From the NCBI RefSeq assembly GCF_000429925.1, contig NZ_AUCU01000019.1, positions 52,544 to 116,105 of the forward strand: DNA of 63,562 nucleotides. The letters are read 5' to 3'. Shown in pieces: positions 1-63,562 of this stretch. Made by a program: the position numbers and the translations under genes. This DNA is from Desulfatirhabdium butyrativorans DSM 18734 (GTDB lineage Bacteria; Desulfobacterota; Desulfobacteria; Desulfobacterales; Desulfatirhabdiaceae). Numbering within the stretch: the stretch's first letter is position 1; each line of letters opens with the position of its first letter. A model generated the notes under the pieces. That model saw nothing but the letters and a program-made list of their open reading frames with translations, did not search any database and was not told the DNA's origin.

Positions 1-837
1 TGCGGCTTCAGCCTGCAGATAACAGGAGATTTCGGACCGGAAATCCTGCAGCAGATCGTGCGAATTTCGATTCTGAGAGGCTGTCGGCGCCACGAAACCC
101 GTTCGAAGGCCTGTCGCCCACATCACGGGCTGAGCGATGATTCCCCGTAAAATATCCGTAAATCGGAAAGAGACAAACGCTGGCAGATAGAGCAGCGGGA
201 AGGCTTTTTTGAAAAAGATCGTGTTCTGGGAATTGACCGGGCAGATCGTCCCTTTTTCCAGAACCAGCGGCGGCTTCTCCAAAAATTGACATTCCTGATG
301 GACCGTCATGCGATAGATGGCATCTACATCCGGCTCGCCCCGGACAAGACCCTGCCAGACGCCGATGCGCATTTTCCGGGGTTCGGGGACCAGGGGGGGG
401 CTTTTGGCTTCCTGCCGGAGCCGATGCAGCGGGAATCCCCTCGGCCAGATCCATTGTTCCGAAAAATACCGATACACGTTCAGAAACCCCAAATCCGGGC
501 GGCTCGCTCCATAAACCCCTTCTTCCGGTAATATCCCGTAACCGGGTAAGGGTTCGTTGTCATCATCCGTATCAACGATGATATTCGCACCTTGCTGCAT
601 CGCAATCAGATAACCGATCATCTTCCGGGCATAATGATTCCAGGGAAGTTGATGCGTGATGTTGAAAGAAAGCGCCTGCTGCATTTCTGCGGAAACGCAC
701 AGACATCGATCCATTGCCCAATCGGGTGGGGTTTTGCGATCCGCAACGATAATGATCGGCCAATCGGTTTGATCGATCCATCGCGCAATTGATGGCGAAG
801 GGGGATGAATGGTGGTGATGACAACCGCAGGTCTCAT
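1..837 (-). CDS. STELLO/DUF288-like glycosyltransferase, partial (C-terminus beyond window start)
   Basis: An uninterrupted frame starts at the ATG at 837 and runs off the left edge, giving 279 codons without a stop. The protein begins MRPAVVITTIHPPSPSI, then has an IIIVADRKTPPDW stretch and a DTDDDNEP motif near residue 92 that looks like the DxD metal/nucleotide-sugar site of a GT-A fold. This layout (VVTTI..P, D.KTP..W, NTDDDN.P) is what I know of the STELLO/DUF288 glycosyltransferase family, best described in plants and nematodes. No signal peptide or membrane segment is visible in the part present, so a cytoplasmic sugar transferase is likely. The family call is from memory of the motif; the acceptor is unknown. 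Confidence 0.62.
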   Translation of the reverse strand, partial: MRPAVVITTIHPPSPSIARWIDQTDWPIIIVADRKTPPDWAMDRCLCVSAEMQQALSFNITHQLPWNHYARKMIGYLIAMQQGANIIVDTDDDNEPLPGYGILPEEGVYGASRPDLGFLNVYRYFSEQWIWPRGFPLHRLRQEAKSPPLVPEPRKMRIGVWQGLVRGEPDVDAIYRMTVHQECQFLEKPPLVLEKGTICPVNSQNTIFFKKAFPLLYLPAFVSFRFTDILRGIIAQPVMWATGLRTGFVAPTASQNRNSHDLLQDFRSEISCYLQAEAA

Positions 838-927
838 GGACTCACTTATTTTTCTGTTGTTTTGGATGGATAGGGCGGGTTCGCCAAATGTCCACGGCGA
901 GAGTCACTGCCACCGGAAATCAAAATC

Positions 928-1052
<125 letters not shown>

Positions 1053-1385
1053 CCATACGTTCCGCCCTAAACCGTTTCCGGTTTTCTGTCAAGACAGAAC
1101 GTTGATTTTTCGGTGACCTTTCCCAATCGGCATCGTCCGTCAGCGTCGTTGCAATCTGTGCGATGGTATGAAATGATAGGCCATCAAAAACAGGTGAACG
1201 ACAAATTTGTATGCGAATCACCGAGAAAGATGACAAAAGCGTTTGGAAGGCCTTTGAGGATATATGAATTAACCAATTGGAATCAAATGATAAATCCAAA
1301 TATGCCTATCAAGGTCCGTAACGGCATGAATCCTGCTTAATGATCTACCATCCGAGTTTTACCGAACCGGAGAACGATTTTTCCA

Positions 1386-4369
<2,984 letters not shown>

Positions 4370-4583
4370 GCCATATAATCGGGTTGTTGACTCAAAATAA
4401 TTGGTATTGGCCATTTCGCATCGCCATCTGGCCGCAGGTGTCAGATGCCGGTTTGCGATTGAGTGGCTGGGGGAAAATCTGTCCGAATCGATTTTGTTCA
4501 TTTGGAAGTTTTCCTGTTGTCGAATGATTGATGCACAAAACAGGCTTTTTCACAACAAACCGCATTAAGGGACTGGAGGACGT

Positions 4584-5996
4584 ATGAAACCAAATGAAGT
4601 TCTGGCATTCGCCAAAGAAAACAAGGTCAAAGTCGTCGATTTGCGTTTCATGGATTTTCTGGGAATCTGGCAGCATTATACCGTTCCCATAGGGGCTTTA
4701 GACGAATCGACATTTGAAGACGGTTTTGGCTTCGATGGTTCCAGCATTCGAGGCTGGCAGCCGATCAATGCAAGCGACATGCTCATCATTCCGGACGCTA
4801 AAACCGCCAAAATCGATCCGTTCTATGCGGAACCGACCCTGGTCTTGATCGCCAATATCGTCGATCCGACAACCCTCACCCCCTATTCGAGAGATCCGCG
4901 ATTTATCGCCCAGAAGGCCGAATCCTATCTCAAGTCTACGGGAATCGGCGATGTGGCTTACATTGGGCCTGAGGCCGAATTTTTCATCTTCGATGATATC
5001 CGCTTTGAATCATCCACGCATCGGGCTTTTTACGAAATCGATTCCATCGAAGGCACCTGGAACACGGGTCGGGACGAGTGTCCGAATCTGGGTTACAAGC
5101 CGCGTCTCAAGGAAGGGTATTTTCCGGTTCCCCCGATGGATAAATTTCAGGATCTCCGGACGGAAATGCTCCTGACACTGGAATCGCTCGGGATCGAAGT
5201 CGAGGCCCAGCACCACGAGGTGGCTCAGGCGGGACAGGCGGAAATCGATATGAAATTCAGGCCGCTTGTCGAGATGGGTGATCAACTGGCATGGTTCAAA
5301 TATGTGTTGAAAAATGTCGCCTATCGCAAGGGCCATACCGTGACCTTCATGCCAAAACCGCTTTTCGGAGACAATGGCACGGGCATGCATACCCACGTCA
5401 GCATCTGGAAAGACGGCCAGCCGCTGTTCGCCGGGGATCGCTATGCAGGCGGCTCCCAGATGATGTTCTACGCCATCGGCGGCATCCTGAAACATTGCAA
5501 GGCACTGTGCGCTTTCACCAATCCGACGACCAATTCCTACAAACGGCTGGTTCCCGGATATGAAGCACCCGTCAACCTGGCCTATTCGAGCCGGAATCGC
5601 AGCGCAGCCATTCGTATTCCCATGTATTCGACATCGCCGAAAGCCAAGCGTATCGAGTTCCGGACGCCTGACCCATCCTGCAACGGATACCTGGCGTTTT
5701 CGGCCATTCTCATGGCTGTACTGGACGGCATTGAGAAAAAGATCGATCCGGGTGATCCGCTCGACAAGAACATCTATGATCTGCCCCCGGAAGAACTGGC
5801 CAATGTGCCTTCGGCGCCGGGTTCTCTGGAAGAAGCCATCGAGGCTCTCAAGGCAGATCACGAATTTTTGATGAAGGGCGATGTGTTTACCCAGGATGTC
5901 ATCGATACCTGGATCGAATACAAGAAAGCGCATGAAATCGATCCGGTGAAGCTGCGGCCCCATCCGCATGAATTTCAGCTCTATTTCGATATTTAA
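4584..5996 (+). CDS. glnA: Glutamine synthetase, type I
   Basis: This enzyme makes glutamine from glutamate, ammonia and ATP and acts as a dodecamer in the cytoplasm. The 470-residue length is that of GSI-beta enzymes. Visible signatures are [12 protein letters not shown] near residue 48, the Mn-binding glutamates in [10 protein letters not shown], the [18 protein letters not shown] loop, and Tyr398 in [10 protein letters not shown], which matches the adenylylation site. That implies control by a GlnE-type adenylyltransferase, which is not in this window. A good ribosome site (GGAGG) lies 7 bp before the ATG. The 214-bp leader after glnB may contain a separate promoter; I saw no clear sigma-54 site in it. 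Confidence 0.97.
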
Positions 5997-6013
5997 TGTT
6001 TATCGTGAAAATG

Positions 6014-6046
6014 CCTCCCCCGCACCGCGGGGGAGGTTCGTTTTTT
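6014..6046 (+). terminator. Intrinsic terminator after glnA
   Basis: A 10-bp perfect G+C stem (CCTCCCCCGC / GCGGGGGAGG) with a 3-nt loop at 6024-6026 is followed by TTCGTTTTTT. It starts 17 bp past the glnA stop and closes the glnD-glnB-glnA unit. Confidence 0.92.
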
Positions 6047-6108
6047 CTCCTGACTTCTGACTCCTGACTTCTGACTCCTGACTTCTGACTTCTGACTCCC
6101 GACTCCCA
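6047..6108. repeat. Heptanucleotide tandem repeat, locus 2
   Basis: About nine [TC]CTGACT units directly abut the T-tract of the glnA terminator, in the same orientation as locus 1. They lie between the convergent ends of glnA and the minus-strand phosphotransferase gene. Confidence 0.9.
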
Positions 6109-6145
6109 TCTGCGGGGTGGAGCATTACCCCATGATCATTTGCTC

Positions 6146-8740
6146 CTACAGTGATGCGATGTCCGAAAGAAGCTTCTTGCGCGTGTAGGCGACTGCCGCT
6201 GGATTGGTCATGATCATGTCGATCTGCCGGGTGTGCAGGGTCAGATACCCGATCATTTCGGCATACCGGATCATCTCTTCCATGGCCTGTTGTTCGACTC
6301 GGGCAGATAAATGGTCGTCACGAATTTCGATTCGGAACCCCTGCTTTTCCAGAATCTCTCCGATCAGCTCCACCCGCCTGAGTCTGCGAACATCGTCTGC
6401 AGCCCCTCCCTTGAATTGGAAACAGAGGTAATTTTCGGGAATACGCTCGCTGATCAGGGATTCGAGTGTGGAGAAATGATACCCCAGCCTTGAGTTGAGG
6501 CTGCAGAAATTCTTCGAGATCATGAAATAATTCTTTTCGGCATATGCCGATTTGACACCCGTCACCAGGGCCGTGTTTGTCGTCGATTGGAACATGATGG
6601 ACATGAACCCTTTCGTGTCGGGTGCAGGCGGACCGTCCCAGGGTATCGCCGTGAATCCTTTCCAGAAGGCCAGCATCGGGATCGAGGCGATATCCTCCAG
6701 GTGAACATATTTACCGGAGACTTCGTTTTTCAACCCATCGTCAAGATTGACGATCCACCATTGCATGGGGACGCGGTAATACAATTGCTTGCTGGCTCGT
6801 TCCGGAAAATGGTGGTTTTTGCCGAAATTGAACATCTCAACGACCGATTTTTCATGAACGAATCGGGTGATGTCGTGAAATGTGGTGCAGTTTTCGGCTC
6901 TGAAGTCGCTTGAATCCGGATCGAGAAGGTGCAGTGGATTGATTTTCGTATTGATCTGCTGCAGCAACCGATACACGGGGCTGCCTGCCATGAGGTTGGG
7001 GCGCTTGCTGCCTTCCGTTGGCATGTCATGGAGCTGACCTCGATGGATCAGGCGATTGGTGGCATCGACGGTGACCACTTCTCCGTTTTGCAGGTGCTGC
7101 GCCATGTTGGTTGCCCCAAAAAGGGCTGGAATGCCGAATTCCCGGGCTACATTGGCCAGATGGCCTGCAATGCCGCCCTGCTCGGCGACAACGGCGCAGG
7201 CCCGGTTCATCAGGGATGCCCAGCGGGGCAGGGCATTTTCGACAACCAGAACAGCTCCTTTGGGAAATTCCAGCAGATCCAATCCCTTGAAGACTTTCAT
7301 CACCGGTCCGCAGGCGATCCCGGGGCTTGCGGTCTCGCCTCCAGCAAATATCAGCGAACCCATATCCGGTTCAGGCGATACGGCGATGTTTCCTGCCGAT
7401 TTTTCCATCACTGCCTGGCGCAGCGGTCTGCACTGGAGGATGAACAGATCACCGTTTGCATCCATGGCCCATTCGATATCCTGGGCACAGGCATAATGGG
7501 CTTCAATAGCCAGCGCGATTTCCGCAAGTTCGAGGGCCTTGTCATCCGAAAGGCTTGGCGATTCGGCTTCTGCCGCATCGAGCTCCACCCGGTGAATTCC
7601 CTCCAGCGGAAAACACTCGGTCTTGTAGCGTTTCGTGCGGATGGTCTTCATGCCGACATGCAGAGTGGGTTTGCGCTGAATGATCCATTCGTCACAGGCG
7701 ACGCTGCCGTCGACCACTGCATGGGGAAGACCCCAGACGCTGTTGATGATGATCGAATGGTCATCGATATCGACGGGGTTTCGCGAATAGACCACGCCGC
7801 CTGCAATGGATGGGATCATTTGCAGGCATCCGACGCTCATCAGAATATCTTCATCTCGAAATCCCCGGTTCAGGCGATAGGAAATGGCCGCAATGCCGTA
7901 CTTGCTGGCCAGAACTTCCTTGTATGCCTGGACCGCATTATCCAGGCTGACATTGAGCTCGGAACGATACTGACCGGCAAAGGAGCTTCCGGCCTCGTCT
8001 TCTCCGATGGCGCTGCTGCGCAGTGCCATTGTGACAGGGGTGCCTGCGCGCTCTGAAATGGATTGCCATTGCCGTTTCAACGCCTCCTGGATGGCTTGCG
8101 GCACTTCAGCGCGGATGATGAGCTGTTGCAGCGCGGAGCTCAGGGCATATCGGTCTTCCATCGATTCGGATTCCATGCTTTGAAACCTCCGATCGATTTC
8201 AGCCTGGAGCTGGTTGTGATCCAGGAAGCTTTTGTATGCGGCGGTGGTCAGAACAAAACCTTCCGGAGCCCGAAGCCCAATCTGGTTTCTCACTTCACCC
8301 AGGTGAGCCATTTTGTTGCCGACCTGATCGACCATGCTCTTGTTGATATCGGCAAGCGCGATCAGAATGCGCTGATCGCCAAGGGTTCTTTCTTCCTTGA
8401 GCATGCCATCGATTTCACGATCGATTTGTGCATGCCGATGAACGAGCGCCTCATACTTGTTGCCGGTGATCTGGTTGATGTACTGGATCATGCGGAATAC
8501 GGCAACCGAAATGCGGGTGATATGGGATCGAATGAAGGCCATGCCGAAAACTTCATTCCCCCGCAATGCCTCCTGAATTTCGGACATGAGCTGAAGGGCC
8601 TGGTTGTTGGAAGCCAGAAGCAGCTTGAAGCAGTGGTAACGCTCCTTGAACGAAACGCGCAGCGCTTCGATGTCTGCTTCCGGCAGCGACGGGGCGCTGT
8701 TTCCCCTCAGTTTGTCGATAAATGCCAGGATACGTTTCAT
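6146..8740 (-). CDS. PEP synthase/pyruvate phosphate dikinase-like phosphotransferase with atypical C-terminus
   Basis: The 864-residue protein has a helical N-terminal extension of about 160 residues, then an ATP-grasp nucleotide-binding domain typical of PEP synthases (RSSAIGEDEAGSSFAGQY near residue 243, SRNPVD near 310, DIEWAMD near 415). A swivelling phosphohistidine domain follows (GGIAGHLANVAREFGIPALFG), with His527 at the position of the phosphorylated His. The last 300 residues do not show the PEP/pyruvate TIM-barrel motifs I would expect, so the phosphate acceptor may not be pyruvate. It is the last gene of the kinase/receiver/TauE run and overlaps the 74-residue gene by 4 bp (ATGA). 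Confidence 0.8.
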   Translation of the reverse strand: MKRILAFIDKLRGNSAPSLPEADIEALRVSFKERYHCFKLLLASNNQALQLMSEIQEALRGNEVFGMAFIRSHITRISVAVFRMIQYINQITGNKYEALVHRHAQIDREIDGMLKEERTLGDQRILIALADINKSMVDQVGNKMAHLGEVRNQIGLRAPEGFVLTTAAYKSFLDHNQLQAEIDRRFQSMESESMEDRYALSSALQQLIIRAEVPQAIQEALKRQWQSISERAGTPVTMALRSSAIGEDEAGSSFAGQYRSELNVSLDNAVQAYKEVLASKYGIAAISYRLNRGFRDEDILMSVGCLQMIPSIAGGVVYSRNPVDIDDHSIIINSVWGLPHAVVDGSVACDEWIIQRKPTLHVGMKTIRTKRYKTECFPLEGIHRVELDAAEAESPSLSDDKALELAEIALAIEAHYACAQDIEWAMDANGDLFILQCRPLRQAVMEKSAGNIAVSPEPDMGSLIFAGGETASPGIACGPVMKVFKGLDLLEFPKGAVLVVENALPRWASLMNRACAVVAEQGGIAGHLANVAREFGIPALFGATNMAQHLQNGEVVTVDATNRLIHRGQLHDMPTEGSKRPNLMAGSPVYRLLQQINTKINPLHLLDPDSSDFRAENCTTFHDITRFVHEKSVVEMFNFGKNHHFPERASKQLYYRVPMQWWIVNLDDGLKNEVSGKYVHLEDIASIPMLAFWKGFTAIPWDGPPAPDTKGFMSIMFQSTTNTALVTGVKSAYAEKNYFMISKNFCSLNSRLGYHFSTLESLISERIPENYLCFQFKGGAADDVRRLRRVELIGEILEKQGFRIEIRDDHLSARVEQQAMEEMIRYAEMIGYLTLHTRQIDMIMTNPAAVAYTRKKLLSDIASL

Positions 8741-8961
8741 CGATGGGGTTGCCCCGGAAGCATGATCGGATTCCAGTTCGCATTCAAACGGATACCTTTG
8801 TCAGCTTTGCTGCGCTGCGCTTCGAGGTACTGAATGTACTGTCTTGTCGCTGCTCGCGTGATTCTGCGGGTCTCCGTTCGAATGCTTGCTGGAAGTTCAT
8901 GTTGATCGCAAAATGATCGGAGAATGGCGGTAAGCTTCTCCGATCCGTTGAGGGAAGGCAT
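8737..8961 (-). CDS. Small uncharacterised basic protein (74 aa) in the TauE operon
   Basis: An ORF of 74 codons begins at an ATG that overlaps the stop of the upstream membrane-protein gene (ATGA) and ends with a stop that overlaps the start of the phosphotransferase gene (ATGA). Coupling at both ends is strong evidence that it is translated. The product is rich in Arg/Lys/Gln, is predicted helical (ITRAATRQYIQYLEAQRSKAD) and has no Cys or membrane segment. I do not recognise a family. It may be an accessory protein of the neighbouring phosphotransferase. Confidence 0.72.
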   Translation of the reverse strand: MPSLNGSEKLTAILRSFCDQHELPASIRTETRRITRAATRQYIQYLEAQRSKADKGIRLNANWNPIMLPGQPHR

Positions 8962-9647
8962 CAGTGCTCCAGTTTCAGGCCCCAGCCTTCGAACATGAAC
9001 AAAATGGAATATCCGTACCAGACCGTATAGATGACATAGAACGCCAGCGAAAAAAAGACAATAAACCACTGATCCTTGATGTTCTGGGGCTCGATGCCGT
9101 AGTAGTTGTATGCGCATTCAACGGCCTTTTTGTTGATTTCAGCCAGTTGCTTGGCTTCCGCAAACAGGCGCTGGCGGTTCAAGTCCTTGATGATGGCCTT
9201 GATGCCAACCCACCAGCCATACCCAGCCAGGCGCTCATCCATCTGATAGCGGGTTTTGACGCTTTCCCCGCGGTTATGGAACAGGTCGTCTGCATCGTCG
9301 AGGGCATTTTTCATCAGCGCATTCATCTCACCGCTCACCTTGAGCTGAGCCCCGGTCACGTTGACCATGGCTCCGCTTTTCATCAGGAGATTTCCAACGG
9401 TTTTGGCTTCGGCATCATCCTTGAGATTGAGCGTGACCGTGATGCTCTTTGCAGGCAGCTTTTCGATTTTCTTTTTCAAATCCGGAACGTAATAAGCCGA
9501 ACCCTTCGATATGGAATTGTACAGCTTATCGAAATAGTTCAATGCGTTATGGCCGCCGAATACCGGCATGAACATCACAACGAGCACGATGAGAAAGGCG
9601 GCCATCATGAGCAGGCCAGTCGTAAATTCTTTCTTGTTGGCTAACAT
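8961..9647 (-). CDS. Uncharacterised membrane protein next to TauE/SafE
   Basis: The 228-residue protein has an N-terminal membrane segment (about residues 10-30, LLMMAAFLIVLVVMFMPVFG), a largely hydrophilic middle of about 155 residues, and a second membrane segment near the C-terminus (WFIVFFSLAFYVIYTVWYGYSI). The middle would face the periplasm if the N-terminus is cytoplasmic. Its start overlaps the TauE stop by 1 bp (TGATG) and its stop overlaps the next start, so it probably works with the transporter. I know of no characterised relative. Confidence 0.75.
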   Translation of the reverse strand: MLANKKEFTTGLLMMAAFLIVLVVMFMPVFGGHNALNYFDKLYNSISKGSAYYVPDLKKKIEKLPAKSITVTLNLKDDAEAKTVGNLLMKSGAMVNVTGAQLKVSGEMNALMKNALDDADDLFHNRGESVKTRYQMDERLAGYGWWVGIKAIIKDLNRQRLFAEAKQLAEINKKAVECAYNYYGIEPQNIKDQWFIVFFSLAFYVIYTVWYGYSILFMFEGWGLKLEH

Positions 9648-10927
9648 CAGACATGCACTCCTTTCAGCTTCTTGATGTTCAGAAGAAAAGTGCCGACCAC
9701 CCAGATGGCAAACACACCGATGACAATGAAAAAGGCAAAAATGCCGATTTTATCCAGAATGCCGGAAGCGCTTTTGGAAAGTGTGATGAATTCCAGATCG
9801 GCCAGCTTTTTCGGGAGGGCAAAAATCCGGTTGATAAAACCCGCAAGTACGGACAGGGCATAGAAGCCTCTGATGTAGATGCCGGGCACCACTTTGGTGA
9901 CCAATGCGCCCATCTGAATGCCGAGAAGCGATCCGAGCAGCATGCCCATGGCCAGGGTGAAGAAAATGAACCCATAGATGGCATATTGCAGAATCCCCGC
10001 ATATCCTGCGGTGAAAATGATTTGGAAAATATCGGTTCCGACGGTGGTCAGGGAGGAGATACCGAGCAGGTAAACGAAAATCGGGAAGGTCAGAAAACCG
10101 CCGCCAACACCCATGATCGCTGCAGCAAGTCCCACCAGCGCGCCGCTCAGAATCAGAAAGACACAGGAAATCTGTCTGCCGCCGGGGATGATCCCCTGAT
10201 CGAAGGTGATCATCGGGGGAATCCGGATGGCCTGCAGTTTTTTCGGGAGGTTTTTCAACTCGGCCCCTTCCGATTTTCCACCATGTGCGGAACCGGCATT
10301 CCCCGCTTTTCTGGCGTTCAGGAAATCGATCATCGAATAGGCGCCGAGCCCCCCCAGCATCAGACAATACACGGTCGTAATGAAGGCGTCGCTCAGAATG
10401 GGGTTGATCTCGTAGAGCCACCGGTTGATGAGACCCCCTGTGGTGGCGCCGAGGATGGCGCCGATCAGGAAGGTCACTGCCAGTGGAACGGAAATGTTGC
10501 CGAGCTTCTTGTGAATGACGCTTCCCATGATGGCCTTGGCGAAGATATGAAACAAGTCGGTGCCGACAGCCAGAATACCCTTGATGCCTGCGCTCATGAG
10601 GGCCGGTGCGATGACGAACCCGCCGCCTGCACCGATGCAACCCGTAATCAGACCTGCACAGAGACCGATCAGAATGGATGCAACGAAAATACCCGTGCTG
10701 TAGAATGCCGGACTGTAGGCGCTCTTGTCGCCAATGAAACCGGGAAGAGCCGATGCGATGGGCTCGGCAAAGGCCCAGCCTCCCAGCAGGACAGGAATTG
10801 TCAGAAGCCCCAGCACCATCAGGCGCTTGCGACTCCTTAAAATGTTGTTGGACATTTCCAGCTCCCAGGCGGCATGCGCCCTGGCTCCGGCCATCATGAA
10901 ACGGCCCCACTGTTTGAAAAAATTCAT
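9647..10927 (-). CDS. TauE/SafE family sulfite/organosulfur anion exporter
   Basis: The protein has 426 residues and many membrane segments, with the paired glycine-rich half-repeats of this family: GLITGCIGAGGGFVIAPALMSAGI near residue 95 and a second GLAAAIMGVGGGFLTFPIFVYLLG near residue 270. Both are typical GxGGGF turns. A long hydrophilic loop with Lys/Gly (about residues 205-240) separates the halves, and an N-terminal amphipathic stretch precedes the first membrane helix. TauE/SafE proteins are thought to move sulfite, sulfoacetate or related anions; the substrate here cannot be read from sequence. A ribosome site (AGGAGTGAG) precedes the ATG. Receiver and kinase genes lie upstream. 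Confidence 0.9.
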   Translation of the reverse strand: MNFFKQWGRFMMAGARAHAAWELEMSNNILRSRKRLMVLGLLTIPVLLGGWAFAEPIASALPGFIGDKSAYSPAFYSTGIFVASILIGLCAGLITGCIGAGGGFVIAPALMSAGIKGILAVGTDLFHIFAKAIMGSVIHKKLGNISVPLAVTFLIGAILGATTGGLINRWLYEINPILSDAFITTVYCLMLGGLGAYSMIDFLNARKAGNAGSAHGGKSEGAELKNLPKKLQAIRIPPMITFDQGIIPGGRQISCVFLILSGALVGLAAAIMGVGGGFLTFPIFVYLLGISSLTTVGTDIFQIIFTAGYAGILQYAIYGFIFFTLAMGMLLGSLLGIQMGALVTKVVPGIYIRGFYALSVLAGFINRIFALPKKLADLEFITLSKSASGILDKIGIFAFFIVIGVFAIWVVGTFLLNIKKLKGVHV

Positions 10928-11136
10928 GGTTCTCTCACTCCTGTGCTGAATGTTGAATTGCCTCCTCGGATCAATCCGAAAGACGTTGTTGATGTCTTCT
11001 CACGATGGATCAACTGCGATGTTACGGTACGACCACCTCCTTTGGATGATGAAATTTCAAAACGATACGGAATTTCCCGTTTGCGGTTCATGATGATGGT
11101 GGTGCGGCCGGGTATCCGGGCCTTTGGCGATTGATT

Positions 11137-11568
11137 CTATGAGGCCATCTTGCAGGAAGACATGGTCTGGTCAAGCTGCCTGATCTTTTCCTCCTGAAGA
11201 CGCTTTTTTTTGCATGCATCCTGCAGTTTGTAGAGCAATTCGTCGATATTGACCGGTTTCATCAGGTAATCGAAGGCGCCCAGACTCATACCTTCGCGGG
11301 CCGCTTCCAGACAGGCGTGCCCGGTCAACATGATCACCTCGGAAAGCGGCGTGATGGTCTTGATTGTCCGCAACACCTGGATTCCGTCCATGTCGGGCAT
11401 GCGCACGTCGAGAACGATGACATCGAAGGATCGCTCACGGACCAGTTCAATCGCCTTGGCGCCGCTGGAGGCGGAAGATGCATCGACATGCCTTTTTTTC
11501 ATGCGCTTGATCAGTGTTTCCAGAAAATCGACTTCATCATCAACGAACAATACCCGAATGTCTTCCAC
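11137..11568 (-). CDS. Stand-alone response-regulator receiver domain
   Basis: The 143-residue protein is a single CheY-like domain with the acidic pair DDE near residue 10, phosphoacceptor Asp54 (IVLDVRMPD), LTGHA with the conserved Thr, and Lys in YLMKPV, plus a short C-terminal charged helix. No output domain is present. I chose the GTG at 11568 because GGAGG lies 6 bp before it; the in-frame ATG at 11655 would bury 116 bp in the previous gene. It follows two other single-domain receivers and precedes tauE by 209 bp. Confidence 0.88.
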   Translation of the reverse strand: MEDIRVLFVDDEVDFLETLIKRMKKRHVDASSASSGAKAIELVRERSFDVIVLDVRMPDMDGIQVLRTIKTITPLSEVIMLTGHACLEAAREGMSLGAFDYLMKPVNIDELLYKLQDACKKKRLQEEKIRQLDQTMSSCKMAS

Positions 11569-11998
11569 GGCAACCTCCAGAGGATTGGATCGCTTCCTCG
11601 ATTTTTTGCATGAGTTCCCCGAATTCGCAGGGTTTGGTGAGATAATCGAAAGCACCTGCTTCCATACCTTCCTTTGCGGCTTCCTGGCAGCCGTGTCCGG
11701 TCAGCATGATCACGGGAAGATGGGGCGCCATGCGCTTGATAATACGCAGTACCTCGATGCCGTCCATGTCTTCCATCTTCAGATCGAGCACAGCCACGTC
11801 GAAACGATGGTTCCGGATGATGCGCAGCGCATCGGTTCCGCTGTAGGCTTTGTGGACCTCGAACGATCGTTTGGCGATTCGTTTGGCCAGAACGTCCACG
11901 AAGCCTACCTCATCATCGATGACCAGCAACCTGCATGCTGAATCGGGGGCGGATACTGCCGCCGCATCGGCGTTTCCGGGTGAAGTGGATGCGCTCAT
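11540..11998 (-). CDS. Stand-alone response-regulator receiver domain
   Basis: The 152-residue receiver has a low-complexity Ala/Ser N-terminal extension of about 20 residues. It carries IDDE near residue 28, phosphoacceptor Asp72 (AVLDLKMED), LTGHG and YLTKPC with the conserved Lys. It lacks an output domain. Its end overlaps the next receiver's GTG start by 29 bp, and it begins 10 bp after the preceding receiver gene, so the three are one transcription unit. Confidence 0.92.
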   Translation of the reverse strand: MSASTSPGNADAAAVSAPDSACRLLVIDDEVGFVDVLAKRIAKRSFEVHKAYSGTDALRIIRNHRFDVAVLDLKMEDMDGIEVLRIIKRMAPHLPVIMLTGHGCQEAAKEGMEAGAFDYLTKPCEFGELMQKIEEAIQSSGGCRGRHSGIVR

Positions 11999-12008
11999 CC
12001 GCGGCTCC

Positions 12009-12440
12009 TTACGCCTGTCGAGTGGTGATCGCCTGAACTCTCGCCTGGACGATTCTTTCTTCCTGATCCCGTTTCCGTTGAGCTGCCTGCGTTACCTTGG
12101 CGATCAGTTGATCCATATCGCAGGGCTTCATGAGGTAATCGAATGCGCCAAGCTTCATGCCGTCTATGGCCGATTCCACGGTGGCGTGCCCGGTCAGCAT
12201 GATCACTTCGACAAGCGGATGTTTCGACTTGATCTGCTGCAAGGTCTCGATGCCGTCCATGCCGGGCATTTTCACATCGAGAATGACCACTTCGATACTG
12301 CGATCCTTCTCCAGTGTGGCCATGCAGGCCTCACCGGAATAGGCGGTTTGAACGTCGAATTCTCTTCGCGTCAGTCGTTTCGTCATGGTTTCGACGAAAG
12401 GGACTTCGTCGTCTACCAGCATGATGGTTGCAATAGCCAT
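12009..12440 (-). CDS. Stand-alone response-regulator receiver domain
   Basis: The 143-residue CheY-like protein has VDDE near residue 9, phosphoacceptor Asp55 (VILDVKMPG), LTGHA and YLMKPCD. The C-terminal tail (QRKRDQEERIVQARVQA) is probably helical and may dock a partner. It shares the LTGHA...GAFDYLMKP block with its two neighbours, which suggests tandem duplication. An inverted-repeat element separates it from the kinase gene upstream. Confidence 0.93.
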   Translation of the reverse strand: MAIATIMLVDDEVPFVETMTKRLTRREFDVQTAYSGEACMATLEKDRSIEVVILDVKMPGMDGIETLQQIKSKHPLVEVIMLTGHATVESAIDGMKLGAFDYLMKPCDMDQLIAKVTQAAQRKRDQEERIVQARVQAITTRQA

Positions 12441-12497
12441 GGTGTTCCTCCCGGTGAATTCGTTTTTTCAATCATTCATCTTCCAACAGTTATCTTA

Positions 12498-12622
12498 TGT
12501 CTGAGCGGAAACCCGGTTTTGGTGACAACCTGAGCCGGAGGGCAGACAAGTTCCCGCTGCATCGCAAAATTGGCTGCCCGCAGGCGGCGCGCTGCTCCAA
12601 ATAGGGTTTTTCGTTCAGGCAC
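12498..12622 (-). repeat. Inverted-repeat element IR-A (5-member family)
   Basis: This element of about 125 bp is bounded by TGTCTGAGCGG on the left and CGTTCAGGCAC on the right. Read on the minus strand it aligns over most of its length with the copy at 50921 (shared blocks include CTCCGGCTCAGGTTG and GCGATGCAGCGGGA). It lies inside the operon between the histidine kinase and the first receiver gene, where it could form a transcript hairpin. Confidence 0.82.
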
Positions 12623-12629
12623 CATCTAC

Positions 12630-14333
12630 TCAGCCGCTTGATGCCGATGCCGAATCCTCACTCGATATCGGAAAGATCAATGAAAAGGTTGTGCCCTCAT
12701 TCAACTTGCTGGAGACCAGAATATCTCCTCCCATTTTCTGCAGAATTCCGTAGCAGATGGACAATCCCAGCCCAGTGCCCTTCCCGACGGGCTTGGTGGT
12801 GAAAAACGGATCGAAAATCCGGTTCAAATTGGCTTCCGGAATCCCGATGCCATTGTCTCGAAGATCGACAATCACCTTGTCCGCTTCGGTTCGGGTGCAG
12901 ACGGTCAACTCGCCGCCCTTGACCTTTTCCATGGCATCGAGGGCATTGTTCAACAGGTTCATCAGCACCTGCTGAAGCTCGGAAACAGAGCCTTCGATCA
13001 TGGGCAGCGCCGGGTCAAAGGCAGTGGTCACCTTGATGTTGCCGTATCGAATCCGTTGGTCGTAGAGGCTGATAATGTCCGTGATGAGTTGGTTCAGTTG
13101 AATGGGTTGCAGCCTCGAATCGGTTTTCCTGGCAAAGCTCAGCAGCTTGTGGGTGATCTCCTTGCACCGGGTGCCCTGCGCCCGGATTTGTTCGACAGCC
13201 TGCTGGATTTCATCGAAATTAGGGCTGTTTCGAACATCTTCCTCTTCCAGCAAGTCCTGAATCCATCCAGCTTCCTCAACCATGATGGCTACCGGATTGT
13301 TGATTTCATGGGCAATGCCTGCGGCCAGTTCCCCGATCGATGCCAGCTTGCCGGTTTCGATAACCTGCTGGTTCATCGCTTCCTTTTCGCGATCGGCGAT
13401 CGCGATTCGATCCACCATTTTCCGGGAAATCAGCCATGCCATGCTGACGATGGCGATACCGCCCAGGATGAAAATGCCAATTGAAATCCACTGAACACGG
13501 TATAGCTCGGAGAAGGCATCGGACTTGTTCTGCTGATAAATCAACAGCCAGTCGTTGTTTTTCATCCAGATGCCCGCATACAGGATTTCCTTCCCGTTGG
13601 GGGCTGCTCTTTCCAGAATTCGGACATCGGTTTCCCGGGCTGGGCTTTGCCTGAACTCCTCGAGAATCGCCTCGATACTGTCCGGAACATCGAAAACCGG
13701 CTTGGTCTGAAATTTTCCTTCCCGATTGACGATATAGGCGAAACCCGTCGTGCCGACGCGGATTTGGGTAACCATGTTGCTGAATTCCATAAAATCGATC
13801 GTCGCGCGAAGAATCCACGGTTTGGATTGAACCGTCTCCCGGATGGCGACAATAAAATGCGGCATGCCGCGAAGGCCGAGAAACACGTCGCTGATGAAAA
13901 ACGGTTGCCCGAGCGCATGGATAAACCATTCGGTATTTTCGTAGGAGGCCTTTTCCAGGGCATACGGTCCTGCATAGGTGACCTGGACGCCATCGCTGTT
14001 CACAAAACCGATATCGACGAAGACCGGACCATAAATTTTCTGCAGCAGAATCAGTTCTTGCCGCAGGAAAGGTTCGGAGAGCAGGTTCGTAATGCCTGCA
14101 CTTTTGCTGAGAAACAGAATGTCGGCAAGCTTCTGCTGGAGAAAGCTGTCGATATGCAGTTTGTGTTTCTGCATGATTTCGACGATATGGCTGATCGTCT
14201 TGTCCCGGTGCGAAAGATTGAATTGGTAGAATATCGTTGCACTTACGAAAAAGACCGGAACGAAGGATACCGTAATGATGGTCAGAAACATGTTCCGGGC
14301 AAGCGTTTTATAATATCGGGTATCGACGGTCAT
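12630..14333 (-). CDS. Cache-type membrane sensor histidine kinase
   Basis: The 567-residue protein has a membrane helix at about residues 13-33, an extracytoplasmic sensor of about 245 residues with Cache-like features ([33 protein letters not shown]), and a second helix near 280-300 ([21 protein letters not shown]). A HisKA domain follows with His342 in GIAHEINNP, then an HATPase domain with [17 protein letters not shown] and [10 protein letters not shown]. It phosphorylates one or more of the neighbouring receivers; four receivers and one kinase in the run suggest a branched relay. Its start overlaps the preceding receiver gene by 4 bp. Confidence 0.93.
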
Positions 14334-14740
14334 GCGCTTTTGCCATTCCTGTAAGGACGAAGGTTCGGGTTAAACAACCGGGCGATGGAATCCTTCAACT
14401 GGTCCACACTGTTGCCTTGCTTTTCAATCGGGATGATCCTTCCCGGCAGCGAGCCGAACTCACCGGCATCGGATATGAACCCATGCACGATGATCGGAAG
14501 GTCCGGAAGCCTTTCGCGGATTGCCTCGATGACGACATGGGTTTCAATGTCCGGGATGTCGGGATCCAGAATGAGCAAATCAATCGAATCGCATCGCGAC
14601 AGCAACCCCAACAGCTCTTTCCCAGTTCCTGCAAGAAGCACGGAGAATCCTTCCCGTGTCAATTCCCTTTTGAGAAAGTCTCGAACATTCGGGTTCCGAT
14701 CCACGATCAGTATTTGAGAAGACGAAAAGGTGGTGCTCAT
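14330..14740 (-). CDS. Divergent receiver-domain protein
   Basis: From the ATG at 14740 this is a 136-residue single receiver domain. Asp59 (LLILDPDIPD) is the likely phosphoacceptor and Lys is kept in PIEKQGN. The acidic pair is reduced to VDRNPN, and the usual LTG/LTA Thr/Ser segment is IIVHGF, so phosphorylation chemistry may be weakened. A longer form from a TTG at 14851 is possible but has no better ribosome site. It heads the minus-strand run and overlaps the kinase start by 4 bp. Confidence 0.82.
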   Translation of the reverse strand: MSTTFSSSQILIVDRNPNVRDFLKRELTREGFSVLLAGTGKELLGLLSRCDSIDLLILDPDIPDIETHVVIEAIRERLPDLPIIVHGFISDAGEFGSLPGRIIPIEKQGNSVDQLKDSIARLFNPNLRPYRNGKSA

Positions 14741-14980
14741 GACGGCAATATGCTCTCTTTCGAATGCCTGTTGAGCCTGTTCAACATGAATGTTCGCGTT
14801 ACCGGGTACGGAGACGGAAGCGCCGCTTCCATTCGATTCATGATGGAGCAACGTTTATGCCATAGCCAAGGGATTGAAAAAGAAAGTGGAACCTACTGAA
14901 AAATCATGATGATGCGATGCCGGGTGTGCATGGAATTTCTCTCGGCGGTTCTATGTGGGGATGGATGTTTGTCGGGTTTC

Positions 14981-14995
14981 TTTACAAATTGTAAA
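14981..14995. promoter_or_regulatory. 15-bp palindrome, possible operator
   Basis: TTTACAAATTGTAAA is a perfect 7-bp inverted repeat about one central base. It lies about 240 bp upstream of the receiver/kinase/TauE run, in the gap between it and the end of the phosphopantetheinyl transferase gene. It resembles an operator for a dimeric regulator, but there is no direct evidence. Confidence 0.35.
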
Positions 14996-15053
14996 CGGCG
15001 CAGGGGAACATGCCTGAGCAGAAGTGGAAGTCAGCCAAGGGGATGGTGTTTCT

Positions 15054-15650
15054 TCAGTCGTTGGGGGCCGACGATGGGCCTGGGGATAAAACCCACTGGA
15101 ACAGGGGCCTTTCACCAGAAAGGGCAACCGCTACAACATAGTTGCCTCTGAATTCGTGGAATACCCGAAGGAAATGCGCTTCCATGTGAAGGAGGAAGCC
15201 GCCTGTTTCAACAGCTTCGAGGCGGCAGCGGGACAGCCCGGTGAGCCCTGTGCCGAACCATTTCAGTGCGGCTTCCTTGGCGGTCCAGAGACGGAAAAAA
15301 CGATCGATGCTTTCCAGATGGCGCAGCAAATTCCATTCTGCAGGCGTTGCGATCATATCAAACATCCGCTCGGATACCGGCCGGAGCCGCTCGATATCGA
15401 TGCCGACGGGGTGAGGGCAGACGATACCGGCAACGGACTCCGGTTTGTGGGATACCGACCAGTGCATTCCCTGGTATTGAACCGGCGCACCGGCATCGGA
15501 TTTTGGAAATGCCATGGCTTCGATGCCGAGGTGTTTGGCGGAAAGCATAGCCGCTTTTCTGGCCATCCAGCTCAGATATTCGTTTCGCGCTTTGCCGCGT
15601 TGAAACCGGTCGGCATCCGGAACGGCAAGCATAACCGCCAAAGGGTTCAT
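15054..15650 (-). CDS. 4'-phosphopantetheinyl transferase (Sfp-type)
   Basis: The enzyme moves 4'-phosphopantetheine from CoA to a Ser of an acyl or peptidyl carrier protein. The core signatures are VGIDIERLRPV near residue 88 and RFFRLWTAKEAALKW near residue 120, which together supply the Mg2+ and catalytic acidic residues. HWSVSH lies just before. From the ATG at 15650 the protein has 198 residues; the frame stays open to 15743, but that would overlap the upstream synthetase gene by 83 bp. It follows the acyl-CoA synthetase gene by 10 bp. No carrier-protein substrate is nearby. Confidence 0.9.
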   Translation of the reverse strand: MNPLAVMLAVPDADRFQRGKARNEYLSWMARKAAMLSAKHLGIEAMAFPKSDAGAPVQYQGMHWSVSHKPESVAGIVCPHPVGIDIERLRPVSERMFDMIATPAEWNLLRHLESIDRFFRLWTAKEAALKWFGTGLTGLSRCRLEAVETGGFLLHMEAHFLRVFHEFRGNYVVAVALSGERPLFQWVLSPGPSSAPND

Positions 15651-15660
15651 GGTATCCGGT

Positions 15661-17865
15661 TCAGCGAACAGGGTCTTTTGCCGGAATATCGAGCAGAATG
15701 CGGCAGTCTGCAACTGTGGCGCCATTTCCTTCGGCATGGGCAATCAGCGGATTGATATCGATTTCCCGGATTTCGGGATGATTCATGACGAGATTCGAGA
15801 AAGAAACCACGAGCCGCTCCAGTTCGATCAGATCGGTTTTGGGTCTCCCCCGGACGCCTTCCAGAAGCTTGTATCCACGGATGCTTCGAATCATGCGCCG
15901 GGCCTCGTTTCGTTGGACGGGCGCCAGACGGAAGGCGACGTCCTGGAACACCTCCACAAAAATGCCGCCTGTACCGAACATGATCAATGGCCCAAACACC
16001 GGATACCGGTTCATGCCGAGAATGATCTCTTCCCCTTTGGGCGCCATTTGTTGAACCAGTATCCCGTGAATTTCGGCCTGTGGATCAAAGGCTTTCGCAT
16101 TGTCGCAAATCGTTTGAAAACCGATACGCACGTCTTCTTCGGTTTGAACGTTCACGAGAACTCCGCCTGCATCGCTTTTGTGCAGGATTTGCGGTGAGAC
16201 GATCTTGAGAACGACGGGCAAGCCGATTTCCGAGGCGATCGAAACGGCATCGTCGGCTGTTGCAGCCAGCCGGGTCGGCAAGGTTTTGAAACCATAGCAG
16301 GAAAGAAGCGCCAGGCCATCGAGCTCGCCGAGCGCTGCACTGCCCTGCTGAACATGCGCCGCAATGATGGCGCTGGCAGTCTCCTGATCGTGTTTCAGGG
16401 TGAATTGCGCCAGAAATTGACGATTGAGCCATTTCGAATAACGGTAGAGCGCTCCGAGGGCCTTGGCCGCACTCTCCGGGAACTTGAACACCGGTATGCC
16501 GTTTTCCTGAAGGTATCGATAGCCTGCCGACACATCCACGATGCCCATGAAACAGCACAGGATGGGTTTGGCCGTTTGGCGGGCGATTCCGGCAATGGCT
16601 TTGGCCGTGCCGAGGGCATCGGTCATCGATTGCGGGGTGAGGATGACGAGCGCGCCATCCACCCCTTCATCCCGGATAACCGCTTGCAGGGCATTTTGGT
16701 AGCGCTCAAAGGATGCATCCCCGATGACATCGACCGGATTGTGGATATTGGCGGTTTCCGGAAGGTGGGATGCGAGCACTTCGGTGGTTTCCTGCCGGAA
16801 TTTGGCCAACTGCAGCCCGGAGCTGATCGTCATATCGGTTGCCACAATGCCGGGTCCGCCGGCATTCGTAATGATGGCTACCCGGTTTCCTTCCGGAATT
16901 TTCTTTCGCAGCTTGCCGAGATTGCTGAGGTTCTTGTAGGAGAAGGCCGTCGCGAAATCGAAAAGCTCATCGATGGATTCGACCCGGATGATGCCGCACT
17001 GCTTGAAAATGGCGTCGTAGACAGCCTCGGAGCCGGCGAGCGCACCGGTATGCGATGCCGCAGCCATGGCCCCGGCATGGGTCCTGCCGCTTTTGATCAC
17101 CAGGATTGGCGTCGGCCGATCGCCCGATGTGATGGCTTTGACCTCTTCGATGAATTCCGGACCTCGTCGCAATTCTTCCAGATAGATCATGATCACTTCC
17201 GTATCGGCATCCCGGTGCAGGTACCGCAGGAGATCGAGTTCATCCACATCGGCCTTGTTGCCGATGGAAATGAACTTGGAGAAACCGAACTCGCGATCGG
17301 CGGCAAAATCCAGCACCGCCGTGCACAGTGCGCCGCTTTGGGAGATGAAAGAGACATTTCCGGCCCTGGGCATGCGGGCGGCAAAACTGGCATTGAGCTG
17401 GATTGCAGGCAGGGGATTGATCACGCCAAGGCAATTGGGCCCGACCACCCGGATCCCCGCCGCCCTGCAGACATCCACGATCCGGGCTTCGATGGCTGCG
17501 CCTTCCGCCCCGACTTCACGAAAACCGGCAGAGACGATCACAATCCCTTTGATCCCCTTTTCGATGGCCTGGTCAACAGCCTGGAGGCAAAGCTTCGGCG
17601 GGAGGATCAGCATGGCCAGATCAACCGCATCGGGGATATCGAGAATCGACGGATAGGCGCGAACGCACCCGATGGATTTGGCGTTGGGATTCACCGGATA
17701 GAGGGTGCCGGTGAATCCGCCTTTGAGGATGTTCTGGAAAATGTCGTGTCCCACCTTGCCGGGCGTATTGGATGCGCCGATAACGGCAACGGATTGGGGG
17801 GCAAAAATGGCATCGAGGGCATTCAGGGAATTCGGATGATCTGCAGGGGATAACAATGCTGCCAT
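15661..17865 (-). CDS. ADP-forming acetate/acyl-CoA synthetase, fused alpha and beta subunits
   Basis: The 734-residue protein has a CoA-binding Rossmann domain at the N-terminus (VAVIGASNTPGKVGHDI), a succinyl-CoA-ligase-like middle with GPNCLGVINP near residue 140 and the phosphohistidine-type SHTGALAGS near 265, and an ATP-grasp half from about residue 500 (GLPVVLKIVSPQILHKSDAGGV, MFGTGGIFVEVFQD). It interconverts an acyl-CoA and ADP with the acid and ATP. There is no C-terminal GNAT domain, so it is not a Pat-type acetyltransferase. A good ribosome site (AAAGGAG) precedes the ATG. Confidence 0.92.
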   Translation of the reverse strand: MAALLSPADHPNSLNALDAIFAPQSVAVIGASNTPGKVGHDIFQNILKGGFTGTLYPVNPNAKSIGCVRAYPSILDIPDAVDLAMLILPPKLCLQAVDQAIEKGIKGIVIVSAGFREVGAEGAAIEARIVDVCRAAGIRVVGPNCLGVINPLPAIQLNASFAARMPRAGNVSFISQSGALCTAVLDFAADREFGFSKFISIGNKADVDELDLLRYLHRDADTEVIMIYLEELRRGPEFIEEVKAITSGDRPTPILVIKSGRTHAGAMAAASHTGALAGSEAVYDAIFKQCGIIRVESIDELFDFATAFSYKNLSNLGKLRKKIPEGNRVAIITNAGGPGIVATDMTISSGLQLAKFRQETTEVLASHLPETANIHNPVDVIGDASFERYQNALQAVIRDEGVDGALVILTPQSMTDALGTAKAIAGIARQTAKPILCCFMGIVDVSAGYRYLQENGIPVFKFPESAAKALGALYRYSKWLNRQFLAQFTLKHDQETASAIIAAHVQQGSAALGELDGLALLSCYGFKTLPTRLAATADDAVSIASEIGLPVVLKIVSPQILHKSDAGGVLVNVQTEEDVRIGFQTICDNAKAFDPQAEIHGILVQQMAPKGEEIILGMNRYPVFGPLIMFGTGGIFVEVFQDVAFRLAPVQRNEARRMIRSIRGYKLLEGVRGRPKTDLIELERLVVSFSNLVMNHPEIREIDINPLIAHAEGNGATVADCRILLDIPAKDPVR

Positions 17866-18073
17866 AGCTTACTCCTTTCAGATAGGGTTCATGCGGAAAG
17901 GAACCCGAATCATGCGTTCCAGATGAAACATCGCTCAATGTTTAACAGATTTTGATCCAAATACAAGCAGGAAATGGGACCATCTTGAAACGCTCATCAT
18001 GCGTGTTGTCCGCAAATACGGCGTTATGCATCGTAAATGAGCGCCAAGAGGCGGAACAGATAGCGGTAGAATA

Positions 18074-18162
18074 GTGCCTGAACGAGAAACCTCTATTTGG
18101 AGCAGTGCGCTGCCTTCCCTCCGGCTCAGGTTGTACCCAAAACGGGTTTTCCGTTCAGGCAC
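18074..18162 (+). repeat. Inverted-repeat element IR-B (5-member family)
   Basis: An 89-bp element has perfect 11-bp terminal inverted repeats, GTGCCTGAACG (18074-18084) and CGTTCAGGCAC (18152-18162). It is a shorter version of the copy at 50921 lacking part of the middle. It sits in the 580-bp gene-free stretch 17866-18446 between the divergent acyl-CoA synthetase and hydrogenase genes; apart from it and a candidate promoter at 18181 I see nothing there. Confidence 0.88.
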
Positions 18163-18180
18163 TAAAATAGAAGAAAGCTC

Positions 18181-18209
18181 TTGAAAAATTATGGTGACAG
18201 GAATATGAG
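18181..18209 (+). promoter_or_regulatory. Candidate sigma-70-type promoter for the hydrogenase genes
   Basis: TTGAAA at 18181-18186 and TATGAG at 18204-18209 are separated by 17 bp. It lies between IR-B and the hydrogenase small-subunit gene. The -35 is good and the -10 moderate, and the leader would be about 230 nt. This is a pattern match only. Confidence 0.3.
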
Positions 18210-18446
18210 AACCAGAATAATGTTGGTATTACCGGTAGGGTTCAAGGAACGACAGTAGATGTTTCGCTGGTGACGAAAAACAAGATGTCAGAAATTCTAT
18301 TGTTCTGACTGATTGTCTGCTGACTGAACCTGCGGAGTTTTCTGGTTCCAATGCCGAATCCGGTGCGTGGCAGTACCTTTGGCAGATGGGGGAGTGTTCG
18401 TTGGAGGGGTTTCCAAACAAGTGGTCAACAGCATCTGGAGGTGCCA

Positions 18447-19388
18447 ATGGAAAAGGAAAAGGAATTCTATGATCGGCTGGAGCAAAGAGGAGTCTCACGA
18501 AGAGATTTCATGAAGTACTGTACCTTCCTGACGGCGACGATGGGCCTTTCATCATCGTTCGTGCCCAAGGTTGCAGAGGTGTTTGCCGCTCCCAAACAGC
18601 GGCCGCCCGTGGTATGGTTGCATTTCGGGGAATGCACGGGATGCTCCGAAGCCCTGCTGCGAACCCGTTATCCGTACATCGACGATCTGGTTCTCGAAGT
18701 TCTTTCAATCGAATACCATGAAACCATCATGGCTGCCGCCGGTCATCAGGCCGAAGAACAACTGCATTCGGCCATCAAGAAGTATGAAGGCAAATTCATC
18801 TGTGTGGTGGAAGGCGCTGTAGCCACCAAATTTGACGGCGCATACGGAAAAATCGGCGGTAAAACCTTCCTGCAGATCGCCAAGGACGTCTGTCCAAAAG
18901 CCGCTGCCGTCATCGCCATCGGAACCTGCGCCTCTTACGGCGGCGTGCAGGCGGCTTCTCCCAACCCGGGCGGATACAAAGGTGTTGGGGAAGCCATTGG
19001 CATCAAAACGCTCAATATCCCTGGCTGCCCGCCCAATCCAGTCAATTTTGTCGGAACCGTCGTCAATTATCTTCTCCTTGGTAAATTGCCGGATCTGGAC
19101 AACCTGGGCCGACCCATGTTTGCCTATGGCCAGACCATTCACGATCAGTGCCCCAGAAGGTCCCATTTCGAAAACAACGAATTTGTTCTGGAATTTGGCT
19201 CCAAAGAAGCCCAGATGGGCTATTGCCTGTACAAAATGGGCTGCAGGGGACCCGAGACCTACAACAACTGCCCACTTGTCAAATTCAATGATGGGACGAG
19301 CTGGCCCGTCGAAGCGGGACATCCCTGTCTGGGTTGCAGTGAGCCCAATTTCTGGGACAAGATGAGCCCATTCTATCAGGAAATGTAG
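18447..19388 (+). CDS. hynB: Periplasmic [NiFe] hydrogenase small subunit
   Basis: This subunit carries the Fe-S electron relay of an uptake-type hydrogenase. From the ATG at 18447 (GGAGG 5 bp before it) the protein has 313 residues. It opens with a Tat signal ([18 protein letters not shown], twin Arg at residues 18-19) ending near VFAAPKQRP. Cluster ligands include ECTGCSE near residue 57, IGTCASYGG, the HDQCPRR region, and the C-terminal [13 protein letters not shown]. The open frame extends upstream to 18351, but that would place 32 residues before the Tat motif. The large subunit follows. No cytochrome or maturation protease gene is in the window. Confidence 0.94.
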
Positions 19389-19475
19389 GCAAAAGATCGC
19401 TCGATCTGTTGCGGCGAGTGTCATGAATTCCGGCAATGAATGCCGGGGCAGTAGACCAAGAGAGGAGAACATCAC

Positions 19476-21116
19476 ATGGGTAATCGCATTACCATCGATC
19501 CAATTACCAGAATCGAGGGACACCTTCGCATCGAAGTGGAAGTCGAGGGTGGCAAGGTCAAGGATGCCTGGAGTTCCGGCCAGATGTTCCGGGGCATCGA
19601 AATCATTCTTCAGGGCAGAGACCCCCGGGATGCCCAGCATTTCGTTCAGCGTTCCTGCGGGGTATGCACGTATACACATGCTCTTGCCAGTGTGCGTGCC
19701 GTGGAAGCGGCGGTCAACGTCACCATTCCCCCCAATGCGCGGCTGATCCGGAATCTGCTTCACGGGGCGCAGTTCCAGCACGACCATCTCGTTCATTTCT
19801 ATCACCTCCATGCACTCGACTGGGTCGATATCGTCAGCGCCCTCAAAGCCGATCCCGCGAAGACGGCGGCCCTGGCAGACAACGTGAGCAATGCATCGGT
19901 CGGCGGTACGGCCTATTACAAATCCGTACAGCAGCGGCTGCAGACATTTGTCGACAGCGGCCAGCTCGGCCCCTTCAGCAATGCCTACTGGGGGCACCCG
20001 GCGTACAAACTGCCCGCAGAGGCAAACCTCATGGCTGCAGCCCACTATATCGAAGCCCTCAAGCTCCAGGCCAGAACAGCCCGGATGCATGCGGTTTTCG
20101 GCGCCAAGAACCCCCATCTGCAGTCCCTGGTTGTCGGCGGCGTGACCTGCGTGAAGGACCTCACGCCGGACCGTATTGCCGAATTCCTCTACCTCTGGAA
20201 GGAAACGCAGGAATTTGTGAACAATGTCTATGTCCCGGACCTGCTTGCAGTGGCTTCCTTCTACAAGGACTGGGGCGGTATCGGCGGGACGACGAATTTC
20301 CTCGCATACGGCGATTTGCCTGCCAGCGAAAAAGAGCCCGAAAGCCTCTATATGCCGCGAGGCGTTGTGTTCAAACGGGATCTGGCAAAGGTTGGCGATG
20401 TGAATCAAGAAAAAATTACCGAAAGCGTCATCCATAGCTGGTATGAAGAAGGTTCGCCGAAACATCCCTACAAGGGTGAAACCAAACCCAAGCACGGGGA
20501 TTACAATACAGCAGGCAAATATTCCTGGCTGAAGGCTCCCCGGTATGAAGGGGAATCCTGTGAGGTCGGACCGCTTGCCCGGGTGCTGGTAGCCTATGGG
20601 AAGGGACACCCCGAAATCAAGAAACTGGTCGACGATACGGTCAAGAAGCTGGATATTCCCGTAACCGCCTTGTTCTCCACTCTCGGACGGACGGCGGCCC
20701 GGGCGCTGGAAACCGTCGCTATCGGCAATGCGATGGAAGGCTGGGTAAACGAGTTGGTAACCAATATCAAAAATGGGGATACCAAGACCTATACGGCATG
20801 GCAGATGCCCGAAAAAGGCATGGGCTATGGATTGAATGATGTGGCGCGGGGTGCGCTCGGTCACTGGATCGAGATCGAAAACAAGAAAATCAAGAATTAC
20901 CAGTATGTGGTTCCTTCAACCTGGAACCTCGGGCCCCGGTGCGAAAAGGGTAAAAAGGGACCTGTCGAAGAGGCCCTGATCGGCACGCCTATCGCCGATC
21001 CGCAAAAACCCCTTGAAGTGCTGCGAACGGTTCACTCCTTCGATCCATGCATCGCCTGCGCGGTTCATGTCATCGATCCGCAATCCAACCAGGTCTATAA
21101 AATCCGGGTCGTCTGA
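19476..21116 (+). CDS. hynA: [NiFe] hydrogenase large subunit
   Basis: This is the 546-residue catalytic subunit. The N-terminal NiFe ligand motif RSCGVCTYTH lies near residue 60 and the C-terminal one, DPCIACAVH, near residue 525. It is followed by a 15-residue tail that a hydrogenase-specific protease would remove after the His. Both positions of the C-terminal CxxC are TGC codons, so this is not a selenocysteine [NiFeSe] enzyme. It lacks its own signal peptide and would be co-exported with the Tat-tagged small subunit. A ribosome site (GAGAGGAG) precedes the ATG, 87 bp after the small-subunit gene. Confidence 0.95.
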   Translation: MGNRITIDPITRIEGHLRIEVEVEGGKVKDAWSSGQMFRGIEIILQGRDPRDAQHFVQRSCGVCTYTHALASVRAVEAAVNVTIPPNARLIRNLLHGAQFQHDHLVHFYHLHALDWVDIVSALKADPAKTAALADNVSNASVGGTAYYKSVQQRLQTFVDSGQLGPFSNAYWGHPAYKLPAEANLMAAAHYIEALKLQARTARMHAVFGAKNPHLQSLVVGGVTCVKDLTPDRIAEFLYLWKETQEFVNNVYVPDLLAVASFYKDWGGIGGTTNFLAYGDLPASEKEPESLYMPRGVVFKRDLAKVGDVNQEKITESVIHSWYEEGSPKHPYKGETKPKHGDYNTAGKYSWLKAPRYEGESCEVGPLARVLVAYGKGHPEIKKLVDDTVKKLDIPVTALFSTLGRTAARALETVAIGNAMEGWVNELVTNIKNGDTKTYTAWQMPEKGMGYGLNDVARGALGHWIEIENKKIKNYQYVVPSTWNLGPRCEKGKKGPVEEALIGTPIADPQKPLEVLRTVHSFDPCIACAVHVIDPQSNQVYKIRVV

Positions 21117-21137
21117 TCCCGTGCAAACGTTCTGATC

Positions 21138-21177
21138 AAATGCTCCCGGGCAAAAATTGCCCGGGAGCATTTTTTTT
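21138..21177 (+). terminator. Intrinsic terminator after the hydrogenase genes
   Basis: A 14-bp perfect stem (ATGCTCCCGGGCAA at 21140-21153 and TTGCCCGGGAGCAT at 21157-21170) with a 3-nt A loop runs into eight T residues. It lies 24 bp after the large-subunit stop. Confidence 0.95.
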
Positions 21178-21286
21178 GGCGCGATTTCCGGATACGGTCT
21201 CGAGTTGGCCCGCAGTATGGGCGGAATTTGGAAATTCGTATCGGATGAGAACGGAATGAACACGGAAGGGCGGGAAAGGAGACGAC

Positions 21287-21676
21287 ATGGATATTCAAAC
21301 CCATCGTTCCATCGATCCTGAACTGGTAGGCGTTGCAACCATACCCGAAGAGGGCAGGAGTGTTGTGACACTGACGACGACGCCGCGAATGGCTGCCGAC
21401 GAAACGGGGCTGGTTCACGGCGGGTTTGTTTTTGGTGCTGCCGACTATGCGGCCATGACGGCGGTCAACCATCCGATGGTCGTACTGGGTGCTGCGGACG
21501 TGCGCTTTCTCAAGCCTGTGCGGGTTGGCGAAACCATTCAGGCGCATGCGAAAGTCGACACGATCCAGGGAAAAAAGCGACAGGTCCAGGTTCATGTTCA
21601 TTGCAATGGGCAGGAGGTATTCAGCGGATCGTTCATCTGCTTCGTGTTGGAAAGGCATGTGTTGGAAAGTTCCTGA
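21287..21676 (+). CDS. Hotdog-fold thioesterase-like protein
   Basis: The 129-residue protein has the hotdog pattern: GLVHGGFVFGAADYAAMTAVN near residue 41 (the HGG turn and following helix) and VRFLKPVRVGETIQAHAKV near residue 72. Such proteins hydrolyse or bind acyl-CoA thioesters, and this length fits a PaaI/YbgC-sized single domain. The usual catalytic Asp/Glu may be Asp53 in AADYA, but the substrate is unknown. A ribosome site (AAAGGAG) precedes the ATG. It stands alone after the hydrogenase terminator. Confidence 0.8.
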   Translation: MDIQTHRSIDPELVGVATIPEEGRSVVTLTTTPRMAADETGLVHGGFVFGAADYAAMTAVNHPMVVLGAADVRFLKPVRVGETIQAHAKVDTIQGKKRQVQVHVHCNGQEVFSGSFICFVLERHVLESS

Positions 21677-21909
21677 AGAACGGTTATTCGCCGATTATCA
21701 GTCGTGACTGAACAGTCGGTGTTGATGCGGAATCGACGACTTCGACAGAAGTCTGGAGAAAGTCCGTGGAAAGTCCATGGAACCTTGACTTTTCCAGGAT
21801 GCTTCCGGATAATGTCGAAATCTGTTCCGGCTTTTTCGGGATCGATGGGGTTCGAATCACCTGCTTGCGATCGTCGTTTTTATCCATTTTGAGGAAAGGA
21901 ATTGAAGAA

Positions 21910-22521
21910 ATGCTGCGCATCGCTCGAACATCGGTTGTCTTTTTGTTGATGATTGCCCTGGCCATTTTGCCCGCCTGTTCGAAAAAGAAAATCTATTCGG
22001 AACCGGCTGCAGGTATGGGGGCTGCTGGCGCCCGGGGAACTGGCGCTTATGGTGGTGCGGGGACTGGCGGCAGAGCGGGAGGTTTCGATGAGCAGGGATT
22101 GAAAGGTTCAGCGGGAGGAGGGGTCGGGGCAGCGGGAGGAAGTCTCTCTGGCGCCGGATCCGCAGGTTATGGCGCCGCAACACGGGCCAGCCTCGTTTCC
22201 GAAGATATCTTTTTTGAATATGACAGCTCGGCCCTGCTTCCGGAAGCCCGTGATCTGTTGAAGAAAAAAGCCGAATTTCTGGTTGCCAATCCGCAGATTT
22301 CCATCATCATCGAGGGGCATACCGATGAGCGGGGCACCATCGAATACAACATCGCACTGGGAGAGCGACGCGCCGAAAGCGTTCAGGCATTTCTGCTGGG
22401 GCTTGGTGTTGCAGCATCCCGAATGAGTACGGTCAGTTACGGCAAGGAAAAACCAATCGACCCGGGCCACAATGAAGCCGCATGGGCCAAGAACCGAAGG
22501 GTGCATATCGAAATCCGGTAG
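21910..22521 (+). CDS. pal: Peptidoglycan-associated lipoprotein
   Basis: From the ATG at 21910 (AGGAAAGGA ahead of it) the protein has 203 residues. It begins with a lipoprotein signal (VVFLLMIALAILPACSKKK, lipobox LPAC). A linker of about 60 residues rich in Gly and Ala follows, then an OmpA-like peptidoglycan-binding domain (IFFEYDSSALLPEARDLL, IEGHTDERGTIEYN, RVHIEIR). The open frame upstream of 21910 would remove the signal from the N-terminus, so it is not used. No tol genes are adjacent. The Gly-rich linker is longer than in enterobacterial Pal. Confidence 0.92.
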   Translation: MLRIARTSVVFLLMIALAILPACSKKKIYSEPAAGMGAAGARGTGAYGGAGTGGRAGGFDEQGLKGSAGGGVGAAGGSLSGAGSAGYGAATRASLVSEDIFFEYDSSALLPEARDLLKKKAEFLVANPQISIIIEGHTDERGTIEYNIALGERRAESVQAFLLGLGVAASRMSTVSYGKEKPIDPGHNEAAWAKNRRVHIEIR

Positions 22522-22546
22522 TTGACCGGAATCGTTCAGTGTCAAT

Positions 22547-24199
22547 ATGAGCAAAAACCCGGATACCATTCTCATTGCCGATGATGATCCGACCATTCGG
22601 GTCGTGCTGAAGAAGATTTTCGAAAAGGCAGGGTATCAGGTCATTCTTGTGGAAGACGGCCAGAAGGCTGTTGATTGTTTCTCGCAGGATATTGCAGCGG
22701 TATTGCTGGATTTAGACATGCCCCGGCTCAATGGGATCGAAACCCTGCGGTGCATCCGGGAAATACAGCCGGATATCTCGCCGATCATGTTGACGGCAAG
22801 CGACGATGTGGCCAACGCTGTCGAAGCCGTCAAATCGGGCGCCTTCGATTATATCATCAAACCATTTCACGCCCAGCAGCTCATTGCCCTCGTGGAAAAG
22901 GCCATTACCACAGACCGGAATGCGAGGCGCGTCAAGCGGCTGGAGGCGGAATTGCAGCGGGCGCGGGACAAGGAAATTGAAACGGCTTCCCGTATCCAGC
23001 AGACCCTGCTGATGGGTGTGCCGCCAACGCATCTTCCCGGGATCGACATTTCCACTTTGACCATCCCCTCCCAGAAAGTGGATGGCGATTTTTATGATTT
23101 CTTTCTTTTCGGGGATGAATACCTGCACGTGGTTGTCGGCGACGTCATGGGCAAGGGCATCGCCTCCGCACTTCTGGGCGCCGCCACCAAAACGCACTGC
23201 CTGCGCATCATTCATGAACTCGAAAATATTCATCATCTTCCGGTCGGCGCCATCGAGCCCGGCATTGTGGTCTCCCATGTGCGGGATGCCATGTTCGGGC
23301 AGATCGATGCCATCGATACCTTTGTCACACTGTGTTACGGACGCTTCGACCTGAAGCGGGGCCTGTTCTCTTTTGTGGATTGCGGCCATATGCGCACCAT
23401 TCACTATCATGCGGCCAGCGATTCCTGCACGCTTCTGGAAGGCATCAACATGCCGCTTGGATTTCCGGAGATTGAACCGTATACGCGTATCGACGTACCT
23501 TTTTCCGCAGGTGATCTATTTTTCTTCTATTCAGACGGGCTAACCGAAGCCATGAATACAAAAGGCCGCCAATTCGGCGAGCAGGCGCTTGTCGAGAGTG
23601 TGCTGGCTCATCGAATGCTGGGTTGTTACGGCCTGATTCACCATGTCAAGGACGATATCGTGCGCTTCAGCGGTTCCGAAACATTTCAGGATGATTTTAC
23701 CGCTGTGGCTGTCGCTTTTTCGGATATCAATCAAGATAACGTCCTGATCCAGGCATCTCTCGAGCTTGAAAACGAGCTTGTCCATGTACCGCTTGTCCGG
23801 AAATTCATCCAGGATTTCTGCAAGCTGGATCGCGACAATCCTCTGGCCGATTTCCTGATCGATCGATTGACGCTTGCGGCAACCGAAGTGGTCACCAATA
23901 TCATGCGGCATGCCTATCGGGATCAATCAGGGGGGAAAATTCAGATGCTCGCCCGGCTGACCCGGCGGCATATCCAGGTTGAATTTTTCGATCGTGGCGC
24001 CGCCTTCAATCCAAGTCAGGTTCCTGCGCCCAAGTTTGACGGTACACAGGAAGGCGGCTATGGCATGTACATCATCTCCAAGTGTGTGGATCGGGTCGTA
24101 TACGAGCGCGACCGGATGGGCGTCAATGTCACACGGCTGATCTTGTCGCGCGATGCCGCACCCGATATGGGGGAGTTATCCCCAAAGGAGCCAGCATGA
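22547..24199 (+). CDS. Fused receiver / PP2C-type phosphatase / HATPase (anti-sigma kinase-like) protein
   Basis: The 550-residue cytoplasmic protein joins three modules. An N-terminal receiver (residues about 5-125, ADDDP, phosphoacceptor in AVLLDLDMPR, IKPFH) is followed by a coiled linker with the phosphatase lead-in TASRIQQTLLMG. The SpoIIE/RsbU-like PP2C domain (about 165-385) keeps DGDFYDFF, GDVMGKG, SDGLTEA and DDFTAV metal-binding acids. A C-terminal GHKL ATPase domain (about 410-540) has ATEVVTNIMRHAYR and GGYGMYIISKC. Such proteins act in partner-switching control of a sigma factor or effector. Its stop overlaps the next gene's start by 4 bp. No anti-anti-sigma gene is in the window. 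Confidence 0.92.
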   Translation: MSKNPDTILIADDDPTIRVVLKKIFEKAGYQVILVEDGQKAVDCFSQDIAAVLLDLDMPRLNGIETLRCIREIQPDISPIMLTASDDVANAVEAVKSGAFDYIIKPFHAQQLIALVEKAITTDRNARRVKRLEAELQRARDKEIETASRIQQTLLMGVPPTHLPGIDISTLTIPSQKVDGDFYDFFLFGDEYLHVVVGDVMGKGIASALLGAATKTHCLRIIHELENIHHLPVGAIEPGIVVSHVRDAMFGQIDAIDTFVTLCYGRFDLKRGLFSFVDCGHMRTIHYHAASDSCTLLEGINMPLGFPEIEPYTRIDVPFSAGDLFFFYSDGLTEAMNTKGRQFGEQALVESVLAHRMLGCYGLIHHVKDDIVRFSGSETFQDDFTAVAVAFSDINQDNVLIQASLELENELVHVPLVRKFIQDFCKLDRDNPLADFLIDRLTLAATEVVTNIMRHAYRDQSGGKIQMLARLTRRHIQVEFFDRGAAFNPSQVPAPKFDGTQEGGYGMYIISKCVDRVVYERDRMGVNVTRLILSRDAAPDMGELSPKEPA

Positions 24200-25902
24200 C
24201 CATAGAAGCCTATGGGGGATCTCTGATCGATCTGATCGTCGATCCGGAGCGGGGCGCCGATCTGCGAAAGCGATCCCGGGAATTTCCCAGTCTGATGCTT
24301 TCCCAGACAGCGGTATCCGATCTCGGACTCCTGATGAACGGGGGATTTTCTCCGTTGAGGGGCTTCATGTGCCGGGAGGATTATGAATCGGTGCTGAGTC
24401 GCATGCGCCTGTCCAACGGTATGCTCTGGCCCCTGCCCATCTGCCTGGATGCCGATCCGAAGAAAAACCCCGGTATTGAGCAGGGTCGAACGATTGCGCT
24501 CCGCGACCCGGAGGGATTCATGCTCGCCGCCCTGCATGTGCAGGATATGTGGCCAATCGATAAGGAACGGGAGGCCGAACTCGTTTTCGGCACGGGTGAT
24601 CCGGCCCATCCAGGTGTTTTTCACCTGATGCATCGTGTCGCCACCCATTATGTCGGCGGAACCATAGAGGGGATTCAGCTACCCATCCATTCGGCCTTTA
24701 AAAGCCATCACCACGGGCCCAAAGAGCTTCGATCCCTGTTCCGCAAGCTTGGGTGGCGAAGAATCGTTGGGTTTCATACCTGTCATCCCGTTCATCGGTC
24801 CCAATATGCCATGACGCTTCTGGCGATGGAACGGGCCAGGGCGAATCTGCTGATTCATCCGGTGACGCACGGGGGGCTGGCAGCAGACATCGACAATTTT
24901 ACGCGCATTCACTGTTATCTCGCCCTGCAGCGCCACTATCCGGCCAGTATGATGCAGTTGAGCCTCCTGCCCTATGCCATGCGGCTGGCAGGGGCAAGGG
25001 AGGCGCTGTTGCATGCCATCATCCGCCGGAATTTCGGGTGCACCCACTTTATTGTTGGGCCGCATCATGCCAGCCCGCTATCAACAGACGGCAGGTTCTT
25101 TTATGAAAAGGACGCCGGGCAAATAGCGGCCTTGGCCCATCAGCAGGAGCTCGGGATTGAAATTCTCGATATGGACGAAATGGTCTACCTGGTGGAAGAG
25201 GATAGGCATGTCCAGCGCACGAAGGTTCCAGTGGATGCCCCAACGCGCAGCATGAACGATGAGCAGTTCATGGATCGTCTCCGGAACAGCCGGACCGTTC
25301 CGAAATGGTATTCGTTCCCCGAGGTGCTGGATGTGCTTCGTACGGCTTATCCTCCCAGACATCGGCAGGGCTTTACCATTTTCTGTACCGGCCTGTCGGG
25401 CGCCGGTAAATCGACCATCGCCAAAATTCTCTATGCCCGGTTTCAGGAGATGGGTCGAAGGCCTGTAAGCCTTCTCGACGGTGATATCGTCCGGCAGAAC
25501 CTTTCCAGCGAACTGGGTTTTTCCCGGGAGCATCGCGATATCAATGTGCGCAGGATCGGCTTTGTTGCCAGCGAAATCACCAAGAACCGGGGGATCGCCA
25601 TCTGTGCGCCCATTGCGCCTTACGCAGCTACACGAAACCAGATCAGGTCTCTCATTTCCCGCTATGGCGGCTTTATCGAGGTCTATGTTTCCACACCCCT
25701 CGAGGTCTGTGAAATGCGGGACAGAAAAGGGCTTTATGCCAAGGCCAGAGCCGGTCTGATTCCCGAGTTCACCGGTATCAGTGATCCCTACGAGCCCCCG
25801 CAGAGCCCGGAGGTGATGATCGATACAACGGAAATCACCCCGGATGAAGCTGCACAGGAGGTGCTGCTCTATCTCGAACGGGCGGGCTATGCGAGGGAAT
25901 AG
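24196..25902 (+). CDS. Adenylylsulfate (APS) kinase fused to a degenerate ATP sulfurylase-like domain
   Basis: From the ATG at 24196 (overlapping the previous stop, AAAGGAG ahead) the protein has 568 residues. Residues about 395-565 are an APS kinase with the P-loop GLSGAGKST near 401, LLDGDIVRQNLS and FVASEITKNRG, so PAPS synthesis looks intact. Residues 1-390 resemble ATP sulfurylase, but the catalytic QTRNPxHxxH is FHTCHPVHRSQ (residues 193-203): Gln, Arg, Asn and the second His are replaced, and GRDHAG is GPHHAS (288-293). The N-terminal half is therefore probably not a normal sulfurylase. CysQ follows, which fits PAPS turnover. Confidence 0.9.
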   Translation: MTIEAYGGSLIDLIVDPERGADLRKRSREFPSLMLSQTAVSDLGLLMNGGFSPLRGFMCREDYESVLSRMRLSNGMLWPLPICLDADPKKNPGIEQGRTIALRDPEGFMLAALHVQDMWPIDKEREAELVFGTGDPAHPGVFHLMHRVATHYVGGTIEGIQLPIHSAFKSHHHGPKELRSLFRKLGWRRIVGFHTCHPVHRSQYAMTLLAMERARANLLIHPVTHGGLAADIDNFTRIHCYLALQRHYPASMMQLSLLPYAMRLAGAREALLHAIIRRNFGCTHFIVGPHHASPLSTDGRFFYEKDAGQIAALAHQQELGIEILDMDEMVYLVEEDRHVQRTKVPVDAPTRSMNDEQFMDRLRNSRTVPKWYSFPEVLDVLRTAYPPRHRQGFTIFCTGLSGAGKSTIAKILYARFQEMGRRPVSLLDGDIVRQNLSSELGFSREHRDINVRRIGFVASEITKNRGIAICAPIAPYAATRNQIRSLISRYGGFIEVYVSTPLEVCEMRDRKGLYAKARAGLIPEFTGISDPYEPPQSPEVMIDTTEITPDEAAQEVLLYLERAGYARE

Positions 25903-25949
25903 ACGATTGTCGTCATGACGCCTTATCAACCGCTGGAAGGTTACACCAC

Positions 25950-26744
25950 ATGAACGGAGAGTATATCAACGCGGATTTTCTGGGTCTGATCGCTTTGGAA
26001 GCTGGAAAAGCAGTTCTGGAAATTTATGAAGGCGATTTTTCTGCCGGACAAAAAGCAGATGCCTCCCCCATCACCGTGGCCGATACAACGGCCCATGCAA
26101 TCCTGAGCCGAAGACTTCAGGAACGCTACCCCCAAATCCCCATACTGTCGGAAGAGGGAGAGCCCGTTGGTTTTGAAACCAGAAGGCACTGGCGCCAGTT
26201 CTGGTTGATCGATCCGCTCGATGGCACCAAGGAATTCATTCACCGGAACGGGGAATTCACCATCAATATTGCACTGATCGAGGAAGGGCAGCCCATCATG
26301 GGCGTGGTGTATGTGCCGGTTCTCGATTTGCTCTATATCGGGGATCGCAATGTAGGGTGCCGCAGGGAGTTTCGTGGTATCAAGACCATGCTGCAGCTTG
26401 GTGTTTCCCGGGAAAACGCAAAGCTTCGCGTGGTTCACAGCCGATCCCATGTTTCCGATGCATTGAAGGCGTTTCTGGAAAGGCTTCCGGCCCATTCGGC
26501 CATCAGCCGGGGGAGTTCCCTGAAATTCTGCGCCGTCGCAGCCGGAGAAGCCGACCTTTACCCGAGGCTTGGCCCGACCTGGGAATGGGATACTGCGGCA
26601 GGTCAGGCTGTCCTGGAGGCCGCAGGAGGTATTGTGGTGGATATGAACGGCAATCCGCTGCGGTACAACAAGGAGGACTTGCACAATCCGGGGTTTGTGG
26701 CGGCATCCGATCGGCAATTGCTCAAGCGTATCGGGATGGTCTGA
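25950..26744 (+). CDS. cysQ: 3'(2'),5'-bisphosphate nucleotidase
   Basis: The 264-residue enzyme of the inositol-monophosphatase superfamily removes the 3'-phosphate from PAP or PAPS. Its metal-binding motifs are complete: LSEEGE near residue 69, DPLDGTKEFI near 90, and WEWDTAAGQAVLEAAGG near 212. GGAAGG-type ribosome binding (GGAAGG 9 bp ahead) precedes the ATG. It follows the APS kinase gene by 47 bp, consistent with a PAPS formation and recycling pair. Its likely role is to prevent toxic PAP build-up. Confidence 0.93.
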   Translation: MNGEYINADFLGLIALEAGKAVLEIYEGDFSAGQKADASPITVADTTAHAILSRRLQERYPQIPILSEEGEPVGFETRRHWRQFWLIDPLDGTKEFIHRNGEFTINIALIEEGQPIMGVVYVPVLDLLYIGDRNVGCRREFRGIKTMLQLGVSRENAKLRVVHSRSHVSDALKAFLERLPAHSAISRGSSLKFCAVAAGEADLYPRLGPTWEWDTAAGQAVLEAAGGIVVDMNGNPLRYNKEDLHNPGFVAASDRQLLKRIGMV

Positions 26745-26750
26745 GTGGGT

Positions 26751-26835
26751 GTGCCCTGCAGGGATAATATGCAGCGTAAAATTGCATGTCCGCATGCGGC
26801 GCGGTGCTCCGAATGGGGGATTCCCGTTCAGGCAC
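26751..26835 (-). repeat. Inverted-repeat element IR-C (5-member family)
   Basis: An 85-bp element runs from GTGCCCTGCAGGG to CCCGTTCAGGCAC. On the minus strand the first half (GTGCCTGAACGGGAA, CATTCGGAGCA, CGCCGCATGCGG) matches the other copies; the CTCCGGCTCAGG block is missing. It begins 7 bp past cysQ and lies between convergent genes. Confidence 0.75.
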
Positions 26836-26845
26836 TTTGCAACTT

Positions 26846-27598
26846 CTATAGTGCTGCAATCGATCGCCGGATCAGTTTGGCGCAGGAGGGGCAATACAGG
26901 TGTTGCTCCTTGACATCGGGATGATGTTCCGTGGACCGGCTATGGACGTGATCCAGGAAACGGGGTGTTGTGAACATGGCCCCGCATCCTTCACATCGCA
27001 GCAGGGGATGCCTGCCGATGATCTCGTCCCGGATGGAGATCGTCCGCACGTTGTCCTTGTCTTCAACGTGAATCACCTTGGTTGGACAGATGTTGGCGCA
27101 AGTGCCGCAGCCGATACAGTTGCCCGGAATCGAAACCACGAGCATTCTGTTGTTGGCGCGAATCATGCGCAGTGCTCCTGCGCCAACGATTTCCTTGCAG
27201 ATTTGCACACAGAGTCTGCAGCGGATGCATCCGTCCGGCGGCGGATTGGTTTGCAAGCCGTAGCGTTCCGCAATCTGGAGGAGAAATTCCGATTGGGGAG
27301 CCATTGACAGAAGCTGATTCATTGCCGTGGTTCTGGCCTGCCGGACGGCGTCCGTGTCTGTTTCAATGATCAGGCCCGGATGCGTCCTCAGCGTACAGGC
27401 CAGGGTGACTTTCCCTGGAACACCTGCCTTCCCGCTCATGATCTCCACGGCGCACAGCCTGCAGGATACGATGGGATGTGTAAGCGCCGGATGGTAGCAC
27501 AGGGAGGGAATGGAAATCCCTTCTTCCCGCAGTATCTTCATCAACGGGGTATCCTCTTCAACCTCGATATCCCGCCCGTTAATCGTGATCTGAATCAT
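26846..27598 (-). CDS. 2Fe-2S/4Fe-4S ferredoxin-type subunit (HoxU/NuoG N-terminus-like)
   Basis: The 250-residue cytoplasmic protein starts with a plant-type [2Fe-2S] domain (MIQITINGRDIEVEE; CYHPALTHPIVSCRLCAVE; then LACT), followed by a bacterial ferredoxin pair (CIRCRLCVQICK near residue 123 and CIGCGTCANICPTKVI near 158). A C-terminal segment has two CxxC pairs (CEGCG, CPSCA) that may bind zinc or another cluster. This matches the electron-transfer subunit of bidirectional hydrogenases and formate dehydrogenases. It lies at the end of the molybdopterin oxidoreductase cluster and probably passes electrons to it. AAGGGAACC precedes the ATG. Confidence 0.88.
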   Translation of the reverse strand: MIQITINGRDIEVEEDTPLMKILREEGISIPSLCYHPALTHPIVSCRLCAVEIMSGKAGVPGKVTLACTLRTHPGLIIETDTDAVRQARTTAMNQLLSMAPQSEFLLQIAERYGLQTNPPPDGCIRCRLCVQICKEIVGAGALRMIRANNRMLVVSIPGNCIGCGTCANICPTKVIHVEDKDNVRTISIRDEIIGRHPLLRCEGCGAMFTTPRFLDHVHSRSTEHHPDVKEQHLYCPSCAKLIRRSIAAL

Positions 27599-27740
27599 CG
27601 TATGGTTCCCTTATTCCCGTTCGCATTCAAATAGACACATTTGCCAGCCTTGCTGCGCCGCGATTCGACGCAGGAATCGCCCATGAATCGGCCGGATGAA
27701 ATCCGGCCCTGCACCCAGATGAACGACAGTCGCCACAGCG

Positions 27741-27835
27741 CCCTGACTCCTGATTCCTGATTCCTGACTCCTGATTCCTGATTCCTGACCCCTGATTCCT
27801 GATTCCTGACCCCTGGCTTCTGGCTCCTGACTCCC
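27741..27835. repeat. Heptanucleotide tandem repeat, locus 3
   Basis: About 13 units of [CT]CTGA[CT]T, with more sequence drift than the other loci, fill the gene-free stretch 27599-27970. They are in the same orientation as loci 1 and 2. Spurious SGIRNQE-like open frames on the minus strand come from this array. Confidence 0.88.
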
Positions 27836-27865
27836 GCATTTTGCCTGGGTGATGGACAGAAGAAA

Positions 27866-27945
27866 TTTCGATTTCGATTACGATTACGACAACGACAACG
27901 ATAGCGACAACGAAAACGATAGAGATAGCGGCAACGAAAACGATT
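27866..27945. repeat. Hexanucleotide tandem repeat (CGA/ACGA-rich)
   Basis: About 13 degenerate units of a 6-bp motif (ACGATT, ACGACA, GCGACA, ACGAAA) start 30 bp after the heptamer array. On the plus strand they would encode an Asp/Asn run (DYDNDND), but no start or ribosome site supports a gene. Confidence 0.85.
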
Positions 27946-27970
27946 TCCCCGCACGTAGCGGGGGATGGGA

Positions 27971-28177
27971 TTACAATGCCTTCAGGCAATCCTGGGGAAG
28001 ACGGAACGTGCCCTTGCCGTTGATGCTCACCTCGACGAGCGATTCAGGATCGTTGATGGATGTATCCGGATCCGTGATGATGCCATGCCTGCCGATCAGC
28101 TCATCCATGAAACTTTCCCAGGCTTCGTCGCTCGATTTCTGAAATACTTCGACTTTTTGGCCTTTATGAAACGACAT
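27971..28177 (-). CDS. Small uncharacterised protein (68 aa)
   Basis: The 68-residue protein (MSFHKGQKVEVFQKSSDEAW...) has an ideal ribosome site (AGGAGG, 7 bp before the ATG), which supports it as a real gene. The sequence looks like a small beta-rich SH3/KOW-type barrel: G.KVEVF at the N-terminus, GRHGIITDPDTS in the middle, and SLVEVSINGKGTFRLP near the end. No Cys or membrane segment is present. I do not recognise a named family. It lies between two Fe-S subunit genes on the same strand but is separated from both by repeats. Confidence 0.72.
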   Translation of the reverse strand: MSFHKGQKVEVFQKSSDEAWESFMDELIGRHGIITDPDTSINDPESLVEVSINGKGTFRLPQDCLKAL

Positions 28178-28227
28178 TTCGGAAACCTCCTGTTATCAGC
28201 TTTTGCAAGGCATTCCATCTGATTTGC

Positions 28228-28347
28228 GTGCCCCTACGGAACCCCATTGATTTTCTAACCTGAGCCGGAGGAAAGGCAAGGCTTCACTGCATCGCGAAAC
28301 AGCCTACCTCCTCCGGCAGCGTACTGTCTCCAATCCCGTTCAGGCAC
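28228..28347 (-). repeat. Inverted-repeat element IR-D (5-member family)
   Basis: A 120-bp element has termini GTGCCCCTACGG and CCGTTCAGGCAC. On the minus strand it carries the family blocks GTGCCTGAACGGG, GCGATGCAGTGAAG and CTCCGGCTCAGGTT. Its right end is 3 bp from the stop of the FAD/Fe-S oxidoreductase gene, so it may act as that gene's 3' hairpin. Confidence 0.82.
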
Positions 28348-28350
28348 GAT

Positions 28351-30501
28351 TTAAACCGGCGTTGTCTCATCATGCCTTCCGGCATGGTGTTTGCGCTGGC
28401 AGGATTCGCACAGCATCATGTCTTCCGGAGACGGTGTCGATGTGGTTTTCTTCCGGATGAATTCCCGGTAACGCGCCGTTCCCAAGACGGCATGGCAGTC
28501 CCGGCAGAACAAGAGCTTTTGCCGGTTGAGGATCGTGCCGCAAAGACTCAATATCCGTTCCTCTCCCCGGTCTTCGATCCGCATGGCCTGGGTGGGACAG
28601 TTGGCGGCGCAGGCGCCGCACAGGATACAGCGCTCTGCGGTAATGCGATAATCCGTCGGGATGGGATGATCGAAGTGGATGTATCCCATCGAAAGGGCAT
28701 CGATGCCCATCTTGTCCCGGCAGATTTCGACGCATTTGCCGCACCGGATGCACACATCGCATCGAAGGCAGCGCCTGGCCTCTTCCCGAACCATGTTCTC
28801 GGAGAACCCGAGCTCCACCTGTTGAAATGTGGTGCGGCGCCGATCGATGTTGAGCAACGGCATGCCAGCGCGTTTCAGGATCATCTTGGTGGTTGCGGGA
28901 ACTTCGAGAAAATCGATCCTGCCACGCCGCACCGGAACCGGTCTGCTTTTCGGTTGCGGAATGCCGTTGAGATAGCGATCGATGGCAAGAGCCGCCCGTT
29001 TTCCGCCGCCGATGGCTTCGATGACCGTAGCAGGCCCTGACACCGCATCTCCTGCGGCAAAGACACCCGGTATGGATGTCTCCATGCTGACGGTATTGGT
29101 CTCGATCGTGTTTCTTCGGGACCATTTGAGGCCGAAGAGCTCTTCGAGACATCCATGATCGACCTGCTGGCCGATGGCGGAGATGATGGCATCCGTTTCG
29201 ATATCGAAATCGCTGCCTTCGATGGGGACCGGCACCTTGCGCTTTCCGCCTTCCTGTTCCTTCATTTCCGCCCGGATGCAGCGAAGCGCCGCAACCTTGC
29301 CGTCTTTGCCGACAACCTGGGCCGGAACGGTCAAAAAGGAAATCTGAATGCCTTCCTCTTCGGCCTGCTCGACTTCTTCGATATCGGCAGGCATTTCCGC
29401 GCGGGTCCGGCGGTAGGCCATCACCACTTCTTCGGCGCCCAGCCGAAGGCTCGTTCTGGCGGCATCGATGGCGACATTGCCGCCGCCGACGATGACCACC
29501 CGGCGTCCCGGCCGGTGCCGTTGACCGAGCGCCACGTTCTTCAGAAAGGCAATTGCTTCGATGACCTGGGGATAATCGTTTTCGCCGGGGATATTGAGCT
29601 TGTAGGCGCGATGCGCGCCGATGGCAAAGAAAAACGCTTCGAATCCTTCGGATTTCAAGCTCTCGATGGTCACATCCTTCCCGAAAGCCGTCCCGAAACG
29701 GAACTGGACACCCAGATCCTCGAGCATGGCGACTTCCCGGTCGATCACCTCACGGGGAAGCCGGTAACGGGGAATGCCGACCATGATCATGCCGCCAGCC
29801 ATCGGCAGGGCTTCGATCACCGTGACGGCATATCCCTTGAGGGCCAGATAATAAGCGCAACTGAGCCCTGCAGGTCCGGCGCCGACGATGCAGATCTGAT
29901 GGCCGTTTTCGGGCGCCTTTTCGGGATTCCGGTACAGCCGGGTGGACATGGCGCGTTCCGCGGCGAAGGCCTTGAGAAACTTGATCGACACCGGCTCGTC
30001 CATTCGTCCCCGGACGCACATGAATTCGCAGGGACGGGTGCACACCAGTCCACAGACCCAGGGGAAAGGGCAATCCTTTCGGATCACGTCGATGGCCTCT
30101 GCGTCTTTTCCCATCCCGATCAGGGTGACGTATGTCGGGATGTCGAGACCGGCAGGGCAGGTCATCTGGCAGGGAGCTGGGGCCAGCTTGACGCAGGCGC
30201 CGGTTGCGCAGTTGTGGGTTGCGATATGACTCTGGAAGATTTCGGCGTTCTGGGCGATCGTGTTCTTGATGGCGATTGCCATCCATTGGGATTGCGGGTC
30301 GGAGAGTTGCGACCATTCCTCGATCAATTTGCCGACGGCCGGAAGATGGTCCGATCCGGCCCGACCCCAGGCAATATCATCGATCAGATCGCAGATTTCT
30401 TCGGCGAGCCTGCGGCTTTTGGGGATCTTGAATTCACCCGCATCGATGGCTTCCTTCAGCCGGATGCGGGTATCGTTGACGGGGCAGGTTGTTTCAGGCA
30501 T
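28351..30501 (-). CDS. GltD-like FAD/NAD(P) and Fe-S oxidoreductase subunit
   Basis: The 716-residue protein has an N-terminal GltD-type Fe-S region (CQMTCPAGLDIPTY near residue 153, CGLVCTRPCEFMC near 190). Two dinucleotide-binding folds follow: FAD (CIVGAGPAGLSCAYYLALKG near 228) and NAD(P) (RVVIVGGGNVAIDAAR near 365). A C-terminal region carries two ferredoxin motifs (CDVCIRCGKCVEIC and CILCGACAANCPTQAM) and a CRDC/CESC pair. Such proteins move electrons between NAD(P)H and an Fe-S partner. It starts 12 bp after the ferredoxin gene and lies downstream of the molybdopterin subunit. Confidence 0.9.
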   Translation of the reverse strand: MPETTCPVNDTRIRLKEAIDAGEFKIPKSRRLAEEICDLIDDIAWGRAGSDHLPAVGKLIEEWSQLSDPQSQWMAIAIKNTIAQNAEIFQSHIATHNCATGACVKLAPAPCQMTCPAGLDIPTYVTLIGMGKDAEAIDVIRKDCPFPWVCGLVCTRPCEFMCVRGRMDEPVSIKFLKAFAAERAMSTRLYRNPEKAPENGHQICIVGAGPAGLSCAYYLALKGYAVTVIEALPMAGGMIMVGIPRYRLPREVIDREVAMLEDLGVQFRFGTAFGKDVTIESLKSEGFEAFFFAIGAHRAYKLNIPGENDYPQVIEAIAFLKNVALGQRHRPGRRVVIVGGGNVAIDAARTSLRLGAEEVVMAYRRTRAEMPADIEEVEQAEEEGIQISFLTVPAQVVGKDGKVAALRCIRAEMKEQEGGKRKVPVPIEGSDFDIETDAIISAIGQQVDHGCLEELFGLKWSRRNTIETNTVSMETSIPGVFAAGDAVSGPATVIEAIGGGKRAALAIDRYLNGIPQPKSRPVPVRRGRIDFLEVPATTKMILKRAGMPLLNIDRRRTTFQQVELGFSENMVREEARRCLRCDVCIRCGKCVEICRDKMGIDALSMGYIHFDHPIPTDYRITAERCILCGACAANCPTQAMRIEDRGEERILSLCGTILNRQKLLFCRDCHAVLGTARYREFIRKKTTSTPSPEDMMLCESCQRKHHAGRHDETTPV

Positions 30502-30513
30502 GGGTCCCCCGAT

Positions 30514-31020
30514 TTATGCGTCCAGTCCTGCGACAGCCTCGGCATGTCGCTGTCTGCGGATGTCGGGGAGCGTTTCTGTCAAACCGAAACTCAGGCAGTG
30601 GGTCGTGCAGACCGTGACACAGGCGGGTTTGAGTCCGTCGTCGATGCGATCCTTGCAGTAATCGCATTTCACCACCTTGCCGATTTCCGGGTTCCACTGG
30701 GGCGCGCCCCAGGGGCAGGCGGTGATGCAGGCTTTGCATCCGACACACAGGCTGTGATCGACGAAAACGATGCCGTCTTTGGCCCGCTTCTGCATGGCGC
30801 CTGTCGGGCAAGCGGCCACACACCACGGGTTTTCGCAATGGAAACAGGGCATGAAGACATAGGCCGCTTTGGGAAGACCGTTGATCATCTTGGGGCCGAC
30901 GGTGATGATCTGGCAGAGTTTCGGCCCGACCGGAAGGGATTTGTTGCTCTTGCAAACAATTTCACAACTGTGGCAACCGATGCATTTCTTTTTGTCCTGC
31001 AACAGATAATATTTGCTCAT
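30514..31020 (-). CDS. Four-cluster ferredoxin subunit (DmsB/HycB-like)
   Basis: From the ATG at 31020 (GAAGGA ahead) the protein has 168 residues. Four Cys groups are visible: CIGCHSCEIVC near residue 12, CFHCENPWCVAACP near 58, CVGCKACITACPWGAP near 90, and CDYCKDRIDDGLKPACVTVC near 115. This is the usual pattern of the electron-transfer subunit of molybdopterin enzymes. It has no signal peptide. It lies between the catalytic subunit and the GltD-like subunit. Confidence 0.92.
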   Translation of the reverse strand: MSKYYLLQDKKKCIGCHSCEIVCKSNKSLPVGPKLCQIITVGPKMINGLPKAAYVFMPCFHCENPWCVAACPTGAMQKRAKDGIVFVDHSLCVGCKACITACPWGAPQWNPEIGKVVKCDYCKDRIDDGLKPACVTVCTTHCLSFGLTETLPDIRRQRHAEAVAGLDA

Positions 31021-31108
31021 GGTCGATTCCTTCAGAAAAGTCGACATATATGCTCGTTTGAACCGGGATGGTTTCGGTATTCACCCTTGGGAAAATGAAT
31101 CCGCTGTC

Positions 31109-33196
31109 TCACTGGACCCGTTTGACCGTAACGAACGTATCGTGCAGCGCCGGGCTTCCGCCAACCCAATCCGTCAGGTTTTCCTGCAGAACGTTATCGG
31201 CCAGCCCCTTGTTGAAGCAGCGGGATGCGGTCTTGGCTTCGTGCCCGAATCCATGCACCATGAAGACGGCTTCCGGGTGGATGAAGTCCGTGACAAAGGC
31301 GCGAATGGTGCCGGAGCCGACACTCGAGCTCACTTCGACCCGGTCATTGTTCTGGATGCCGATCGCCTTGGCTTTGGCAGTGTTGATCCAGAGCACGTTT
31401 TCCGGAAACAGCTCGCTCAGCAGCGGATTGTTCTGGGTGGATACATGGGTGTGCAGCGCAACGCGGCCTACCGTCAGGCGGAAGCGGTTTTCGGCAGGTT
31501 CCGGCGCTTTCGGGTAAGGCGGGAAGGATGGGAAGCCCGCATTTTCCAATAGGGATGAGACCAATTCGATTTTGCCGGAAGGCGTCTTGAACTGGATGCC
31601 ATCCTGGCGATCCCAGAAAATCGGGTCTTTTCCGTAGGCCACGAATCCTTTGGCTTCGAAATCCTTGAGCGTGAATCCGGTCGGCTCGAGCTGCCATTCG
31701 ACAAGCTCTTCCATCGTCTGATAAGGGAAGTATTGACCGATGTCGAGCCGTTCCGCGAGTTGTTTCAGGATGATGGCCGCTTCCCGGGTGTCGTAGCGGG
31801 GTTGCACCGCCTGCCTGCGCAGGAACATCTGCGGTTTGAGGCCGTTCGCCTGCTGGATGCAATCGGTTCGCTCGAGATAGATCGATTCGGGGAGGATGAC
31901 ATCGGAGTACCAGGCGATATCGCTCATGTTGATGTCGATGGTGACGATGAGATCGAGCTTTTCCAGGGCTTTTTTCATCCCGTTGGTATCCGGGATCGAT
32001 TTGAGCGGATCGAAGCGGTTGGCGATCAGTGCCTTGATCGGGTAGGGATTTTCCTTCAGGATGGCCTCTGTCAGCACCTGGGGCACGCCATGGGCCGGAT
32101 CAGGCAGGGGGAAATCGGGGGTCCCGACCTTGTCGAAACGAACGGTGGTGACTTTGGGAAGGGTTTGATCCGTCAGTTTGCGGGCCGGTTTTTTGCCCAG
32201 TGCGCCGGGGCCTTTCTTGAAGAAAATGCCGCCTTTGGCTTCGACGCTGCCCATGAGCGCATTGAGAATCAGAATCGAACGGCGCAGGTGAATTTCGTTC
32301 TGCTGGTGGGCGCCGCGATACCCGTAGTGGAAGATGACCGATGGTTTGTCCCGGCTGATTTTCCGGGCGAAATCGATGATTTCATCGGCAGGAATACCGG
32401 TTTCCTGCTCGGCCCATTGCGGTGTGAAAGGCTGTACGAAATCCTGCAGTTCGGAAAGCCCCAGCACCCAACGATCGACATAGGCGGCGTCGTAGAGTCT
32501 TTCCTGAAGAATCACATGAATGAGCGCGTAATTGAGCGCCAGATCGGTCCCGGGCCGGATCATCCAGTAGCGATCCGCCTTGGTTGCGGTAACGGAAACC
32601 CGTGGATCGATGTAGGTGACCTTGGCGCCTGCCTGGATGGCATCCATCAACCCGTTGACTTCTTTAACGGCGATGGCTTCGAAAATGTTTCTGCCGTACA
32701 GGACGATATGGCGGGTGTTCTTGTAGTCGATGCCGATCTGGGCATCCGTATAGCCGAAAAGGCTTCTGCAGGCGGTGTTGACCGATCCCTTGCACAGGGC
32801 ATCGTGCGTGAAATGGTTGGGCGAGCCGAGGGCCTTGAGGAAGGTTTTGGAGACATGGGTGGAGAGGTTGGTTCGCTCACCCATCACCAGACTTTGCGGG
32901 CCGTATTCAGAGATGATCTTCTTGAGTTTTTCGGCCACATAGTCGAGGGCCTCGTTCCAGGATGCCTTTCGCCATCTGCCTTCTCCCCGTTCGCCATCCC
33001 GAATCAGGGGGGTCTGCAACCGTTCCCGGTCATACAACAGGGAAATGCCTGCGGAGCCTCTCGGGCATAGGCTTCCTTCCATGCCTGGAACCTGGGGATT
33101 TCCTTCAATCCACCGAACCTGTCCGTCTTTGACCTGAACCTTGATCGGACAGCGGACGGAACACATGAAACACAACGTATAAACGGTTTTTTCCAT
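31109..33196 (-). CDS. Molybdopterin-dependent oxidoreductase, catalytic subunit
   Basis: The 695-residue protein has an N-terminal [4Fe-4S] motif (CFMCSVRCPIKVQV...LCPRGSAG), the family's molybdopterin-binding halves, and a C-terminal dinucleotide-binding domain (VGRVALHTHVSTQNNPLLSELF). Cys in HDALCKGSVNTAC near residue 145 sits where the Mo/W ligand is expected. There is no Tat signal, so the enzyme is cytoplasmic, unlike periplasmic thiosulfate or polysulfide reductases that it otherwise resembles. The substrate cannot be assigned. A strong ribosome site (GGAGGAAGG) precedes the ATG. Downstream genes supply Fe-S and flavin partners. Confidence 0.9.
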   Translation of the reverse strand: MEKTVYTLCFMCSVRCPIKVQVKDGQVRWIEGNPQVPGMEGSLCPRGSAGISLLYDRERLQTPLIRDGERGEGRWRKASWNEALDYVAEKLKKIISEYGPQSLVMGERTNLSTHVSKTFLKALGSPNHFTHDALCKGSVNTACRSLFGYTDAQIGIDYKNTRHIVLYGRNIFEAIAVKEVNGLMDAIQAGAKVTYIDPRVSVTATKADRYWMIRPGTDLALNYALIHVILQERLYDAAYVDRWVLGLSELQDFVQPFTPQWAEQETGIPADEIIDFARKISRDKPSVIFHYGYRGAHQQNEIHLRRSILILNALMGSVEAKGGIFFKKGPGALGKKPARKLTDQTLPKVTTVRFDKVGTPDFPLPDPAHGVPQVLTEAILKENPYPIKALIANRFDPLKSIPDTNGMKKALEKLDLIVTIDINMSDIAWYSDVILPESIYLERTDCIQQANGLKPQMFLRRQAVQPRYDTREAAIILKQLAERLDIGQYFPYQTMEELVEWQLEPTGFTLKDFEAKGFVAYGKDPIFWDRQDGIQFKTPSGKIELVSSLLENAGFPSFPPYPKAPEPAENRFRLTVGRVALHTHVSTQNNPLLSELFPENVLWINTAKAKAIGIQNNDRVEVSSSVGSGTIRAFVTDFIHPEAVFMVHGFGHEAKTASRCFNKGLADNVLQENLTDWVGGSPALHDTFVTVKRVQ

Positions 33197-33234
33197 TCTA
33201 CCTTCCTCCGGAAAACGTTCGTTTGGGTCAAGCG

Positions 33235-33256
33235 TTCATGAACAATGATTCATGAA
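33235..33256. promoter_or_regulatory. Paired palindromes, possible operator of the molybdopterin cluster
   Basis: The 8-bp palindrome TTCATGAA occurs at 33235-33242 and again at 33249-33256, 14 bp apart, 39-60 bp upstream of the catalytic-subunit ATG. Paired short palindromes at this distance resemble a two-dimer operator. No regulator gene is adjacent. Confidence 0.35.
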
Positions 33257-33295
33257 TCCACAAGAAATAAATTCAGCACTTCTTGAAAGCGGGAG

Positions 33296-33997
33296 TTATG
33301 TTCCTTTCGGGTCAGGTTTGGAACCGACCAGATCGGATAGACTCAGCATCTTCTCTTCATCCGCATCGCTTCTGTCAAAGAGCGAGGATGGCTTTTGGGC
33401 GGACAGCAAACGATTCCGCAAGGGATGAGCGAGAATGCGAATCAGGATGTACATGAGAATAAAGACAAGGATCGGAGTGACCGTGTTGCCGATTTTGGGG
33501 ATTCGAAACGGAATGAAAAAGACGACTTCGTAGAATCGCTCCTGAAGCCACCCCAAAGCGAATGGAACCGGCAGAAGCGCTGCTGCGCCCAGGCCGGTCT
33601 GGGCAAAGAAATACCTCCCGAAAGCGTCGTTTGCCATCTTGTTGCAACTGGTATAGCTTGCCTTGTCTTTGACGGCAATGGCCTTCATCGAGAGATTGTG
33701 CATGGAGACGGTTTCTTTCTTCAACTTTTGAAGATGTGATTTCGTCAGGGATGCCGCCGCATCCGCGGTATACCAGCCGATCACCGTGACAAAAAAGGAA
33801 AGTGCAGCCGTACCCAGCAGGAACCCGAGCATCGGATTGTCCGGAATCCGGTACCAGAAGATCAGAAATGCATCGAGCCAGAAATAGAACATATTGAGGA
33901 TGTCCATGTCGATAAAGAGATTTCCAATATTTTCAGGATACGAATGGCCCCGCCAAAAGTCTTGCCAAGCCCGATTTTCGTTCTTGTCGGCCACCAT
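33296..33997 (-). CDS. Uncharacterised three- to four-helix membrane protein after TauE/SafE
   Basis: The 233-residue protein has hydrophobic segments at about residues 32-50 (LNMFYFWLDAFLIFWY) and 55-78 (LGFLLGTAALSFFVTVIGWY). A charged, helical loop follows (about 82-125, LTKSHLQKLKKETVSMHN...), then segments near 130-150 (GLGAAALLPVPFALGWL) and 170-190 (VTPILVFILMYILIRIL). This order of helix, basic coiled loop and two helices recalls EMC3/DUF106-type members of the Oxa1 superfamily, but this is only a topology impression. It starts 46 bp after tauE on the same strand. The start choice is uncertain, with no clear ribosome site. Confidence 0.72.
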   Translation of the reverse strand: MVADKNENRAWQDFWRGHSYPENIGNLFIDMDILNMFYFWLDAFLIFWYRIPDNPMLGFLLGTAALSFFVTVIGWYTADAAASLTKSHLQKLKKETVSMHNLSMKAIAVKDKASYTSCNKMANDAFGRYFFAQTGLGAAALLPVPFALGWLQERFYEVVFFIPFRIPKIGNTVTPILVFILMYILIRILAHPLRNRLLSAQKPSSLFDRSDADEEKMLSLSDLVGSKPDPKGT

Positions 33998-34043
33998 CTG
34001 GATCGTTGGCGCTCGCAGACTTTTGACGAGTCCATCTTTCCGA

Positions 34044-35207
34044 TTAACGACCTAAAATTGCAAAACCGAAAAAAGATTTTGTAACATAATTGATACCAAC
34101 AACAAAAGCAAGAATGATAAATAATACTTTCAATGCCTTATCGGGAAGATATTTCGAAGTGTAGGGTCCTACAATCGAACCCACCACGATTCCGGCCATC
34201 TCAAGCCCGATCAGGGACCAGTGAACGATGGTCCCCTGCTGGATATAGCTGAAAATACTGGTGATCATGCCGATGAGGACGGCAAAGGCGGATGTGCCTG
34301 CCGAAAGATACATCGGAAGTCCCGATACGCTGGTCAGGAAGGGAACCAGCAGGAAGCCGCCACCAACACCGATAAAAGAGGCGACCGCTGCAATGACAAA
34401 ACCGCCGAGGACCGGGAACAACGGGTTGAAATTGAACTCGACGCCGTAGAAGGTGAAGCGGACACGGGATACACTGAATTCTACGATTTTAACACCCAGA
34501 TCTCGGGTATCGACGTTGGCGCCTGCCTTTTTTTCCTTCATGACTTTTTCAAAGGCGTCTGCGGCAGCTTTTGCGGCTTTTTTCTTGGCGGCACCTGTTG
34601 GTGTCGTTTCATAGAGCATCCAGCAGCCAAGAAGCAGGACAAAGAGTCCGAAATAACCCTGGTATGCTTTAAAGGAAACTTTGCCGGCTGTCAGGAGAGG
34701 AACGAGGTAGCTACCCCCCATCGAACCGATGGCCAATGCTATGCCGAGCGGAACGACAAGCCTTCCCATTTTGTAATAGTTGATTGAAGAAATGAGAGCG
34801 CTCATGCCAACAAGAAACTGATTGGAAACCCGGACGGAATCGGTAACGACCTTATTCAAAACCGGTGATGTTTCTCGAAAGGATCCAGCATAGCTTCCTA
34901 AGCCGTAAATGGAAATGTGCCCGACGCCGGCCATGATTCCGCCGAAGGCACCAACCGTGGAAAAAATCCAGCCAACCCACACGGCCCACAGGAAGGCGAC
35001 GATATGATTGACGTTTGGGCCGCCCGGAATGCCGAGATAACCGGGCGCCGCTTTGGGATCGATCTGACCTTTGCCTGTTCCGACCGGGGTTTTGGCGATG
35101 GCATCCGTCAGTTTGTCCGCATAGGCGGTTTGGGGTAAAATAAAGGGGGTGAGCAGCAGGGCTGCGAGAATCCCCAGCACGATAAAGGATTTAGTTGATT
35201 GCGTCAT
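34044..35207 (-). CDS. TauE/SafE family transporter (second copy)
   Basis: From the ATG at 35207 (AGGAGA 7 bp ahead) the protein has 387 residues. It starts with a cleavable-looking signal sequence (FIVLGILAALLLTPFILPQTAYA) and a periplasmic segment before the first membrane helix. Family half-repeats are VGWIFSTVGAFGGIMAGVGH near residue 75 and FIGVGGGFLLVPFLTSVSGLP near 280. A Lys/Ala-rich loop (AAKKKAAKAAADAFEKVMKEKKAG) separates the halves. It resembles the copy at 9647 only at family level. The downstream membrane gene may be its partner. Confidence 0.9.
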   Translation of the reverse strand: MTQSTKSFIVLGILAALLLTPFILPQTAYADKLTDAIAKTPVGTGKGQIDPKAAPGYLGIPGGPNVNHIVAFLWAVWVGWIFSTVGAFGGIMAGVGHISIYGLGSYAGSFRETSPVLNKVVTDSVRVSNQFLVGMSALISSINYYKMGRLVVPLGIALAIGSMGGSYLVPLLTAGKVSFKAYQGYFGLFVLLLGCWMLYETTPTGAAKKKAAKAAADAFEKVMKEKKAGANVDTRDLGVKIVEFSVSRVRFTFYGVEFNFNPLFPVLGGFVIAAVASFIGVGGGFLLVPFLTSVSGLPMYLSAGTSAFAVLIGMITSIFSYIQQGTIVHWSLIGLEMAGIVVGSIVGPYTSKYLPDKALKVLFIILAFVVGINYVTKSFFGFAILGR

Positions 35208-35591
35208 GCTGTTTCTCCTGAAATATAATTGGATGACAAAGCACAAGCCTCGTCACCTGCACATGCCTTTCGTTTCGATGGGAGGGGAAAACGACGGATG
35301 CAGCAGGCGGAGGCTTGTGGCGGAACCATGAACCAGATTGCTGTATGGGATTTCGAGATCTTGGGCTTCACCTCCTTTTCAGGTCAAGAGCGTCCATAAA
35401 TGCCATGCAGCTTCTATACAACTTTCGTGCCATGAAAAGCCTTGTGGTTTGAAAACATGATAATATACTGAAAGCATGCATAATAGAAAACCGAGACCTC
35501 GAACAGGCTGTTGGATTCCGGCAGGTAAAAAGGCTTGCGGATCCATGGTTCTTCCGGATACATGATGCGCTGAAGCGCCAAATATCCCTGT

Positions 35592-35726
35592 ATGATCAAG
35601 CCATTCGAGCTGCGCATGCAATTTGTTGCGCATGCAATGAAAAACTTGCATCCAGAGGTCTTTTCCGAGATCTGGGATATGGAAAGCGCGATTCGATGGT
35701 TGCAACCAGCATTGGAAATTCGTTAG
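35592..35726 (+). CDS. Possible small protein (44 aa) upstream of der
   Basis: An ORF of 44 codons (MIKPFELRMQFVAHAMKNL...WLQPALEIR) ends 74 bp before the der start. Its composition is protein-like and helical, but no ribosome site is evident and I know no relative. It is the only candidate gene in 35208-35799; the rest of that stretch must hold promoters for tauE (minus) and der (plus). Confidence 0.28.
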   Translation: MIKPFELRMQFVAHAMKNLHPEVFSEIWDMESAIRWLQPALEIR

Positions 35727-35799
35727 GATGACCATGCAGCGAAACCCTTCGGATGAAAAGCGAGGCGGCTGCAATGGAAGGATGGCCCGAGGATACGAT

Positions 35800-37158
35800 A
35801 TGATGAAACCAATTGTAGCGCTCGTCGGCAGGCCCAATGTGGGCAAATCGACGTTGTTCAACCGGTTGACGCGAACCCGAAACGCCCTCGTGGACGATCG
35901 GCCCGGGGTGACGCGGGACAGGCATTTCGGGGAGGCCGTATGGAACGATATCCCGTTTACCGTGGTCGATACGGGCGGCTTTCTGGCCGAGGATACGGAT
36001 CCATTCGCCCCTCTGATCCGCACCCAGGTGATTCAGGCTGTTTCCGAAGCCGATGTGGTCGTGCTGATTCTGGATGGCAAATACGGGGTTTCGCCATACG
36101 ATGGGGATATGCTCCGGTTGCTGCGAAGCCAGGCAAGGCGACTGGCGGTAGTGGTGAACAAGATCGACGGCCCGATGAAGGAAATCCATCTGAACGAGTT
36201 CTATGAGCTGGGTTTTGAACCGCTGTTTTCGCTGTCTGCAGAACATGCCTATGGAATCGAAGATTTTCTGGATCACCTGGTGGGGCTTTTCCCGGAAATC
36301 GATTCGGACACAGAGCCCATCCAGGAGGATGAGCAGATATCGACCATCCGGCTTGCCATTGTCGGGAGGCCCAATGTCGGCAAAAGCTCCCTGATCAACC
36401 GGATCATCGGTGAAAATCGTCTGCTGGTCAGTGATGTGCCCGGCACCACCCGGGATGCGATCGATATTTCGTTTCGAAAAGGCAAAAACGAATATGTGCT
36501 GATCGACACGGCCGGTATCCGCAGGAAAGCCAAAGTGGATGAGAAGATCGAGAAGCTCTCCATCATCAAATCCCTGCAAAGCCTCGAGCATTGCGACATC
36601 GCCTTGATCGTTCTCGATGCGGCGGCCGGTGTGACGGAGCAGGATGTGCATATTGCCGGGTATGCGGCGGAGCGCAACTGCGGGTGCATTTTTCTGTGGA
36701 ACAAATGGGATCTGGTGGACAAGCAGGTCAAAACGGTGCGCACCATGACGGAGATGTTGCGGGATACGGCAAAATTTCTGCAGTTTGCCCCTGTCCTGAC
36801 GGTATCGGCGCAAACCGGCCAGCGGGTGAGTGGCATTTTCCCGCTGGTGGATACGGTGTTTCGGCAATATGGCTGCCGCCTGACAACAGCCGCCGTGAAC
36901 CGGATGCTCGAAAAGGCCCTCGCGCGAAAAGAGCCCTCCATTTTCCGGGGCAAGCGGCTCAAGTTCTATTACATGACCCAGGTGGCCACCCGTCCGCCCA
37001 GCTTTGTGGCTTTCGTCAATCATCCCGAAGGAATTCATTTTTCCTACGAGCGGTATCTGATCAACCAGATCCGGCAGGAATTCGGTCTCGATGTCACCCC
37101 GATCCGATTGATGTTTCGCGAGCGATCGGGTAGAAAACTTCCTTCACGCGCAAAATGA
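35800..37158 (+). CDS. der: Ribosome-assembly GTPase Der (EngA)
   Basis: Der has two tandem GTPase domains and acts in 50S ribosome maturation. G1 motifs are GRPNVGKST near residue 8 and GRPNVGKSS near 190. G3 motifs are DTGG and DTAG, and G4 motifs NKID and NKWD; the KH-like domain follows (FYMTQ..RPPSFVAFVNHPEGIHFSYERYL). From the ATG at 35800 (GAGGATACGAT ahead) the protein has 452 residues. The open frame begins at 35728, but those residues are unlike the family. It overlaps rarA by 4 bp (ATGA). Confidence 0.95.
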   Translation: MMKPIVALVGRPNVGKSTLFNRLTRTRNALVDDRPGVTRDRHFGEAVWNDIPFTVVDTGGFLAEDTDPFAPLIRTQVIQAVSEADVVVLILDGKYGVSPYDGDMLRLLRSQARRLAVVVNKIDGPMKEIHLNEFYELGFEPLFSLSAEHAYGIEDFLDHLVGLFPEIDSDTEPIQEDEQISTIRLAIVGRPNVGKSSLINRIIGENRLLVSDVPGTTRDAIDISFRKGKNEYVLIDTAGIRRKAKVDEKIEKLSIIKSLQSLEHCDIALIVLDAAAGVTEQDVHIAGYAAERNCGCIFLWNKWDLVDKQVKTVRTMTEMLRDTAKFLQFAPVLTVSAQTGQRVSGIFPLVDTVFRQYGCRLTTAAVNRMLEKALARKEPSIFRGKRLKFYYMTQVATRPPSFVAFVNHPEGIHFSYERYLINQIRQEFGLDVTPIRLMFRERSGRKLPSRAK

Positions 37159-38492
37159 ATTCTGAAAAGGCGACACATGATCCGATGGATGGCCAGCCAC
37201 TGGCCGAGCGCATGCGGCCGAGAAGCCTGGCCGAATTCGCCGGGCAGCGTCATCTGCTCGACAGGGGCGGGATGATTGCAGCCGCAGTGGCCAAGGACCT
37301 GGTGTTTTCCATGATTTTCTGGGGTCCGCCCGGAGTCGGGAAAACCACGCTCGCACGGATCATCGCCCGGGAAACCCGCAGCCGCTTCATCCATTTTTCC
37401 GCCGTGCTGGCGGGCGTCAAAGACATTCGGGCCGTCATCGATCAGGCGGAGGCAAATGCCGCCCAGGGATACCGGACCATCCTGTTTGTGGATGAAATCC
37501 ACCGTTTCAACAAGGCCCAGCAGGATGCCTTCCTGCCGCATGTCGAATCGGGAAAGATCATCCTGATTGGCGCAACGACGGAAAATCCTTCCTTTGAAGT
37601 GATTCCGGCCCTGATGTCCCGATGCACCCTTCTGGTGCTGCACCGTCTGGCGCAGGCGGATATCGAATCCGTTTTGCGCAAGGCGCTGGCGGATGCCGAA
37701 AGGGGCCTTGGCAGGCAGGGGCTGTGTTTTGCGGACAACGCCATTGCGGCCATTGCCGATATGGCGGACGGGGATGCGCGATGCGCCCTGAACCTGCTCG
37801 AGACCGTTTCGGCGACATTGCCGGCAGGTGTGGGCGGCCCGGATCATCCGGTGGACGTTTCCGATCTGGAGGGAATGGTCCAAAAGAAGCTGCTTCACTA
37901 CGACAAAGGGGGTGAAGAGCACTACAATCTCATTTCCGCGCTTCACAAAAGCCTTCGGGGCAGCGATCCGGATGCAGCCATCTACTGGCTGGAGCGGATG
38001 CTTTCGGCAGGGGAAGACCCGTTCTATATCGCCAGGCGCATGGTGCGCTTCGCATCGGAAGATGTCGGTATCGCCGATCCGTTCGCGCTGGATGTGGCGA
38101 TGAACGCCATGGAGGCTTTCCGTTTCCTGGGCCATCCCGAAGGGGATCTCGCGCTCGTTCAGGCTGCCGTTTATCTGGCTACCGCTCCCAAAAGCAATAC
38201 CCTCTACATTGCCCATGGCAAGGTGAAGGAGGCCGTCAAAAACCACGGGGCGCTTCCCGTTCCGCTGCGTATTCGCAATCCGGTAACCAAGCTCATGGCC
38301 GGACTGGGATACGGCAAGGATTATCGGTATGCCCACGACTATCCGGATGCCTGGACCCCGCAGGAGTATCTTCCGGAGGAACTCATCGGTCAGCGCTTCT
38401 ATGCGCCTTCCAGTCGGGGATACGAGCGGCAGGTCAAGGATCGTCTTGAAAAATGGATCGAACTCAAACGGGCCAGACGCAACAAGGAATGA
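37155..38492 (+). CDS. rarA: Replication-associated recombination ATPase RarA (MgsA)
   Basis: The 445-residue AAA+ ATPase acts at stalled replication forks. Signatures are [21 protein letters not shown] near the N-terminus, Walker [13 protein letters not shown] near 58, Walker [22 protein letters not shown] near 108, and sensor 1 [12 protein letters not shown] near 138. The C-terminal tetramerisation region has [18 protein letters not shown] and [15 protein letters not shown]. Its ATG overlaps the der stop and it ends 4 bp before cinA, so the three are probably co-transcribed. Confidence 0.95.
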
Positions 38493-38496
38493 CAGA

Positions 38497-39735
38497 ATGA
38501 TTGCAGAGATTCTTTCAACAGGGGATGAAATCCGTACCGGATCGCTGGTCGACACCAACTGCGCGTTTCTGGCTCAGGAGATCGAAGGGATGGGTATCCG
38601 GGTCGGCCGGCATACGACGGTGGGAGACGATCTCGATGAACTTTCGGCCACCTTGCAGGAAATCGGGGCCAGGGCGGATGTCGCCGTTGTGACCGGCGGA
38701 CTGGGACCGACATCCGATGATATCACCGCCGAAGCGGCGGCCCGAGCCGCAGGCGTCGCCCTTGCGATCGATCCGGAGGCCCTGCGCCAGATCGAGGCGT
38801 TCTTCAAGCGGATCGACAGACCGATGACGGATATCAACCGCAAACAGGCGATGTTTCCCGAGCAGGCCGTGCGGATCGACAATCCGATCGGATCGGCGCC
38901 GGGTTTTCATCTCATCATCGGGAAATGCCGGTTCTTCTGTTTGCCCGGGGTGCCGGTGGAAATGAAGCGCATGTTCCGGGAAAGCGTTTGCCCGGAAATC
39001 GGGCGGATGCTCGGAGCCGACCATCCCATACGCATGATCACCACCCTGTCGAGTTTCGGATATGGCGAGTCCATGGCGGCCGAAAAGCTCAAGGGCTTCG
39101 AGCAGGAATTCCCCGACATTCGCCTCGGGTATCGGGCCAAGTTCCCGGAGGTGCAGATCAAGTTTTATCTCCAGGGCGACGATCCCGAAGCGCTCGAAAA
39201 CCGATCCCGTTTGGCTGCCGAATGGGTCAGACAGCGCCTGGGCAACCGGATCTTTTCGGAAAACGGCGAGTCCATGGCCCAGGTCATCGGCAGGCTGCTC
39301 CTGGAAAAAGGGGCTACGCTCGCCATCGCCGAAAGCTGCACCGCAGGACTCATTTCCCACTGGATCACCGATGTCGCCGGCAGTTCCCGCTATTTTCTTT
39401 CGGCAGTCGTCGTTTATGCCAATGAAGAAAAAATCCGCCTGCTTGGCGTCAAGCCCGAAACGCTGGCGCGGCACGGGGCCGTATCGGAGGCTGTCGTCAC
39501 GGAGATGGCAGAGGGCGCGCGAACGCGATCCGGCGCCACCTACGCTCTGGCCACCAGCGGCATTGCGGGACCCGATGGCGGTACAGCCGAAAAGCCCGTC
39601 GGTCTGGTCTGGATCGGTGTATCGACGCCCGGTGGCACCCTGGCCCGTTCCTTTCAATTCCGCTATGGCAATCGCGAGGCGAACAAACAGATGTTTGCCA
39701 TGAGCGCCCTTGAAATGCTCAGAAGGTCTTTATGA
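38497..39735 (+). CDS. cinA: CinA family protein / NMN amidohydrolase
   Basis: From the ATG at 38497 (AAGGA ahead) the protein has 412 residues. Residues 1-170 are a molybdopterin-binding/MoaB-like domain (ILSTGDEIRTGSLVDTN, VVTGGLGPTSDDITAEA). Residues about 250-412 are the CinA C-terminal domain, which deamidates nicotinamide mononucleotide (TLAIAESCTAGLISHWITDVAGSS, ALATSGIAGPDGGTAEKPVGLVW). A longer frame upstream is not used because it overlaps rarA in another frame. Its likely role is pyridine nucleotide recycling. Confidence 0.94.
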   Translation: MIAEILSTGDEIRTGSLVDTNCAFLAQEIEGMGIRVGRHTTVGDDLDELSATLQEIGARADVAVVTGGLGPTSDDITAEAAARAAGVALAIDPEALRQIEAFFKRIDRPMTDINRKQAMFPEQAVRIDNPIGSAPGFHLIIGKCRFFCLPGVPVEMKRMFRESVCPEIGRMLGADHPIRMITTLSSFGYGESMAAEKLKGFEQEFPDIRLGYRAKFPEVQIKFYLQGDDPEALENRSRLAAEWVRQRLGNRIFSENGESMAQVIGRLLLEKGATLAIAESCTAGLISHWITDVAGSSRYFLSAVVVYANEEKIRLLGVKPETLARHGAVSEAVVTEMAEGARTRSGATYALATSGIAGPDGGTAEKPVGLVWIGVSTPGGTLARSFQFRYGNREANKQMFAMSALEMLRRSL

Positions 39736-39742
39736 TGAAAAA

Positions 39743-39773
39743 GTCGGCAGTGGGCAGTGGGCGGTCGGCAGTG
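39743..39773. repeat. Short heptamer repeat (GGCAGTG type)
   Basis: Four 7-bp units (GGCAGTG, GGCAGTG, GGCGGTC, GGCAGTG) lie between cinA and the ABC ATPase gene. The unit differs from the CTGACT heptamer, but the period is the same. Confidence 0.7.
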
Positions 39774-39826
39774 TGTTTTTGGCCTCTTTTCATCTCAGGG
39801 GGTGGCGGACATCGCCATGAACGGTT

Positions 39827-40582
39827 ATGGCAACAACCCTAATCGAGTCGACCAAGAATATCGTTCGAGTTTCCGATGTCACCAAGACCTTCAAACTCGG
39901 CAAAATCGACGTGCAGGCGCTCAAGGGCGTCAATCTCGAGATTGCCGCAGGCCAGTACATTTCCATCATGGGGCCATCGGGGTCGGGCAAGACCACCCTG
40001 TTCAACATGATTGGCGGGCTCGACAAGCCGACCACGGGCAGGGTCTTCATCGATGAGGTGGACATCGCGCAGCTTGACGCCTATGAGCTGGCCTGGCTGC
40101 GGTGCCGAAAAATCGGCTATATCTTTCAGACCTTCAATATCATTCAGGTGATGACGGCCATCGAAAATGTCACCCTGCCCATGATTTTCGCCGGTGTCAA
40201 CGAGGACGAGGCCGTGCAGAAGGGCAGGATGCTGCTCGAGTTGGTAGGGTTAGGGGAGCGCTTCAACCACAAGCCGTTCGAGCTTTCCGGCGGGCAGCAG
40301 CAGCGGGTGGCCATCGCAAGGGCACTTGCCAACGATCCGGTGATCATTCTGGCGGATGAGCCCACTGGCAATCTGGACCTGACCACAGGCGAGCAGATCA
40401 TCACCCTGCTGAAAACGCTCAGCCAGGAACGCGGGGTGACGGTGATCTCCGCAACCCACGACATCAAGATGCTCAACGTTTCCGATCAGGTCATCTGGAT
40501 TCGGGACGGGCTTGTGGACCGGATCGAGAACCGGGAGGCCCTGACCATTTCGGTCGGGCAGATCGATACCCGAAAGAAATAG
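39827..40582 (+). CDS. ABC transporter ATP-binding protein (MacB/LolD-type)
   Basis: The 251-residue ATPase has Walker A GPSGSGKTT near residue 45, the Q-loop, signature LSGGQQQRVAIARAL near 148, Walker B VIILADEPTGNLD near 170, and the H-loop ATHD near 205. The spacing and ADEPTGNLD sequence are typical of the MacB/LolD/FtsE subfamily, whose permeases are FtsX-like. The permease fusion gene begins 5 bp after its stop. The pair would form a mechanotransmission-type or export complex in the inner membrane. Confidence 0.94.
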   Translation: MATTLIESTKNIVRVSDVTKTFKLGKIDVQALKGVNLEIAAGQYISIMGPSGSGKTTLFNMIGGLDKPTTGRVFIDEVDIAQLDAYELAWLRCRKIGYIFQTFNIIQVMTAIENVTLPMIFAGVNEDEAVQKGRMLLELVGLGERFNHKPFELSGGQQQRVAIARALANDPVIILADEPTGNLDLTTGEQIITLLKTLSQERGVTVISATHDIKMLNVSDQVIWIRDGLVDRIENREALTISVGQIDTRKK

Positions 40583-40587
40583 ACGGC

Positions 40588-43500
40588 ATGCAGAGAGAAT
40601 CCGGCAAAACGTTTGTTCTGTTTTCGATATGGGCGTGTCTGCTGGCTTTTGTATTGCCTTCCAGGGGCACGTGCGCCAGCCTGAGCGATTTTCAACAGGA
40701 TGTGCTTTTTTTTTCCGACCTGCGGGATCGAAGCACGGGGACACCCGGGTGCAAGAAGGCTTCGGCTTACATTCAATCCCGCTTTGAAGCAGCCGGGCAC
40801 AGCGAGATCGGCGTGCACCGGTATGCCGTTCCGGTCATGATTCACGAGCAGAGCGTGCTCGCATTCTCTGATTCGGCCTCGCCTCTCCCCATCCATCCTT
40901 TCTTCGGCAACATCATCACGCCTCAGGCCATCGGACCGGAAGGACTCAGCGGCCGGCTTGTCTATGTCGGCCGCGGAGGGCTTTCGGAGATGAATGGCAA
41001 AACCATCGAGGGGGCCATTCTGTTGATGCGTCTCGATTCGGGGAAATCCTGGATTCAGGCTGCCGATCTCGGTGCAAAGGCCATCATTTACCTCTCCGAC
41101 AGCCTGGGCGGAAGGTTCGTGTTCGAGGACAAGATCGAGCTGAGCCCGTTTCATTTTCCCCGATTCTGGATGACTGCTGCAGAGGCCAGGGCGCTATTCG
41201 GCGCTTTCGAGGAGAGCGGCAATCAGCCGGTGCTGCCTTCCGTTACACTGAGAAGCGCGGTATCCTGGAAAAAAGTCACTGCGGACAATGTGTATTGCCT
41301 GATCCCCGGGACAGACGAAAACCGTTCCGAAGAGCTCATCGTGATCGAGGCTTTTTACGACAGCACGGCGTATGTGGCGGGGCTTTCTTCTGGTGCGGAC
41401 GAAGCCTGCGGCATTGCCACCCTCCTGCAGATCGCCAGGGATCTGAAGAAATTTCCACCGGCCCGATCGGTGCTGCTTGTGGCGACAAGCGGGCACGCGC
41501 AGGGGCTTGCCGGTATGCGGGAATTTGTCTGGAGCATTCGCGCCTCTTCCAAAGTGCTGCGATCCGACCAGAAAAAATACCGGGACCTGGTGCGTGATAC
41601 ACGCAAAACCATCAACTTGATTTCCCGGATGATGGAAACCGGGGGGCCGCTGATTGCGCCGGAAGAGAAAACGGATGCCCTGCTGGTTCAAAACGCCGTT
41701 TCGGAGGAGATCAAGACGGCCGTGGATGCGCTTTCCCGTGAGCTCATGCGCCTTCGCCTCGAAGGCGCGGCCGACGATGCCCGGATTCGCTCTCTTGCGC
41801 AAGAGCGGCTGCTGTTGCGCCGAATGAGCTGGAGCAGGGGGATTTCGGAATTCGATTCGACAGAAATGACCGCCTATCGGGCGTTGCTTCCCCAGACGGT
41901 CAAACGGCAGAAGGCCATTCTGTCGGATGCTTTGCTGGCTCAGCGTGTTCTGGGCTCCAGTCAGGAACTTCGGACATTGGTCGGTGCAAAAGAAGTGGCC
42001 GCCATCGTTTCCCTGCATCTTTCCAGTCATGGGTCGGGGTTTGGGGCTTTCAGCCAGGGATGGCGATATCCGCTGAAATCTTCGGTAAACCGGAGTGCTG
42101 TCTATCGAATTGCAGGGGAGCGGATGCGTGAGACGGCAGCCGGGCTTGGCCTGAGCCTCTATCAGGATACCTTTCGGCCTGAAAGTCTCTTCGCCTGGCA
42201 AAGCTATCTGATGGATCGACCCGCCCTCAACGGCGAGGTGAGCGCACTTGCCGGGTATCTCGGATGGACACTGGCAACGATCAACGACGGCCGGATGCGC
42301 TGGGGTACGCCTGAAGACATTATCGGTTACATCGACTGGGAATTTGCCCAGACCCAGGCAATTGAGATCTCAAGCCTCATGCGGCACCTGAATGGTGTTG
42401 GCCCGCTTCATGACGAAGATCTGCCTCAGAACGGGTTCGCATCGATTCGTGGACAGGCCAAATTCATCCGCCACGGTGAATTGTTTCCGGACCAGCCTGC
42501 ACCTGGAACCGTCGTTCTCGCATTCCAGGGCCTGAGCCGAATCCATGCGATGGTGGATGCCACGGGTTCCTTTTTTCTCCACGGGGTTGCCGACAAGCGG
42601 AACGTTCTCGACAAGGTGATCCTGGAAGGGTATCGCTTCGATCCACAGAGCGGGCAGGCCGTGTGGGCCATCGACAAGGAGAAAACCGGCAAGAACGCGT
42701 ATCGGATGAAAATGGATCGGCTGAACATGCAAACCGATCTGGTGATGTTCGGCTGCAGGCAAACGACGCTGTTCGACCTTCTCGATCCCCGCAATTTCAA
42801 TTACTTGACGAAGATTCAACTGCTCGATGCCCGCAGGGAAGCCCCCCCGCTCCGGTACTGGTTCAGCCGGATCGATACCCGCTCCTCGGTGCTGACCTCC
42901 GTGTTTCTGGAGCCTGGGACACGGCTGAAGGTGCTGTTGTCCGATTCCATTGTCCGGAAAAAATGCATACTCACCCATGCCGACGCAGCCCATCCCGAAG
43001 GCACGGGTTATCGGATCGATGAATTTCCCGGTATATGCCGGACTTCTTTTCAGACGGCAAGGGACATGTGGTCCTTGCTTGGGCCGAGAATCGACAATTT
43101 GCGATTTCATGGTATTGTCAGCGAACAGATCGACAAGATGCGGGCGGAAGGCCAACGAGCATTGACGCAGGCTCAAGAGGCCATAGACGCCAAAGCCTAT
43201 GACCGGTTCTTTGCCGCAGCCGCGACTTCCTGGGCGCTGGCGGCACGGGTTTACGATGATGTGGAAAAAACCCAGAAAGACGTCCTGTTCGGGGTCCTTT
43301 TCTACATCGCATTGTTTGTGCCGTTCGCTTTCTGTCTCGAAAGGCTCGTTCTCGGATTGGTGAACATCTATTATCGGATTCTGGCCTTTCTGGTCATTCT
43401 GCTGGTTTTGATCGGCGTTGTCTATCTGGTGCATCCGGCTTTTCGGCTGGCCTACAGTCCTGTTGTCGTGATTCTGGCCTTTTTCATCATCGGCTTGTCC

Positions 43501-45462
43501 GCCATGGTGACGGTGATCCTTTTTGTCCGCTTCGAAACCGAAATGGCCCGATACCAGAAAACCGCCTCGTCTCATCTGAATGTCGATATGAGCCGCTGGA
43601 AAGCCTTTGCCGCAGCCTTTCTTCTGGGGGTGAGCAACCTGCGAAGACGTCCCATCCGTACAGCCCTGACCTGCATTACCCTTGTCATTCTCACCTTTAC
43701 CATCATGAGCTTTACGACCGCCAAATCGGTCCGGCTCTATCAGCGAGCGAAAGTGGCCGATTCATCTCCTTATGCCGGTTTTCTGGTAAAGGCCGCCGAG
43801 TGGCGCGATCTTCCGGAGAGCAGCCTGCCGGTTCTCGATGCGACCCTGAAAGGAAATGGCCGGGTCATCAATCCGAGGGTATGGCTGGAAGCGGAGGATC
43901 GGACAAAAGCCCTTCGCATTCCGGTTTCGTATCGCGACCGGATGTTTGAAGCCCAGGCAATTGTCGGGCTTTCCGGGGATGCATTGGCGCCGGATCAGCT
44001 TCGGGATATCCTGGTCGGCGGAAAGTGGCTGGAGGACTCGGATCAGTCGGCCGTGATGATTCCGGAGCGGATGGCGCTGGAGCTGGGAATTCCCCCCGCC
44101 CATCCGCAAGGGACCAGTGTGATTCTCTGGGGGATGGTCTTCGAAGTGAAAGGCGTTTTTTCCGAAAACGCCTTTGAGAAATTGACCGACCTGGACGGAG
44201 AGCCCTGGACGCCGGTTATTTTTCCCAGAGAGCAGGCGGAAGACATGGGCGAGGCGGAAATGGAAGCCATCGAATCCGGTGAAGATGTGCAATCGTTTCA
44301 GAGCCGCTATGTGCATATTCCCGCCGGTCTCTCCCTGATGATGCCCTATCGGACGTTGATGGCATCCGGCGGGAAACTCAAGAGCGTTTCGGTGCGGGCC
44401 GCTGGAACCGATCCGGATACATTCTCCATGCGCGATCTGAGCGACCGCTTCGGCCTTCTGCTGTTCAGCGGGGGAAAGGATGGGGTCTATCTGTACCATG
44501 CAAGCGATACCATCGATTACAGTGGGGTGCCCAACATTCTCATCCCGATGATCATATCCGTCTGCATCGTGCTCAACACCATGATCAGCAGCGTTTACGA
44601 AAGAAAGCGGGAAATCGCCGTCTATACATCGATCGGGCTTGCGCCCTCTCACGTCGGTTTTCTCTTCATTGCGGAGGCAATGGCATTTGCGGTTCTGAGC
44701 GGTGTCATCGGTTATCTCATCGCCCAGACCAGCGCAGGCATTCTCTCCAAGACCAGCCTATGGGCCGGGATCACCGTGAACTATTCCTCCCTGGCCGGGG
44801 TGGCCGCAATGATCCTCGTGATGGCCGTGGTCGTCGTCTCCGCCCTCTATCCGGCCAGGATGGCATCGCAGATTGCCATTCCGGATGTCAATCGTTCCTG
44901 GAGCCTGCCTGCCGCCGTCGGAAACCGGCTCCAGGTTGATCTGCCGTTTCTGATGAAATATGAAGAGCACCGGAGTATCGTGGGATTCATCGCGTCCTAT
45001 TTCGAGGCCTACCGGGATGTTTCACACGGCATGTTCTCTACGGGAGACATGCATTTTTCATCCGTCTGCTCGACACCTGCAGGTCTGGTGCGCATGGATC
45101 ACGCATGCCGGGGGGCTGCGTGCTGCGACCTCGCGTGTATCGTTCTCCATACCCATGTGTGGCTTGCACCTTTTGATTTCGGCATCATGCAGGACGTTGA
45201 AATCCGATTCTGTCAGGCCATCAAGGATCCCGGATATCTGCAGATCGTTGTCAGTATGATCCGAAAATCCGGAGAAGTGAATGCCTGGCTCCGGATCAAC
45301 CACGCTTTCCTGCACGGATTGAGAAAGCAACTGCTTGTCTGGCGCTCGCTCGATTCCGAAGCCCATTTGCATTACGAAAGGCTGCTTGAACAGCGGTGGC
45401 TGTCGGCCGGGTCCGCCATCGCTTCCGAACAAATGCATGGGTGCATCGAAAAAAAGGCTTGA
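40588..45462 (+). CDS. Giant FtsX/MacB-type permease with degenerate M28 peptidase-like periplasmic domain
   Basis: The 1624-residue protein has a signal sequence (about residues 7-30), a PA-like insert near 125-175 and an M28 aminopeptidase-like domain to about 600. Metal-binding positions are altered: the usual AHYDS is AFYDS (Phe256, Asp258), and the GAEEQG glutamates are SGHAQG (residues 301-306). A helix cluster follows at about 895-985, then an FtsX permease (helix near 1020, MacB-like periplasmic part, helices near 1310-1440 with NTMISSVYERKREIAVYTSIGL). The last 190 residues are a soluble, Cys-rich cytoplasmic domain I do not recognise. The substrate is unknown. Confidence 0.85.
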   Translation: MQRESGKTFVLFSIWACLLAFVLPSRGTCASLSDFQQDVLFFSDLRDRSTGTPGCKKASAYIQSRFEAAGHSEIGVHRYAVPVMIHEQSVLAFSDSASPLPIHPFFGNIITPQAIGPEGLSGRLVYVGRGGLSEMNGKTIEGAILLMRLDSGKSWIQAADLGAKAIIYLSDSLGGRFVFEDKIELSPFHFPRFWMTAAEARALFGAFEESGNQPVLPSVTLRSAVSWKKVTADNVYCLIPGTDENRSEELIVIEAFYDSTAYVAGLSSGADEACGIATLLQIARDLKKFPPARSVLLVATSGHAQGLAGMREFVWSIRASSKVLRSDQKKYRDLVRDTRKTINLISRMMETGGPLIAPEEKTDALLVQNAVSEEIKTAVDALSRELMRLRLEGAADDARIRSLAQERLLLRRMSWSRGISEFDSTEMTAYRALLPQTVKRQKAILSDALLAQRVLGSSQELRTLVGAKEVAAIVSLHLSSHGSGFGAFSQGWRYPLKSSVNRSAVYRIAGERMRETAAGLGLSLYQDTFRPESLFAWQSYLMDRPALNGEVSALAGYLGWTLATINDGRMRWGTPEDIIGYIDWEFAQTQAIEISSLMRHLNGVGPLHDEDLPQNGFASIRGQAKFIRHGELFPDQPAPGTVVLAFQGLSRIHAMVDATGSFFLHGVADKRNVLDKVILEGYRFDPQSGQAVWAIDKEKTGKNAYRMKMDRLNMQTDLVMFGCRQTTLFDLLDPRNFNYLTKIQLLDARREAPPLRYWFSRIDTRSSVLTSVFLEPGTRLKVLLSDSIVRKKCILTHADAAHPEGTGYRIDEFPGICRTSFQTARDMWSLLGPRIDNLRFHGIVSEQIDKMRAEGQRALTQAQEAIDAKAYDRFFAAAATSWALAARVYDDVEKTQKDVLFGVLFYIALFVPFAFCLERLVLGLVNIYYRILAFLVILLVLIGVVYLVHPAFRLAYSPVVVILAFFIIGLSAMVTVILFVRFETEMARYQKTASSHLNVDMSRWKAFAAAFLLGVSNLRRRPIRTALTCITLVILTFTIMSFTTAKSVRLYQRAKVADSSPYAGFLVKAAEWRDLPESSLPVLDATLKGNGRVINPRVWLEAEDRTKALRIPVSYRDRMFEAQAIVGLSGDALAPDQLRDILVGGKWLEDSDQSAVMIPERMALELGIPPAHPQGTSVILWGMVFEVKGVFSENAFEKLTDLDGEPWTPVIFPREQAEDMGEAEMEAIESGEDVQSFQSRYVHIPAGLSLMMPYRTLMASGGKLKSVSVRAAGTDPDTFSMRDLSDRFGLLLFSGGKDGVYLYHASDTIDYSGVPNILIPMIISVCIVLNTMISSVYERKREIAVYTSIGLAPSHVGFLFIAEAMAFAVLSGVIGYLIAQTSAGILSKTSLWAGITVNYSSLAGVAAMILVMAVVVVSALYPARMASQIAIPDVNRSWSLPAAVGNRLQVDLPFLMKYEEHRSIVGFIASYFEAYRDVSHGMFSTGDMHFSSVCSTPAGLVRMDHACRGAACCDLACIVLHTHVWLAPFDFGIMQDVEIRFCQAIKDPGYLQIVVSMIRKSGEVNAWLRINHAFLHGLRKQLLVWRSLDSEAHLHYERLLEQRWLSAGSAIASEQMHGCIEKKA

Positions 45463-45488
45463 CACCTGTTTTTTGATCGTGGTAGGGA
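45459..45488 (+). promoter_or_regulatory. Candidate promoter of the aromatic leader
   Basis: A perfect -35 (TTGACA, 45459-45464) overlaps the stop codon of the giant permease gene. An 18-bp spacer leads to a poor -10 (TAGGGA, 45483-45488). Its placement about 40 bp ahead of the leader peptide suits an attenuator. The weak -10 keeps confidence modest. Confidence 0.4.
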
Positions 45489-45527
45489 TGGCACACTTCA
45501 AATCAAGGAGATTTTCGGGCGATTTTT

Positions 45528-45623
45528 ATGGAACAGTTTCAGGCAGCCAATCGATTTTTTTATTTTAACTGGTACTTTTATTACTGGTTTCGCACCGGTC
45601 TGCCTGGGGAAATGCTGACATAG
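45528..45623 (+). CDS. Aromatic-amino-acid leader peptide (31 aa)
   Basis: The ORF reads MEQFQAANR, then FFYFNWYFYYWF, then RTGLPGEMLT and TAG. Codons 10-21 encode five Phe, four Tyr, two Trp and one Asn: 11 aromatic residues in 12. This is far beyond chance and is the hallmark of a leader peptide whose translation reports aromatic aminoacyl-tRNA supply, like pheL or trpL, but covering all three amino acids. The ribosome site is weak or distant (AAGGAG 17 bp ahead; GGGCG closer). Downstream are two terminators and five aromatic biosynthesis genes. It is too short for ordinary gene finding. Confidence 0.9.
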   Translation: MEQFQAANRFFYFNWYFYYWFRTGLPGEMLT

Positions 45624-45646
45624 ACAATCCGAGATCAACGTACAGC

Positions 45647-45680
45647 AAAAGCCGTGGGCAGACCAAGCCCACGGCTTTTT
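45647..45680 (+). terminator. Attenuator terminator 1
   Basis: The stem AAAAGCCGTGGGC (45647-45659) pairs with GCCCACGGCTTTT (45667-45679) around the 7-nt loop AGACCAA and ends in a run of five T. Its loop and upper stem overlap the antiterminator partner of the leader ORF. Confidence 0.92.
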
Positions 45681-45686
45681 GATTTC

Positions 45687-45731
45687 AAAAGGCCGTGAAG
45701 CAAAAACCGCTTTCATGGCCTTTTTCGTTTT
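45687..45731 (+). terminator. Attenuator terminator 2
   Basis: AAAAGGCCGTGAAGC (45687-45701) pairs with GCTTTCATGGCCTTTT (45709-45724), with one bulged T, a G-U pair and a 7-nt loop. TTTTTCGTTTT follows. Its ascending strand can pair instead with the descending strand of terminator 1. Confidence 0.85.
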
Positions 45732-45753
45732 GGTCTTGATCATGATTCAGGCC

Positions 45754-45789
45754 GGCTGCAGGGGCGACCGGCCGGTCGCCCCTGCAGCC
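45754..45789. repeat. 36-bp perfect G+C palindrome
   Basis: GGCTGCAGGGGCGACCGG (45754-45771) is followed at once by its exact reverse complement (45772-45789), 18 + 18 bp with no spacer. It is between attenuator terminator 2 and the first aromatic gene. It may be a dispersed palindrome; no second copy is seen in this window. The remaining leader (45790-45927) shows nothing I can assign. Confidence 0.9.
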
Positions 45790-45927
45790 TATTCCACGGG
45801 CCGAGACACCATGCGCCGTGTCTTTATGGTCACGTGGCCGAATGGATGATCATGGCTTTCGTTTATGGGGAATGCGGCAGGTCGGTCGATTCATTCATCA
45901 CAGTCAACGAGGGGAAGGGGAAAAGTC

Positions 45928-46746
45928 ATGACAGAATTGGGCAAGCATATCCGGATGGAGCGCATCATGAACCGAAACACCGGAACAACCGTCATTGTTC
46001 CGATGGATCACGGGATGTCGGTCGGACCCATCCGGGGGCTGACGGACATGAAAACGGCCATTCAGAAAGTGGCGGAAGGAGGGGCCAATGCCATCGTCGA
46101 GCACAAGGGGCTTGTGCGGGCAGGGCATCGGGGGCAGGGAAGAGACATCGGGCTGATCGTTCACCTGTCGGCTTCGACATGCCTTTCGCTGTATCCCAAC
46201 GCGAAGACGCTGGTCTGCACCGTTGAGGAAGCCATCAAGCTGGGCGCCGACGCCATCTCCATTCATGTGAACCTCGGGAATGGCTACGAGAAGGAAATGC
46301 TGAAGGATTTCGGCAGGATCAGCTACGAAGCCCGAACCTGGGGGATGCCGCTTCTGGCGATGATCTATCCGAGGGGGGAAAACATTACGAGCGAGTTCGA
46401 CGTGGAAGTCATCCGGCATGCGGCTCGTGTCGGCGATGAAATGGGTGCGGATATCGTCAAGGTTTCCTACACCGGTTCATCCGAAACCTTTCGTCAGGTT
46501 GTCTCGGGCTGTTCCATTCCGGTGGTCATTGCAGGCGGGCCCAAGATGTCCAATGATCTCGAAGTGCTTGAAATGGTAAAGGGAGCGATGGATGCCGGAG
46601 GCGCGGGCGTTTCCATCGGCAGAAACGTCTTTCAGCACGCCGATCCGACCGCGATGGTCCGGGCCATTGCCGCAATCGTCCACGATGGGGTCGATGTCGA
46701 TGCCGCAACCGGTATTTTGAAACGGACGGGGCGGGGGGGCGCATGA
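45928..46746 (+). CDS. 2-amino-3,7-dideoxy-D-threo-hept-6-ulosonate (ADH) synthase
   Basis: From the ATG at 45928 (AAGGGG ahead) the protein has 272 residues. It is a class I aldolase of the DeoC/FbaB type: [17 protein letters not shown] near residue 23, [18 protein letters not shown], and [11 protein letters not shown] with the likely Schiff-base Lys near residue 180. In archaea this enzyme makes the C7 precursor that replaces DAHP at the start of the shikimate route. The next gene encodes DHQ synthase II, its known partner, which argues against a glycolytic aldolase. It is the first gene of the operon. Confidence 0.92.
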
Positions 46747-47738
46747 ACCGGAATCTTTGGGTGAAGATCGATCCCTGGAACAAGGAGATGGTGACCACAG
46801 CCATCGAATCGGGCGCGGATGCCGTGATGGTGCCGGAAGGATATGCCGAGCGGGTGAGGGAGCTGGGAAGGATCGTGACCATTGCACCCGATGGCGATCT
46901 CAAACCCGGCCAGGATGTGCTCTGCTGTACCATCGCCTGCCAGGAGGACGAACCGGAGATTTTGCGGCTGTGCCGGGATTATCGCGTAATCCTCGAATGT
47001 CCGGACTGGACCGTCATCCCGCTCGAAAACCTGATCGCCCAGAATGCATCCGTTGTCGTTCCGGTCAAATCCATCGAAGAGGCTGAGACGGCCCTGGGCA
47101 TCCTCGAAAAAGGCGTGGATCATCTGCTGGTTGAAGCGCAAAGCCCGGAAGCGCTCCGGAGCATGCTGCTCAAACTGCGCAGTACCGATGAAACTCTGGA
47201 TCTGCAGATCGGCCGCATCGCGTCCATCCGGCCCGTCGGCATGGGCGATCGTGTCTGTGTGGATACCTGCAGCCTGATGCGGCCCGGCGAGGGGCTGCTG
47301 GTTGGCAACAGCAGTTCGGGCTTGTTTCTGATCCATGCGGAAACCCTTCAGAACCCCTATGTTTCCCCGCGACCTTTCCGGGTGAACGCAGGTCCGGTTC
47401 ATGCCTACACCCGGATGCCGGGCGGAAAAACCGCTTATCTGGCCGATCTTCAGGCGGGAGAAACGGTGCTGGTTGTCGATGCCGGCGGGAAAACCCGGCC
47501 TGCCGTCGTCGGCAGGATCAAGATCGAGCGAAGGCCACTGATGATGATCACTGCAACGGTTGAAGATCGAACGATTTCGGTTCTGGTTCAGAATGCCGAG
47601 ACGATCCGGCTGACACGGCCCAATGGCAGTGCGGCATCGGTCGTCGAGCTGCAGCAGGGGGACGAAATTCTGGTTCGGGTGGAAAATGGAGGCAGACATT
47701 TTGGACACGCCATTTCGGAGACGATCATCGAAACATGA
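46743..47738 (+). CDS. 3-dehydroquinate synthase II
   Basis: The 331-residue enzyme oxidatively deaminates and cyclises the ADH product to 3-dehydroquinate. It begins [22 protein letters not shown] and has [18 protein letters not shown] near residue 187, [20 protein letters not shown] near 204, and [20 protein letters not shown] near 257, all familiar from the archaeal enzyme. It is unrelated to bacterial AroB. It overlaps both neighbours by 4 bp. Its presence means the classical AroF/AroB steps are bypassed. Confidence 0.94.
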
Positions 47739-48823
47739 ACGAAGAAACAGCCCTTCAGACCTTGCGTCTTCAAATCGACGAGATCGACGCCCGCATACTC
47801 GATCTGATCAACCAGAGACTGTGTCTGGCCCGTGAAATCGGTGCGCTCAAATCCAGATCCGGTTCGAAAATCCTGGATGTGAGCCGGGAAAAGCGCATTT
47901 TCGAGCGGTTGAAGTCGATCAACCAGGGTGTTTTGCATCCCGAAGTCCTCCATCATGTGTTTACCGAAATCATTGCCGCATGCCGGGAGATTCAGGGGCC
48001 GGTGACCGTGGCATATCTGGGTCCGGAAGGGACATTCACCCATGCGGCCGCCATCCGGCAATTCGGACACATGGCCCGATTGGTTCCCCTGCCCAGCATT
48101 GCGGAGGTCTTTTCACGGGTGGAGAAAGGCGGGGTCGGCTACGGCGTCGTTCCGGTGGAGAATTCCGTGGAAGGACCGGTCAGTGTGACGCTCGATCTCC
48201 TGCTGGAAACCGATGCGAATATCCTGGCCGAAATCTATCTCGATATCTCCCATGACCTGTGGGCTGCGAGCGAAGAGCTCTCGGCGGTCTCGGAGGTCTA
48301 TTCGCATCCGCAGGCCCTGGCCCAGTGCCGAAGATGGCTTGCGGCAAACCTGCCTGTGGCCGTATGCGTGGCATGTGACAGCACGGCTTCGGCTGCAGGG
48401 CTGGCGGCGCAAAAGACGAACGCTGCAGCCATTGCCGGGCGGGAAGCCGCGGAGAAATGGGGGCTTCGAAGGCTTGCCGCAGGCATCGAGGACTGCGGCA
48501 GGAATACGACCCGATTTCTCGTCATCGGAAAAGATGCGCCCAAGCCGAGCGGCAAGGACAAAACATCGCTCGTATTCGCTACGGCCCATGTTCCGGGTGC
48601 GCTCTACCGGGTTCTCGAGCCGCTGAATGCGATTGGCGTCAACATGGTGAAACTGGAATCGAGACCGGCCCGAACCGCCAACTGGACGTATCATTTCTTC
48701 GTGGATATCGAAGGGCACATCGCCGATCCGAAAATCGAACGGGTGCTCGACGAGCTGAAACAGCGCACCATGTTCGTTCGATGGCTGGGTTCCTATCCGA
48801 GCGCCGGAGCCAACGGGCAATGA
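47735..48823 (+). CDS. pheA: Bifunctional chorismate mutase / prephenate dehydratase (P-protein)
   Basis: The 362-residue enzyme converts chorismate via prephenate to phenylpyruvate. Residues about 5-85 are an AroQ-type chorismate mutase (LRLQIDEIDARILDLINQRL, VSREKRIFERL). Residues about 90-265 are the dehydratase (VAYLGPEGTFTHAAA, VPVENSVEGPVSVTLDLL, NTTRFLVIG). A C-terminal ACT domain with KLESRPARTANWTYHFFVD should bind phenylalanine for feedback inhibition. The operon is therefore controlled at enzyme level here and, by inference, at transcription through the leader. It overlaps both neighbouring genes by 4 bp. Confidence 0.96.
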   Translation: MNEETALQTLRLQIDEIDARILDLINQRLCLAREIGALKSRSGSKILDVSREKRIFERLKSINQGVLHPEVLHHVFTEIIAACREIQGPVTVAYLGPEGTFTHAAAIRQFGHMARLVPLPSIAEVFSRVEKGGVGYGVVPVENSVEGPVSVTLDLLLETDANILAEIYLDISHDLWAASEELSAVSEVYSHPQALAQCRRWLAANLPVAVCVACDSTASAAGLAAQKTNAAAIAGREAAEKWGLRRLAAGIEDCGRNTTRFLVIGKDAPKPSGKDKTSLVFATAHVPGALYRVLEPLNAIGVNMVKLESRPARTANWTYHFFVDIEGHIADPKIERVLDELKQRTMFVRWLGSYPSAGANGQ

Positions 48824-49659
48824 AAATCGATGCAGCGACATCGCTCTATGCCGTGTTCGGCAATCCGGTCGAACATAGCCTGAGTCCGGAAATTTTCAAT
48901 GCGGCATTCGAAGCGGCAGGGATTCCAGCCATATATCTGGCCTTCCGGGTCGATGATATCGGCCGGGGGGTGGAGGCGATCCGGGCGCTCGGCATCCGGG
49001 GGGCGAGCGTCACCATCCCACACAAGCAGCGCCTGATGCGCCATCTGGATGAAATCGATCCATCGGCCTTGCGGATCGGAGCCGTGAACACGGTGCTCGC
49101 GCGGGAGGGGAATCTCATCGGGTATAACACGGATGGCCTGGGCGCGATGCTCGCCCTGAAGACGAAGACTCGACTTTGCGGGAAAAGGGTTCTGCTGATC
49201 GGCGCGGGCGGCGCCGCCCGTGCAATCGGTACGGTTCTCGTCGAGGAGGGATCGGAGCTCAGTATTGCCAATCGGAGCGAGGCCAGGGGGCGGATGCTGT
49301 GCGAAGCATTAGGGGCCACCTGGTGTCCCCCCGGGGATATCGAAGGCGGGCATTTCGATATCCTGATCCAGACGACGCCTGTCGGCATGTGGCCTGGCGG
49401 GATCGATGCGTCTCCCGTCAGCCCGTCCCTGTTTCGGCCCGGCATGATCGTCATGGATATTGTTTATGTCCCGGAAGAAACCCGATTTCTGAGGGATGCC
49501 CGTCAGGCCGGCTGCACCACCATTGCCGGTTCGGAAATGTTCCTGCATCAGGCAGCGGCCCAGTTCGAACGCTGGACACAGAGACCTGCGCCAATCGATA
49601 TCATGCGTTCAGCCTTGCAGGAAGGGCTCCGCAGCCGCATGGAGAGACTTCGATCATGA
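48820..49659 (+). CDS. aroE: Shikimate dehydrogenase
   Basis: From the ATG at 48820, which overlaps the pheA stop (ATGA), the protein has 279 residues. It reduces 3-dehydroshikimate with NADPH. Signatures are VFGNPVEHSLSPEIFNAAF near residue 12, the catalytic Lys in SVTIPHKQRLMRHLD, GAVNTVLAREGNLIGYNTD, and the Rossmann motif LLIGAGGAARAIG near 126. The end (AGSEMFLHQAAAQFERWTQRPAP) is typical. The open frame upstream is the shadow of pheA. Confidence 0.95.
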   Translation: MKIDAATSLYAVFGNPVEHSLSPEIFNAAFEAAGIPAIYLAFRVDDIGRGVEAIRALGIRGASVTIPHKQRLMRHLDEIDPSALRIGAVNTVLAREGNLIGYNTDGLGAMLALKTKTRLCGKRVLLIGAGGAARAIGTVLVEEGSELSIANRSEARGRMLCEALGATWCPPGDIEGGHFDILIQTTPVGMWPGGIDASPVSPSLFRPGMIVMDIVYVPEETRFLRDARQAGCTTIAGSEMFLHQAAAQFERWTQRPAPIDIMRSALQEGLRSRMERLRS

Positions 49660-50927
49660 TCCGCATTTTCCCCACCAGACTATCGCACCAGCGTATCCGG
49701 GTTCCGGGCTCCAAAAGTTACACCCATCGCAGCCTGATTGCAGCGGCCCTTGGTGATGGTCCCTGCACGATCGGCAACCCGCTTTTCAGCCAGGACACCA
49801 TTTTGACTGCGGATGCCTTGCAGCAGATGGGGGTCGCCATCGAGCGTACGGATGATGCCTGGGTTGTTCACGGAAACGAAGGCCGTATCGGTTCCTGCGG
49901 CCATCCGATTTATTTGGGCAATTCGGGCACATCGATGCGCCTTCTGACGGCAGTTGCGGCATTGTCGGCGGGTCCCGTCGTTCTCACCGGAAATGCGCGC
50001 ATGCAGCAGCGGCCCATCGACGATTTGCTGCAGGGTCTCAGACGTCTGGGGATCGATGCGGCATCCTGCCAGCCGGGCGGATGTCCGCCGGTTCGCATTT
50101 CGGGCGGACCGATCCGGGGAGGAGCGATTGAAATCGATTGCAGCAAAAGCAGCCAGTTTCTGTCGGCACTGCTGCTGGCGGCGCCCTGCACGGCGGAGGG
50201 CATGCGCATTCAGGTGCTGGGAGACCCGGTCTCCAAACCCTATATCGATATGACCCTCCATGTGATGTCGGATTTTGGCATCGCCTGCAGCCGCAGCGGA
50301 TACGGCGAATTCGTGGTGCCCGGCGCCCAGCGCTACCACCGGGAAAGGTACAGTGTCGAGCCGGATGCTTCCCAGGCCGGATACTTCTGGGCTGCGGCAG
50401 CCATTACCGGCGCCCGGATTCTGGTGGAGGGAATGACCCTGAATTCCAGGCAGGGGGATGTCCGATTCGTTCGTCTTCTGGAGGCAATGGGCTGCAGCGT
50501 TGTGCAGGAGGAGGATGCGATCGGCATTGCGGGCGGAGGGGCGCTTCGGGCAATCGATGTGGACATGAGCGCCATGCCCGATCTGGTCCCGACCCTGGCG
50601 GTTGTGGCGGCCTTTGCCGAAGGAAAGACGACCGTCCGGAACGTCTCCCATCTTCGGATCAAGGAAAGTGATCGTCTGGCTGCAACCATCGACAATCTGG
50701 AGCGGATGGGAATTCGGGCGAGCACCGACGGATCGGATCTGGAGGTATGGGGCGGAGAACCGCATGGGGCGCTCATCAAAACCTGCGACGATCACCGAAT
50801 GGCCATGAGTTTCGCCATGGCCGGATTGATTACGCCAGGGATCGTGATCGACGAGGAAACGTGTGTCGGAAAATCGTTTCCGGATTTCTGGAAGGTTTTG
50901 AAATCGATGGGGGTAGGTATTGCCTGA
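49656..50927 (+). CDS. aroA: 5-enolpyruvylshikimate-3-phosphate synthase
   Basis: From the ATG at 49656, overlapping the aroE stop, the protein has 423 residues. It makes EPSP from shikimate-3-phosphate and PEP. Signatures are RVPGSKSYTHRSLIAAAL near residue 16, LGNSGTSMRLLTAVAAL near 86, RPIDDLLQGLRRLG, and RIKESDRLAATIDNLERMG near 335, with CDDHRMAMSFAMAG near 375. The PGSKSYTHR and LGNSGTS forms will decide its glyphosate class. The last codons (VGIA, stop) lie within inverted-repeat element IR-E, so the natural C-terminus may have been altered by its insertion. Confidence 0.95.
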   Translation: MIRIFPTRLSHQRIRVPGSKSYTHRSLIAAALGDGPCTIGNPLFSQDTILTADALQQMGVAIERTDDAWVVHGNEGRIGSCGHPIYLGNSGTSMRLLTAVAALSAGPVVLTGNARMQQRPIDDLLQGLRRLGIDAASCQPGGCPPVRISGGPIRGGAIEIDCSKSSQFLSALLLAAPCTAEGMRIQVLGDPVSKPYIDMTLHVMSDFGIACSRSGYGEFVVPGAQRYHRERYSVEPDASQAGYFWAAAAITGARILVEGMTLNSRQGDVRFVRLLEAMGCSVVQEEDAIGIAGGGALRAIDVDMSAMPDLVPTLAVVAAFAEGKTTVRNVSHLRIKESDRLAATIDNLERMGIRASTDGSDLEVWGGEPHGALIKTCDDHRMAMSFAMAGLITPGIVIDEETCVGKSFPDFWKVLKSMGVGIA

Positions 50928-51045
50928 ACGGAAAAAATCCCCATTCGGAGTAGCACGCCGCCTACGGGCAGGCAAGGTCCCGCTGCATCGCAAAACAGCC
51001 TGCCCTCCGGCTCAGGTTGCGCCCAAAACGGGCTTTCCGTTCAAC
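50921..51045 (+). repeat. Inverted-repeat element IR-E (5-member family)
   Basis: This 125-bp copy starts TGCCTGAACGG and ends CCGTTCAACCAG, the right terminus being degraded. It contains the family blocks CATTCGGAGTAGC, CGCCGCCTACGGGCAGGCAAG, CGCTGCATCGCAAAACAG and CTCCGGCTCAGGTTG. The TGA at 50925-50927 inside its left end is the aroA stop codon. It may also serve as the 3' hairpin of the aromatic operon. Confidence 0.88.
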
Positions 51046-51061
51046 CAGTAGGCATCGGCGA

Positions 51062-51337
51062 ATGAGCGTGTTCGACTATTTCATCCAGACATCGGGCAGC
51101 CGGATTTGCCCGGTTGGCAACATCCTACCCCGGGAAGCGGCCGACCCGGCACGGCTCGCTCGGGCTCTGGAAAAAATGGCGCTTGCGCGATCAGGCATCA
51201 TTCCCAAACGGTTGCCGATCCGGGTCGTCAGTGTTTCAAACGGCGGCTATCGGGTGGTTGACGGCAACACGACCTATCATGCGTTGGTCGCACTTGGTGA
51301 AACAAATGGACTTGTCGAAATGGTCGAAGACAGATGA
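51062..51337 (+). CDS. Small ParB/sulfiredoxin-like protein (91 aa)
   Basis: From the ATG at 51062 the protein has 91 residues. RLPIRVVSVSNGGYRVVDGNTTYHALVALGE resembles the ParB/sulfiredoxin core, in which an [IV].DG..R/..AL turn binds nucleotide, but the usual Arg after DGN(H) is not clear. An ATP- or CTP-binding function is only a suggestion. The ribosome site is weak. Its upstream region is IR-E, so its expression may depend on the aromatic operon or the repeat. Confidence 0.6.
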   Translation: MSVFDYFIQTSGSRICPVGNILPREAADPARLARALEKMALARSGIIPKRLPIRVVSVSNGGYRVVDGNTTYHALVALGETNGLVEMVEDR

Positions 51338-51349
51338 TGCATTGCAGGA

Positions 51350-53251
51350 TCAACAAGCGCACGCCTTCTCTTCCGGCTCGACGGCATCATCGAAGTCCAT
51401 GAGGATGGTCACATCGCTTCCGCCGGTCATCAGGATGCGGGCATGGGGGTAGCGCTTCTTGAATACGTGGATCATGGCCGTGTTTTCTTTGAGCACCGAA
51501 GCCACAAAGCCCTTGTAACGGTTTTCCTTGGCGATCCCTTCGAGAATCTTCAACAGGATGGAGCATACCCCAAGCCCCTGAAAGTCTTCCCGCACGACGA
51601 ATGCCACCTCGGCCCGCTGCTCCTGCTCTTCCGCATAGGAGCCGATGGCCATGATTTCCCTGCTGCCCCCTCTCTGTGTCAGGCCGATGATGGACATGTT
51701 CTTGCGGTAATCGACACTGGCCCATTGTTTCTGAACCATTTCATGGGAAAAGATTTTGATCTTGTAGAAGAATCTCCGGTAGATGGTTTCTTCCTGGAGG
51801 GAGTAGAAGAAGTTGCGGTAGGAGAACTCATCCGATGAAAGCAGCGGGCGAAATTCGATGTTCTTCCCATTGCGGAGGGTGACGGTGCTGCGATATCCTT
51901 CGAGGAAGAGCAAATCTTCCTGGACGGGAGGCAGTTGATCCTGGAAGATGTAGTGCCGCGATTTGGCAATGTCGATCAGCTCTTCCCGGAATTTCGGATG
52001 GGAAATCTGGGCCAGTTCCATGACCCGCTGGTAGATGCTCTTTCCTTTGAGTTCCGCAATCCCGTATTCGGTGACAATGAAGTTGACGTCGCCCCGGGTG
52101 GTGGCGACCCCTGCCCCTTCGCTGAGATGGGGGACGATCCGGCTGACCGTTCCTTTTCGGGCGGTTGACGGCAGGGCGATGATGGAAAAACCGCCCTTCG
52201 ACATGGCCGAGCCCCGAAGAAAGTCCACCTGGTCGCCGATACCGCTGTAAAACAGATAACCCATGGAGTCCGTGCTGACCTGCCCCGTAAGATCGACTTC
52301 CAGCGCCGAGCTGATCGAGACGAGGTTGTCGTTCCGGGCGATGACGGTCGGATCGTTCACGAATTCCGATGATCGGAAATAGAAAACGGGGTTGTTGTCC
52401 ACAAAGCGATAAATGGCATCGGTTCCCATGCACAGGGAGGCGACCACCCGGCCGGGAAGCAGGGATTTTTTCCGGTTGGTGATGACCTTTTTTTCAAAGA
52501 GGGGCAGCATGCCATCCGTGATGACCTGGGTATGGATCCCCAAATCCTTTTTGCCGTCCAGATACGGCAGGATCGCATTGGGCAGGTTCCCGAATCCGAT
52601 CTGCAGGGTGACACCGTCATCGACGAGCTGGGAGACAAAATGTCCGATGCGGCGAATCAGCTCCGGATCGTATTCCCGGTTGGTCATTTCGACGATGGGT
52701 TCTTCATGATACACGAGATAATCGATATCATCGATATGGACGAAACTGTCTCCCCATGTCCTGGGTACGCTCGGGTTGATCTGGGCGATGACCATGCGGG
52801 CGTTTTCCATCCCTGCGCGGGTGATGTCCACGGAGACCCCGAGGCTGCAATAGCCGTATTTGTCGGGCGGGCTGACCTGGATGAGGGCCACATCGAGGCC
52901 GATGCGGTGACTGGCAAACAACCTCGGTATCTGGCTCAGATATGCCGGAATATAGTCGATCCACCCCTGGAATGCAGCCTCGCGCATTTGGCGGCTGATG
53001 AAAAAGAGCTTCAGGGAGAAACGGTTCCGGAACATTTCGTCTGCGATATAGTCGGCCAGGGTAAAGGACATCATCTGATAGACCATGATGTCCTGCAGAT
53101 TGATGTCGCTGACCATCGTTCGGATCAGGTGCTGCGGCTCACCGCATCCTGTTCCGATGAAAACCCGGCTGCCTTTGCGGATGTGCGAGATGGCCTCTTC
53201 CGCGCTGACCAGCTTGTAATTGCCGTTTTCAATTCCTTCCATGACTGTCAC
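51350..53251 (-). CDS. Acetyl-CoA hydrolase/CoA-transferase family protein with C-terminal GNAT domain
   Basis: The 633-residue cytoplasmic protein has a two-part CoA-transferase domain (residues about 15-435: GTGCGEPQHLIRTMV, VSPPDKYGYCSLGVSVD, FGNLPNAIL, then YSGIGDQVDFLRGSAMSKGG and VTEYGIAELKGKS). A GNAT acetyltransferase follows (about 460-620: YRRFFYKIKIFSHEMVQKQ, VAFVVREDFQGLGVCSILLKIL). Such proteins exchange CoA between short-chain acids; the GNAT half may acetylate the enzyme or another target. The fusion is recurrent in Desulfobacterota and Geobacter as I recall. It is convergent with the small gene at 51062. Confidence 0.9.
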   Translation of the reverse strand: MTVMEGIENGNYKLVSAEEAISHIRKGSRVFIGTGCGEPQHLIRTMVSDINLQDIMVYQMMSFTLADYIADEMFRNRFSLKLFFISRQMREAAFQGWIDYIPAYLSQIPRLFASHRIGLDVALIQVSPPDKYGYCSLGVSVDITRAGMENARMVIAQINPSVPRTWGDSFVHIDDIDYLVYHEEPIVEMTNREYDPELIRRIGHFVSQLVDDGVTLQIGFGNLPNAILPYLDGKKDLGIHTQVITDGMLPLFEKKVITNRKKSLLPGRVVASLCMGTDAIYRFVDNNPVFYFRSSEFVNDPTVIARNDNLVSISSALEVDLTGQVSTDSMGYLFYSGIGDQVDFLRGSAMSKGGFSIIALPSTARKGTVSRIVPHLSEGAGVATTRGDVNFIVTEYGIAELKGKSIYQRVMELAQISHPKFREELIDIAKSRHYIFQDQLPPVQEDLLFLEGYRSTVTLRNGKNIEFRPLLSSDEFSYRNFFYSLQEETIYRRFFYKIKIFSHEMVQKQWASVDYRKNMSIIGLTQRGGSREIMAIGSYAEEQEQRAEVAFVVREDFQGLGVCSILLKILEGIAKENRYKGFVASVLKENTAMIHVFKKRYPHARILMTGGSDVTILMDFDDAVEPEEKACAC

Positions 53252-53260
53252 TTTCCGGCA

Positions 53261-54181
53261 TTAGTTCAGCAGATCGCAAAACCTGCAGAGGTGAATCCCC
53301 TTGTTTTCCAGTTCGTTTCGAAGCTTGGGGGAGGCAAGTGTCATCAGCTCGGCTTCATGGCGGTAATTCCATTTCCGATATTCCGGCTCCAGCGGGGCAA
53401 AACCCGGATGACACATGAGCTCGTATGTGCCGCCTGGCGAGGTTGATGCGAGGATTCGGTTCAGGCCGGCAGCATCGAGCCTTCCTCCGAAAAAAAAGCC
53501 CAGAAAACGTGGCGTGTTGCAGGGGATTGAGCGTTCGGTGTGATTTTTGGATAGTGCGCAAAACGTCTTCAAGGCCAGATCGCCTGCCAGGCGACCGGCG
53601 GCGCGAACATCCCGGAACATGTACCACTTGAACTGCTCGGAGGGTATCCGGATAAAGGGCACCTGGTAGCGATCGGCCAGTTCTTGAGTGATTTCGGCGA
53701 TGCCGGGCAATACGTGCACGTGCTGATGGCTGTCGAGATGGGTGACGGCAAGCCCACGATCCAGCGCTTTTTCGATCTGGGCGGTCCATTCCCTTCGGAT
53801 ATCCGCCAATTTGATGCCGCCCTTGAAGTAGGCCAGCATGAAGGAGGCGATATCTTTTGGGAATCGATTCCCCCCGTTCAGAAGGGACGAATTCTTGCGA
53901 ATCAGCGGCTCTTCGGCCACCAGGGTCAGATGGACGCCGACATCCAGTTGGGGGGCGTCGCCCAATTTCTGCAGCGCATGCTCGAAGGCTTTCCCGACGG
54001 GCATGATGGATGCGCTGGTGACCAGCCCCATCCGGTTGGCCATGACGATGCCTTCATTGATTGCCTCGGAGAGGCCGAAATCATCGGCGTTCACGATCAG
54101 GCGAGTGGATGGTGCTTCATGGGGAAAGGCCATCGCGGATGGTGATCGGTTCAGGTTGGAAATTGTCGCATTCATAACCAT
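53261..54181 (-). CDS. YdjC/ChbG/HpnK-family carbohydrate deacetylase
   Basis: The protein has 306 residues from the ATG at 54181; an ATG at 54175 is equally possible. Metal-binding and catalytic motifs are IVNADDFGLSEAINEGI near residue 28, DVGVHLTLVAEEPL near 78, THLDSHQHVHVLPGI near 145, and ELMCHPGF near 255. Such enzymes remove N-acetyl groups from sugars, including in hopanoid (HpnK) pathways. Next to it are a lipid-glycosyltransferase and a membrane mannosyltransferase gene on the same strand, so it probably tailors a lipid-linked or cell-surface glycan. Confidence 0.88.
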   Translation of the reverse strand: MVMNATISNLNRSPSAMAFPHEAPSTRLIVNADDFGLSEAINEGIVMANRMGLVTSASIMPVGKAFEHALQKLGDAPQLDVGVHLTLVAEEPLIRKNSSLLNGGNRFPKDIASFMLAYFKGGIKLADIRREWTAQIEKALDRGLAVTHLDSHQHVHVLPGIAEITQELADRYQVPFIRIPSEQFKWYMFRDVRAAGRLAGDLALKTFCALSKNHTERSIPCNTPRFLGFFFGGRLDAAGLNRILASTSPGGTYELMCHPGFAPLEPEYRKWNYRHEAELMTLASPKLRNELENKGIHLCRFCDLLN

Positions 54182-54229
54182 GTCGCTGTCAAGCCGCTCT
54201 CGTGGATGGCTTCCCAAAAAGAAAGATGA

Positions 54230-54258
54230 ACCGCAAAGACGCAAAGGACGCAAAGAAA
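54230..54258. repeat. Short 9-bp tandem repeat (ACGCAAAG type)
   Basis: Three near-identical units (ACCGCAAAG, ACGCAAAGG, ACGCAAAGA) lie between the deacetylase and glycosyltransferase genes. The unit looks like a dispersed intergenic repeat; no other copy is in this window. Confidence 0.65.
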
Positions 54259-54286
54259 TTCAATTTGAATCTGCATGGCGGTGCCG

Positions 54287-55351
54287 CTACCCCCGTCGAT
54301 GAAAATGCGGTCCGGCATCCTGCGTCTTTCGAAATCCGCTGGTTTCCATCACGATAAATCGGGGCCGGTTGCGCACTTCGATCACGATCCTGCCAATATA
54401 CTCTCCCAAAATGCCGAGATAAACGAAAAGAAGAGAAAAGAGCAGGGATATCCCCATCATGATGGATGTCCATCCGGGAACGGTTTCTCGCTGAATGAGC
54501 TTCCCGTATAAGGCGTATAAAATGCCCAGAACCGAGAAAACGGTTCCGGAAATGCCGATCAGCATGCCGATTCGAAGCGGGAGGATGGAAAAAGAGCTGA
54601 TCCCGTGCCAGGCGAGCTTGAGCATTTTCTTCAAACTGTATTGGCTCGTTCCTTTGAGTCGATCCGCAGCCTGATAGGGCATTTCACAGGAATCAAAACC
54701 GATCCACTCGATGAGCCCTCTCAAAAAAAGCCCCTCTTCCTGAAACTGTTTCAGCTCTTCGAGCACCTGACGGTCCAGGAGCCTGAAGTCGGCAAGCCCC
54801 TCCCGCATCGGGACATCGCTCAGCCACGTAAAGAGCGCATAGTATAACCGGGATGTCCATTTTTTCAAGAGGCCTGTATGCGGAGCATCCTGACGGACCA
54901 TCTTGACGATGTGCCGACCCTGGAGCCATGCCTCGATCATCGGCGGAAGCATTTCCACGGGATGCTGCAAATCGCAATCCATGGTGATGACGGCATCGCC
55001 TGCGGCATGCTCGAGACCTGCCATGAGCGCATACTGATGGCCGAAATTTCGAGAAAGCCGGATCCCCCTGACCCGCGAATCCTGTCCAACCAGGCTTCCG
55101 ATGGTTTTCCAGGTGGTATCCCGGCTGCCATCATCCACCAGAATCAATTCCCAGTCGATCGATGGGAGCGAATTGAACACCTCGGCGATACGGTTGTGCA
55201 GGATTGGAATGTTTTCGGTTTCGTTGAAAGCCGGCACGACAATACTGACAAGCGCCTTCGATGATCCGGAAAAGCGGGCAGACCCTGCTGCCTCGGGATG
55301 AGGCGAACAAGCGGTTTCCGTGAAGGTTTCTGAGGAAGCGGTAGAAGTCAT
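54287..55351 (-). CDS. Family 2 glycosyltransferase (ArnC/DPM1-like, lipid-carrier)
   Basis: From the ATG at 55351 (overlapping the upstream stop by 4 bp) the protein has 354 residues. It has a GT-A domain (SIVVPAFNETENIPIL near residue 36, LVDDGSRDTTW, MDCDLQHPVEMLPPMI with the DxD-like DCD, and MREGLADFRLLDRQVL) and two C-terminal membrane helices (about 275-295, GMLIGISGTVFSVLGILYAL; about 310-332, SIMMGISLLFSLLFVYLGILG). This is typical of polyprenyl-phosphate sugar transferases facing the cytoplasm. The neighbouring membrane mannosyltransferase could use the product. Confidence 0.9.
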   Translation of the reverse strand: MTSTASSETFTETACSPHPEAAGSARFSGSSKALVSIVVPAFNETENIPILHNRIAEVFNSLPSIDWELILVDDGSRDTTWKTIGSLVGQDSRVRGIRLSRNFGHQYALMAGLEHAAGDAVITMDCDLQHPVEMLPPMIEAWLQGRHIVKMVRQDAPHTGLLKKWTSRLYYALFTWLSDVPMREGLADFRLLDRQVLEELKQFQEEGLFLRGLIEWIGFDSCEMPYQAADRLKGTSQYSLKKMLKLAWHGISSFSILPLRIGMLIGISGTVFSVLGILYALYGKLIQRETVPGWTSIMMGISLLFSLLFVYLGILGEYIGRIVIEVRNRPRFIVMETSGFRKTQDAGPHFHRRG

Positions 55352-56478
55352 CCTGCCCAGTAGGTATTGATGAAAAGAAGGGTGTCCAGGGACAAAAACA
55401 GGGTGGATGTCAATATCCACGCACTTTTGACAGGGACGGAGCGAATGGATGCGGCAAGCAGATACGTGGGGAAAAGAACCATGCAGTATCGGCCGATCCC
55501 GAACGTTCCGCCGCTGGCAAAAGCAACGGCCATGGAGATGAGCATGTAAATGCCGTAGGAGCGCCGAAATTTCCACAAGACGGCGAGGGCTGCCGCAAAG
55601 CCGAAAATGGCGTAGCCCCATTCGATCATCCAGTTGGTCAGGCCGCTGTAGGAAACGATCTTGTCGAGATCGTCAAGGTCCCCGGAAAAATCCCTTCCCC
55701 ACCAGCTCTCGACCTTGAGATAGAGAAAAAAATCACCGAACCGGAAATAATGGTACAGAAAAAATGCCAAGGCGCCACTCGGAGCCAAACAGAGGGGCAG
55801 GACCGATCGGCTGAAAAGCGCTTTCCAGCCTTGGGTCTGAATGAATTCGACCAGTAGTGGAAAGAAAAGGAAGACCCCTGCCATGCGGGTTGCCGAGGCG
55901 AGTGCCGCAAACAGTGCAGCAGCCCAGAATCGTTTCTGGAAAGCGAAATAGAACGTGGCGATGGAAAAGAACAGAAACATCGCTTCCGAGTAAATGGCAT
56001 TGAGAAAGAAGGCTGTCGGAAAAACGAGCAGAAAAATGGTTGGCCAAAGCGGGTCGATTTCGGGATGAAATCGCTGCGCCAGTCTGGTCAGAAGAGCGAC
56101 ACTTCCAGCGAGAAACAGGGAGCTGACGATCCAGCCGGCCAGAATCAGATTTCCCCCTGTCAGGTAGCTTACCAGCCGAATGGCTGCAGGGTACATCGGA
56201 AAGAAGACGACATTGGAAAACTGGTTCTCCCCGCGCATGTAATAGCCGTTTTTGGCCACATCCAGAAACCAGATGGAATCCCACTTGGCGTGAAGTTTGA
56301 TGACATCCCAATGATGCGGCGTCCTGAACGTTTTCGGATTGATCCAGGAAAAGGCGCGATCCGGCATTAGATTGAGCCGGTTGAGCCCAAGCAGGGCATA
56401 ACCGTTGATTACAAAGAGCCAGATGCAGACAAGGCCGATGTTTCGAAGAATCTGCTGTTTTTCGTGGGCATGGAGCAT
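55348..56478 (-). CDS. PIG-V-like membrane mannosyltransferase (GT-C fold)
   Basis: The 376-residue integral membrane protein has about nine helices. The N-terminal loop contains WDSIWFLDVAKNGYY near residue 67, like the catalytic WDg.wy..IA..GY loop of PIG-V/GPI-mannosyltransferase-2 relatives, followed by FFPMYPAAIRLV. GT-C enzymes use lipid-phosphate sugar donors and act on the outer face of the membrane. The overlapping downstream gene would make such a donor. It is first in a three-gene run of glycan genes; acceptor and sugar are unknown. Confidence 0.85.
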   Translation of the reverse strand: MLHAHEKQQILRNIGLVCIWLFVINGYALLGLNRLNLMPDRAFSWINPKTFRTPHHWDVIKLHAKWDSIWFLDVAKNGYYMRGENQFSNVVFFPMYPAAIRLVSYLTGGNLILAGWIVSSLFLAGSVALLTRLAQRFHPEIDPLWPTIFLLVFPTAFFLNAIYSEAMFLFFSIATFYFAFQKRFWAAALFAALASATRMAGVFLFFPLLVEFIQTQGWKALFSRSVLPLCLAPSGALAFFLYHYFRFGDFFLYLKVESWWGRDFSGDLDDLDKIVSYSGLTNWMIEWGYAIFGFAAALAVLWKFRRSYGIYMLISMAVAFASGGTFGIGRYCMVLFPTYLLAASIRSVPVKSAWILTSTLFLSLDTLLFINTYWAG

Positions 56479-56750
56479 GAATGATCGTTCCAGAAAAGAT
56501 GGGGAATCGCTTCCAATTCTACGGCGGGGAATAAACCGAAATTGTCTTCGATGTCAACCACGAAAAGGCTATGATGCGCTTCATTCCGATCTGCCGAAGG
56601 AAAAAAGGACAAAAGGATAGGGGACGGGTAGGGAGGAATCAGGTGTGGTTGGTACCGCGATATGGATGATCCTGCAAAAAGTCCAACAGGATCAGATACT
56701 TTCATACTGCATATCCGCGATCTGCTGGTCATTCTTACGACAGTTGAATA

Positions 56751-56794
56751 TCAGGAGTCAGGAGTCAGAAGTCAGAAGTCAGGAGTCAGAAGAA
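56751..56794. repeat. Heptanucleotide tandem repeat, locus 4 (opposite orientation)
   Basis: Six units of AGGAGTC/AGAAGTC are the reverse complement of the unit at loci 1-3. The array is in the gene-free stretch 56479-56982 together with the hairpin repeats at 56888. I see no gene in that stretch. Confidence 0.88.
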
Positions 56795-56887
56795 AGCGGA
56801 TGGCTCCCATTTTTTGTAGCTTGCTCCTGCGACTTTCATCCAACGGGGCGCTGTAGGTCCGGGTTTCAAACCCGGCCTGCTGCATTG

Positions 56888-56970
56888 GGGATTCCGGCGA
56901 AAGCCGGAATCCCGTTTGATCAGGTGGTTGAGACGATGATATGCTCTGGCTTCCGCCGGGATGACGAATC
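56888..56970. repeat. Hairpin repeat downstream of chemoreceptor gene
   Basis: GGGATTCCGGC (56888-56898), a GAAA tetraloop and GCCGGAATCCC (56903-56913) form a perfect 11-bp hairpin. A related degenerate sequence (GGCTTCCGCCGGGATGACGAA) follows at 56949-56969. It looks like a dispersed REP-like repeat and may terminate transcription from either side. Confidence 0.7.
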
Positions 56971-56982
56971 TTTCCGAAGGCA

Positions 56983-59154
56983 TCAGAATTTCTTGAGCTC
57001 TTCTTCATCAAACGGAATGAGCTCTTCCGGATGGATTTCTTTCTTGCCTTTCAGCGAAGTGGTTGCTGGAAGTCTCCGTTTGGAGCCCGGACTGGCAGGC
57101 AGCGCCTGCCTGGCGGTGCTGCGGCCTTTGGTTTTTCCGGATGAAGTCGGATGATGAGACGTTTGCTTATGCTGCTGTGCAGCCCCGGTGACCATGGTCA
57201 GCAGCTCCTGCACCATTGCCTTCATGTGTTCTGCCTGGGCTGTCAGTTCTTCACTTGCGCTTGCGCTTTCTTCGGCCGTTGCGGCCGTTTGCTGGGTCAC
57301 CTTGTCCATTTCGGAAACAGCGGAATTCACCTGGCCGATGCCCTGGGCCTGCTCCCGGGATGCCGCGGCGATCTCGCCGACCAACTCGGAAGCTCTGGAC
57401 GTGCTGGTGGCTACTTCGATGAACGCCGTGTTGGTTCGGGACACAATGTCGGAGCCGGTCTTCACTTTTTTCACGGTGCCTTCGATCAACTCCGCAGTCG
57501 ATTTGGCGGCTTGGGCGGCGCGCATGGCCAAATTGCGTACTTCATCCGCCACAACGGCAAACCCGGCCCCGGCTTCTCCCGCCCGGGCGGCCTCGACTGC
57601 CGCGTTCAGCGCGAGCAGATTCGTTTGGAATGCGATTTCGTCGATGGTTTTGATGATCTTGGATGTTTCGTCACTGGCCTGGGAAATTTCCTGCATGGAA
57701 TCGATCAGGGCGCGCATGGCCGCATTGGCTTCCTGAACGACAGCGCGGGTTTTTTCCATCAACCCGTTGGCCTCCTGGGCATTGTTGGCGTTTTGATTGG
57801 TCATGGCCGACATCTCCTCCAGCGATGCCGACGTTTCTTCGATGGATGCCGCCTGCTCGCTCGAACCTTGTGCCAACGACTGGCTGGCCGAGGACACTTC
57901 ACCTGCGGCGGAGGCCACTTCATCGGCTGCATCCCCAAGACCTGAGGAAAGCCGCTTCAAGGAACGGTTCAGCCGGGAGGTGACCAGCCAGGCGATCAGG
58001 ATTGTGGCCGCCAGAATGACGGCCATGCAGGCAATCTGCCAGTACAGGAATTTGCGGTTCTGGCTGTTCAGGGATGTTACCGATTCCTGCAGCTCGTCGA
58101 TATAGGTTCCTGCGCCGATCACCCAGTCCCAGGGTTCATAGTAGGTAACTGCCGCCACCTTCATCCGGGCCGTGGTTTCCCCCTGATTTTTCCATGGGTA
58201 ATACACGTAGTTACACTGGCCATTTTTGGCGGCCATGCCTTTTTCGACGATGTCATGGACAAAAAGTCTGCCTTCGCTGTCCTTGGCTTCCCAGATGTTT
58301 TCGCCATCCCGTTTGCCTTTGAGGGAAATGATATAATGCCCCTTCTGGTTTCCGGTTCCGCCGACGACATACACATAGCCGGTTTTGCCGACGGTGATAT
58401 TGTAAATGCTCTCCCGCAGTTCCTTGATCGATTCCATGGGAATGCCGACATAGAGCATGCCGATGACGCTCTTTCCGCCCGCATCGCGGATCGGCTCGTA
58501 AGCCGTGATGTACCAGGCATTCACGACGAATGCTCTGCCGATGTACGTATTGCCGTTCAATACGGTGGAGACGACCGGGTTCGGAGACCCATCCGGATTT
58601 TTCACCGGAATGTAGGTGCCGATGGCCCGGCTCCCATCCGATCCCTGGACATTCGTTGCCACCCGCAGCATGTCGCCTTCCGGGTTCATGCGCTGGAAAA
58701 TGGTGCACGTCCCGCCGACCAGGCTTTTGACGGCATCCACGACCGGAACGGCGCTGTCCATGGCAGTGTACTGGCCAAACCAGGTGTCGCCGGCCATCAG
58801 TTTGGGAAGGGTGATTTCTTTGGATTCCTTGCTGAACTGGTTGGTCGCTTTCCAGGTGACCGTTTCAGCGGAAAGAGCCGGGGTGCCGACACGATGGAGC
58901 AGATCCCTGGCGACAGCCAAATCCCCCCTGAGCTTGACATGCAGCAACTGGTCCTGGGTGTGAACCATGTTGTAGACGCCTTCTGCAATGCGTGCGGCCC
59001 CTTCCCGGGCCTGGTTCCCGAGTTGATCTTCGATAATCTTCGACGTTTCCCGATTACCGAAGACCAGCAGCCCAAGCACGACAGCAGTCAGAACGATCAC
59101 CCCACCCATACTCATCATCATTTGTTTGGTTTTAATGGTCATGACGGTTTTCAT
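56983..59154 (-). CDS. Methyl-accepting chemotaxis protein with Cache-type sensor
   Basis: The 723-residue receptor has a membrane helix at about 15-30, a periplasmic dCache-like region of about 340 residues ([71 protein letters not shown]), and a second helix near 380. The signalling domain has the hairpin tip [24 protein letters not shown]. After a linker of about 50 residues the protein ends in [13 protein letters not shown], a tail shared with the next receptor. No obvious HAMP domain is seen between helix and signalling region. Confidence 0.93.
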
Positions 59155-59515
59155 TTGAAGTACCTCCGTATAGAGGGTGCGCGGGGATGTCCGGGACGAT
59201 TTTCAGTATTCGTTCATCTAATCGAATCCTCGTGTTTATGCAATGACATTAAACGCTCATGATCCGTGCTCCGATCATCCCAGCCGATGAAAAATCCCTT
59301 TGGGGAGAAGGTGGGATGTGGGGATTTCCATTCAATCGATGTATCTGAAAAAACGCTGCCGGCGATAAACTTTACCAGATAGCGTATCGCCGGGTTATGC
59401 CAAGCGGCAGCGGGGGGTTGGCCAACGTTCTGAACAGGGTTTGGGAAAACGCTTTCCAGACAACCCCTGTTCAAATTCATCTCGATTTACTATCGTTATT
59501 AAAAATTCTTCAGCA

Positions 59516-61528
59516 TTAAAAATTCTTCAGCTCATCTTCTTCGAACGGAATCAACTCATCCGGTTTGACTTCTGTTTTTGTCGAAAGCCTTCTGGTTTCC
59601 CTTGTGTCGGGTTGTTGCCGGGCAAGAGCCTTGGTTGTAAGAGAAGGTTGTTGCAGGGATTCCCTGTCAGCCTTTTCGGATTTATCTTTGTGTTGAATGT
59701 TCCCGCGGACCATGAGCGCCAGCTCTTCCACCATGGCTTTCATCTGTTCGGCCTGTGCTGTCAGCTCTTCGCTGGCGCTGGCCGATTCTTCGGCGGTCGC
59801 AGCCGTCTGCTGGGTGACCTTGTCCATTTCGGTGACGGCGACGTTCACCTGACTGATGCCCTGAGCCTGCTCCTGGGAGGCCGACGCGATTTCCCCGACC
59901 AGCTCAGAGGCCTTGCCCGTGCTGCTGGCCACTTCCACAAACGCCGCATTGGTCCGGGATACGATTTCCGATCCGGTTTTCACCTTTTTCACCGTTCCCT
60001 CGATCAGGGCCGAGGTTGTCTTGGCGGCTTCGGCAGCGCGCATGGCCAGATTGCGCACTTCATCGGCCACCACCGCAAAACCGGCCCCTGCCTCACCGGC
60101 TCTTGCCGCCTCGACGGCCGCGTTCAGCGCGAGCAGATTCGTTTGGAATGCGATTTCATCGATGGTCTTGATAATCTTGGAAGTATCTTCGCTGGCCCGG
60201 GAGATTTCGTTCATGGAGCCGATCAGTTCCTGCATGGCCTGGTTGGCCTGGGCGACGACGCGGGAAGTGGCGCTCATCAGGGCATTGGCCTCCGAAGCGT
60301 TGTTTGCATTCTGATGGGTCATGGCGGACATTTCTTCAAGGGACGCGGACGTTTCTTCGATGGATGCAGCCTGCTCGCTCGATCCCTGGGCCAATGACTG
60401 GCTGGCGGAAGCGACCTGGCTGGCTGCGGAAGCGACTTCGTCAGCACCGTTGGATATGCCTTTCACGATCCGGGCAACGGGTTTGACGATGGATCGGGTC
60501 ATGAACCATCCCAGAACGATGGCGACGAGGACGCCGATAAGCGCGGAAGCGATGGATATCGTTTTGACGAGTGCGCCTCGGGACACGGCGCGTTGAGTGC
60601 TTGCTTCCCCTTCCTGCAGGTTGAAGCGCACGATCTGATCGATACGGTCGCTCATTTGCCGTTGCGTGCTCATTAAAGGCCCGAAGAGCAGTTTCTGACC
60701 ATCTTCGAATTTATTTCTCACTTCGTAGGCGAACCGGGCGATGATATCCAGATTGGAGAAAACGAATTTCATCGCCTGCGCCATTTCCTGCTCATACACG
60801 ACTTGCGCATACATCACGTCGGCATCCGAAATGTTCTCCTTTTTCATGGTGTTCTGGACTTTTTTGATGGCTTCATGAAACCGTCGATGGGGCTCCCGCA
60901 TGGCTTTGAGGGCGCTGGTGATATCCGGATTCGTCGATTTGAACTCTTCGATGAATTGGTTCAGGGGGCAGGTGGTTACATCATCGCCTCCTGTAAAATT
61001 CTGTTTGAAATACACGAGGTGGAATACCTGCTGAACCAGCTGGAAATGCTCTTTTTCGAACCGCTCGATCTGGGCGATGAATTCATTCGGGTCGGAAATG
61101 CCGTACTGGTCGATATCGTGATTGATCTGAACATACGCGGTTGCGGACTGAAGGAATGCCTTGCTTGCGTTTTGGAGCCCTTTCCAGAGTGCTTCTTCTT
61201 CGGCGACTTTGGGTAAAGCTGAATACCGGGCAAGCGCCTCTTCATAGGCTTTCAGGCCTTTTTGCCAGTTCTCGAACTGACGGTTTCTGTCCTGTGAGGG
61301 CAAGCCGGGTATCCCGAGTGTTCGCAGCGTACCCCGGATGTCTTGGATCTTGGCTTCCAGATCCATGGTCGATCGGAGACTCGGAATGGTATCGGCGGAA
61401 AGACCGGAGATCGATTGGTTGCTGGTGAAGGCGCTGTAAAAGCCGGTTGCACCCAGGGCAAGAATGATGATGGCCATGACCACGGAAAACAGAGTAAGCC
61501 TGGTTGCAAGTTTCATGGTTTTCGACAT
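59516..61528 (-). CDS. Methyl-accepting chemotaxis protein with helical-bundle sensor
   Basis: From the ATG at 61528 (GAGGAAAGGA ahead) the protein has 670 residues. A helix near residues 12-32 precedes a mostly helical periplasmic sensor (to about 300) that resembles a helical-bimodular or four-helix-bundle domain ([30 protein letters not shown]). A second helix follows near 325-345 ([19 protein letters not shown]). The signalling domain is nearly identical to that of the adjacent receptor, and the tail is [13 protein letters not shown]. The gap 59155-59515 between them shows no gene. Confidence 0.93.
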
Positions 61529-61876
61529 GAGTCCTTTCCTCTCGTTCTTTGAATATCGTTGGTTAGAAAAATCTTTTCCTGGTTGATTCATCGGCAATTG
61601 TTCTGAAGACTTGAATTCGCGTCGTTTTGCAAAAAGCCGGCCTCAATATGGCAACCGATCCCGGATTCGGTGATTTGCATTGATTTTTCGTGAAGTTTCA
61701 TATTAAACACACACCGGAATCGTTCCGCCTCGCTTGGGCTATCCCTATCAAGAGGCGGTGGAGACCGCCATGAATATTGACGGCAAAAGAAAGACATTTT
61801 TCGTCACCTTCGGCATTTTTTGGGCATCATCCATCGTGACCGGCTCGGGGCCTCCAAATCGGGAAAGATCTATCCA

Positions 61877-62341
61877 ATGATTCGTAAAGCGACACTCCAG
61901 GATATTAAATCGATTTACAGCTTGCTTCAACATTATGGCGATCAGGGGGTGCTGCTGCCCAGACCATACAGCGAGCTCTACGATCATCTGCGGGATTTTT
62001 CGGTTTATGAAAATCCGGAAGACGGCCGCATCATCGGCTGCTGTGCGCTGCAATTCTGCTGGGAAGATCTGGCTGAAATCCGCTCCCTTGCCGTATCGCC
62101 GGATCATCTGCGAAAAAATATCGGCACCCAACTGGCCGAAGCAGCCATCGAAGAGGCCCGGAGCTATCGTATCCATCAGGTGTTTACGCTGACCTACCGC
62201 CCCGAGTTTTTCTCGACTCTTGGATTTGAACGGATCGATCGATCCTTTCTTCCGCTCAAGATCTGGAGTGGATGCCTGTTCTGCGTCAAGTTTCCGGATT
62301 GCGACGAAATCGCGATGATGAAGCGGCTCGGGTATTCCTAA
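61877..62341 (+). CDS. argA: Short GNAT-type N-acetylglutamate synthase-like protein
   Basis: From the ATG at 61877 (GGAAAG ahead) the protein has 154 residues and is a single GNAT domain. The acetyl-CoA loop is SLAVSPDHLRKNIGTQLAEAAIEEAR. The C-terminal stretch LPLKIWSGCLFCVKFPDCDEIAMM, with its Cys-x2-Cys...Cys, matches the GNAT half of short-form N-acetylglutamate synthases as I remember it. That activity would start arginine synthesis. There are no arg neighbours, so the substrate is inferred only from this motif. Confidence 0.75.
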   Translation: MIRKATLQDIKSIYSLLQHYGDQGVLLPRPYSELYDHLRDFSVYENPEDGRIIGCCALQFCWEDLAEIRSLAVSPDHLRKNIGTQLAEAAIEEARSYRIHQVFTLTYRPEFFSTLGFERIDRSFLPLKIWSGCLFCVKFPDCDEIAMMKRLGYS

Positions 62342-62572
62342 ATCCGGCTGACCGTTATTTCAAGTTTTTTCTTGAATATTCCCCTTGACATTCCAAAAGA
62401 AAATATGTTTTTGTTTCTCCATCATCTGTTGGAAACCTATTATGGGATTATCGCGCTGGAACCATCGACGGCGTTCATGGAATCCATTGGGAAGGGGATG
62501 AAACTGCAGAGACACACAGATACCTGCAGATAAGCTCCCGGTTTCTTCAGAACACAACCTGAAGGATGCTTT

Positions 62573-63193
62573 ATGCCCTCTCGTCTGCAAAAAGCCAAAC
62601 AAGACCCCGAATCCATGAAGGGTCGGATTCTGAAAACGGCCAGAAAACTCTTCGGCGATTACGGATACGATGCCACAACCACCCGACGGATCGCTAAAGA
62701 AGTCGGCATCGACATTTCGACCCTGTACTATCACTGGGGGGAGAAACAGGACCTCTACGAAGCCGTGATCCTCGACATCAACGACGAAATTCAGGAGCGA
62801 TTCCGGGAAATCGAGCGGCGGGTGAAAGGGCAGAGTCTCGATGTCCGGCTCGACATCGCCATCGACGTGATGGCCGATTACCTGTTCGAAAATCCCGAAG
62901 TCGCCAACCTCATGCTCCTCGGATATTTCAGTAAGGATCGTCACGGCATCACGCTCGACTCTCGCATGGCGGATCATATCGCATCCATTGCCGTTGCCAT
63001 GGGCCTGTCTCCGGACAAACAGAACGTTTCCGTTCAAGCCAAGGCGCGCATCATGGCCGTCTGGAATTCGGTGCTGAACTTCATTTCCGGTGAAAATTTC
63101 TTCCGCCCGATGATGAATGTGGATCATGAGGCCTACAGGCTGGTCGTCAAGGAAACCCTGAAATTCATTCTGGTGCCGGCGTTCGTGAAATAG
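62573..63193 (+). CDS. TetR/AcrR family transcriptional regulator
   Basis: The 206-residue protein has an N-terminal TetR helix-turn-helix (ILKTARKLFGDYGYDATTTRRIAKEVGIDISTLYYHWGEKQDLYEAVI, residues about 19-66) and a helical ligand-binding domain. GAAGGA precedes the ATG. Its target and ligand are unknown; no transport or fatty-acid gene is next to it inside the window. The 230-bp gap before it includes TTGACA near 62384, a possible promoter element. Confidence 0.93.
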   Translation: MPSRLQKAKQDPESMKGRILKTARKLFGDYGYDATTTRRIAKEVGIDISTLYYHWGEKQDLYEAVILDINDEIQERFREIERRVKGQSLDVRLDIAIDVMADYLFENPEVANLMLLGYFSKDRHGITLDSRMADHIASIAVAMGLSPDKQNVSVQAKARIMAVWNSVLNFISGENFFRPMMNVDHEAYRLVVKETLKFILVPAFVK

Positions 63194-63227
63194 GCAAAGA
63201 TTTCCCGCTGCAACCCAAACCCATAAG

Positions 63228-63292
63228 GTTTGATCTGACCGGGAAATAGAAAATGGAGCTCACAAGGCCTTGGTTCCGGTCAGAATCAAACC
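63228..63292. repeat. Spaced inverted repeat downstream of tetR gene
   Basis: GGTTTGATCTGACCGG (63228-63243) and CCGGTCAGAATCAAACC (63276-63292) are inverted copies with one extra base, 32 bp apart. The hairpin could terminate the regulator transcript, but there is no T-run. The stretch 63194-63441 shows no gene. Confidence 0.7.
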
Positions 63293-63441
63293 AATGTTCA
63301 AGGAGCCCGTGTTCAGAGGGGGCTGTTATAGGGGGATTGCTTTGGCACGGTCTTTGGGACAGGCCGAGGAAAGGCTTTTGATCGACGAAGCCATCGATGG
63401 TAGACGGCCCCAATTACGCTCGATGCGGTAAATTGGAGATA

Positions 63442-63562
63442 TCATTGTTGAGATTGATCCTGTCCAAAATGGTCGAGTATATATTTTTCATGTTCAAAGG
63501 CCGCAGCAATGGTATCCAACAAAATCTGTAGCATTTTGCGGCATAACCCTTTGATTGATGCA
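63442..63562 (-). CDS. Possible partial gene entering from the right edge
   Basis: A minus-strand frame is open from the window edge to a stop at 63442, giving at least 39 residues (CRKMLQILLDTIAAAFEHEKYILDHF and a Gln-rich end). The composition is helical and protein-like, so it may be the C-terminus of a gene beginning outside the window. It is too short to identify. Confidence 0.35.
   Translation of the reverse strand, partial: ASIKGLCRKMLQILLDTIAAAFEHEKYILDHFGQDQSQQ

Follow-up and report, generated by a model that had tools for sequence, protein, structure and literature searches.

The window, by which we mean the whole 63,562-nucleotide stretch of Desulfatirhabdium butyrativorans DSM 18734 DNA analysed here (contig NZ_AUCU01000019.1, positions 52,544 to 116,105), contains an aromatic operon of five genes:

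45928-46746, plus strand: 2-amino-3,7-dideoxy-D-threo-hept-6-ulosonate synthase (ADH synthase; TIGR01949 above cut-off)
46743-47738, plus strand: 3-dehydroquinate synthase II
47735-48823, plus strand: chorismate mutase/prephenate dehydratase (pheA)
48820-49659, plus strand: shikimate dehydrogenase (aroE)
49677-50927, plus strand: EPSP synthase (aroA)

A preliminary description of this DNA spoke of five overlapping genes; this holds for the first four, which overlap by 4 nt, while aroA begins 17 nt past aroE. The 94-amino-acid ORF 3' of aroA (51053-51337) has no family match and may be a sixth operon gene. Further along, 51350-53251 on the minus strand encodes a CoA-transferase/hydrolase fused with a GNAT acetyltransferase domain, and directly upstream of the leader region a 1624-amino-acid ORF (40588-45462) joins an M28 peptidase domain to an FtsX-like permease domain.

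Ahead of the operon lies a short ORF, one of whose segments of codons is dominated by aromatic residues:

45528-45623, plus strand: leader peptide ORF of 31 codons, stop codon TAG at 45621-45623

It translates to MEQFQAANRFFYFNWYFYYWFRTGLPGEMLT. Eleven of the residues encoded by codons 10-21 (45555-45590) are aromatic (five Phe, four Tyr and two Trp), the remaining one being Asn. We scanned 1,061,959 bases (related loci plus the window) in six frames for 12-codon stretches with at least nine aromatic residues. Nearly all such stretches lie upstream of the operon's first gene, the exceptions being five places (four in locus L041, one in L042), and the only one in the window is the leader ORF itself. 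We have dropped the idea of a chance ORF, since such aromatic stretches are too rare elsewhere in the scanned bases. A sigma-70 scan of window positions 45350-45950 returned no sigma-70-like promoter; a TTGACA is present at 45459, with a poor -10 element. Among the 88 loci with a leader (defined below), 22 have promoter-like pairs of another pattern just 5' of it, compared with 0.53 expected.

The leader ORF overlaps and precedes a set of RNA segments with mutually exclusive pairing partners, all on the plus strand:

45540-45546, plus strand: segment 1 (CAGGCAG), pairing with 45600-45606
45597-45606, plus strand: segment 2, with segments 1 and 3 as alternative partners
45613-45617, plus strand: segment 2b (UGCUG), directly 5' of the leader stop codon, as seen in the sequence
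45643-45647, plus strand: segment 3a (CAGCA), partner of 2b, nested within 2:3
45648-45680, plus strand: terminator 1 (hairpin 3:4) with a T run; the hairpin covaries in relatives
45655-45664, plus strand: segment 3, common to antiterminator 2:3 and terminator 1
45670-45681, plus strand: segment 4, whose partner is segment 3 in terminator 1 and segment 5 in the second antiterminator
45686-45701, plus strand: segment 5, pairing with segment 4 or segment 6
45687-45725, plus strand: terminator 2 (hairpin 5:6) with a T run; the hairpin covaries in relatives

The aromatic leader, the two terminators and the pairings given in the preliminary description are all present in the sequence. The 1:2 pairing is CAGGCAG with CTGCCTG; 2:3 comprises eight base pairs and two G-U pairs (45597-45606 with 45655-45664), and 4:5 twelve base pairs closed by a 4-nt loop (45670-45681 with 45686-45697). 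Segment 2 codes for the conserved TGLP part of the leader peptide. An extra helix inside 2:3 had been overlooked: UGCUG at 45613-45617 with CAGCA at 45643-45647 (2b:3a). Folded as sub-stretches, the helices reach -20.5 kcal/mol for 1:2 (inner stem included), -29.0 for 2:3 (extra helix included), -20.5 for 3:4, -19.4 for 4:5 and -20.3 for 5:6, and the folding of 45500-45760 beats 200 of 200 shuffles (z -4.63).

No Rfam family reaches its gathering score in the window or on the attenuators of the 18 loci searched, and a known riboswitch or T-box was dropped on the grounds that nothing matched at gathering. The nqrA-II family overlaps the attenuator of locus L217 at 40.9 bits (gathering score 55). 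The trpB motif RF04312, described from Firmicutes and Fusobacteria (PMC11109978), scored 19.9 bits with an E-value of 4.4 against a gathering score of 59 bits and was rejected.

About 200 nt separate terminator 2 from the ADH synthase gene, and within them lies a palindrome:

45754-45789, no strand assigned: perfect palindrome GGCTGCAGGGGCGACCGGCCGGTCGCCCCTGCAGCC

The 4.48 Mb genome has 109 copies of the 20-nt core of this palindrome, up to two mismatches being allowed, and none of the reversed-pattern control; the palindrome belongs to a dispersed palindromic repeat family. Two related loci, L012 and L059, carry different inverted-repeat inserts at the same spot.

To follow the element beyond this genome we used relatives of the operon's first gene, present in 40 of 57 related genomes with distant homologues included. 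The preliminary description had proposed a search of relatives for aromatic-rich mini-ORFs and compensatory changes, and both were found. An aromatic-rich leader is present in all 30 returned loci (at least 68% identity), L013 being judged by eye and L029 being the weakest. From at least 586 named matches the best 80 were added, which gave 110 loci; eight are duplicates by leader sequence, leaving 102 distinct loci. An ORF with at least five aromatic residues in 12 codons precedes the first gene in 94 of them, and with six doubtful ORFs removed (L041, L063, L084, L093, L097, L100) an aromatic-rich leader is accepted in 88 of the 102. Eight loci are without an accepted ORF (L040, L042, L080, L095, L102, L103, L106, L110); for L040, L080, L095 and L106 less than 125 nt of upstream DNA is present. 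In L042 an in-frame stop codon breaks the aromatic run and both hairpins are kept, which may point to leader decay or to an error in sequencing. Tandem hairpins were parsed in 66 of the 88 leader loci. Of the other 22, which were sorted out manually, 16 count as single-terminator (by eye; they include Desulfobacca and Syntrophobacterales, and two are Desulfobacteraceae) and six as odd (L033, L055, L060, L099, L104, L107). With the misparsed L052 left out of the tests, 65 two-hairpin loci remain.

Phe and Tyr codons are found in 88 of 88 of these leaders and Trp codons in 60, counting the whole leader. The preliminary reading of one leader with Phe, Tyr and Trp codons is backed by this comparison; Trp sensing by ADH-synthase leaders would be common but not universal, as Trp is missing from 28 of the 88. 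Across the 88 leaders Phe is encoded by TTT 281 times and by TTC 26 times, and Tyr by TAT 337 times and by TAC 84 times; the counts in the window genes examined are 56 TTT, 60 TTC, 47 TAT and 27 TAC.

We also built a covariance model from hairpins 3:4 and 5:6 only; the hairpins being palindromic, it also gives opposite-strand matches. Of 241 genomes sampled in the class, every one from the same family or order, 237 have a match at a loose E-value of at most 0.01, and 74 of 198 genomes across the phylum have one at 1e-6 or below. In the window's own genome two places are strong: the aromatic operon and the stretch directly 5' of trpE. The trpE leader reads MATISVQSTTSEARCWWCWRTVSRGIAGDA and contains no aromatic residue other than Trp. 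Six other matches in this genome, opposite-strand copies aside, have E-values of 0.04 to 0.74.

Within the order we read 81 places (L159 plus 20 plus 60), a selection from the matches listed. Every one of the 66 fetched matches with E-values up to 2e-5 lies ahead of a gene for the metabolism or transport of amino acids or aromatic acids, and 65 of the 66 have a fitting leader, hand-picked from several candidate ORFs per locus. Above 2e-5, two of 15 matches precede a fitting gene, and the 13 matches that lack a fitting downstream gene (L233-L241, L243, L245-L247) all fall in this range.

Sixty-eight of these order places precede such genes; 65 have a gene other than ADH synthase, and leaders are listed for 62 of the 65. 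Trp leaders precede trpE (23), trpC (1), trpD (3) and TrpB-like genes (2), all 29 with at least two Trp codons. The 12 leaders of B. subtilis-type DAHP synthase genes divide into seven Phe, four Trp and one Tyr, while mixed aromatic leaders stand before four aroFGH DAHP synthase genes and one pheA, and a Tyr leader before one tyrS. Phe leaders precede nine phenylacetate-CoA ligase (PaaK) genes and two Liv-type binding protein genes. One leuA-like gene has a Leu leader. Two aminotransferase genes (L192, L231) are preceded by leaders with runs of seven and six Ala codons and by two hairpins, which makes them candidate alanine-sensing attenuators; in L231 the 4:5 pairing has an internal mismatch. 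A TRAP binding protein gene (L225) has a YYWWW leader and two hairpins, a candidate for a Trp-controlled TRAP transporter. Of the remaining three loci, two (L206, L223) were judged by eye to have a Phe-rich leader; in L200 the gene is present and a clean leader is missing. Profiles named twenty of these genes, several below cut-off, partly because the stretches end inside the gene; L159 was named by Pfam and the rest by eye from gene starts. The transporters and phenylacetate-CoA ligase are genes for which the fit of codon and gene cannot be judged beforehand.

The 40 places read elsewhere in the phylum (L248-L287; nine profile-checked, the others by eye) show the same kinds of genes and leaders as the order. 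They include PRK06836-type aminotransferases with Phe/Tyr leaders and an acetolactate synthase (L283) whose best leader candidate contains ISLVLIVV. Phe-rich leaders before PaaK or Liv-type genes were seen in L172, L182, L195, L207, L213, L215, L218, L222 and L224, and further in L190, L196 and L265. These leaders hint that the PaaK and Liv-type genes serve Phe formation or aromatic-acid uptake, not breakdown.

Copies of one enzyme within a genome may carry different codes. DAHP synthase copies have Trp and Phe leaders in G040 (L203, L226) and Phe and Tyr leaders in G048 (L228, L232), the enzyme in both genomes being of the B. subtilis type, and mixed and Trp leaders in G015 (L205, L230) and G218 (L173, L210). 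These codes recall the feedback-specific isozymes of E. coli (PMC5343134). ADH synthase paralogues provide a further case: five of the 20 paralogous upstream regions read have a Phe-dominated leader with one terminator. The main operon fetched from G034 and from G041 lacks pheA, a gene that in these genomes adjoins the second ADH synthase gene under the Phe-dominated leader; in G027, G033 and G053 the main operon retains pheA, and none lies beside the paralogue in the fetched stretch (L131, L132, L134). Several more main operons have no pheA match in their stretch. A cobalamin riboswitch was seen far downstream in one relative's contig (L069, 12840-13022).

An aromatic-rich peptide could also act as such. 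In nascent-peptide arrest, of which TnaC is an example, the aromatic peptide would stall its ribosome on binding an aromatic compound, and tRNA charging would not be sensed. The aromatic-rich peptides and their recurrent C-terminal TGLP stretch would suit this. However, that C-terminal stretch is segment 2, and it differs in the trp, PaaK and DAHP-synthase groups while the 2:3 pairing persists; residue order and spacing vary among the peptides; and the Ala, Trp-only, Tyr-rich and Phe-rich versions match their genes, which suits codon sensing. We regard arrest by the peptide as very unlikely.

We probed the coevolution of the helices with a partner-swap test that compares the duplex energy of a locus's own segment pair with that of pairs exchanged between loci. 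Three sets were used: 50 representatives (first-gene identity below 88%) of the 65 ADH-synthase loci; 48 representatives of 60 order loci with other genes, with some misparsed hairpins left in (e.g. L175); and a phylum set of 39 of the 40 loci. L211 and L232 had been set aside as single-hairpin, and L182, L190, L205 and L276 failed parsing. For the ADH-synthase representatives the swap z-scores are -9.3 for 1:2, -8.6 for 2:3, -4.4 for 2b:3a, -12.2 for 3:4, -7.9 for 4:5 and -13.6 for 5:6, the own pair being better than the median swap in 50 of 50 loci for 1:2 and in 37 of 50 for 2b:3a. The two antiterminators score -11.6 (2:3) and -7.9 (4:5) in the order set and -11.3 and -4.7 in the phylum set.

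Controls were needed because hairpins 1 and 2 have a common core sequence. In the ADH-synthase set the control pairs score -2.7 (3:6), -1.8 (4:6), -1.0 (3:5), -0.9 (2:5) and -0.1 (3a:6); in the order set -4.0 (3:6), -2.0 (3:5), -1.2 (4:6) and +1.9 (2:5); and in the phylum set -2.8 (3:6), -2.4 (4:6), -0.8 (3:5) and +0.9 (2:5). The like-for-like control for 4:5 is 3:6, whose signal in the ADH-synthase set is much smaller but not absent; as 3:6 lies above chance in all three sets, shared composition or relatedness may account for some of the 4:5 signal. Alignment columns give a similar picture. In the 4:5 columns 91.5% of cells are paired (88.2±0.5 when shuffled) with 22 two-sided changes (6.9±2.1), in the 3:6 columns 90.5% (89.2±0.5) with eight (3.9±1.6), and in the columns of the two hairpins 95.6% (89.5±0.5) with 57 (13.9±3.2); both the swap test and the column counts leave some sequence relatedness in the signal. 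These comparisons support the coevolution of every proposed helix, 4:5 included, with controls that are not fully silent.

A competing design is an ordinary four-segment attenuator (1:2, 2:3, 3:4) followed by a back-up terminator 2, a duplicate kept as insurance or relic, with 4:5 having no role. The GCCGTGG core that terminators 1 and 2 have in common in most loci fits such an origin, as do the above-chance 3:6 signal and the leaders that are single-terminator by eye, namely sixteen ADH-synthase loci and the five Phe-type paralogues. However, if 4:5 played no part, terminator 2 would keep polymerase out of the operon even after terminator 1 had been opened, and the coevolution of 4:5 exceeds that of 3:6 in all three sets. 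The distribution of T runs bears on the same question. Both hairpins have one in 51 of 65 ADH-synthase, 51 of 60 other order and 34 of 39 phylum loci; hairpin 2 alone has one in 11, four and two loci, respectively, and hairpin 1 alone in three, five and three. Where only hairpin 2 has the T run, control should go via 4:5. In the 11 ADH-synthase loci so scored 4:5 retains 7 to 12 pairs, and it is better than the locus's own mean swap in just seven of the 11. Two of these, L006 and L098, resemble artefacts of the parsing, which leaves about nine loci; L027 is closely related to L066 (Desulfobotulus alkaliphilus), and L083 to L092. We judge the back-up design improbable.

Still less probable, and in our view close to negligible, is that the hairpins are ordinary dispersed or intergenic terminators next to a chance ORF. 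A dispersed palindrome does adjoin the element, but conservation, the rarity of such ORFs, coevolution and the specific genomic places of the family all speak against it.

The comparison of relatives reveals a leader, a codon match, hairpins and coevolving alternative helices; the end-product-codon ORF, the terminator with a T run before the first gene and the coevolving, exclusive antiterminator 2:3 that characterize the attenuator class are present. We consider it highly probable, judging from sequence comparison, that the element controls the aromatic operon by ribosome-mediated transcription attenuation and that its six segments form a relay acting on two terminators. Ribosome stalling, its timing and the resulting termination or read-through would then unfold as follows. 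When charged Phe-, Tyr- or Trp-tRNA is scarce, the ribosome would slow on the aromatic run and segment 2 would be free as segment 3 emerges, allowing the long antiterminator 2:3, with 2b:3a inside, to form. Segment 4, left unpaired, would capture the emerging segment 5; neither terminator would form, and the operon would be transcribed. With a ribosome at the stop codon covering up segment 2, terminator 1 would form instead, and polymerases escaping it would encounter 5:6, which could form since segment 4 is occupied. The two-terminator cascade put forward in the preliminary description is backed by the comparison, as 4:5 coevolves.

Folding models add detail to this relay. In snapshots with a ribosome at the first aromatic codons, 2:3 forms upon the emergence of segment 3 in 62 of 65 loci (mean 0.96). 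A ribosome placed at the stop codon hides segment 2, which sets 2:3 to 0 by construction. Once segment 3 is taken, 4:5 forms in 65 of 65 loci (0.98), and with segment 3 free it still exceeds 0.5 in 24 of 65 (0.33). Without a ribosome 2:3 forms in 43 of 65 loci, and 1:2 is thus a weak brake there. The window is among these 43: 2:3 beats 1:2 in its ribosome-free snapshot, so that masking of segment 1 by the stalled ribosome, as put forward earlier, is not clearly the key step. Given the size of a ribosome's footprint, one paused at Trp codon 15 would not be expected to extend to segment 1. Termination would be triggered more clearly by a ribosome that has arrived at the stop codon and covers up segment 2. 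At equilibrium the terminators win in nearly all loci and ribosome states, so the switch must be kinetic. A crude greedy co-transcriptional model tells the two ribosome positions apart only in part: it forms a terminator in 30 of 50 loci with a stalled ribosome, in 47 of 50 with a ribosome at the stop codon and in 36 of 50 without a ribosome. For the window itself the model gives no switch, and the co-transcriptional check suggested in the preliminary description did not reproduce one; the outcome shifts with the barrier. We therefore take neither the equilibrium nor the co-transcriptional folding as proof of the switch.

Leader-peptide attenuation is textbook knowledge for enteric bacteria. 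The closest known relative in design is the enterobacterial his leader, in which A:B, C:D and E:F alternate with B:C and D:E (PMC4046918, PMC10989985). The relay itself therefore has a precedent, and the novelty claims of the preliminary description are partly wrong. Like the his attenuator of Salmonella and E. coli, the element has a leader rich in end-product codons and six segments, and slowing of the ribosome would favour read-through; the his-type set of hairpins (1:2, 3:4, 5:6) and alternatives (2:3, 4:5) is complete, and all five coevolve. In the portions of those sources available to us, uridines are described after E:F only, whereas in the present family a T run usually follows hairpin 3:4 as well, the run being found on both hairpins in those 51 of 65 ADH-synthase loci. 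A hairpin 1 that lacks the T run should serve as a relay only, as in his. Mixed aromatic codons and the extra helix beside the leader stop codon set the element apart from the his leader as these sources present it, as does the recurrence of the module with Trp, Tyr, Phe, Ala, Leu and one branched-chain candidate.

The E. coli pheA leader is a four-segment attenuator with aromatic codons. Together with the four-segment E. coli trp leader (PMC1183508) it resembles the element in its aromatic leader codons, its choice between 2:3 and 3:4 and its pathway; as far as the accessible text goes, these leaders differ in having one intrinsic terminator under control and one amino acid sensed. The preliminary description put the range of known attenuators at one or two sensed amino acids; the Corynebacterium ilvB leader, however, is enriched in Ile, Leu and Val codons (PMC11109978). 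It likewise addresses three related amino acids, but branched-chain ones, and in that excerpt has two stems, one of them the terminator.

Sensing of three related amino acids by one leader is known from ilvGMEDA as well. For the operon itself there is a precedent in another sulfate reducer: a putative attenuator was predicted in 2005 ahead of the Desulfovibrio vulgaris aroA'-aroB'-pheA-aroF-tyrA-trp operon, which has the same leading genes (PMC1173090), and the text consulted does not describe a leader peptide, codon content or tandem design. The small ORF uORFC-13-1 upstream of aroF (24 representatives; PMC8632094) similarly encodes Phe before a DAHP synthase gene and adjoins a terminator; the available text describes one terminator and at least one Phe codon. 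Tandem terminators, with a proposed antiterminator, are also found in the rimP leader of Gammaproteobacteria (PMC2965389), ahead of a different gene, with no amino-acid leader mentioned in the part consulted. Beyond the 2005 prediction we found no earlier report of this attenuator family in the literature searched, in which subscription journals are partly covered. Six-segment logic and multi-amino-acid sensing are precedented; the breadth and the codon exchanges exceed what an ordinary new member would offer.

The element represents a real, conserved and modular attenuator family. The same two-hairpin module, equipped with other leader codons, would serve other amino-acid genes in the phylum. 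We lean towards a phylum-wide, modular two-terminator relay that has been re-addressed in evolution by exchange of leader codons, with a separate code for each isozyme or aromatic branch. Its reach would extend to genes for alanine, leucine and the branched-chain amino acids, and the two terminators would let a single switch leak very little. A relay that passes one signal from the ribosome on to two terminators would be a distinct design, placed ahead of many aromatic genes in this phylum of sulfate reducers and their relatives. The codon exchanges amount to a series of natural experiments in which the RNA frame is constant, the sensor is changed and the gene matches, and they make the reduction of leak or sharpening of the response by the second terminator directly testable. 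Leader codons may, in turn, permit guesses at the roles of poorly known genes such as those for phenylacetate-CoA ligase and for TRAP or Liv-type transporters.
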